DNA of 36,113 nt, from assembly GCA_030611385.1 (NCBI GenBank), contig JAUWPV010000016.1, forward strand, positions 1-36,113. Reading direction: 5' to 3'. Below are positions 1-36,113 of the stretch, one piece after another. Origin of the DNA: Bacillota bacterium. GTDB taxonomy: Bacteria > Bacillota > Dethiobacteria > DTU022. The notes beneath the pieces are model-generated. The model did not search any database. It was not told where the DNA came from and saw nothing but the letters and a program-made list of their open reading frames with translations. A program made the translations under genes and the position numbers. Each line of letters starts with the position of its first letter. The first letter of the stretch is position 1.

Positions 1-129
1 TGTAAGCTCATACGGCTGCAGGGTTTCAATGATTTCTTTATAACTGATCGAACCATTACTCTTGCCGCGTTTAACCAGCTCATTTTGTGCATCTTCCAGA
101 GATATTGTTTTCTCTGCATCTTTAGCCAC
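1..129 (-). CDS. rpoD: RNA polymerase primary sigma factor RpoD (SigA), N-terminal fragment
   Basis: Only the first 43 codons lie in the window; the gene runs off the left edge. The GTG start at 129-127 follows a strong Shine-Dalgarno sequence (AAGGAGGGG) about 8 bases upstream. The visible peptide has the look of sigma-70 region 1.1, with a helix ending in ELVKRGKSNGSISYKEI, as in other primary sigma factors. The start overlaps the 3' end of dnaG by 8 bases, which implies translational coupling. dnaG followed by rpoD is the classic macromolecular synthesis operon order, and this supports the assignment more strongly than the short peptide does. No promoter-recognition region (2 or 4) can be checked here. 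Confidence 0.85.
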   Translation of the reverse strand, partial: MAKDAEKTISLEDAQNELVKRGKSNGSISYKEIIETLQPYELT

Positions 130-1957
130 TGAAATCCCCTCCTTTTCCTGAACGGTCAGGCCAGCCGTCTTTATCAGCAATCAGCTGCTGCTGTTCGCGT
201 AGTAACTCGTTAATATCCTCTTCTGAACCAGAGGCTTCGCGCTCTTTCCTTCTTTTATCCAGTTCTCGCTGTTCCTTCTTGCCCCAAATATGGTGCAATC
301 GACTGATACAATCTTTAACCATACGCTTCGTCGTCTGGGCCGGTAGATCCTGCAAGGCTGGATCAGATACCGCTTCGGTTATTAAGTTTATGATCTGCGG
401 ATCTTCAAACTGGTTGAGCAGCTTTTCTGTGCTGACAAACGATTCCACGGCAACGCTATTCCACAAAGCTTCGATCACTTTTCTAATCCGCGGATCATCA
501 ATATATTCTATTCGTAAATGATTCCGCCCTATTTCGGCTATTTCCTTGCTTTGAAACATCAAAGATAATAACATTTTTTCAGCCGACCCGATCATAATTT
601 TCTCTTCCCTCTCCGGCTGCTCATTTTTCTGCGCATCCTGGAAACGGCTGCCTCTCTTCCGCCTTTTTTTCAACTCCCTGCGCAGGGCATCCTCATCAAC
701 ACCCAGTTCTTCAGCTGCCTTTCTCAGGTAAAAATCTTGTTCAACCTGATTCACTGCAGAAAGGAGGAAAGGCATTAACTCTTCAACATATTTAATTCTC
801 CCTTTATCCGAAGCGAGATCGAATCTCTTTTTTAGCTGCTGCAAGCGGTATTCCATCAGCGGTCTGGAGTTATTGACAAGATCAATAAAGGAATCTGCGC
901 CGTTTTCCCTGATATAGCTGTCCGGGTCACTGCCCTCAGGAAGATCTGCTACCTGAACCAGGCATCCAGTAGATTGCAGGATGGCCAATCCTCTCCATGT
1001 CGCCGCTTCACCGGCACTATCTGAATCATAAGCTGTAATTACTGTTTCGGCCTGGAAACGGAGCAAACGACCCTGCTCAACGGTAAGTGCAGTCCCCATG
1101 GAAGCGACAACGTTTTTAATTCCGGCTTGAAAAGCGGTTATTACATCAGTATAGCCTTCCATAATTACTGCTTTTTTTTCGCGGCGAATCTCTTCACGAG
1201 CCAGATTCAAGCCATAGAGCAGGGAACTCTTTTCATATACCGGAGTTTCCGGTGAGTTCAAGTACTTCGGCCCACTTTTTTCTCCCTCTTCAAGCGCTCG
1301 GCCGCCAAACCCGGCTACCTTACCGCTGATATTAAAGATTGGAAACATAACCCTGTTTCTAAAACGATCATAATAGCCTTTTTCCCTACCCGGTGAAACG
1401 AGTCCGGCTTTTACCAGTAAATCAGCGGAAATTCCTTTTTTTCGGGCAAAATTAAAAAAACCGGTCCAGTCTGCCGGAGCGTAACCCAGCATGAAAAGTT
1501 CAATAATCTTTTGTTCAATTCCTCTTTTTTGTAAATATTCCAGTGCTGTTTTACCGGAATCGGTCTTACACAGGCAGTAAGCATAAAAACGGCTGGCCAG
1601 AAAATTTAATTTATAAATTTTTTCCTTTAAATTGTCTTCTGCCGGAGAACCGGTTTTCGGTTCTGGAATAGTTACACCTGAACGTCTGGCCAGAAAACGG
1701 GCCGCTTCCGGAAATGTAAGTTTTTCCATTTGCATGACCAGACTGAAAACATTTCCGGAAGCTCCACAACCAAAGCAGTGGAAAAGCTGCTTTTCCGGCG
1801 ATACCGTAAAAGAAGGAGTTTTCTCGGTGTGAAAAGGGCAGAGGCCGACCATATTCTTGCCTCTTCTTTCCAGTTTGAGATATTCCCCAATCAGCCCAAC
1901 CAGATCGGTCCGCTGCCTGATCTCATCGATTATTTCTTCCGGTATTCCCTGGGGCAT
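122..1957 (-). CDS. dnaG: DNA primase DnaG
   Basis: Synthesises RNA primers at the replication fork in association with the DnaB-type helicase. Counting from the first in-frame TTG (1975), a CHC2 zinc finger is visible near residues 46-70 (CPFH followed by CFGC). The central TOPRIM domain has the EGYTD acidic motif and the metal-binding DSDSAGE motif. The C-terminal third is helical, as expected for the helicase-interaction domain, and total length is normal. I chose the ATG at 1957 because AGGTG lies 7 bases upstream and family members usually begin near IPEEIIDEIR. The TTG six codons earlier has no good ribosome binding site. The stop overlaps the rpoD start. The promoter may lie in the structured interval upstream (2024-2263). 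Confidence 0.97.
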   Translation of the reverse strand: MPQGIPEEIIDEIRQRTDLVGLIGEYLKLERRGKNMVGLCPFHTEKTPSFTVSPEKQLFHCFGCGASGNVFSLVMQMEKLTFPEAARFLARRSGVTIPEPKTGSPAEDNLKEKIYKLNFLASRFYAYCLCKTDSGKTALEYLQKRGIEQKIIELFMLGYAPADWTGFFNFARKKGISADLLVKAGLVSPGREKGYYDRFRNRVMFPIFNISGKVAGFGGRALEEGEKSGPKYLNSPETPVYEKSSLLYGLNLAREEIRREKKAVIMEGYTDVITAFQAGIKNVVASMGTALTVEQGRLLRFQAETVITAYDSDSAGEAATWRGLAILQSTGCLVQVADLPEGSDPDSYIRENGADSFIDLVNNSRPLMEYRLQQLKKRFDLASDKGRIKYVEELMPFLLSAVNQVEQDFYLRKAAEELGVDEDALRRELKKRRKRGSRFQDAQKNEQPEREEKIMIGSAEKMLLSLMFQSKEIAEIGRNHLRIEYIDDPRIRKVIEALWNSVAVESFVSTEKLLNQFEDPQIINLITEAVSDPALQDLPAQTTKRMVKDCISRLHHIWGKKEQRELDKRRKEREASGSEEDINELLREQQQLIADKDGWPDRSGKGGDFSG

Positions 1958-2023
1958 AGTCAGCACCTGTTGCAAAATTTAAATAAGATCCGCCTGAGAA
2001 AAAATCCCTGACCATACAGATAA

Positions 2024-2054
2024 CAAAAACCTCATCTCGAGGGCAGAGACGAGG
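2024..2054 (-). terminator. Rho-independent terminator upstream of dnaG
   Basis: On the minus strand a nine-pair hairpin (CCTCGTCTC with GAGATGAGG, including one G-T pair; 7-base loop) is followed directly by TTTTTG. It lies about 70 bases before the dnaG start and points toward dnaG. It therefore either ends a short upstream transcript or attenuates dnaG expression. Confidence 0.7.
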
Positions 2055-2068
2055 TGATCCCGAATCCT

Positions 2069-2096
2069 ATAATAATGCAACTGTTCTAAATGTGAA
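2069..2096 (-). promoter_or_regulatory. Candidate sigma-A promoter upstream of dnaG
   Basis: Minus-strand TTCACA and TATTAT are separated by 16 bases, each one mismatch from consensus. Transcription would begin only a few bases before the terminator hairpin at 2030-2054, which makes the arrangement odd. The call rests on motif match alone. Confidence 0.3.
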
Positions 2097-2231
2097 GACC
2101 GGGTTCTCCCTCTCCAAATAGGCTGCCCGAAACCTTGTTAAGTTAAATTCGACAGTTCAGTCTTCATTCCTGCCTGACTGGTAACAATTTAAAACAACCA
2201 GAGTATTTCAATCGATATTGGTTAGTTTAAT

Positions 2232-2263
2232 AAACCCCGACACCTTCAAAGATGCCGGGGTTT
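2232..2263 (-). terminator. Terminator after the Fe-S flavoprotein gene
   Basis: A 13-base-pair hairpin (AAACCCCG arm, six-base loop, two G-T pairs on the minus strand) lies 37 bases past the stop codon at 2300. The following T-run is short (GGGGTTTATT), so efficiency is uncertain. The stem is symmetric enough to act on either strand. Confidence 0.6.
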
Positions 2264-2299
2264 GCATGATCTAATCTATCTAAAACTAAAACAAACAGC

Positions 2300-4363
2300 T
2301 CACTTTAGTTTTTCTGCCGCCTCGGCAATTACCTGATCAAACTTATCGATCTCATCGCCATCCAATTCGGTGTAGGTTATACTTTCACGATTCATACCGA
2401 GGGTTTCAAGCATATCACAGGCATGGCCAACCCTTTTTTCTGCCCAGTAGCTAATGTCTTTATACTGGCAGTTACCCCTTTCGCTATCACGACAGCCGAC
2501 GACAACTACTCCGTCAATACCAAGCTCGATAGCTTTGAGCAAGTGCACCGAATCAAGCTTGCCGACACAAGGGTAACGGACCACGGCTACATTGTTCTGT
2601 TCTTTCCTGACAAAGTCCGGTAGGGCAAATGCTCCGTAAGAGCAGGTAATGGCCAGAATAGCCGGTTTTCCATTGCGCTTGTCCACCAGTTTCTGCACCG
2701 CGGGCCCAATTGCATTAACAGCTTCTTCAACATACGGAGCACGGAACTTGATCGCATATACCGGGCACATACTGAGACAGAGTCCACAAGCCTGGCACTG
2801 CTCATTACGGATACTTACCTTGCCCTCTTCAGTGATTACGGGCACATTGTAAGGACAAACACGCACGCAGGTGAGGCAGTGCACGCAGAGATCTTCATCT
2901 TGCTGTGCCCCGGCTGCACAGGTCAGGCAGCGACGTGCTTCACAAATTGCTGTTTCAATATCATAACCCAGTTCAGCCTGTTTAAAATGGCGCACTCTCT
3001 CTTCGGGAGAGATCATCGGAATGGCATTGCGTTCAATATGAACGACCTCTTCGACAACTTTTGCATCGAGTTTATCAAGGACCGCGACTTCTTCCAAACT
3101 GGCACAATCGAACGGTACACCCTGCAGGTAACCGGCGGCAGCTTGTGCTGCCAGGCGACCGTTAGCCATTGCCTGCACGGCCGATCCCGGACCCGTTACC
3201 ATCTCACCGCAGCTAAATACTCCGGCTCGGCTAGTGGTCATTTTCTGGCTATTAAAAACTACATTTCCGCGATCGTCAATTTCAATCTCGCCGCGCACCG
3301 GTTCAGGATCGCCACCCTGACCGATCGCAAAAATTACAATGTCACCACTGATCATTTCTTTATGATCATCTTTCATTTTAGGGTTAAAACGCCCCTGATC
3401 ATCAAAAACACAGGTGCATTCGACCACTTCGAGACCGGTTATTTTACCGTTTTCTCTGATAATGGCGTGCGGACCCCAGGAGTTGTTGAATTCAATGCCC
3501 TCTTCTTTGGCTTCTTCAATTTCCCATCTAAATGCGGGCATTTCTTCATCACACTCGAGGCAGGACAGCTTAACTTTAGCTGCACCGGCCCGCAGGGATG
3601 AACGAGCCACATCCATAGCCACGTTGCCACCGCCGATTACAATTACATTTGGGTTTCCTGTAAATTTGAAACCTGACCGCTTTACATCCTGCAAGAAGGG
3701 AAGGGCATAGAGAATACCATCTCCCTCAACGCCGGGAATATTGAGGCCCCTGCTTACGGGCAGACCCATAGCCAGCAGAACAGCCTGGCAACCTTCCTTT
3801 TCGAGTTGTTCAATGGTAATATCTTTACCCAGTTCAATACCATACTTGAAGGTAATGCCCTGCTCAGCGATTTCGCTGATGTCCTGATCGACGGCTTCAT
3901 CAGGCAGACGGTAGAGGGGAATGTAATGACGGACGGCCCCGCCGGCCATTTTTTCGCGATCATATACTGTAACTTCAGCCCCCAGTCTGGCCAGGTCAAA
4001 AGCAGCAGTCAGACCGGCCGGCCCCGCACCGATAATCGCCACCTTGCCGCGAACCTTCGGACCGTCAACGGGAGGCGGCACTTTTGCTTTGCCGTGTTCG
4101 ACTGCAAAACGCTTTAAACCACGAATCGAAGGCGGTTTGTCTACATCGTTGCGTCGACACTCTTCCTCGCAATGGTGGGCACAAATTGTACCGCAAACGA
4201 ATGGCAGCGGGTTTGTTTCTTTGATTATCGCCAGCGCCATGTCAAAATTACCGGTAGCAATGGCCAGCAAATAATCCCGGACACCCTGGTGCAGCGGACA
4301 GGCCGATTGGCAGGGCGGATGAATATTTTTCAAAGCCAAATCTTGGTTATTACGATGGGTCAA
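2300..4363 (-). CDS. GltD-like FAD oxidoreductase fused to 2[4Fe-4S] ferredoxin and MvhD-type module
   Basis: A 687-residue soluble redox protein with three modules. Residues about 15-90 carry the Cys-rich Fe-S segment typical of GltD and dihydropyrimidine dehydrogenase (C18, C22, C57, C61, C65, C69). Residues 107-410 form a two-nucleotide-fold flavoprotein, with GAGPAG at 112-117 for FAD and a second fold starting near 240 (GGGNVAMD) for NAD(P)H. Residues 490-535 hold two CxxCxxCxxxC clusters. Residues 565-660 resemble MvhD, the Fe-S subunit linking hydrogenase to heterodisulfide reductase (C574, C599, C624, C632). A likely role is electron transfer between NAD(P)H, ferredoxin and an unidentified partner. 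No hdrABC or hydrogenase genes are nearby. The TTG start has AAGGAGTGA nine bases upstream. Substrate and partner are unknown. Confidence 0.85.
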   Translation of the reverse strand: MTHRNNQDLALKNIHPPCQSACPLHQGVRDYLLAIATGNFDMALAIIKETNPLPFVCGTICAHHCEEECRRNDVDKPPSIRGLKRFAVEHGKAKVPPPVDGPKVRGKVAIIGAGPAGLTAAFDLARLGAEVTVYDREKMAGGAVRHYIPLYRLPDEAVDQDISEIAEQGITFKYGIELGKDITIEQLEKEGCQAVLLAMGLPVSRGLNIPGVEGDGILYALPFLQDVKRSGFKFTGNPNVIVIGGGNVAMDVARSSLRAGAAKVKLSCLECDEEMPAFRWEIEEAKEEGIEFNNSWGPHAIIRENGKITGLEVVECTCVFDDQGRFNPKMKDDHKEMISGDIVIFAIGQGGDPEPVRGEIEIDDRGNVVFNSQKMTTSRAGVFSCGEMVTGPGSAVQAMANGRLAAQAAAGYLQGVPFDCASLEEVAVLDKLDAKVVEEVVHIERNAIPMISPEERVRHFKQAELGYDIETAICEARRCLTCAAGAQQDEDLCVHCLTCVRVCPYNVPVITEEGKVSIRNEQCQACGLCLSMCPVYAIKFRAPYVEEAVNAIGPAVQKLVDKRNGKPAILAITCSYGAFALPDFVRKEQNNVAVVRYPCVGKLDSVHLLKAIELGIDGVVVVGCRDSERGNCQYKDISYWAEKRVGHACDMLETLGMNRESITYTELDGDEIDKFDQVIAEAAEKLK

Positions 4364-4469
4364 TTAGATCACTCCTTGCGACTATTTTAACTCACTTACT
4401 ATTCGCCATAAAAAAGCGTTCTCCTGTTCATATCAACATACAATTATAAGATTAAATCTTCTTATTATT

Positions 4470-7115
4470 TCATACGGAAAGGGTCGCCCGGGCTGCCGCC
4501 AGGCGAGCGATCGGTAGGCGGTATGGTGAACAGCTGACATAGTCAAGACCGACGGTATGGAAGAAATTGATTGAAGCCGGGTCGCCTCCATGCTCTCCGC
4601 AAACACCGACTTTTAGACTTGAATTCGCCAAACGGCCCTTTTCAATTGCTATTTCAATTAATCTGCCGACCCCTTCACGATCAATCTCGGCAAAGGGGTT
4701 TACTTTCAATATTTTTTTCTGGAGATAAAAAGGTAAAAACTTGCTTTCAGAATCATCCCGGCTGTAGCCGAGTGTGGTCTGGGTCAGGTCGTTGGTCCCA
4801 ATGGAAAAAAACGAGGCTGCTCCGGCCAATTGATCGGCTACCAAACAGGCCCTTGGCAGCTCAATCATTGTGCCGACAAGGTATAAGATCTGCCCTTCCT
4901 GCTCTGCAAATATTTCCTCAGCTGTCGTGTCAACCAGCTGTTTCATCAACTCCATCTCTTCACGGTGTCCAACCAGTGGAATCATAATCTCCGGTTGCAG
5001 CTGATCAGCAGGCATACCTTCTTGGAGAAGTTCAAAAATAGCCATAAATATCGCCCTGATCTGCATGCGGTATATTTCAGGATAGACCAAACCCAGACGA
5101 CAGCCACGATGGCCGAGCATCGGATTAAATTCAGTAAGAGATTGCACCTTTTGTAGTAAAATTTCCTGATTACGTAACTGTTCAGCATCTCCTCTTTCCC
5201 GCCGCAACCGATCCACTTCTAATAGAAGTTCTTCCCGATTAGGCAGAAATTCGTGCAGCGGAGGATCGAGCAGGCGTATAGTTACCGGTTTCCCAGCCAT
5301 CTCTTTAAAAATACCCTTAAAATCACCCTGCTGCATCGGCAACAGCTTGGTCAATGCCTCTTCGCGCTCTTCCAAAGTTGATGCTATGATCATCTTTTGA
5401 ACCACAGGAACCCGTTCTGCTGCCATAAACATATGCTCTGTCCGGCAGAGTCCGATACCCTGGGCCCCCATTTCAACAGCACGGCGGGCATCTTCGGGAT
5501 TATCGGCATTGGCACGCACTTTCAGGCGGCGGATCTCGTCTGCCCAACCAAGCAATTCGTGGAATTCCGCTGTAAAATGCGGTTCGATCAAGGGTGCTTG
5601 CCCCAGGATAATCTGGCCGGTGCTCCCGTCAATCGAAAGCACCTCTCCTTCGGGATATAAGCTATCTTTTACATAGAAACATCCTTTAGTCATATCGATC
5701 TTCAATTCTTCACAGCCGCAGACACACGGTTTACCCATTCCGCGGGCAACCACGGCAGCATGACTGGTCATCCCACCACGACTGGTCAGGATACCCTGTG
5801 CAGCAATAATACCGTGGATATCATCCGGGGTGGTTTCCGGTCTGACCAGGAGCACTTTCTCCCCGTTTTGGGCCATTCCCTGGGTCTTATCCGCATCGAA
5901 AACCACTTTGCCGGAAGCAGCACCGGGCGAAGCAGGCAGACCACGGCCAATTACTATTCTTTCAGCATCGGGATCAATACGCCAGTGCAACAGCTGTTCA
6001 AGCTGATTCGGCTCGATTCTTTGCAGCGCTTCGGTTTTACTGATCAGACCTTCTTTGACCATATCGACAGCAATGCGTATAGCTGCCAGGGTAGTCCGTT
6101 TACCGGTGCGGGTTTGCAGAATGTAGAGTTTGCTTTTTTCAATTGTAAACTCAATATCCTGCATTTCACGATAATGCAGCTCGAGAGTCATACAGATCTC
6201 AGCAAACTGCTTATAGATGGCCGGCATATCGTCCTTGAGTTCAATCAGGGGATGGGGCGTACGGATTCCAGCTACCACATCCTCACCCTGGGCATTGACT
6301 AAATATTCACCGTAAAGTCTTGGTTCACCAGTCGACGGATTACGGGTAAAGGCCACTCCTGTACCGCTGTCTTCACCTAAATTACCGAACACCATGGCCT
6401 GGATATTCACTGCCGTACCCAGATTATCAGGTATGCGGTTTGCCTGCCGGTAAATCACGGCCCGGTTTGTATTCCACGATTTGAAGACGGATTCAACCGC
6501 CAGGAAAAGCTGTTCCTGTGGATCGTTAGGAAACTCTGCTCCGGTCTCCTGGCGCACCACAGCTAAAAAGCCATCGACAATCTGTTCGAGATCGGCCTGT
6601 TCCAGTTCAGCATCGGATCGCACTTTTTTACGATTCCTGGCTTCGGTCAGGATGTTTTCGAAAAGATGATGGCTCACTTTTAAAACAACATTGGCGAACA
6701 TCTGAATAAAGCGGCGGTAACAGTCAAGGGTAAAGCGGCGTTCGCCCATTTCCTGAGCCAGATGCTTAACTGTCTTCGGCATTAAACCCAGATTTAAAAT
6801 AGTGTCCATCATACCGGGCATTGAGATAACTGCACCTGATCGCACTGACATAAGGAGCGGCTCTCTACCTCCAAAACTGCGCCCGGTCTGCTGCTCGAGA
6901 AGTCTTAAGTTTTCCAGGATTTCAGCTTTTAGTTCCGGCCAAAGGCCTTCACCCCTGCTCAGATATTGATTACACGCTTCCGTAGTAATAATAAAGCCAG
7001 GTGGAACAGGCAGTCCGATTCGGGCCATTTCAGCCAGGTTGGCACCTTTACCGCCGAGCAGACTTTTCATAGTCTTATCGCCTTGCGCAAATTGATAAAT
7101 ATATTGCCCGGCCAT
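4470..7115 (-). CDS. ppdK: Pyruvate, phosphate dikinase PPDK
   Basis: Interconverts pyruvate, ATP and phosphate with PEP, AMP and pyrophosphate in the cytoplasm. In many anaerobes it serves glycolysis or PEP synthesis. The protein (881 residues) has the usual length and layout: N-terminal ATP-grasp domain (GGKGANLAEM near residue 22), central swivelling phosphohistidine domain with GGMTSHAAVVARG (His at about 452), and C-terminal TIM barrel with the motif GLCRTEHM. The Thr two residues before the catalytic His is the known regulatory phosphorylation site in this family, and the gene for the regulator lies immediately upstream. The ATG at 7115 shares one base with the upstream stop. A TTG at 7118 is equally possible given the strong AAGGAGG (about 9 bases before TTG, 12 before ATG). 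Confidence 0.97.
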   Translation of the reverse strand: MAGQYIYQFAQGDKTMKSLLGGKGANLAEMARIGLPVPPGFIITTEACNQYLSRGEGLWPELKAEILENLRLLEQQTGRSFGGREPLLMSVRSGAVISMPGMMDTILNLGLMPKTVKHLAQEMGERRFTLDCYRRFIQMFANVVLKVSHHLFENILTEARNRKKVRSDAELEQADLEQIVDGFLAVVRQETGAEFPNDPQEQLFLAVESVFKSWNTNRAVIYRQANRIPDNLGTAVNIQAMVFGNLGEDSGTGVAFTRNPSTGEPRLYGEYLVNAQGEDVVAGIRTPHPLIELKDDMPAIYKQFAEICMTLELHYREMQDIEFTIEKSKLYILQTRTGKRTTLAAIRIAVDMVKEGLISKTEALQRIEPNQLEQLLHWRIDPDAERIVIGRGLPASPGAASGKVVFDADKTQGMAQNGEKVLLVRPETTPDDIHGIIAAQGILTSRGGMTSHAAVVARGMGKPCVCGCEELKIDMTKGCFYVKDSLYPEGEVLSIDGSTGQIILGQAPLIEPHFTAEFHELLGWADEIRRLKVRANADNPEDARRAVEMGAQGIGLCRTEHMFMAAERVPVVQKMIIASTLEEREEALTKLLPMQQGDFKGIFKEMAGKPVTIRLLDPPLHEFLPNREELLLEVDRLRRERGDAEQLRNQEILLQKVQSLTEFNPMLGHRGCRLGLVYPEIYRMQIRAIFMAIFELLQEGMPADQLQPEIMIPLVGHREEMELMKQLVDTTAEEIFAEQEGQILYLVGTMIELPRACLVADQLAGAASFFSIGTNDLTQTTLGYSRDDSESKFLPFYLQKKILKVNPFAEIDREGVGRLIEIAIEKGRLANSSLKVGVCGEHGGDPASINFFHTVGLDYVSCSPYRLPIARLAAARATLSV

Positions 7116-7939
7116 CAAGTTTTTTCCCCTCCTTTTATTATCTGAATGATCCGATTAGCCACCTCTTCGACAGCTTTGTTAGATACATCAAATACGGCAC
7201 AGCCAATCTTTTTCATCACCCGGCGGGCATAGGCAAGTTCTTCTTCAATCCGTTCAACGGCAACATAACTGGCGTTATCTTCAAGACCAAGGGCTTTTAG
7301 GCGCTCCTGCCTGATTTCCCTGAGCTGTCCGGGGTCGATGATCAAGCCGATTATTTTTTCCGGTGAGATCCAAAAGAGCTCTTCGGGAGGTTCTACTTCG
7401 GGGACCAGGGGCAGGTTGGCAACCATAATCCCGTGGTGAGCCAGATACATACTGAGCGGTGTTTTTGAAGTGCGTGAGATGCCAACCAAAATCACATTAG
7501 CCTGTAACAGACCGCGCGGATCTTTACCATCATCATGTTTGACTGCAAACTCAACCGCTGCAACCCTGCGAAAATAATCCTGATCAAGCCGATGAATCCG
7601 CCCCGGTTCTTGATGAGGCTCTTTACAGGTAACCCGGCTAAATGCTTCCATCAATGAACCGAGAATATCCGCGGTGGGTATAGTGTGTTTGGCGGCTTCT
7701 TCTTCCATCACCTTACGTAGTTCGGGCACAACAAGAGTATAAGCAATAATAGCATTGCATCCTGAAGCTTCTTTAAATACAGCTTTGATTTGTAATTTGT
7801 CTTCAACGAAGGGAACCCTGCGCATCTCGGCATTACCTGAATTAAACTGACTCGCTACTGCCTTTACCACAAACTCTGCTGTATCACCGATTGCGTCGGA
7901 TACGATATATACTATCGGTTTGTCTGAAGATACAGCCAT
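7115..7939 (-). CDS. PPDK regulatory protein (bifunctional kinase/phosphorylase, DUF299)
   Basis: Member of the DUF299 family (YqfL in B. subtilis, PpsR for the PEP synthase type). These enzymes phosphorylate a Thr next to the catalytic His of PPDK using ADP, and remove it again by phosphorolysis. The characteristic P-loop GISRTSKT is at residues 153-160 and length (274 residues) is normal. Overlap with ppdK by one base makes PPDK the likely partner, rather than PEP synthase. The ATG start has AAGGAGAA seven bases upstream. In B. subtilis ccpN lies between glyS and this gene; here it is missing. The 106 bases between this gene and glyS contain no recognisable terminator. Confidence 0.94.
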   Translation of the reverse strand: MAVSSDKPIVYIVSDAIGDTAEFVVKAVASQFNSGNAEMRRVPFVEDKLQIKAVFKEASGCNAIIAYTLVVPELRKVMEEEAAKHTIPTADILGSLMEAFSRVTCKEPHQEPGRIHRLDQDYFRRVAAVEFAVKHDDGKDPRGLLQANVILVGISRTSKTPLSMYLAHHGIMVANLPLVPEVEPPEELFWISPEKIIGLIIDPGQLREIRQERLKALGLEDNASYVAVERIEEELAYARRVMKKIGCAVFDVSNKAVEEVANRIIQIIKGGEKT

Positions 7940-8045
7940 CTGTACATTCTCCTTGCATAAGTCTGGGCTAACTAGATAATAATAATAGACGTCTCAGTGT
8001 ATATACTCTATCTGGCAGACAACTTCCTTCTTTACGCTCTTTATT

Positions 8046-10124
8046 TTATGGCGCTTGCAGTTTAGAAAAATCTGCCAGACGGTTAAATAAATTCTTCAAG
8101 GCAACCAGCATATTAAGCCGGTTTTTCCGCATTTTGTCATCATCGACCATAACCATCACTTTGTCAAAAAAACGATCAATGGGCTGCTTCAACAACTGCA
8201 ACTGTTCAAGGTTGAGCGCAGGGTCATCAGTTTTTTTAAGAGCTTCCTCGACCGTCTTTAGTTTATGGTAGAGCTCTTTTTCCGATACGTCCTGGAAAAG
8301 TGCTTTGTCAATAGCACCTCCAGCGGTTTTTTGGGCCAGATTAGCCACCCGGTTGTAAGCTACGATAACGTCATCAAGCATCGGCCCTTTTAAGTATTCT
8401 CCCAAAACTGAAGCTTTTTTAAAAACCTCTGCCAATGCTTTAAACGGCACCGCCAAAACAGCTTCGATAATATCGTGCTCGAAGCCTCGTTCCTGTAAAG
8501 CAAAACGAATACGCTGAATCAGGAAGCCACAGAGGTTTTCTTTCACCTGGTTACGCTTTTTATAATCAAGAACCAGAGTCGATGCCAGCGTATCCAGGGC
8601 AAGGTTAACATACTCTTCCAGAGATAGATTGATTTCCAGTCCTAACAATATGGCCACAGCACCCTGGGCCTGTCTGCGCAGTGCATATGGATCCTGGGAA
8701 CCGGTTGGCTGTATACCGATGGCGAAACAGCCGGCCAAGGTATCGATGCGATCAGCCAACGATACGAGCGCGCCTTCCATCGCCAAAGGAATAGTATCAC
8801 CAGCATAACGGGGTAGATAATGCTCAAAAATACCAACGGCAACCTCTGCGGGCTCTCCACTGAGTTTAGCGTATTCCCGGCCCATTACACCCTGCAGTTC
8901 GGGAAACTCTTTGACCATGCTGGTAACCAGATCGGCCTTGCAAAGGTGGGCAACACGCCGGGCTTTTTCAATTTGATCGGTTGACAGAGAAAGGGCTTCA
9001 CCAAGCTTACCCGCTAATTCAATCAGTCGCGCCCTTTTTTGGTCGACACTACCCAGTGATTCCAGAAAAACGACACTCTTAAGCTTTGCTGTATAGTGTT
9101 CGAGCGGCTCTTTGCGATCCTCGTTATAGAAAAAACGGCCGTCAGCCAGACGGGCCTGCAGGACCTTTTCATAACCTTTTCGGATATTTGGGTGAAAACG
9201 GTTATTGCTGATCCCGATAAAATAGGGCAGCAGACGACCGCTGCCTTTTTCGACAATCGGGAAATAGCGCTGGTGGTGCTGCATCGAGGTAATCGGAACC
9301 TCCTGGGGCAGATCAAGATAAGCCTGATCATAAGATCCATCGATGGCTACCGGGTATTCAACCAGATAGGTGATTTCTTCAAGCAGCCCTTCATCAACCA
9401 GGGCCTCTCCGCCGTATTCAGCAGCTTTTTGATTGAGCTGTTCACAAATCATCTTCCGGCGGAGGTTTTGATCAAGCACAATGTAATTATCTTCGAGACA
9501 TCTAAAATAATGGGCTATACTATCAATCTTAAAAGGCCCTGGAGCGAGAAAGCGGTGTCCATAAGTTACCCGGCCTGACTGAATACCGGAAAAGTTAATA
9601 GTTACCGGTTTATTATCATAAAGAGTCAACAACCAGCGGATCGGCCGGGCGAAACGCACCTCTTTACTCTGCCAGTACATAGGGCGGGGGAAAGAGAGTT
9701 TTTGAATCAGCTTCGGCAGGAGCTCCTGCAGCAGTTCTTCCGCCAGCCGTCCAGGGACTTCTTTTTCTATGACAATGTAGCGGGCTTCTTTGATAACCTC
9801 TTCTTCAATTTGATCTATATTTACTCCCTGGCTCTGCATGAAACCCTGCAGTGCTTTATTTGGCTTTCCAGTTTCATCGTAAGCTCGGTTAACTGGTGGC
9901 CCTTTTATCTTTTCCACAAGGTCAGGTTGCTTTTGCTCCAGTTCGTTAATGCGCAATACCAGGCGGCGTGGTGTAGCCCAGGTGTCAATAGTACCATGCT
10001 CGAGCCGGCTTTCCGCTAAAAGCGATGCTGTTTCTTTATTTAGTTGCTCCATAGCTCTCGGTATAAAACGCGAGGGAATCTCTTCACAGCCTATTTCCAG
10101 TAGAAAATCATAAGCTGTAGCCAT
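8046..10124 (-). CDS. glyS: Glycyl-tRNA synthetase beta subunit
   Basis: Beta subunit of the bacterial alpha2beta2 glycyl-tRNA synthetase, 692 residues, normal length. It begins with the family signature FLLEIGCEEIPSRFIPRAM and contains an HD-like helical region and a C-terminal anticodon-binding DALR-type domain (around residues 580-690). It provides tRNA binding; catalysis is in GlyQ. The ATG at 10124 overlaps the glyQ TAA stop by one base, so the two subunits are translationally coupled, as expected for a fixed-stoichiometry complex. Regulation comes from the T-box leader upstream of glyQ. Confidence 0.98.
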   Translation of the reverse strand: MATAYDFLLEIGCEEIPSRFIPRAMEQLNKETASLLAESRLEHGTIDTWATPRRLVLRINELEQKQPDLVEKIKGPPVNRAYDETGKPNKALQGFMQSQGVNIDQIEEEVIKEARYIVIEKEVPGRLAEELLQELLPKLIQKLSFPRPMYWQSKEVRFARPIRWLLTLYDNKPVTINFSGIQSGRVTYGHRFLAPGPFKIDSIAHYFRCLEDNYIVLDQNLRRKMICEQLNQKAAEYGGEALVDEGLLEEITYLVEYPVAIDGSYDQAYLDLPQEVPITSMQHHQRYFPIVEKGSGRLLPYFIGISNNRFHPNIRKGYEKVLQARLADGRFFYNEDRKEPLEHYTAKLKSVVFLESLGSVDQKRARLIELAGKLGEALSLSTDQIEKARRVAHLCKADLVTSMVKEFPELQGVMGREYAKLSGEPAEVAVGIFEHYLPRYAGDTIPLAMEGALVSLADRIDTLAGCFAIGIQPTGSQDPYALRRQAQGAVAILLGLEINLSLEEYVNLALDTLASTLVLDYKKRNQVKENLCGFLIQRIRFALQERGFEHDIIEAVLAVPFKALAEVFKKASVLGEYLKGPMLDDVIVAYNRVANLAQKTAGGAIDKALFQDVSEKELYHKLKTVEEALKKTDDPALNLEQLQLLKQPIDRFFDKVMVMVDDDKMRKNRLNMLVALKNLFNRLADFSKLQAP

Positions 10125-11002
10125 TACAGTGCACCTCCGACAAGCAACGGATAACCGGCCGCTTCGCGCTGGTTAAGGTAACATTCCGCACAGAATCGGG
10201 CCAGGGTTCGGACCCGGCCGATGTAAGCAGCACGTTCGGTTACGCTGATTGCTCCCCGTGCATCAAGATTGTTAAAAGTATGCGAACATTTTAAGATGTA
10301 ATCATAAGCCGGTGCAACCAGGTTCAGTTCAAGCAGGCGTTTTGCTTCAATTTCGTAGCTGCTGAAAAGATTGAAGAGTAGGTCGAGATTTGCATAATCA
10401 AAGCTGTAGCTCGACTGTTCCCATTCCACCCGTTGAAAAATTTCGCCATAAGTAATCTTGCCATTCCAGGTCAGATCGAAAACATTGTCGCAATCCTGCA
10501 GGTACATGGCGATACGCTCAAGGCCGTAGGTCAGTTCGACCGGAACTTGCTCAACATCAAAACCGCCTACCTGCTGAAAATAGGTAAACTGGGTAATCTC
10601 CATACCATCGAGCCAGATCTCCCAGCCTAACCCCCAGGCTCCCAGAGTTGGCGCTTCCCAGTTGTCTTCTACAAAACGGATATCATGCTCCAACGGGTTG
10701 AGACCAAGGTAAGCCAGACTGTCGATATATAGCTGCTGTATATCAGGCGGAGCCGGTTTTATGATTACCTGGTACTGAAAATGCTGGTAAAGCCGGTTCG
10801 GGTTTTCACCATAACGGCCGTCAGCGGGTCGTCTCGAAGGTTCCACATAGGCAACTGACCAGGGTTCAGGCCCCAGCGATTTGAGGAAAGTAGCCGGATT
10901 CATTGTGCCGGCTCCTTTTTCAATATCGTAAGGCTGCCAGATCAGGCATCCCAGTGATGCCCAGTATTCCTGAAGTTTGATCATAATTGTCTGTAAATCC
11001 AA
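10124..11002 (-). CDS. glyQ: Glycyl-tRNA synthetase alpha subunit
   Basis: Catalytic alpha subunit (292 residues) that activates glycine with ATP and charges tRNA-Gly with GlyS. The N-terminus [14 protein letters not shown] aligns with the usual family start, followed by [19 protein letters not shown], a class II synthetase motif. I accept the TTG at 11002, which has GGGGGTG about 7 bases upstream. The first in-frame ATG, six codons later, would cut the conserved start. The gene lies 16 bases after the end of the T-box terminator, so transcription depends on antitermination by uncharged tRNA-Gly. Confidence 0.98.
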
Positions 11003-11018
11003 GTAAATTCACCCCCTC

Positions 11019-11248
11019 AAAAATACAATACCTCCGGTCCCTGGCTGATAATCAGACCATAGGGACGGGAGGTATTCCCGCGGTTCCACCCTACTTGACC
11101 CTGCCGCTCGGCAGAGTCCGCTTAATTGCTGATAAAGCTCAGGAATGCCTTTCGCCGCATTCCCCATCGGGCTCACACTATTCCCGGCTCGCTGCAAAAC
11201 TTAAGGAATGTTCCGGTTACTTCTTTCCGTCATCGCCAAATGCGCTAT
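11019..11248 (-). promoter_or_regulatory. Glycine T-box leader of glyQS
   Basis: The minus strand contains the T-box core AGGGTGGAACCGCGG (11092-11078), which pairs with the tRNA acceptor end. A long terminator hairpin with TACCTCC and GGAGGTA arms and a T-rich tail ends near 11019. Stem I begins around 11245 (GCGATGACGG), contains the AGTA element, and has an apical GAGCCGGG...GAGCCCG region similar to B. subtilis glyQS. The specifier is read as GGC (Gly) at 11149-11147, within AAAGGCATTCC where GGAA and TTCC close the loop. Uncharged tRNA-Gly should permit readthrough into glyQ. Confidence 0.95.
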
Positions 11249-11260
11249 TTATTTATAGGA

Positions 11261-11289
11261 ATACTAACAATAAGCTGCAGTTTTGTCAA
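11261..11289 (-). promoter_or_regulatory. Sigma-A promoter of the glyQS leader
   Basis: Minus-strand TTGACA (11289-11284) and TAGTAT (11266-11261) are separated by exactly 17 bases. This is a near-consensus housekeeping promoter placed just before T-box stem I. Confidence 0.85.
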
Positions 11290-11401
11290 GCGCTGCCTGA
11301 TTCTCGATCATGTCAGGAAGCGACAGACTAACAGCAGGCATCGCTTACACAGTAAACCTGCAAAGCTGCGTGTCTTCAATGGAAAACCTTACCTTTATAT
11401 T

Positions 11402-11869
11402 CTAGAAAAGTTTGCTCAGGTTTTCGACAGATCGGTTGATCGATTGCTCGCGTTTCAAACTAGCCCAGGCAATGATTTCAGTTCCGATAACAGTTGCGCC
11501 TCTTGATTCGCATTCCCTCTTCATTCTGGCAATAGCCCCTGTACCCCCGAGCCATAGAATAGGTATCTGTTTGGTGACTAAAAGGGCAACCTTTTTTCCT
11601 TTAAGGGACGAAAGCTGCCCCATGTAGGCCTTCATCACCGGATTTAGAGAAAAAGCCTGAACCGGGGCGCCAAAGATAATGGCGTCATAGCTGTCGGCAG
11701 TGGGAATCTTGGAGAGCTGAAACTTCCCGGGTTGAGCAGGAGTGTTGCCGGTGATGGTAATCTGTTCCAGAATAGCCGAATGACCGGCGGCGGTAAGTTT
11801 TTTCTGCAGTTTCACTGCAACACTATTCGTATGGCCGGTTTGTGAGTACACAATTAAGCCAATATTCAT
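11402..11869 (-). CDS. Flavodoxin-like FMN protein
   Basis: A 155-residue single-domain protein with a flavodoxin fold. The N-terminal strand IGLIVYSQTGHT gives the phosphate-binding loop for FMN (residues about 9-13). FGAPVQAF around residue 68 and the following helices fit the flavodoxin/NADPH-dependent FMN reductase family. It is likely a cytoplasmic electron carrier or small flavoprotein reductase; the redox partner cannot be told. A GGAGGG site precedes the ATG. It stands apart from the glyQS unit. A possible promoter (TAGACA, 18 bases, TTATAT) and a perfect palindrome lie upstream. Confidence 0.8.
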   Translation of the reverse strand: MNIGLIVYSQTGHTNSVAVKLQKKLTAAGHSAILEQITITGNTPAQPGKFQLSKIPTADSYDAIIFGAPVQAFSLNPVMKAYMGQLSSLKGKKVALLVTKQIPILWLGGTGAIARMKRECESRGATVIGTEIIAWASLKREQSINRSVENLSKLF

Positions 11870-11942
11870 TTTTTCCCTCCTCTTCGATAATAAGAATATA
11901 AGTAGTTCCCCGGGGCAGTTGTCTACGCATCCGCCAGCTGCC

Positions 11943-11956
11943 TGATCACGTGATCA
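11943..11956. repeat. Perfect 14-base palindrome upstream of the flavodoxin gene
   Basis: TGATCACGTGATCA is a perfect inverted repeat centred about 80 bases before the flavodoxin start and just after the stop of the small membrane protein gene. On the plus strand it is followed by TTTTTT, but no plus-strand gene ends there. It may be an operator. The half-site spacing does not match FNR or CRP sites. Confidence 0.4.
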
Positions 11957-11980
11957 TTTTTTGCAGCAATGACCGACCTG

Positions 11981-12163
11981 TTAAACTCCCAGATATTTTA
12001 GCGCTTCGTAAATCAGGAAGACCGGCCATACAAGCGCTTTCAGAAAACCAAACACCCCGGTCCAGAAGGTTGCCGCCTGACTGATAAAATAGATTGCTGC
12101 GCCCACTAGTCCGAGAAAATAAACCATACCGGCCGGGCCACCTCTGTAAACATCTCTGGCCAT
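11981..12163 (-). CDS. Small conserved-looking membrane protein, 60 residues
   Basis: A 60-residue protein, mostly hydrophobic, with two predicted membrane segments (about residues 14-32 and 36-56) and a short polar start MARDVYRGGPAG. A strong ribosome binding site (AGGAGGA, 9 bases before the ATG) supports translation. Small proteins with a similar GGPAG start and Ala/Trp-rich hydrophobic tail occur in many bacteria, by recollection, without known function. It lies between recO and the flavodoxin gene on the same strand. No function can be assigned. Confidence 0.7.
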   Translation of the reverse strand: MARDVYRGGPAGMVYFLGLVGAAIYFISQAATFWTGVFGFLKALVWPVFLIYEALKYLGV

Positions 12164-12259
12164 CTTTACATTCCTCCTGCCTTTCAGAATATTTCTATCT
12201 ATAGGCTAATTATAAACCTAAAATGGCTCGGGCAGTCGTATTTGTGTGATTTTTAAATC

Positions 12260-12991
12260 TCAATCTTTCAAAAACCGCCTTGACTTAATTTCACCGAGGT
12301 CAAGCTGATAAGCGAAAAATGCCATGATTATACTGGACAGTTCTTTTTTTTGCCAGTCGGTAGCACGAAGCATTTTGATCTGGCTGAGAGGGGCTTCGAT
12401 CAGACGCCTGGCCAGGGCCAGAGTTCCCGGTTTAACTTTAATCAAATCGGCTCTCTGGCAGCGACTGCATAAAAGACCACCTTGACTGGGGCTAAAACCA
12501 GCAGTGCTTTCAGCACCGCAATTAACACAGGAATGAAGATGTGGGCTGTAACCGGCGGAGGCGGTCAGCTTAAGTTCAAAACCACGGCAAAGCAGGGTGC
12601 GATCAACATCTCCATCCAAAAGTTTCCATCCTTCCAGTAGCAACTGACAAATCTCAACACATTTTTCTTCTCCGGAAACAAGACGATCGGTCAGCTCGGC
12701 CAGGTAGAGGCCATAAGCATAGAGGTCGGGGGTGTCCCGAAACCGGGGAAATCGTTCGATCGTATCCTGACCGGTGATAATCGGCCAGGTCCGTCCCCGA
12801 TGGAATGTGAACCATCCATGGGTAAAGAGATCCACTCCGGCCGCCAGTTTACTTTTTGTCTTGCGCGCCCCCCTGGCCACCGCTTCAAATTTGCCTTCTT
12901 CCCAGGTAATCAGGGTCACCAGGCGGTCCGCCTCGCCAAGTATCCGTGTGCGCAAGACTAATCCTTCTGCTTTAAAGATGCGCTGGGTCAC
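12260..12991 (-). CDS. recO: DNA repair protein RecO
   Basis: Recombination mediator that, with RecR, loads RecA onto SSB-coated single-stranded DNA. The 243-residue protein has the N-terminal OB fold (EGLVLRTRILGEADRLVTL at residues 9-27) and a four-Cys zinc site (C155, C158, C175, C178), both typical of RecO. The GTG start at 12991 has GGGAGG six bases upstream. It lies 30 bases after era, the conserved era-recO order in Bacillota. Length is normal, with no sign of damage. Confidence 0.95.
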   Translation of the reverse strand: MTQRIFKAEGLVLRTRILGEADRLVTLITWEEGKFEAVARGARKTKSKLAAGVDLFTHGWFTFHRGRTWPIITGQDTIERFPRFRDTPDLYAYGLYLAELTDRLVSGEEKCVEICQLLLEGWKLLDGDVDRTLLCRGFELKLTASAGYSPHLHSCVNCGAESTAGFSPSQGGLLCSRCQRADLIKVKPGTLALARRLIEAPLSQIKMLRATDWQKKELSSIIMAFFAYQLDLGEIKSRRFLKD

Positions 12992-13021
12992 AGGCAGCCT
13001 CCCGTTTTTTGCATATCTAGC

Positions 13022-13906
13022 TTAGCGGTAACCAAGGCGATGCAGTTCATCTTCACGGTTGCGCCAGTCTCGCTTAACTTTTACCCTTAAATCGAGAAAA
13101 ATATGCTGCCCGAATAGCGCTTCGAGCTCCTGTCTGGTCTTGATGCCGACATCTTTCAGCAGTAAACCACCCCGGCCGACAATAATGCCGACCTGTGATT
13201 TACGTTCTACAAATATTTCAGCGCGAATATCGAGTAGATTGCCGTTTTCTCTCGGTTTCATCTCCTCAATAACAACGGCTATTGAAAAAGGAATTTCCTG
13301 CCGGGTCAGAGCTATTATTTTTTCACGAATTATCTCGGCAGCAATAAAACGCTCAGGCTGATCGGTAATCATATCGGGAGGGTAAAACTGCGGCCCCTCC
13401 GGAAGATGTTCTACCACTGCTTTAACAAAAGGATTCAGATCGATCTTCTTTAAGGCTGACAGGGCAAATTGAGTTTCAAAAGACGATAGTTTTCTGTAGA
13501 GTTCACTGTTGGCAGCCAGTTTTTCCGGGGAGATAAGATCAATTTTATTCAGAATCAAAAATTGAGGGCTTCTTACTGAATGCAGGATTTCTGCAATATA
13601 GCGATCACCCGGACCCGGCGTCTCGTTTGCTTCAACAAGAAAACAAATCAGGTCGACCTCCTGCATAGTCGTCCTCGCAATCTGGACCATGGATGCCCCG
13701 AGCAGATGTTTCGGTTTATGCAGTCCGGGTGTATCGATAAAGATGATCTGTGATTCCGGTCTTGTTAAAATAGCCCGGATTTGATTCCTGGTGGTCTGGG
13801 GGCGATCGGAAATAATAGCCACCTTTTCACCGACAAGAGCATTAAGCAGGGTCGATTTGCCAACATTCGGCCTGCCGATTAGAGCAATGAAACCGGAACG
13901 GTGCAT
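13022..13906 (-). CDS. era: GTPase Era
   Basis: Essential GTPase that binds 16S rRNA near its 3' end and helps mature the 30S subunit. The 294-residue protein shows G1 GRPNVGKS (11-18), G3 DTPG (58-61), G4 NKID (120-123) and a C-terminal KH RNA-binding domain (VGIIVGRGG around residue 240). It lies 13 bases after the cytidine deaminase fusion gene and 30 bases before recO, and ybeY, another rRNA-processing gene, is in the same run. The ribosome binding site is AAAGGA. Confidence 0.98.
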   Translation of the reverse strand: MHRSGFIALIGRPNVGKSTLLNALVGEKVAIISDRPQTTRNQIRAILTRPESQIIFIDTPGLHKPKHLLGASMVQIARTTMQEVDLICFLVEANETPGPGDRYIAEILHSVRSPQFLILNKIDLISPEKLAANSELYRKLSSFETQFALSALKKIDLNPFVKAVVEHLPEGPQFYPPDMITDQPERFIAAEIIREKIIALTRQEIPFSIAVVIEEMKPRENGNLLDIRAEIFVERKSQVGIIVGRGGLLLKDVGIKTRQELEALFGQHIFLDLRVKVKRDWRNREDELHRLGYR

Positions 13907-13919
13907 AATAATCCTTTCT

Positions 13920-14744
13920 TTACTGCGGCATTACAGTCTTTATGTCAAGTACCGGGGTGCCGTTGATTAAATCGAGTCCCCTGACGGTGAGAATGTTTTT
14001 TCTGATTTCAACCAGTTCAACAGTTGACTGGGCCATGGCGTTAGGCCTTAAGGGCGCACGGCAGGCAAAAACACCGTAAACTTCGTTGCCTCTGCCGCTA
14101 CGTTTATCTTTTAGAGTATACCCCTGGGCCTGGTGCAAATAAGAAATCACATTAATCTTTTTTTCCTCATTAAGGCGGTAGAGCCCTTCTTTCATTTCGG
14201 GATCAATGAATATCGCCGACAGCTGTTCTTTATAGTTCTCCGGTAGCGACTGTGGTGTCTGGTAATTATTTACAACATGGCCAACCGGATGAAACGAAAC
14301 CGGTACCCGCCACATATCCTCGCTGTGCATAAGCTGATCACTGGTCGGATTATCTGACCATGCGGCAGATCCGAACGGCTGGGGAAGCAGTTCAAGCAGT
14401 TTCATACTAATTATTTTTTCATTTAAATTACCCATAATAACTTCAATGTTTCCAGCCAGTTCCCAAAGCACCTGGCGACAGGCGCCACAGGGGGTTGGCG
14501 GCAGAACGCAGTCCGCAACAACGGCAATACTCTTAAATTTGCGGTAGCCGGCATGAACTGCCGTCCAGATAGCCACTCTTTCGGCGCAAACAGTCATGCC
14601 ATAAGATGCATTCTCGGTATTGCCTCCGGTGATCAGCGCGCCTTCCTCTGTCAGGAGAGCTGCGCCAACCAGAAACCGGGAATAGGGAGCGTAAGCTCTT
14701 AACCGGGCAGCTCGAGCTGATGCAAGAAGAGTCTCGGTTTTCAT
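13920..14744 (-). CDS. cdd: Cytidine deaminase fused to TrmO (TsaA/YaeB-like) tRNA methyltransferase domain
   Basis: One continuous frame encodes two unrelated domains. Numbering from the TTG one codon upstream, residues 1-125 are a cytidine deaminase with the zinc/catalytic motif CAE (54-56) and PCGAC (C87, C90); this part hydrolyses cytidine to uridine in pyrimidine salvage. Residues 146-275 match the TrmO family, which uses S-adenosylmethionine to N6-methylate t6A37 in tRNA: SFHPVGHVVN at the start, GVFACRAPLRPN (225-236) and INGTPVLDIK (261-270) near the end. The usual PIG after RPN is AMA here. The ATG at 14744 is preferred because GAGGTG lies five bases upstream. Stand-alone cdd next to era is usual in Bacillota; the fused tail is not. 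Confidence 0.9.
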   Translation of the reverse strand: MKTETLLASARAARLRAYAPYSRFLVGAALLTEEGALITGGNTENASYGMTVCAERVAIWTAVHAGYRKFKSIAVVADCVLPPTPCGACRQVLWELAGNIEVIMGNLNEKIISMKLLELLPQPFGSAAWSDNPTSDQLMHSEDMWRVPVSFHPVGHVVNNYQTPQSLPENYKEQLSAIFIDPEMKEGLYRLNEEKKINVISYLHQAQGYTLKDKRSGRGNEVYGVFACRAPLRPNAMAQSTVELVEIRKNILTVRGLDLINGTPVLDIKTVMPQ

Positions 14745-14762
14745 CAATACACCTCAATTGGT

Positions 14763-15818
14763 TTAATCAATGTCAACGTAAGCCGGCAATTTAATAAAAC
14801 CGGAATGGTCAATCTCAAAAACCAGTCCGCGTCTTGTTTCCAGTTCATAAAGAATAATATTTAAACCGCTGATTAAAAGATCTGGGTCGCCGACGGCCTG
14901 TATGATCACAGGATTGGTCAGGATCTGTCGGTAATTCACCATGATCAATGGGCCACTGCAGCGAATGGAGCTCGTTGCCGTCAGCCTTTGGTCTCCGACG
15001 CTGATTCCCCGTGCTCCGGCACTAGACAACTCGTTGACAATGTCTCTGATATCAGCATCATGGGCCAGGGAGACGCTGCCCTGTGGTTCTTCAGCGTCAA
15101 AGACTGATAGAGTTATCCCGGGACCGACCATTTCAGCCAGACCGCTTTTGACTCTCAATTCATGCAATACTAAGAGCATCGCATTAAGGTCTTCGTTAAG
15201 GAAACGCATTTGTTCCTCAACTGTTTTTGGCATAATCAGTTTAGCTACTCCATCGGCTACTTCTATATCAATATTCTGATTGCCGTGATTGAGATCCATA
15301 GAAAATATATTTTCGATCCGTTGAACAGTATTCGATTCAAGATACTGATCGGGGTAAATGCTGATCTGCCCATCGGCAATACGGATGAATAGATGCGTTT
15401 TATCAACAGCTTCCTTGACCCTGCTGTCATTGTTGACCGCGATTAGCACCTTCTCTTTAAGCCTGGCATCGGCTTCTTCGAAAATTATTTCCTGTGCCTG
15501 ACGGCCCTGGTTAAGGATGACCTGGATCAGCTCATCGCTGCCGACAGCAAAATCCACCGCATAGTTATAAGCGGCAAGCGCATCACGAACTGATGCTAGG
15601 TCATAAACACCAAGATCAGTTGCCAACCGGTGATTATAATCAGAAAGGTCGCGGGCCAGCTCCTGTTTATAAACCAATATTGAATCTTCGCCTGAAAAAC
15701 GATCAGCTGCCAGCAGATAGCCGAAAGCGATCAGGACTGTATTGATAATCAAAATAACCAGGATAATCAGCTGGATCTTATCTTTTACATATAGCCGACT
15801 TTTAGACTGCGCAGGCAT
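14763..15818 (-). CDS. Membrane-anchored DUF881-domain protein
   Basis: A 351-residue protein with one N-terminal membrane segment (about residues 15-38), so mostly outside the cytoplasm. The region at about 40-205 is not recognised. Residues about 215-345 match DUF881 (the YlxW/YlxX family): GPGITLSV, an aspartate-containing turn, DIVNELSSAGARGISVGDQRL and VNYRQILTNPVIIQAVGD. DUF881 proteins are usually found near division and sporulation genes, and their role is unclear. Here it lies between dgkA and the deaminase fusion, where B. subtilis has no such gene. GGAGG stands 12 bases before the ATG, a rather long spacing. Confidence 0.75.
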   Translation of the reverse strand: MPAQSKSRLYVKDKIQLIILVILIINTVLIAFGYLLAADRFSGEDSILVYKQELARDLSDYNHRLATDLGVYDLASVRDALAAYNYAVDFAVGSDELIQVILNQGRQAQEIIFEEADARLKEKVLIAVNNDSRVKEAVDKTHLFIRIADGQISIYPDQYLESNTVQRIENIFSMDLNHGNQNIDIEVADGVAKLIMPKTVEEQMRFLNEDLNAMLLVLHELRVKSGLAEMVGPGITLSVFDAEEPQGSVSLAHDADIRDIVNELSSAGARGISVGDQRLTATSSIRCSGPLIMVNYRQILTNPVIIQAVGDPDLLISGLNIILYELETRRGLVFEIDHSGFIKLPAYVDID

Positions 15819-15865
15819 CGTTATTTAAAGCCTCCGTAATCAAGATGCTTTTCCGAATACCTTAA

Positions 15866-16240
15866 TCAGGCGAATAACAACTCTTTGAGAAACTGCCAGA
15901 GCGGTGGACCAAGCACAGCGACTCCGACAATTACAGCATAAACAGAAGTGAGTAAAACTGCACTGGCTGCAACATCCTTGGCGGTTTGGGCAATATGGTT
16001 ACGTTCTCTCGTATAGAGATCTATAGTCTTCTCCAACGCAGTATTAAAAGCCTCCGCAACAAGCACTGACGCTATAGCTGTCAGTAGAAACAACATTCCA
16101 TTTAAAGAGATCTGCAGGAAAAACCCGGCAATGAAAACAACAGAACCAACCAGGGCATGAATTACCATATTGCGCTGGGTTTCAAAACAAAACTTCAAAC
16201 CAATGCAGGCATTTCTTAAACTGCGCAAAACACTAAGCAT
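15866..16240 (-). CDS. dgkA: Diacylglycerol/undecaprenol kinase DgkA
   Basis: Small integral membrane kinase. In Gram-positives this family mainly phosphorylates undecaprenol to recycle the cell-wall lipid carrier. Three hydrophobic segments are visible, with the active-site motif EAFNTALEKTIDL and AKDVAASAVL. The ATG at 16240 is preferred, giving 124 residues, because GGAGG lies 8 bases upstream. An earlier ATG at 16255 has no ribosome binding site. The start overlaps the ybeY stop by 8 bases. dgkA after ybeY is the conserved order. Confidence 0.95.
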   Translation of the reverse strand: MLSVLRSLRNACIGLKFCFETQRNMVIHALVGSVVFIAGFFLQISLNGMLFLLTAIASVLVAEAFNTALEKTIDLYTRERNHIAQTAKDVAASAVLLTSVYAVIVGVAVLGPPLWQFLKELLFA

Positions 16241-16712
16241 TGATTTCTCCTCCATCTAAAGTCTGATCATACTTTTCCATTATTACGCGCTCTTTTGCCT
16301 GCATCAATTTGGTATCATTTTCCCCACTATGGCTAAACCCGAGAAGATGCAACATGCCATGCACCGTCAGGAAAGTTACTTCCCGCACCAGGCTTTGTTC
16401 AACTTCTTTCGCCTGATCGCGGGCCCGTTCAACAGATATATAGATATCGCCAACCGCAAACTCTTTTTCACCACCGGGAAACTGATCAGCTGGTTCGAGG
16501 TAACTGAATGAAAGCACGTCAGTGGGAGTATTTCGGTCCCTGTATTTTGAGTTCAGACTCTGTAATAAGGAATTATCAGCAAAGATCACACCGATTTCGC
16601 CTCCACCAAAATTATAGTCTGCCAGGAGTTGATCAATTATTCCTGTTAATCGGACGGTAAAAGTTTCCGGAAAAGAGAAATCGCTGCTCAGGTTTTTTAG
16701 ATAGACACTCAT
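16233..16712 (-). CDS. ybeY: Endoribonuclease YbeY
   Basis: Zinc-dependent single-strand endoribonuclease involved in 16S rRNA 3'-end maturation and ribosome quality control. The 159-residue protein contains HGMLHLLGFSH, giving the three metal-binding histidines H118, H122 and H128, and a conserved TDVLSFSY segment at 64-71. The start overlaps the pgpH stop by four bases (ATGA). Length is normal. Confidence 0.97.
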   Translation of the reverse strand: MSVYLKNLSSDFSFPETFTVRLTGIIDQLLADYNFGGGEIGVIFADNSLLQSLNSKYRDRNTPTDVLSFSYLEPADQFPGGEKEFAVGDIYISVERARDQAKEVEQSLVREVTFLTVHGMLHLLGFSHSGENDTKLMQAKERVIMEKYDQTLDGGEINA

Positions 16713-18820
16713 TTAAGCCCGACGCTCCGTTCCAATTCTGCTTTCAAATCCTTTTCCGGGTATTCAATCCGTGAATGGTAAATCCCGGCCATTATATAGA
16801 CAAAGGCTTCGGCGATCTGGTCAATCTCCTTTAGAGTTAAATCACATTGATCAAGCTGTCCGTCATCAAGCTTTTCTTTAATCATTCGCCTGATCATCGT
16901 TTCAACACGATTGCCAGAGGGTTTGGAAAGAGAGCGAACCCCTGCTTCGACTGCATCGGCAAGCATGATTATTGTCGCCTCTTTGGTTTGTGGTTTCGGT
17001 CCCTCGTAACGAAATTTATCGGCAGAAACATTTTCACGATAATCATTTTCAAGCGCCTTTTGATAGAAAAACGAGATCATGCTGTTACCATGGTGCTGAA
17101 CAGCAATATCCAAGATTGCTTCTGGCAGACGATGTTTTCTGCCAAGCTCCCCTCCATCCTTGGGATGGGCTCCAATAATCAATGCGCTGAGATTCGGCGA
17201 TAATTTGGTATGGGGATTTTCTCCGGAAAGTTGGTTCTCTGAAAAAAAGTGAGGACGTTTTAACTTGCCAATATCGTGGTAGTAAGCCCCCACCCTGGTC
17301 AACAGGGCATCGGCATTGACCGCTTCGGCCGCTGTTTCCGCTAAATTAGAAACCATCATGCTATGATAATAAGTTCCCGGCGCTTTTAAGAGCATTTCGC
17401 GCAGTAAGGGGTGATTGGGATTGGAAAGCTCCAGCAAGGTAATGGCAGTAGTAACGCCAAAAATGTTTTCTAAAAACGGCAACAGCCCAATGGCGACAAC
17501 TGCAGATAAAATACCGTTTCCAATTCCGGCAACCATGCTGTAACCCAGGCTGACCAGGGAATCATATTCCAGGCTGGCATTGCCGAAGAAGAGATAGGCT
17601 GATAAGATAACCGCAGCATTTGTAATTGCCACATAAAAACCGGCTCTGGCCAGGTCACTGCGTTGACTTAGCCTGGTAACAGCATAAATTGAAACCAACC
17701 CGCCTAATAAGGCCACCAGGATAAAGGAAAAATCACCGCCGGTAATCAGCCCAACCATCAAAGCCAGAACCAAGTTAATAATCACGGCCAGTTTATAACC
17801 AAACAACACTGTTAATAAAATAATGCCCATGGCCACAGGTATTAAATAACTGGAAAAATAAGTGGCCGCAACAGAAAATATAAGGGTAATAATAATGACA
17901 ATTCCCATCAGAAACAATAATGAAGGATTGGCAAATACATTAGTCACAAATATGGACATGTATACACCGATCAAAATGAAAACAATCACCAGAAGAAAGA
18001 AAAGACCAATATAACCGGCGTAATATACCTGCTGTCCCCGTATCAAACCGAGACCTTCAAGCTGTGCCAGCTGTTGTACCGTAACCGGTTCGCCTTCACT
18101 GACAATCAGGGTATTACGAAGGATAATTATCGGTTCAATCTGCTGACGGGCCAGTTCACGGTTTTCTTCCGTAGTTTGGTCATTATAGTACATATTTTGT
18201 ACAACCTGTGATTCAACTAATGCTTCAACAACTCTTTTCAGGTCAGCGCTGAAAGGATAAAGGGCAATTTCCTGACTAAGACGGCGCCTGACCAGATCTA
18301 CTTCATTCTCCTTTATCCCCTGTCCAAATAACTCACTTACAGAGTTATTCAGCCGACCCTGCAAATCTCTTAAAGTGGCCCTGTCGATAAAAAAAGCGTA
18401 GATTGCGGAAGAAGACAGCTCTTCCGGGACATACTTTCTAATAGCTTCTACTTTTTCCCAGTTTTCAAGATCCACATTATCTTTTACCTCTATGACGGTG
18501 TCAAAGAAAGCGCCAATCTCGCCCAGCGCTTTTTCCAGAACTAGCGTATTGTAATCAAAAGCTTCGGCTACAGCCTCGGCAGCCTGTACTCTTAGCCTTT
18601 CGGTGGTGTATTCGTCTACAGCATCCCGGGGAGCATAAACTGTACGTGGGCTCGGTCTGCCTACGGTCAGATCAATGCGGGCCGGTATACTGACTATAAC
18701 CAGCAAGACGTAAATTGTGATAAAGAGTACGACTACAAAAACAAGCTTTTGCAGGTGTTTATTCTCTTTAAAAGAGATTGACCGGTTAAAAAGATCGCTT
18801 ATTATTGTTTCTAACTTCAT
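16709..18820 (-). CDS. pgpH: Cyclic-di-AMP phosphodiesterase PgpH (7TM-HD, YqfF type)
   Basis: Membrane HD-domain hydrolase that degrades c-di-AMP. The 703 residues divide into an N-terminal anchor (about 25-46), an extracytoplasmic 7TMR-HDED region (about 50-265), seven membrane segments (about 268-455) and a cytoplasmic HD domain with H486 and the HD pair H515-D516 in YYHDIGK. Gene context agrees: phoH upstream and ybeY downstream as in B. subtilis. The ATG at 18820 overlaps the phoH coding region by 35 bases and has AAAGG 7 bases upstream, so its ribosome binding site lies inside phoH. Confidence 0.96.
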   Translation of the reverse strand: MKLETIISDLFNRSISFKENKHLQKLVFVVVLFITIYVLLVIVSIPARIDLTVGRPSPRTVYAPRDAVDEYTTERLRVQAAEAVAEAFDYNTLVLEKALGEIGAFFDTVIEVKDNVDLENWEKVEAIRKYVPEELSSSAIYAFFIDRATLRDLQGRLNNSVSELFGQGIKENEVDLVRRRLSQEIALYPFSADLKRVVEALVESQVVQNMYYNDQTTEENRELARQQIEPIIILRNTLIVSEGEPVTVQQLAQLEGLGLIRGQQVYYAGYIGLFFLLVIVFILIGVYMSIFVTNVFANPSLLFLMGIVIIITLIFSVAATYFSSYLIPVAMGIILLTVLFGYKLAVIINLVLALMVGLITGGDFSFILVALLGGLVSIYAVTRLSQRSDLARAGFYVAITNAAVILSAYLFFGNASLEYDSLVSLGYSMVAGIGNGILSAVVAIGLLPFLENIFGVTTAITLLELSNPNHPLLREMLLKAPGTYYHSMMVSNLAETAAEAVNADALLTRVGAYYHDIGKLKRPHFFSENQLSGENPHTKLSPNLSALIIGAHPKDGGELGRKHRLPEAILDIAVQHHGNSMISFFYQKALENDYRENVSADKFRYEGPKPQTKEATIIMLADAVEAGVRSLSKPSGNRVETMIRRMIKEKLDDGQLDQCDLTLKEIDQIAEAFVYIMAGIYHSRIEYPEKDLKAELERSVGLK

Positions 18821-19799
18821 GATAATCCCTTTCCTTCAAGGCCTCGTAAGCTTCATAAGCTTTTATGATGCTCTGAACGAGAGGATGCCTGACAACATCT
18901 TTTTCTGTCAGATAAACCAGGGCAATACCTTCAATATCGGATAAAATACGCGGTGCTTCTTCCAATCCCGAATAACGGCCCTTTTGCAGGTCAATCTGGG
19001 TTATATCGCCGGTAATAACCGCTTTTGATCCAAACCCTAGACGGGTCAGAAACATCTTCATCTGTTCAGAGGTGGCATTTTGCCCCTCATCCAAAATAAC
19101 AAAAGCATCATCCAGAGTCCGCCCGCGCATATAGGCCAGCGGAGCAATTTCGATTATACCCTTCTCGCGGTATTTTTGAAATACTTCTATGCCCAGAAGA
19201 TCATATAAGCCATCATAGATTGGGCGTAGGTACGGATCTACTTTTTCCTGAACATCACCCGGTAAAAAACCCAAATGTTCCCCGGCTTCTACAGCAGGAC
19301 GGGTTAAGACTAAACGCTGGACTTGCTTATTTTTCAGGGCATCAACGGCCATGGCCAGGGCAAGATAAGTTTTTCCCGTCCCGGCAGGCCCGATTGATAA
19401 GACAATATCATGACAACGGATAGCTTCGAGATAGCGTTTTTGGCCAACAGTTTTTGGACGAATCTGTTTGCCGCGATTAGTAACCAGCACAAGATCGCTA
19501 AAAAGTGAACGGATCTGATCTACTTCGCCCTGACCGGTTAATTTCAAAGCATACTCAAATTCACGGTCAGTTAACAAGTGGCCCTTGCGGATATGAGCAA
19601 GAAGCTCCTGAAACATGATATAAATTATTTCAACATCTTCAGCAGAGCCTTCAATAATCAACTCATGCCCTTTAGGGATCAGGCGTATGGCAAACTTATC
19701 TTCAATAAGGCTGAAGTGACGATCATGTTTGCCCAGAAGTTGGACAGATTCATCTCCTCCGGACAGCACAATAGTCCTGCTTGTGGTATTTTCTGCCAA
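18786..19799 (-). CDS. phoH: PhoH-like ATPase
   Basis: Cytoplasmic P-loop ATPase of the PhoH/YbeZ family, often found beside ybeY and thought to act in RNA metabolism. The Walker A motif GPAGTGKT is at about residues 137-144 and Walker B reads FVILDEGQN. The conserved TRPAVEAGEHLGFLPGD segment follows Walker A. The start is uncertain: the frame opens at a TTG at 19829 with no ribosome binding site, whereas the TTG at 19799 has AAGGGGG 11 bases upstream and gives an N-terminus closer to family length. The 3' end overlaps pgpH. Confidence 0.93.
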   Translation of the reverse strand: MAENTTSRTIVLSGGDESVQLLGKHDRHFSLIEDKFAIRLIPKGHELIIEGSAEDVEIIYIMFQELLAHIRKGHLLTDREFEYALKLTGQGEVDQIRSLFSDLVLVTNRGKQIRPKTVGQKRYLEAIRCHDIVLSIGPAGTGKTYLALAMAVDALKNKQVQRLVLTRPAVEAGEHLGFLPGDVQEKVDPYLRPIYDGLYDLLGIEVFQKYREKGIIEIAPLAYMRGRTLDDAFVILDEGQNATSEQMKMFLTRLGFGSKAVITGDITQIDLQKGRYSGLEEAPRILSDIEGIALVYLTEKDVVRHPLVQSIIKAYEAYEALKERDYHEVRNNNKRSF

Positions 19800-19901
19800 A
19801 AAGCAGCATGCCCCCTTCTTCGATAACAAATATAGATCTTGTATATCCTGTAATCATTCGACAATAAGAATAATAATCCTTTAGTGGGGTATGATCGGAG
19901 T

Positions 19902-20336
19902 TCAGTGCTTGCGGCGCATAGCAAGTGGTTGTCCAAATATTTCATGAAAGATAAATGCTGCAACCAATGGATTCTTTTGGGTCAATGCTTGCTTTAAACC
20001 TGAGGCTACGGAAGCAGAACGGTATCTTTCCCTTTCGACCGGTGGAACAGTATACCGCTCTTCAGTTTCTCCGCTATCCATAACTTCTTCTTCTTCTTCT
20101 TCATTGTCTTCCTCATCATCATAATCCGAATCGTAATCAGCTTGTTCTGAAAACCCTGAATCAAAGTAGGCAGCTTCATGAACCCACGGATCGACATGTC
20201 TTTCTTCAGGCGACCGCACAATTCTTACCGGAACCGCTTTCCGGGTGGCCGATTGACCTCCCCGGATCGCCTTCATTACGGTGCGGATCAGATTGAAAGC
20301 AATGACAACGATGATTAAAACGACTATGTTTTCCAT
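19902..20336 (-). CDS. Unknown acidic single-pass membrane protein
   Basis: A 144-residue protein of unknown function. Residues about 4-23 form one membrane segment. The middle (about 60-95) is extremely acidic, with long Asp/Glu runs and no predicted fold. The C-terminus (about 113-144) returns to a compact pattern ending NPLVAAFIFHEIFGQPLAMRRK, resembling the short helix plus ILGPP-like tail seen, from memory, in various Bacillota proteins. The ATG has GGAGG 9 bases upstream and lies 17 bases after floA. It occupies the interval between floA and phoH, where B. subtilis carries yqfB, yqfC and yqfD; I see no homology to those. Confidence 0.7.
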   Translation of the reverse strand: MENIVVLIIVVIAFNLIRTVMKAIRGGQSATRKAVPVRIVRSPEERHVDPWVHEAAYFDSGFSEQADYDSDYDDEEDNEEEEEEVMDSGETEERYTVPPVERERYRSASVASGLKQALTQKNPLVAAFIFHEIFGQPLAMRRKH

Positions 20337-20353
20337 ATGATCATGCCTCCGGC

Positions 20354-21346
20354 TTATTTCTTTTCATCTTCAGGTTGATCACTCTGGCTTAATTTGCTTA
20401 TGTTATGGCGCATATCGGTATCGGCCATAACGTTTTTAAGCTGGTAGTAATCCATTACGCCAAGGTTACCATCACGCAAAGCCTGGGACAGAGCCCGCGG
20501 CACCTCCGCCTCCGCTTCGACAACTTTTGCCCTCATCTGCTGAACTTTTGCAATCATTTCCTGTTCCAGGGCCACAGCCATTGCCCGCCGCTCTTCCGCT
20601 TTTGCCTGAGCAATACGTTTGTCGGCTTCAGCTTGGTCAGTCTGCAGCTGGGCTCCGATATTTTTCCCGACATCAACATCGGCGACATCGATCGAGAGAA
20701 TTTCATAGGCAGTGCCCGAATCAAGTCCCTTGCCTAATACTGTACTTGAAATTTTATCCGGGTTCTCCAGAACCATTTTGTGACTTTCCGATGAACCGAT
20801 CGTGGTAACAATTCCTTCACCAACCCGGGCAATAATCGTTTCTTCGCCGGCACCGCCAACCAGACGGTCAAGATTGGCCCGCACTGTTACCTTGGCTCGG
20901 GCTTTTACTTCGATGCCATCCCTGGCTACCGCTGCTACTACCGGTGTTTCGATTACTTTAGGGTTAACACTCATCTGCACCGCCTGCAGGACATCACGAC
21001 CGGCCAAATCAATAGCAGCAGCCCTTTCAAAAGGCAGGGGTATTTCTGCCCGCTGAGCGGCAATCAGGGCATTAACGACCCTGTCGACATTACCGCCGGC
21101 CAGGAAATGTCCTTCCAGTTTGTTTACATTCAATTCCAGCCCGGCTTTGGTCGCCTTAATCAACGGCACAACAATTTTAACCGGTGCCACCCTGCGCAAA
21201 CGCATGCCGATCAAAGCAAATATACCGACCGGAACACGCGCAGCCAGAGCTGAGATCCACAGTCCGATGGGAACAAAGCTCAAGATTACAACCAGGAAAA
21301 TAATAATTAAAACGATAAATAACAGCAGGGGAATTAGTTGTTCCAT
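20354..21346 (-). CDS. floA: Flotillin-like protein FloA
   Basis: Membrane scaffold of the SPFH superfamily that organises fluid membrane microdomains. The 330-residue protein has an N-terminal hairpin membrane segment (about 5-50), an SPFH-type beta domain (about 60-220), and a long Glu/Ala-rich coiled helix (about 230-290, with repeats such as [17 protein letters not shown]). Length and sequence match the YqfA/FloA type. It follows nfeD by 20 bases; the nfeD-floA pair is conserved. GAGGAGG precedes the ATG. Confidence 0.97.
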
Positions 21347-21366
21347 TGTAAAACCTCCTCAATTTT

Positions 21367-22692
21367 TTACTTATCAGGGTCAAGCTGGAGAACAATCACC
21401 CGTACACCTTCAACCCTGTCGACAATCAGTGCTTCTCCGGATGGGATAAAAGCGCCGTCACTGACCACATCAATGCGCCGCCCGTCAATCACCGCTGCGC
21501 CCGAGGGACGCAAAGCGGTAACGGCAACCCCTTTCTTACCAGTCAGGTTTTTTTGATTGAGTGGGGCAACATAACCCAGATCGGCCCTTTCTTCGTCCGA
21601 AAGGATTATGTGACGCAGTACTCCCCGCCGGGCAAAAAAGCGAAAAGCCAAAACCGAGAAAACTCCGGCAAGGATCACTGAAATGAGCAGCATAACCATT
21701 CCGGTCTGGACCGAAGCCGCTGCCAAAACAATCGAAACCAGGGTAGAAACAATACCGGCAATGCCAAAAACACCAAACCCGGGCATAAACGCTTCCACCA
21801 GCATCAGGGCAATACCAAAAACAAAAAGAAACAAAACCCAGTATTCAGCCACTCCGGCGGCAATGTTTCCTCCAAAATAGAGGGCAAAAGCAGCCATACT
21901 GAGGATTCCGGCAACACCAAAACCAGCTGTAATCACCTCGAGAATTAAGCCACCGATGCCGATCATCAGTAAAATCGTTCCAACTACCGGATTGGTAGTC
22001 CAGCTGACCAGGCTGTCGCTTATCCGCGAATCAACCGGGTGCCATTCGGCATCAGGCAGGCCGATTACCTGCAGTAGTTCGGATTTATCAGCTACCGTTC
22101 CCTCGCTGTAACCGACTGCAAGGGCCTCATTTGCCGTCAACGTCAGTAAAACACCCTTCTCGTTCAAGCCTTCAATAGCCAGGTCACGACGAACCATGGC
22201 CGAAGCAATTTGCGGATCTCTACCCCGGCGTTCGGCCATGCCGGCCATCTCTTTTTCCCAAAACGAAAGCGCCTTTTCGTCAACTTCGCCCAGGCCGAGG
22301 TAGCGTGGTTCGGCAGCGCCGATAGTGCTTCCCGGCACCATGTAGATCTGATCTGCCGACAGGGCCAGGTACGCGCCGGCTGAAATAGCATTAGGGCGGA
22401 CAAAAGCATAGATCGGTCTCTCATATTCGTCCATCAGGCGCCTGATCGCTTCAGCCGAGTTAATGTAGCCACCCGGGGTGTCAAGCTCCAAAATTACAGC
22501 AGCGGCATCGATCCTGTGGGCTTCCTTGAATGCATAGTTGACATAACTTGTAGTTCCCGGGTCTATAGTGCCGGTTACTTCAATCACCACAACCGTCTGA
22601 TCTCCGTTGGCTTCGCCGGCAAAGGGCATAAAAATAACCATTCCGGCAATCAGGCAGGCTATCCATAATAATATTCTTGTTTGTCTTAACAC
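21367..22692 (-). CDS. Membrane serine protease NfeD (long, YqeZ type)
   Basis: A 441-residue long-form NfeD protein. A signal-like segment (about 8-28) leads into an extracytoplasmic ClpP-type protease domain with the nucleophile Ser in NAISAGAYLALS and the conserved GSTIGAA. Four or five hydrophobic segments (about 235-355) and a C-terminal NfeD OB-fold domain (about 375-440) follow. The family acts with flotillin-type SPFH proteins, and floA is immediately downstream, supporting a joint membrane quality-control role. The GTG start has AAGGGG 9 bases upstream. The catalytic Lys cannot be placed confidently by eye. Confidence 0.94.
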   Translation of the reverse strand: MLRQTRILLWIACLIAGMVIFMPFAGEANGDQTVVVIEVTGTIDPGTTSYVNYAFKEAHRIDAAAVILELDTPGGYINSAEAIRRLMDEYERPIYAFVRPNAISAGAYLALSADQIYMVPGSTIGAAEPRYLGLGEVDEKALSFWEKEMAGMAERRGRDPQIASAMVRRDLAIEGLNEKGVLLTLTANEALAVGYSEGTVADKSELLQVIGLPDAEWHPVDSRISDSLVSWTTNPVVGTILLMIGIGGLILEVITAGFGVAGILSMAAFALYFGGNIAAGVAEYWVLFLFVFGIALMLVEAFMPGFGVFGIAGIVSTLVSIVLAAASVQTGMVMLLISVILAGVFSVLAFRFFARRGVLRHIILSDEERADLGYVAPLNQKNLTGKKGVAVTALRPSGAAVIDGRRIDVVSDGAFIPSGEALIVDRVEGVRVIVLQLDPDK

Positions 22693-22737
22693 AATCCGGT
22701 TCCCCTTATATAAAAACCAACCAAATCAGTCGGGCTT

Positions 22738-23190
22738 TTACTGAAGTATCTTCTCAACTATTTGCCGGACTAAACCGCCATCGGCCTTTCCTTTAATCCG
22801 GGGCATCAGCAAGCTCATCACCTTACCCATTTCCTGTTTCGAACCAGCCCCACTTTCGGAGATAGCTTCACGAACCAAACGCTCCAGTTCTTCTTCAGAA
22901 AGCTGTTCAGGAAGGTATTTCCTAAATATTTCTATTTCTTTTTTCAAGTTTGCAAGGAGATCCTGCCGACCTGAGCGTTCATAGTCGCCTAATGCTTCTT
23001 GCCTTCTTTTGACTTCACGGGTCAGTATCGCCAGCTCTTCCTGGGCATCAAGAGGACCCTTTTTTGCAATGGCACCATACTGCAGCTCAGACCGCAGCAT
23101 GCGAATCACCGACAGGCGAAATCGATCTTTGGCCCTGGTTGCCACTTGCTGTTCATCAAAGAGCTTTTCTGCCAGAGATTGTTCATGCAT
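22738..23190 (-). CDS. yqeY: GatB/YqeY domain protein
   Basis: A 150-residue protein matching the YqeY family, which shares its helical fold with the tail domain of amidotransferase subunit GatB. Family traits seen are an N-terminal helix with AKDRFRLSVIRML, the ELAILTREVKRRQEALGDYE segment, and the C-terminal GKVMSLLMPRIKGKADGG. It may bind tRNA, but its cellular role is unsettled. It follows rpsU by 23 bases, the common rpsU-yqeY pair in Bacillota. Confidence 0.95.
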   Translation of the reverse strand: MHEQSLAEKLFDEQQVATRAKDRFRLSVIRMLRSELQYGAIAKKGPLDAQEELAILTREVKRRQEALGDYERSGRQDLLANLKKEIEIFRKYLPEQLSEEELERLVREAISESGAGSKQEMGKVMSLLMPRIKGKADGGLVRQIVEKILQ

Positions 23191-23213
23191 TAGCAGGACA
23201 CCCCACTTAGATC

Positions 23214-23387
23214 TTAATGGCGTCGCTTACGCGCAGCCTCAGCTTTTTTCTTGCGGCGCACGCTTGGTTTCTCATAATGCGCACGTCGCCGTGCTTCGGA
23301 TAAAACACCAGCTCGGGCGCACTGTTTTTTAAACCTTTTAAGGGCCTTGTCCAGGGTCTCGTTTTTGCCGATTTTTACTTCCGCCAT
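23214..23387 (-). CDS. rpsU: Ribosomal protein S21
   Basis: A 57-residue, strongly basic protein beginning [20 protein letters not shown] and ending in an Arg/Lys-rich tail ([14 protein letters not shown]), both typical of bS21. It joins the small subunit near the 16S rRNA 3' end and affects initiation. A strong purine-rich site (GAGGGGGGAAG) precedes the ATG at 23387. It sits between hinT and yqeY on the minus strand, with tight spacing that suggests co-transcription. Confidence 0.97.
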
Positions 23388-23442
23388 AATTCTTCCCCCC
23401 TCTCCTTAAAAACCGCTGCCTGAGGGCCATAATTCAATAATT

Positions 23443-23805
23443 CTAAGCACCTCTGCCATTGGCAATGGTTTGCAACAAAGGTCTTCCTCCCAGGAGGTGG
23501 AGGTGAAGATGAAAAACGATCTGACCGGCATCCGAACCACAATTAATTACCGTTCTGTAGCCTTTTTTATCCAGTTCAAAAGCCCTGGCAATTTCATTTG
23601 CTACTGAATGAAGGTGGCCCATCAGCGCTTCATCGTCTTTTTCCATATCCAGTAAGGTCGGAATATGCTTACGCGGTAATATCAGAATATGAACAGGAGC
23701 TGCCGGGTTAATATCTTTAAAGGCAACAACTGCATCATCTTCATAGACAATATCTGCGTTAATCTCCCGTTTCATAATCTTGCAAAAAACACAATCATCA
23801 GCCAT
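23443..23805 (-). CDS. HIT family nucleotide phosphoramidase (HinT)
   Basis: A 120-residue histidine-triad protein. The catalytic triad HLHLH is at H99, H101 and H103, within GQIVFHLHLHLLGG, where the usual Thr of GQT is Ile. C5 and C8 suggest a zinc site shared with H47 and the triad. The family hydrolyses purine nucleoside phosphoramidates such as aminoacyl adenylates. GGAGGA lies seven bases before the ATG, and a TATAAT (23831-23826) lies so close upstream that the leader would be very short. The gene heads the minus-strand housekeeping run and is divergent from mnmH. Confidence 0.95.
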   Translation of the reverse strand: MADDCVFCKIMKREINADIVYEDDAVVAFKDINPAAPVHILILPRKHIPTLLDMEKDDEALMGHLHSVANEIARAFELDKKGYRTVINCGSDAGQIVFHLHLHLLGGRPLLQTIANGRGA

Positions 23806-23934
23806 GTAATTTCCTCCTGCACGATATTATAACACAGCCGATTTGCCTTGAGAAGATAACTTAAACTTAAATCTGGCGCATTTCGATCATGTACTTCGCT
23901 AAAAGGCACTTCATAACCTTTTTGGGGGAATTTT

Positions 23935-23963
23935 TTTACAGAGATTCAACTATCGGCTATAAT
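23935..23963 (+). promoter_or_regulatory. Promoter for mnmH
   Basis: TTTACA (23935-23940) and TATAAT (23958-23963) are separated by 17 bases on the plus strand. This predicts a leader of about 80 bases before mnmH. The rest of the interval between hinT and mnmH (23806-24040) shows no gene. Confidence 0.7.
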
Positions 23964-24052
23964 TGACAATACAGGCGTCCTCAATCAGTAAACAGAATAT
24001 TTGAGCCTGGTTCGGCACAAATTTCGATACGGAAAAATGGGTGAAGAGACTG

Positions 24053-25120
24053 ATGGAAATCGAGATTACAGAAGCACTCAACCGTTCCGATCTGCTCTTT
24101 ATCGATGTCCGCTCACCGGATGAGTATACCGAAGCTTCGATACCGGGTGCCGTTAATATACCCCTGTTCGACAATCAAGAGCATCATCAGCTCGGCATCA
24201 TCTATCACCAGCTTGGTGGATATGAAGCACGGCAAGCCGCCCTGGTAATGGTTGCGCCGAAACTGCCAGCCCTGGTTAATCAAATTACTTCAGCATGTGG
24301 TGAGAAAAAACCACTGCTTTACTGCCGCCGGGGCGGTTTACGCAGCCTCAGTCTTTATCAGATTCTAAACCTTAGTGGTATACACGCCTCACGCCTAAAA
24401 CACGGCTACAAAGCTTTTCGCAGTTATGTTAACGAACATCTCGGCAGCTACCATTTAAAAGGTAAACTACTAATTCTGCACGGACTGACCGGAGTTGGCA
24501 AAACTGCCGTTCTAGAAGAGCTGGAACACCGCTGCATCCCGATTATCGATCTGGAGGGGTTAGCCGGTCACCGCGGTTCGGTATTCGGAGGCATCGGTTT
24601 CGCCGGGCAACGTTCTCAAAAAGATTTTGACGCGCTGCTGCTGCAACAGCTTAAAAAACACAGCAATGAACCATACCTTGTCGTTGAAGGTGAAGGCCGC
24701 CGCATCGGCAACGTATATCTGCCTCTTTTTCTGAGCGAGGCCATGGAGAAAGGGCACCGTCTCCTACTGACCGCCTCTATCGAAACCAGGGTGGAACGTA
24801 TTGTGACCACCTATACACCAGCAGCCATGACCGCCGAAGAATTTGGAGAACTAAAAGGTGCTCTTGACTCACTGCGCCGCCGGATGGGTAACCAGAAGGT
24901 CGATCTTTTAATCGATATGCTGGAACAGGGAGAATACAGCGCTGTGGCCAAATTATTATGCACCGATTACTATGACCTTTTTTACAGTGACTCCCGACCG
25001 GATTGTTCACAGTTTGATGCAGTGATTGATGCATCTGATCTTGAAAGTGCAGCCCAACAGATTATTGAGCTGATTAATCTCTTAAACCTGGCACCCACAC
25101 AGGCTGCACCGCAACAATAA
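24053..25120 (+). CDS. mnmH: tRNA 2-selenouridine synthase MnmH (SelU)
   Basis: Converts 2-thiouridine at the wobble position of certain tRNAs to 2-selenouridine via a geranylated intermediate, using selenophosphate. An N-terminal rhodanese domain carries the catalytic Cys in YCRRGGLRS (about residue 91), preceded by FIDVRSPDEY. The C-terminal P-loop domain has GLTGVGKT (about 144-151) and DLEGLAGHRGSVFGG, a family signature. The ATG at 24053 has GGTGA 8 bases upstream; a GTG at 24041 is an alternative. Its presence suggests the organism uses selenium, but no selD is in the window. It is the first gene of a plus-strand island inside otherwise minus-strand blocks. Confidence 0.94.
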   Translation: MEIEITEALNRSDLLFIDVRSPDEYTEASIPGAVNIPLFDNQEHHQLGIIYHQLGGYEARQAALVMVAPKLPALVNQITSACGEKKPLLYCRRGGLRSLSLYQILNLSGIHASRLKHGYKAFRSYVNEHLGSYHLKGKLLILHGLTGVGKTAVLEELEHRCIPIIDLEGLAGHRGSVFGGIGFAGQRSQKDFDALLLQQLKKHSNEPYLVVEGEGRRIGNVYLPLFLSEAMEKGHRLLLTASIETRVERIVTTYTPAAMTAEEFGELKGALDSLRRRMGNQKVDLLIDMLEQGEYSAVAKLLCTDYYDLFYSDSRPDCSQFDAVIDASDLESAAQQIIELINLLNLAPTQAAPQQ

Positions 25121-25184
25121 ATGATAATCTATTCTTAAAGATACCGGGAACAGATCAATATAATATGATAGGAGTGTTAAGTTA

Positions 25185-25568
25185 ATGAACCCTTATGATG
25201 CTGTGCACGCCCTGACCAAAGCCTTACGTGAATCAACCGAATTCAAAGAGCTGAAAGAGGCCCAGGCAGCCCTGAAAACAGACGTTTCGGCTCGGAACAT
25301 GCTCATTGACTTTCGTACCGAGCAGTTTGATCTGCAGAAACAACAGCTCTCTGGTATTGAAGTATCCACGGATCAGGAAGCTAAACTGGAAAAACTGTTT
25401 ACAGTAATTAATATGAATACCATCATCAAACAGTTTTTACAGGCTGAATACAAGGTGGCTGTATTACTGCAAGATGTGCATAAAATAATCGGCGATGCCA
25501 CCGGAGAAATAGTCGATCCGGAGCTGATGGTCATGCCTAAAGATGATCACGACGACCCGGACGCATGA
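25185..25568 (+). CDS. YlbF/YmcA family protein
   Basis: A 127-residue, almost entirely helical cytoplasmic protein resembling the YlbF/YmcA (Com_YlbF) family. The pattern of an early LTKALRESTEFKELKEA helix, a central linker, and a second long helix around NMNTIIKQFLQAEYKVAVLL fits. In B. subtilis YlbF, YmcA and YaaT form a complex affecting RNase Y and development; whether this copy does the same is unknown. AGGAG lies 11 bases before the ATG. The stop overlaps the next gene by four bases (ATGA), so the two are coupled. Confidence 0.82.
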   Translation: MNPYDAVHALTKALRESTEFKELKEAQAALKTDVSARNMLIDFRTEQFDLQKQQLSGIEVSTDQEAKLEKLFTVINMNTIIKQFLQAEYKVAVLLQDVHKIIGDATGEIVDPELMVMPKDDHDDPDA

Positions 25569-26296
25569 TTAACAACAACCGCAAAAGCTATGACGCCATA
25601 CTGGTCGATTTAGACGGCACCCTGATTGATCTCGACCTGAATAAGTTTATACCGGCTTATGTCGATGCACTGGCCAAAAGATTTACCGGACGCGTCGATC
25701 ATGTCGATTTTATCCGCCATCTTTTACAGGCAACTTCGATCATGGTCAAAAACAGAGATCCGCACAAAAAGAATAAAGTCGTTTTTTACGAAGAGTTCTG
25801 CAGCCGAATCGGTTATTCTTTTGAGGAAATTGAGCCGGTTATCGATGACTTCTACCGTAAAGATTTCCCGAATCTAAGCTGCTGGGGCCAGGAACTGCCC
25901 TTTGCCCGTTCAGTAGTTGAAACCGCACAGAAGAAAAACCTGCCCCTCATCCTGGCAACCAATCCGCTTTTTCCGCTGGCGGCTGTTCTCCATCGCCTGA
26001 CCTGGGCCGGGTTGAATTCTGATGATTTCAAGCTTATAACAACAATGGATAACATGCATTATTGTAAACCAAATCCGGATTACTACCTGGAAATTTCACA
26101 GAAAATCGACTGTCCTCCGGAACGCTGCCTGATGGCCGGAAATGACACGCTGGAAGACTTAATTGCCGCCAAAGTGGGGATGAATACATTCCTGGTTGAA
26201 GACTTTATTCTGCACCGCGCCGGCATAGAACTGGTCAGTAATTACCGGGGAAGCCTCGAAGATCTGGCCGCGTTTATCGAAAATATAGAACTATAG
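25565..26296 (+). CDS. HAD-superfamily hydrolase
   Basis: A 243-residue HAD phosphatase-like protein. Motif I is DLDGTL (nucleophile D15, acid D17), motif II is the Thr in ILATN, motif III the Lys in CKPNPDYY, and motif IV GNDTLED. A helical cap lies between motifs I and II, so it is a subtype I member. The substrate cannot be deduced. It is translationally coupled to the YlbF-family gene and converges on aroH; the 51 bases between hold only a weak inverted repeat and no clear terminator. Confidence 0.88.
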   Translation: MINNNRKSYDAILVDLDGTLIDLDLNKFIPAYVDALAKRFTGRVDHVDFIRHLLQATSIMVKNRDPHKKNKVVFYEEFCSRIGYSFEEIEPVIDDFYRKDFPNLSCWGQELPFARSVVETAQKKNLPLILATNPLFPLAAVLHRLTWAGLNSDDFKLITTMDNMHYCKPNPDYYLEISQKIDCPPERCLMAGNDTLEDLIAAKVGMNTFLVEDFILHRAGIELVSNYRGSLEDLAAFIENIEL

Positions 26297-26347
26297 AAAT
26301 ATCCATTCATAGGATAGATGGAATGTCTTTGAATATATCGAGGTTTT

Positions 26348-26713
26348 TTATAAGTCTTCTCTTAAAACAACAGCCCCTCTTAAGTAAACATGCCGTGTTT
26401 CTTCCTGGGCCCTTGTTGTATTAACAAGCAACAAAGCTCGGATACAACGGGGAAGAGATCCGGGTACATCAATTTCACAGGTGTCGAACAAGGGCACGTA
26501 AGTCCATCCGATTTGACGGGCAGCTTTCGCAGGAAAAACAGCATTTAGGTCTGCCGTCATACTGAAAACAACTGACGCAATATCTTCTTTCAGAATTGAA
26601 TTTTTTCTCAGCATTTCCTGTAGGAGTTCTTTTGTCGCCTCCAGAATTTCATGAGCATCATTGTCGGTTACATCAACAGCACCTCTGATACCCCTTACAC
26701 TTGTTCCCGACAT
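26348..26713 (-). CDS. aroH: Chorismate mutase, AroH type
   Basis: Monofunctional chorismate mutase of the B. subtilis AroH fold, converting chorismate to prephenate. At 121 residues, the active-site set is intact: R7 in VRGIRGA, E80 in CEIDVPG, R92 in CIRALL, Y110 in HVYLRG and R118. DLNAVFPAKAAR at 55-66 also matches the family. It is the last gene of the aro operon and supplies prephenate to both TyrA and PheA. It lies 33 bases after aroQ. The ribosome binding site (GGGGAG, 12 bases) is widely spaced. Confidence 0.95.
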   Translation of the reverse strand: MSGTSVRGIRGAVDVTDNDAHEILEATKELLQEMLRKNSILKEDIASVVFSMTADLNAVFPAKAARQIGWTYVPLFDTCEIDVPGSLPRCIRALLLVNTTRAQEETRHVYLRGAVVLREDL

Positions 26714-26746
26714 TACTTTAACACACTCCCCAAATTACAAACTTTT

Positions 26747-27196
26747 TCAGCGATCACAATAATTGACCAGAGCCCTTAAGGCCAGATAATAACTCAGCGG
26801 TCCAAAGCCGCATATCTGCCCCTGGACTACAGGCGCAATTACAGAGCGGTGGCGAAACTCCTCCCGTGCGTAGATATTGGAGAGATGCACTTCCACTGCC
26901 GGAATGTCAACCCCGGCCAGGGCATCCCGCAAGGCAATGCTATAATGGGAAAACGCACCGGGATTAATGATAATCCCCTGATAATTCCCAACCGCTCCGT
27001 GAATTCGATCCAGCAGATCACCTTCACTGTTAGATTGATAACATTCTACTATTACACCCAATTTCTCCGCTTCCGTATGGAGCAAACCATTCAGTTCTTC
27101 CAGACTCAGGTTACCATAAATCTCTACCTCTCGATTACCCAGCAAGTTCAGGTTTGGTCCATGCAGCACCAAAAAGCTTCTCTTTTCGCTATCCAT
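26747..27196 (-). CDS. aroQ: Type II 3-dehydroquinate dehydratase
   Basis: Converts 3-dehydroquinate to 3-dehydroshikimate. The 149-residue protein shows the type II signature [18 protein letters not shown] (residues 11-28, catalytic Y27 and R22), the NPGAFSHYS segment and VEVHLSN with H104. Type II enzymes form dodecamers. GGAGGGG precedes the ATG. It sits between aroK and aroH in the operon. Confidence 0.97.
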
Positions 27197-27240
27197 TCAG
27201 ACACCCCTCCATAAAAAACCGCTATTTTAAAATTCCCATA

Positions 27241-27774
27241 CTATAGCCTCAGATCCTTAAGAGCGTTAATGATTTCCAGCGCACTTTCCGACAAGGTTTT
27301 CCCGGCGGTCTTCAGGCATATATCTGCCTGAAGATAGAAAGGCTTTCTCTTTTGCAGCAGTTCCTCAATTTCTTTAAGGGGATTCTCCACCTGCAAAAGA
27401 GGCCTGTCATTCATTCCCTTTACTCTGCTGTAAACCTCTTCCGCAGAAACATCCAGAAAGATGATAATCCCATTTTCCCGTAAAGCATTGAGATTTTCAG
27501 GCCTCAGCACAGCACCGCCACCAGTAGAGACCACACAGCTTCCCGGCATTTTTTTGCCCAGGAGCTCCAGTACTTCAGATTCCCAGCTGCGGAAATAATC
27601 TTCGCCATGACACCTGAATATATCGCTTATGCTCATTCCCGCTAAGTCGGCTATAATTTCGTCAGAGTCAAAAAAATCAATTTTTAAGAACCGGGCCAGT
27701 TTTTTGCCCACGCTCGTCTTCCCGGAACCCATGAAGCCCGTCAGGATAATATTCCTCTTCAGTTGAAATGACAT
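27241..27774 (-). CDS. aroK: Shikimate kinase
   Basis: Phosphorylates shikimate to shikimate 3-phosphate with ATP. The Walker A motif GFMGSGKT is at residues 13-20, followed by the shikimate-binding FFDSDE, the GGGAVLR segment around residue 85 and the lid region NDRPLL. It has 177 residues, normal for the family. GAGGT lies 8 bases before the ATG. It follows aroE by 76 bases with no visible promoter. Confidence 0.96.
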   Translation of the reverse strand: MSFQLKRNIILTGFMGSGKTSVGKKLARFLKIDFFDSDEIIADLAGMSISDIFRCHGEDYFRSWESEVLELLGKKMPGSCVVSTGGGAVLRPENLNALRENGIIIFLDVSAEEVYSRVKGMNDRPLLQVENPLKEIEELLQKRKPFYLQADICLKTAGKTLSESALEIINALKDLRL

Positions 27775-27850
27775 AATGCCAGACCTCGCATCACATTTCC
27801 AGGCAAAGGAAGCATGGGGACGATTCGCTTACTTCCTTACGTCTGAGATG

Positions 27851-28741
27851 TTAACATGCATTATTTAAGGCATTTTGGAGAGCTTCTTTCATAATCTGTG
27901 ACGGCGCTTCTTCTCCGGTAAAAATTTCAAACGCTTTTATTCCCTGTCCCAAAAGCATATCCAGCCCATTTATGGCCAGGATACCTTTATTCTCAGCCCA
28001 TTTACCAAATGGAGTTTGTAGGGGACTATAGCGCAGATCAATCGCCGCCCGGCATCCTTGCAGGTTCTGCATGGCCAAATAGCCTAGTTCCACTGGATCC
28101 TCGCTCAACGCGTTTATAATCAAAACTGAATTTCCAATATTCTCCTGCCTAAAATTCTTTTCCAGCTTTGCAATCTTTACCTTCCCTGCGTGAAAAATAC
28201 CACCCCGCATTAAAAGAGAGGCAAGTTCTTCAGCCCTGGCAGTGGTACGATTGGCAATAACCAGTGACTCAAACCCTGCTTTGGCCAGGGCCAGGGAAAC
28301 AGCTCGGGCAGCTCCTCCGGCTCCCAACAGGAGGGCCTCCTTCAACAGAAAGGCATTTCCAAGGTTGTTTTGCAGCAGGTAAAGAAAACCGTCAACATCG
28401 GTATTATAACCGACCATCCTGTCTTTCTCATTCTTGATGGTATTGACTGCTTTCAAAAAATCGGCTTCCGGAGCAAGTTCGTCCATATATGGGATTACCG
28501 CTTCCTTATGCGGAGCCGTCACATTCACACCCTTAAATCCCAAAAAAGCGATGGCCCTGACCGCAGCCGGCAAATCATCTTTGCTCACGCGGAATGGAAG
28601 GTAGCAAAGATTGAGCCCCTTTTCCCTGAAGGCGGCATTATGTATGGTGGGAGAAAAAGAGTGACTGACTGGATCTCCAAAAAGACCCACCACTTTTGTT
28701 TCACCGTTAATAAATGTCTTCTTGCTATTCTCTATAAACAT
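27851..28741 (-). CDS. aroE: Shikimate dehydrogenase
   Basis: NADPH-dependent reduction of 3-dehydroshikimate to shikimate. The N-terminal substrate domain includes DPVSHSFSPTIHN and VTAPHKEAV (catalytic Lys), with NTDVDGF supplying the partner Asp. The Rossmann domain has GAGGAARAV and NRTTARAEEL. The ATG at 28741 (296 residues) has AGGGG 7 bases upstream and starts 16 bases after aroB ends. An in-frame start at 28804 would run back into aroB and add 21 unrelated residues. Confidence 0.96.
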   Translation of the reverse strand: MFIENSKKTFINGETKVVGLFGDPVSHSFSPTIHNAAFREKGLNLCYLPFRVSKDDLPAAVRAIAFLGFKGVNVTAPHKEAVIPYMDELAPEADFLKAVNTIKNEKDRMVGYNTDVDGFLYLLQNNLGNAFLLKEALLLGAGGAARAVSLALAKAGFESLVIANRTTARAEELASLLMRGGIFHAGKVKIAKLEKNFRQENIGNSVLIINALSEDPVELGYLAMQNLQGCRAAIDLRYSPLQTPFGKWAENKGILAINGLDMLLGQGIKAFEIFTGEEAPSQIMKEALQNALNNAC

Positions 28742-28757
28742 TTTATTACCCCTTGCC

Positions 28758-29873
28758 TTACAAAAGTTCCCCGCGCTGGTATTCTTCAATAACTTGTTCC
28801 ACAAAACGGGAAGGAGGCGCTTGGTACATCTCTACCCTGCCCAAAGTGGTTGGAAGCACAAAATTTAATTCACCAGATTCTTTCTTTTTATCAAAGTATA
28901 ACGCTTCCACGATGGTATCACGCTTCAATCCCTGCAGGGGAGGAGGTGGCTTGAGCTGTGTAAGAAGATCTCTGATCCGAAGCTCAGAAGCCTGATCCAG
29001 GATCTTTAACAATACCGCCAGCCTGGCTGCCATAACCATTCCACAGGCCACCGCTTCTCCGTGAAGGTAATACGTATAACCGGATGCTGCTTCCAGAGCA
29101 TGGCCATATGTATGCCCGAAATTTAAGATACGACGCAGGTTTTTCTCCCTCTCATCACGGCAGACTATCTTCCCTTTTATGAGAACGGCCCGGGCAATGC
29201 ACTTTAAAAGCCAGGGATTGTCCACATCCAGAAACAGACCCCGGGAAGAAGCCTTCTTACTGAAGGATTCCAAGCGCTCAAAAAGTTTTTTATCCCAAAT
29301 AACCCCGTATTTAATAAGCTCCGCCAGACCGGCGTTAAATTCCCGTATTGGCAAGGTATTAAGGGTATCCAGATCGCTTACAACAAGTTCCGGCTGGTAA
29401 AAAGCACCGATGAGGTTTTTCCCCAGGGGGTGATTTACAGCCACTTTTCCTCCGATACTGCTGTCCACCATGGCCAATAACGTTGTGGGCACCTGGACAA
29501 AGGGAACGCCCCTTAAATAGGTCGCGGCCACAAATCCGGCCAGGTCTCCGGTCACGCCACCCCCCAGGGCTACAATGGCTGAATGCCTGTCCAGGCCCTC
29601 TTGAAGGGCCCGTGTATAAAGGACTGAAGCTGCTGTTAAAGATTTATCTTTCTCTCCCCCAGCCAGCACTTCAAGGGATGGTTTAAAACCGGCACGCCGC
29701 AGACTCTCCAAACATCTATTGCCATAATATGGTGAAACATTCCGATCGCTTATCACCAACATGGAACAGGCTGGTAAATATTCGGAAATTACTGAACCAA
29801 TTTTATCGATCATTCCTCTGCCCAAGTAAACGGGATAGGCTTTTTGTTCTGTTTTTAAGTTAATTTTCAGCAT
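28758..29873 (-). CDS. aroB: 3-Dehydroquinate synthase
   Basis: Converts DAHP to 3-dehydroquinate using NAD and a divalent metal. The 371-residue protein has the NAD-binding GGGVTGDLAGFVAATYLRG, the VPTTLLAMVDSSIGGK segment and the metal-binding FGHTYGHALE with a later HGEAVACGM. Length is typical. GGGAAAT precedes the ATG, and the gene starts 20 bases after the aroC stop. Confidence 0.97.
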   Translation of the reverse strand: MLKINLKTEQKAYPVYLGRGMIDKIGSVISEYLPACSMLVISDRNVSPYYGNRCLESLRRAGFKPSLEVLAGGEKDKSLTAASVLYTRALQEGLDRHSAIVALGGGVTGDLAGFVAATYLRGVPFVQVPTTLLAMVDSSIGGKVAVNHPLGKNLIGAFYQPELVVSDLDTLNTLPIREFNAGLAELIKYGVIWDKKLFERLESFSKKASSRGLFLDVDNPWLLKCIARAVLIKGKIVCRDEREKNLRRILNFGHTYGHALEAASGYTYYLHGEAVACGMVMAARLAVLLKILDQASELRIRDLLTQLKPPPPLQGLKRDTIVEALYFDKKKESGELNFVLPTTLGRVEMYQAPPSRFVEQVIEEYQRGELL

Positions 29874-29893
29874 CGGTATTTCCCTTATCTATT

Positions 29894-31075
29894 CTATATT
29901 TTTATTTCCCCAAGGTAGTCTTTGACCAGGTTCATATAACTCTGCCAGGCCATTTCCACTTCGGTCATGGAGTCTCCTGAAAACTTTTCCATAAAGGCCT
30001 TCCCGATCTCCCAATTAACAACAGCTTCTCCCACCACTGAAGCGGCAGGGACAGCGCAAACATCCGAGCGTTCCACTACAGCGTCCCTGATCTTCCCCGT
30101 AGCCAGGTCTATGCTGGACAGGGCCTTCGTTAAAGTAGGTATGGGTTTCATGGCCGCTCTTAAAACAATAACCTCTCCGTTTGTAATCCCACCTTCAAGT
30201 CCTCCGGCATTGTTCGAAGTCCGGCGAATCTTTTTATTCTCATCCAATACGATGGGATCGTGGACCAGAGAGCCGGGTTTTCCGGCAGCCTCAAAGCCCA
30301 AGCCTATCGCAACACCCTTTATACCGGGAATACTCATTAACGCCCCGGCCAACCGGCCATCCAGGCGCCTGTCCCAGTGGACGTGGCTCCCGATCCCCGG
30401 TGGAAGCCCTTCGACAATGACTTCGAAAACTCCACCCAGGGTATCTCCCCTCTCCCTGGCCTGGTCAACCCTTTCCCGCATCAATTGCTCCGCTTCTTTA
30501 TCAAGACAATAGAAAAGAGAGTCAGCTGTTTTTTCTTTGATTACACCAGCATTTAATTCCAGGCCTCGCGAAGAAGCCTGCACATCACCCACGGCAACAA
30601 CAAAACCGGCACTGACAATTTTAAAATGCGCCAACAATAAAGAAGCGATACTACCGACAGCCACACGAACAGCAGTCTCCCTGGCGCTGGCGCGCTCCAA
30701 CACATTACGAAGATCGCGTTGTAAATATTTTATACCCCCAGCCAGATCGGCATGCCCCGGACGGGGGCTGGTTACCTTTCTTTCCCCTGTTTCATCCAGC
30801 GGGTCTGTTGACATCACCTTTTGCCAGTTCAACCAATCCCTGTTTTCAATCATCAGGGAAAGAGGGCTGCCTGTAGTCTTCCCAAACCGAACACCAGAGA
30901 GAATTTTAAGACGGTCTTTCTCAATAGACATGCGCCCTCCCCGGCCATAACCTCCCTGGCGTCTGGCCAACTGCTGGTTAAGATAATCTTCTTTTATAAT
31001 CAAACCTGCCGGCAGTCCTTCAATAATACCCAGCAGTGAAGGACCATGAGACTCACCTGCTGATAAATAACGCAT
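29894..31075 (-). CDS. aroC: Chorismate synthase
   Basis: FMN-dependent formation of chorismate from EPSP. The 393-residue protein starts with the family motif GESHGPSLLGIIEGLPAG and contains RPGHADL near residue 105, the ASARETA segment, and the C-terminal RSDVCAVPAASVV. Length fits the Bacillota type. The ribosome binding site is poor (only TAGAG before the ATG), so translation may depend on coupling within the operon. Confidence 0.97.
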   Translation of the reverse strand: MRYLSAGESHGPSLLGIIEGLPAGLIIKEDYLNQQLARRQGGYGRGGRMSIEKDRLKILSGVRFGKTTGSPLSLMIENRDWLNWQKVMSTDPLDETGERKVTSPRPGHADLAGGIKYLQRDLRNVLERASARETAVRVAVGSIASLLLAHFKIVSAGFVVAVGDVQASSRGLELNAGVIKEKTADSLFYCLDKEAEQLMRERVDQARERGDTLGGVFEVIVEGLPPGIGSHVHWDRRLDGRLAGALMSIPGIKGVAIGLGFEAAGKPGSLVHDPIVLDENKKIRRTSNNAGGLEGGITNGEVIVLRAAMKPIPTLTKALSSIDLATGKIRDAVVERSDVCAVPAASVVGEAVVNWEIGKAFMEKFSGDSMTEVEMAWQSYMNLVKDYLGEIKI

Positions 31076-31139
31076 CTCTATAAGACAGGATTTTTTTAAC
31101 GTTCCCAGTCAATCGCTAAAACTCCTGTCGTTCCCCTCC

Positions 31140-32426
31140 TTAAGAAGTTGTTTTTTTTAATAGTTCAAAAAAACCGGGAAATGAAATCTGTACAGTTTCA
31201 ACTCCCTGGATAACAGTTTCGCCCCTGGCAAAAAGTGCTGCGACAGCCAACGACATGGCAATGCGATGATCACCCTGACTTGAACAGCAGGCACCGCTTA
31301 TCCCAGACTTTCCCCTGATGATTAAACCATCAGGAAGCTCCTCGATAAAAGCTCCCATTTTTCTCAGCTCAAGTGTTAAGACGTTTAAGCGATCAGTTTC
31401 TTTAAAACGCAATTCCCCGGCACCTTTGATAACCGTTTCACCTTCAGCAAAAAGTGCGGCAACAGCTAAAACAGGGATTTCATCTACCAGGCGCGGGATC
31501 ATGGCAGCGTTAATCTCTACCCCTTTTAAGGGAGCGCCGCCTTTAATGAAGAGGTCGGCTACCGGCTCGTAATTATATTCTCTTTCATTTAAAATTATCA
31601 CATCGGCCCCCATCTCTTTCAGCACATCCAGTATTCCGGTTCTGGTAGGGTTAATGCCTACTTCTTCAATTAAAAGTTCCCCTCTTGGAGCCAGTGCCGC
31701 CGCTATCAGAAAGAAGGATGCTGATGATATGTCTCCAGGTATTTGAATCTCCCGGGCCTGTAAGGTAAGGGGAGTTTCAAACAGAATCCGCTCATTATCT
31801 CTTTTTATCCTGCCTCCCAAATATTTGATCATTCTCTCTGTGTGATCCCTGGAATAAAATGGGTCAATTATTTCTGTCGTACCATTAGTGTAAAGGGCCG
31901 CCAGCAGGAGGGCTGATTTAAGTTGGGCGCTGCCTACCGGCAAAGTATAGCGAAGAGGGGCCAGGTTCCCACCCCGGACATACAGCGGCAATAGAGTGCC
32001 GCCGCCGCGCCCATCCAGAAAAGCGCCCATCTCTTTCAGAGGCTCAGTTACTCTTCCCATCGGCCTTTTTCTTAAAGAATTATCTCCGGTTAATGTTGAA
32101 AAAAATGGCTGCCCGGCCAGTAATCCCAAAAGAAGACGAGCGGTAGTACCAGAGTTTCCTGCATCCAGAAAATTATCTGGTTCTCTTAAGCCTCGCAAAC
32201 CCTTTCCCTTTACCGTTAACCTGTTCCAATCGCCATTAAATTCAACACCTAATCCCTGCAGGCATTTATATGTGCTCAAAGGGTCTTCGGCTTCCAGAAG
32301 GCCTTCTATCTCCACTGTCCCTTCCACAAGGGAAGAAAATATTAATGCCCGGTGGGAAATGGATTTGTCACCCGGCACCCTGATTTGGCCTAACATTTTT
32401 TCGCATGGTTCTATAGTTATATCCAT
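31140..32426 (-). CDS. aroA: EPSP synthase (3-phosphoshikimate 1-carboxyvinyltransferase)
   Basis: Joins shikimate 3-phosphate and PEP to make EPSP. The 428-residue protein has the PEP/S3P-binding start PGDKSISHRALIFSSL, GNSGTTARLLLG (around residue 90), and LRFKETDRL in the second domain. Two-domain length is normal. The GNSGTTARLL loop has Thr-Thr rather than the GNAGTAMRPL of the glyphosate-sensitive class, suggesting a class II-like enzyme. GAGGAAGG precedes the ATG. Confidence 0.97.
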   Translation of the reverse strand: MDITIEPCEKMLGQIRVPGDKSISHRALIFSSLVEGTVEIEGLLEAEDPLSTYKCLQGLGVEFNGDWNRLTVKGKGLRGLREPDNFLDAGNSGTTARLLLGLLAGQPFFSTLTGDNSLRKRPMGRVTEPLKEMGAFLDGRGGGTLLPLYVRGGNLAPLRYTLPVGSAQLKSALLLAALYTNGTTEIIDPFYSRDHTERMIKYLGGRIKRDNERILFETPLTLQAREIQIPGDISSASFFLIAAALAPRGELLIEEVGINPTRTGILDVLKEMGADVIILNEREYNYEPVADLFIKGGAPLKGVEINAAMIPRLVDEIPVLAVAALFAEGETVIKGAGELRFKETDRLNVLTLELRKMGAFIEELPDGLIIRGKSGISGACCSSQGDHRIAMSLAVAALFARGETVIQGVETVQISFPGFFELLKKTTS

Positions 32427-32486
32427 TTTTTCAACCTTCCTCTTCTATTCCCATCCACAGCTTTTGCGATACTCTTATCCCATTTA

Positions 32487-33374
32487 TTACTGAAGGGAAC
32501 GTCGTACTAAACCGGCTTTTATCAATATATCCTTGGCTTCTTTTTCATCCTCATTTTCCAAATAACCTTGCAGTAAATGTAATTCTTCCATAAATATTTC
32601 CAGTGAATCTCTTAAAAATTTCTTATTAGTAGTAAAAATATCATACCACACGGACGGTTCGCTCATGGCAATACGAGTAGTATCTTTAAACCCTTTGCCG
32701 GCAAGCGTAAGCAGCAGATCCTGATCTTGACCAGATTTTTGCAGAGTATTAACGAGAGCAACCGCGACCATCTGGGGAAGGTGACTGACCAGAGCTGTAA
32801 ACCGGTCGTGCTCTTCCGGTTCCAGAATTAATGGACGGGCCTTCACAGCATGAATCATATCCTGCAGTTTTTCCAGTTCTCTTTCCGAGGTATACCGGGT
32901 GGGAGTTAACAAATAAATGGCATTCTCCAGCAGGGTGGAATCGGCTGCGGCAATTCCCGCCTTCTCTGAACCAGCCATAGGATGCCCCCCTATACCCATT
33001 ACTCCTGAAGGCAACACATTTTCCATGGTCTCAACGATTCTTTGCTTTGTACTTCCTACATCTGTTACCAGTGCGCCCTTTTTTAGAAAAGATGAAATCT
33101 CACTCAGCATTTTCACAATCTGCACTATAGGCATGGCCAGGATAACCAGTTCTGCATCATCAAGGGCTGCTGCCAAGTCTCCTGTCTTATCTACAGCCCC
33201 CCGCTCCCTGGCCGCTGCCATGACTGTAGAATTAATATCGTGCCCCCAGCGCTCTTCCACAACATTATACTTACCCAGAGCCAGACCCAGCGAGCCTCCC
33301 ATAAGACCAAGGCCGATGATACAGCCCTTTTTAAATAACGGTTTATTACAAGGTACGGCCAACTGTCTCTGCAA
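32487..33374 (-). CDS. tyrA: Prephenate dehydrogenase TyrA
   Basis: NAD(P)-dependent oxidative decarboxylation of prephenate to 4-hydroxyphenylpyruvate, committing to tyrosine. GLGLMGGSLG (21-30) is the nucleotide-binding loop, and GGHPMAGSEKAG carries the catalytic His. The helical C-terminal dimer domain is present and no ACT domain follows (295 residues). The start is unclear: the TTG at 33374 lies immediately after AAAGGAG with no spacer, while the TTG at 33362 is 12 bases away. Either way the gene overlaps the end of aroF and its ribosome binding site lies inside aroF. Confidence 0.94.
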   Translation of the reverse strand: MQRQLAVPCNKPLFKKGCIIGLGLMGGSLGLALGKYNVVEERWGHDINSTVMAAARERGAVDKTGDLAAALDDAELVILAMPIVQIVKMLSEISSFLKKGALVTDVGSTKQRIVETMENVLPSGVMGIGGHPMAGSEKAGIAAADSTLLENAIYLLTPTRYTSERELEKLQDMIHAVKARPLILEPEEHDRFTALVSHLPQMVAVALVNTLQKSGQDQDLLLTLAGKGFKDTTRIAMSEPSVWYDIFTTNKKFLRDSLEIFMEELHLLQGYLENEDEKEAKDILIKAGLVRRSLQ

Positions 33375-34362
33375 CTCCTTTCAATGAACCAACCATCTGT
33401 GAATATTTTTCCGGAATTAGCGATTGGGAACCATCACAAAGCGCCTCTTTCGGCGTATTATGCACTTCTACCATGAGCCCATCTGCACCGGCTGCTACCG
33501 CAGCAAGGCTCATGGGAGCAATCAATTTCCACCTTCCGGTACCATGGCTGGGGTCAACAAATATTGGCAAATGGCTTAACTCTTTTATGATCGGGACAGC
33601 ACTGATATCTAATGTATTACGGGTATAAGTTGTTTCGAAAGTTCGTATTCCTCTTTCACAGAGGATCACCCGCTTATTCCCCTGGCTGAGGAGATACTCT
33701 GCGGCCATTAACCACTCTTCAATAGTTGCCGACATCCCCCTCTTTACTAAAACCGGTTTATTCAACTGCCCCAGTTCTGTCAGCAGCTTATAATTTTGCA
33801 TATTCCGTGCACCTACTTGGACAATATCCGCATAGCGGGCAACAATTTCAACGTTATGTTGGTCCATCACTTCTGTTACGATGGGTAACCCGGTTATATC
33901 CCTGGCTTCGGCCATAATTTTCAAGCCTTCTTCTTCCAGGCCTTGAAAGGCGTAAGGAGAAGTACGGGGCTTATAAGCCCCCCCTCGCAGAATATCCGCC
34001 CCGCCTGCTTTTACAGCTTCAGCGGCTTGAAGATATGATTCCCTTCCCTCAACGGCACATGGCCCGGCTATGAGAATCACTTTCCCACCACCTATTTCAA
34101 CATCTCCGACTTTAAAGACAGTCTTTTCCTTTTTGAACTCCCTGCTTACCAACAAAAAAGGAGGAGAATCAAGGGTTACTTTCTCTACGAAAGACAGGGC
34201 CTCCAAGAACTTTTTAAATTCTTCATTGGAGGAACCGATCGCGCCCAAAATAGTATTGGTTTCACCAATTGAGCGGTAAACACTATAGCCAAGATTTTTA
34301 ATCCACGTCTCTACCTCCAGAATTTCTTCTTCATTGGCGCCTGAATTCATATTAACTAGCAT
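33346..34362 (-). CDS. aroF: DAHP synthase, AroF (type I-beta) with N-terminal regulatory domain
   Basis: First step of the shikimate pathway, condensing PEP and erythrose 4-phosphate. The 338 residues consist of an N-terminal ferredoxin-like domain (about 1-70), which in this family mediates allosteric inhibition, and a TIM barrel with IAGPCAVEG, LRGGAYKPRTSPYAFQG, VLVKRGMSATIEEW and DPSHGTGR. AAGGAGG lies 7 bases before the ATG. It is the first gene after the Tyr T-box, so both enzyme activity and transcription may be controlled by tyrosine supply. Confidence 0.97.
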   Translation of the reverse strand: MLVNMNSGANEEEILEVETWIKNLGYSVYRSIGETNTILGAIGSSNEEFKKFLEALSFVEKVTLDSPPFLLVSREFKKEKTVFKVGDVEIGGGKVILIAGPCAVEGRESYLQAAEAVKAGGADILRGGAYKPRTSPYAFQGLEEEGLKIMAEARDITGLPIVTEVMDQHNVEIVARYADIVQVGARNMQNYKLLTELGQLNKPVLVKRGMSATIEEWLMAAEYLLSQGNKRVILCERGIRTFETTYTRNTLDISAVPIIKELSHLPIFVDPSHGTGRWKLIAPMSLAAVAAGADGLMVEVHNTPKEALCDGSQSLIPEKYSQMVGSLKGVAETVGRTL

Positions 34363-34419
34363 AACAATTCCTCCTTACATTTTATAAATCAATTTTTTAA
34401 AACAGCACCCCTTATAAAA

Positions 34420-34706
34420 TAAAAAAACCCCTATCCCTATAGGGACGGAAGTTTTATCTTCACGCGGTACCACCCTAGTTGAACACATAGTGTCCCACTC
34501 TTATCGAGGTACGGGCCAAAAGCATCCAGCCTTATACCTCCTTCCTTTTAACGGTGGAAGTTTCCGGCAAAGTCTACTGACCGTTAACAACTGATCGGCT
34601 TTCGGTTTGCTTCTCAGGAGTGTATTTCAGTAATTTGGGATACCGGGTCGCATCAACCCCCGGCTCTCTGAAATCCATTTATTACCTACTCTTCTCCGTC
34701 ATCGCT
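34420..34706 (-). promoter_or_regulatory. Tyrosine T-box leader of the aro operon
   Basis: The T-box core AGGGTGGTACCGCGTG is at 34476-34461 on the minus strand. It is followed by a CCC-TATA-GGG centred terminator hairpin and a seven-T run ending at 34421. Stem I opens at about 34705 with GCGATGACGGAG and AGTA, and GGAG pairs with CTCC to close the specifier loop. The codon read there is TAC (34624-34622), followed by A, in exactly the same position as GGC in the glyQ leader, so the sensed tRNA is tRNA-Tyr. The leader governs the nine-gene aromatic operon. Confidence 0.93.
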
Positions 34707-34796
34707 ATACTATTATTTTCTTCTATTGATCGATTTTTATCCGACTCTTCAGTCTTTCCTTTTTCAGTGTCTTTGAGTTTATTTAAATTAACAGTA

Positions 34797-34825
34797 AGTT
34801 TAACATAGGATTATTGCTCTGTCAA
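34797..34825 (-). promoter_or_regulatory. Promoter of the aro operon
   Basis: Minus-strand TTGACA (34825-34820) and TAAACT (34802-34797) have 17-base spacing. The transcript would start near 34790, giving about 85 bases before T-box stem I. Confidence 0.75.
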
Positions 34826-34884
34826 CAACTTTTCATTGACATATTTATCATTTAAACCCATTTACCCATTCTTGAGGGTTAAGA

Positions 34885-34914
34885 TTGACACCAAACAGTT
34901 ACCTGTGCTAGTAT
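34885..34914 (+). promoter_or_regulatory. Promoter of pheA
   Basis: Plus-strand TTGACA (34885-34890) and TAGTAT (34909-34914) have 18-base spacing. It is divergent from the aro promoter, with about 60 bases between the two -35 boxes. Confidence 0.75.
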
Positions 34915-34928
34915 AACAAAACTAATAG

Positions 34929-34972
34929 AACAGGAACCGGAGCTCTTCATGTAAAGAGATTATGCTCCTGTT
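34929..34972 (+). other. Leader hairpin upstream of pheA
   Basis: AACAGGA (34929-34935) can pair with TCCTGTT (34966-34972), enclosing an inner TCTT...AAGA stem. A competing pairing of GGAGC with GCTCC is also possible. No T-run follows, so it is not a simple terminator. No Phe-rich leader peptide is visible; the only ATG in it is followed at once by TAA. Confidence 0.35.
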
Positions 34973-35024
34973 ATTCTAATTGCCGCAGAAACTGATTAAA
35001 TAATTGGGAGGAGCAGATTACCGA

Positions 35025-35858
35025 ATGGAAAACTTAATGGGCTATCTGGGTCCCCCGGGAACTTTTACCGAAGAGGCAGCCAGGAGCTATGCTAAGGATA
35101 GAACCTTTTTTCTTAAGCCATATCCTACTATTGATCAGGTTTTTACAGCCATCGCCAAAAATGAAATAAACCAGGGAGTCGTTCCTGTAGAAAACTCACT
35201 GGAGGGATCCGTAAACCAAACTTATGACCTGCTTTCCGGTAATCCTGATGTTAAAATTGCCGGTGAACTGCTGTGCAGGATCGAGCATTTTCTCCTGACC
35301 GCTCCAGGACAGACTTTGGCCAAAATAAAAGAAGTATATTCCCACCCTCAGGCCCTGGACCAGTGCCGCTTTTTTTTAGATAAATTCTTGCCGGCTGCAT
35401 CCCGTATTAATATGGCCAGTACCGCAGAAGCAGCTGCACTGGTTGCCCAGAATGAGGGGAAAGCTGCTATCGCTTCCCGCCGGGCTGCCGGGCTTTACGA
35501 CCTGGAAATTCTCAGGGAAAACATTCAGGACCAACCCTTTAATATTACCCGCTTTTTCCTCCTCGCCCTGGTTGATGCTCCACGTACGGGCGACGATAAA
35601 ACTTCTATATTAATCAATCTTCATGATCAGCCGGGAAGCCTGTACTCTGCTCTGGGAATATTCGCCAGTTATAATTTAAATCTGACAAAAATAGAATCCC
35701 GGCCTGTACGAAACGAATTGGGAAAATATATATTCTATCTGGATGTTGAAGGCCACCGGGAAGATGAAAAAGTTGCCCATGCACTTAAAGAATTAAAAGC
35801 AAAAACTTTGTTTTTAAAACTTCTGGGAAGCTACCCTCGCGCTACCACCCCATCCTAA
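35025..35858 (+). CDS. pheA: Prephenate dehydratase PheA
   Basis: Converts prephenate to phenylpyruvate for phenylalanine synthesis. The N-terminal periplasmic-binding-like catalytic region begins YLGPPGTFTEEAA and contains the NITRFF motif (TRF), with VPVENSLEGSV in between. A C-terminal ACT domain (DKTSILINLHDQPGSLYSALG, then ESRP) is where phenylalanine usually binds and inhibits. There is no chorismate mutase domain; AroH supplies that step. The ATG at 35025 gives 277 residues. GGGAGG is 13 bases upstream, and a TTG at 35004 overlaps that site so is unlikely. It converges on the partial amidohydrolase. Confidence 0.96.
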   Translation: MENLMGYLGPPGTFTEEAARSYAKDRTFFLKPYPTIDQVFTAIAKNEINQGVVPVENSLEGSVNQTYDLLSGNPDVKIAGELLCRIEHFLLTAPGQTLAKIKEVYSHPQALDQCRFFLDKFLPAASRINMASTAEAAALVAQNEGKAAIASRRAAGLYDLEILRENIQDQPFNITRFFLLALVDAPRTGDDKTSILINLHDQPGSLYSALGIFASYNLNLTKIESRPVRNELGKYIFYLDVEGHREDEKVAHALKELKAKTLFLKLLGSYPRATTPS

Positions 35859-35895
35859 AGAAAAGACAAGCAGAAACAATAAAGAACCAGTGGCG

Positions 35896-36113
35896 CTAAA
35901 ATCCTTTACCCATTTTTCTCATTTTTTCCTGATCAACCAGCTGGCCATGGCTGATAACGTGAGCAGGAGCGCCATGATAACGGAAAGCTTCCAAAATGTT
36001 TGGAACATCCAAAACAACAAGATGCGCTGGAGCGCCAACTGCAAGTTTAAAATCCCTGATGCCAATACATTCGGCAGCGCTGGTCGTAATCATGTCATAA
36101 AGAATCTCCATTT
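35896..36113 (-). CDS. Amidohydrolase, cytosine deaminase-like, C-terminal fragment
   Basis: Only the last 72 codons or so are in the window; the gene continues past the right edge. The tail pattern (ITTSAAECIGIRDFKLAVGAPAHLVVLD, then EAFRYHGAPAHVISHGQLVD, cited here as separate segments) is the closing part of a metal-dependent amidohydrolase barrel returning to its small beta domain. It most resembles cytosine deaminase and related enzymes. The metal ligands lie outside the window, so substrate cannot be judged. It converges with pheA across 37 bases without a visible terminator. Confidence 0.7.
   Translation of the reverse strand, partial: MEILYDMITTSAAECIGIRDFKLAVGAPAHLVVLDVPNILEAFRYHGAPAHVISHGQLVDQEKMRKMGKGF

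Follow-up and report, generated by a model that had tools for sequence, protein, structure and literature searches.

Escherichia coli TrmO (YaeB), a tRNA m6t6A37 methyltransferase, contacts AdoMet through Gln25, Arg92, Asp125 and Lys136 and requires its C-terminal DPRxxY domain for tRNA recognition (PMC4132733, Kimura et al. 2014). The equivalent residues in AF0241, a single-domain class VIII methyltransferase solved with AdoMet (2nv4), are Gln22, R82, D111 and K122; the glutamine (Gln22/Gln25) holds the AdoMet amino group, and R92, D125 and K136 are the residues tested in the E. coli enzyme (PMC4132733). The question of what class VIII methyltransferases act on was raised earlier for archaeal homologues (PMC4132733). 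Cytidine deaminases are represented here by two homotetrameric enzymes, Bacillus subtilis Cdd (1jtk) and Bacillus anthracis Cdd-2 (2d30), which carry zinc and catalytic residues at C53, E55, C86 and C89 and occupy the operon position before era.

In the 36,113-nucleotide stretch of bacterial DNA analysed here (the window), domains of both kinds are encoded by one gene. This cdd-trmO-like fusion gene (13920..14744, on the minus strand, as are all window features given below) starts with an ATG at 14744, encodes 274 residues followed by a stop, and contains no internal stop; an alternative TTG start lies one codon upstream at 14747, so that the product has 274–275 residues. A preliminary description had proposed that a cytidine deaminase and a TrmO-type domain are joined in frame within about 274 residues, and the uninterrupted reading frame and matches to both domain profiles bear this out. 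The cytidine deaminase domain (residues 1–127, 14364..14744) is delimited by profile matches, residue conservation and a fold match to Bacillus cytidine deaminases. It is followed by a fast-evolving linker (residues 128–147, 14304..14363) that contains W145 near its end, and then by a TrmO_N-type (class VIII) methyltransferase domain (residues 148–274, 13923..14303) that is supported by a Pfam match from around residue 150, a fold match to 2nv4 and its position in a tree. The key motifs of both halves are intact, as had been stated: CAE (residues 53–55), PCGAC (residues 85–89), GVFACRAPLRPN and GTPVLDIK were all found. The fusion is not known as a characterised enzyme, and no description of a Cdd–TrmO-like architecture was found in the literature searched.

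The same architecture recurs among close relatives. A search of 98 genomes of the class recovered the two-domain protein in 38 of the 43 genomes from the window's family, which is a group of uncultured anaerobic bacteria. The gene is full length in 34 of these and is cut by contig ends, yet still crosses the junction, in the other 4; the family proteins are 54–74% identical to that of the window. No fusion was found in the other families of the class (0 of 55 genomes), where Cdd stands alone. That an assembly or sequencing artefact joined two genes is a reading with no supporting point and almost no probability, given that the same junction occurs in 38 genomes without stops or frameshifts. 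Sequencing error at the junction, a concern of the preliminary description, is excluded by the 37 further family genomes that cross it. The fusion is a true single ORF with two domains, common to the whole family.

Five family genomes lack the fusion; contig ends explain two of these cases and loss another two. Contig breaks by era account for its absence from G022 and G031, and G006, which is 69% complete and lacks a convincing match to era, is not complete enough for a verdict. In G060 the gene has been lost and about 340 bp separate DUF881 and era. In G032 a fossil of roughly 36 residues of the fusion C terminus lies between the same two genes (L157:2496-2654), and a separate, more distant Cdd, which could be contamination, is present elsewhere in the genome. 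Family-wide presence combined with two real losses indicates that the fusion gene is ancestral to the family and dispensable, and its loss in G060 and G032 shows that it is not essential.

In a phylum sample of 398 genomes, the full-length architecture was confined to the window's family among the matches listed. The view outside Bacillota comes from a pattern scan covering about 85,000 species, which returned at least 4 fusion records (L032–L035), all from MAGs that carry the label Syntrophomonadaceae or Bacillota. What emerges is a stable pairing of two enzymes, not described before, that is tied to one bacterial family. Extended matches in L045 and L068 were rejected as fusions, both being standalone Cdd. 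Viral origin or spread was likewise rejected, as three viral-contig matches are single-domain as far as they were read and only 30–31% identical.

The deaminase half resembles its Bacillus counterparts closely. It passes the curated cut-off for homotetrameric cytidine deaminase (TIGR01354, 128.4 bits against 113.65) and matches PF00383 over residues ~1–127 with 61.8 bits. Among solved structures it is closest to Bacillus cytidine deaminases (E 5e-30); 1jtk and 2d30 share its fold, about 48% identity and the numbering of the zinc and catalytic residues. In an AlphaFold model of the fusion, this half matches 2d30 with a TMt of 0.94. Among 28 full-length fusions, the zinc, catalytic and substrate residues N42, E44, C53, E55, R56, C86 and C89 and the C-A-E motif are invariant, F24 and F124 are near-invariant, and position A88 of PCGAC is either A or S. 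This half is thus predicted to be an ordinary zinc-dependent, homotetrameric cytidine/deoxycytidine deaminase of pyrimidine salvage. Unlike the Bacillus Cdds, however, it carries a C-terminal methyltransferase domain.

The second half had been described as a tRNA t6A methyltransferase, an assignment that several observations count against. It exceeds the cut-off of PF01980 (TrmO_N; 82.4 bits against 26.8, residues ~150–274) but fails the TrmO equivalog TIGR00104, with 80.9 bits against a cut-off of 93.25. Its best solved relatives are AF0241 and TrmO proteins (E 2e-14), of which AF0241 is the closest solved structure by sequence. The AlphaFold model has a mean pLDDT of 76.8, is poor at residues 137–150 (the linker) and 205–234, and carries no information on assembly. 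Modelling of the pair, as proposed earlier, recovers both folds: the methyltransferase half has the beta-barrel fold and matches AF0241 with AdoMet (2nv4; E 8.1e-8, TMt 0.65).

Three of the four AdoMet-contact residues are kept in the fusions. R229 (14058..14060), equivalent to AF0241 R82 and E. coli R92, which contacts the AdoMet carboxylate, is present in 34 of 35 fusions. D258 (13971..13973; AF0241 D111, E. coli D125) and K269 (13938..13940; AF0241 K122, E. coli K136), the latter reaching the AdoMet of the partner subunit, are found in all 35. The glutamine is missing. Residues 169–171 (E-N-Y, 14232..14240), of which Y171 is invariant, form a loop two residues shorter than that of TrmO, which has P-R-Q-G here; N, R, H or G stands in place of the glutamine in 34 of the 35 fusions, although the alignment of this column is uncertain in the shortened loop. 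By contrast, the glutamine is present in each of five DPRxxY TrmOs sampled, and AF0241 has a PRQGR loop. The DPRxxY domain is itself absent from every fusion, as it is from AF0241, and the window ORF ends about five residues after the DIK motif.

Thus, the fused domain shares with E. coli TrmO the TrmO_N fold and the equivalents of R92, D125 and K136, but differs in the absence of the DPRxxY domain and of a Gln25 equivalent, and in belonging to a different clade. Fused methyltransferase domains form one clade (support 100/99), which indicates a single origin. This clade groups with the NIK and SUB2 sets, and a branch of 100/99 separates the combined fused, NIK and SUB2 grouping, named after the tree was seen, from DPRxxY TrmO, AF0241 and the main FmdE-linked clade. 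The branch that leads to the fused half is long, and joining this half with true TrmO in one clade is disfavoured, though not formally rejected (p-AU 0.061). The RPN-AMA variant, once considered a possible subfamily marker, varies inside the fused clade (RPNAIA, RPNSIA, RPNPIS and RPNPVS, among others) and does not serve as one.

Could this half still be a genuine TrmO that forms m6t6A37 in tRNA-Thr, while the deaminase takes over from the DPRxxY domain by binding tRNA or serving as a scaffold? Such a role would fit the Pfam match, the three retained AdoMet residues, the presence of Era and YbeY, which act on RNA, as operon neighbours, and the finding of no other TrmO-domain gene in the window's genome. 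Any TrmO-domain gene, however, occurs in just 37 of 133 good-quality Bacillota genomes, which implies that m6t6A is not generally required. Given also the score below TIGR00104, the lack of the domain that E. coli TrmO needs, the absent glutamine and the grouping away from DPRxxY TrmO, we consider genuine TrmO function unlikely.

The nearest relatives of the fused domain belong to a separate Bacillota subfamily whose members mostly adjoin Ni/Co/Fe transport genes or adjoin obg-yhbY. Those beside the transport genes (L192, L198 and L206–L214) share the shortened, glutamine-less loop but, unlike the fusion, occur in a metal-transport context and are never fused to cytidine deaminase in our sample. 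Neighbours in the NIK set include CbiM, DUF4198, FecCD, NikR, a LarC-type Ni insertion protein and FmdE. Specifically, the TrmO-like gene adjoins CbiM and a DUF4198 protein in L206, FecCD transporters in L208, a periplasmic binding protein in L213, and NikR with a LarC-type nickel insertion protein in L214. Some TrmO-like domains are fused to FmdE (L208:1498-2577, L211, L212 and L214:799-1890), that of L208 also with a zinc finger. These FmdE fusions, lying beside FecCD, NikR and LarC-type genes, suggest a metal-handling role for proteins annotated as 'TrmO'. In L215 (192-2261), a TrmO-like gene lies between the ribosome assembly genes obg and yhbY. The contexts are leads towards metal handling or ribosome assembly and do not amount to a function. 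The analysis shows that the name 'TrmO' has been given to a Bacillota subfamily which does not pass as TrmO and mostly resides beside metal-transport or ribosome-assembly genes.

The missing glutamine could mean that methyl transfer is weak or does not occur. Loss of this AdoMet contact and the loop shortened by two residues are what might be seen if the methyltransferase half were dead, kept just for oligomerisation or stability of the deaminase. But the Arg, Asp and Lys of the AdoMet site hardly vary, and both domains are under equal purifying selection: when all pairs among 28 full-length genes are compared, the median pN/pS is 0.32 in each of the two domains, against 0.77 in the linker. 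A non-catalytic second half is therefore quite improbable. Both halves appear competent, as first proposed, in view of their motifs, the zinc and catalytic residues of the one and the three (of four) AdoMet contacts kept by the other.

The fusion occupies the usual Bacillota cdd place in an operon with the gene order phoH, pgpH-type HD gene, ybeY, dgkA, DUF881, fusion, era and recO. Downstream, era (13022..13906) follows after a gap of 13 bp and is present in 31 of 34 fusion loci. Upstream, a DUF881 gene (14763..15818) is separated by 15 bp and is preceded by dgkA (15866..16255, prokaryotic diacylglycerol kinase) and ybeY (16233..16712, endoribonuclease). A DUF881 gene upstream of cdd is seen in the window's family and also in sister families of the class. 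Sister families were considered as the source of a neighbouring trmO for the fusion, but this origin was rejected: three of their genomes (L151–L153) show DUF881-cdd-era without trmO. A trmO-like gene was probably inserted between cdd and era in the family ancestor and then fused to cdd.

Other Bacillota carry Cdd joined to other proteins of the same operon. One frame encodes a Pfam-supported YbeY-Cdd fusion (L167:1593-2588) and another a DgkA-Cdd fusion, judged by reading its sequence (L168:590-1537). Unlike the window's fusion, these have a usual operon neighbour as partner rather than a methyltransferase. Such independent fusions suggest that Cdd of this operon tends to become joined to neighbours of unrelated function, and thus fusion by itself is no proof of a shared pathway.

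The two halves are expected, from the gene sequences, to be made as one polypeptide, since the region of the junction has no conserved start codon; 9 of 28 fusion genes lack any ATG, GTG or TTG at alignment columns 129–156. On this ground we rejected the idea that the second half is translated by itself from a start within the gene. The explanation we favour, and judge to be probable, is a bifunctional protein in which both activities are inferred from sequence: ordinary cytidine salvage, and a class VIII methyltransferase distinct from true TrmO. The methyltransferase half would be an AdoMet-dependent, dimer-forming enzyme of the TrmO fold, drawn from the Bacillota subfamily that stands apart from true TrmO, and might act on RNA or on a metal-related small molecule or protein. 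The fusion would provide co-expression and probably co-assembly, with two methyltransferase dimers on each deaminase tetramer, and deamination and methylation need not be chemically coupled. Of the earlier interpretation, the in-frame two-domain protein stands, as a genuine feature shared by relatives; the TrmO identity and the coupled chemistry find no support.

Direct coupling, in which the same nucleoside or RNA is deaminated and methylated with channelling between the sites, would be in keeping with the fact that both halves have long been kept in cis and with W145, invariant in 28 of 28 aligned fusions just before the methyltransferase domain. The linker is nonetheless long and unconstrained, Cdd is fused elsewhere to functionally unrelated operon neighbours, and in all its features the deaminase half looks like an enzyme of free nucleosides. 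The earlier idea of tRNA cytidine deamination coupled to methylation has no support. We regard direct coupling as very unlikely. A looser arrangement would be a two-step nucleoside- or RNA-modifying enzyme whose deaminase and class VIII methyltransferase, the latter of new specificity, work in one pathway. It is improbable; if true, it would give the non-TrmO branch of class VIII methyltransferases its first function. Because the fusion tags a class VIII methyltransferase to an assayable partner, the substrate question becomes directly testable.
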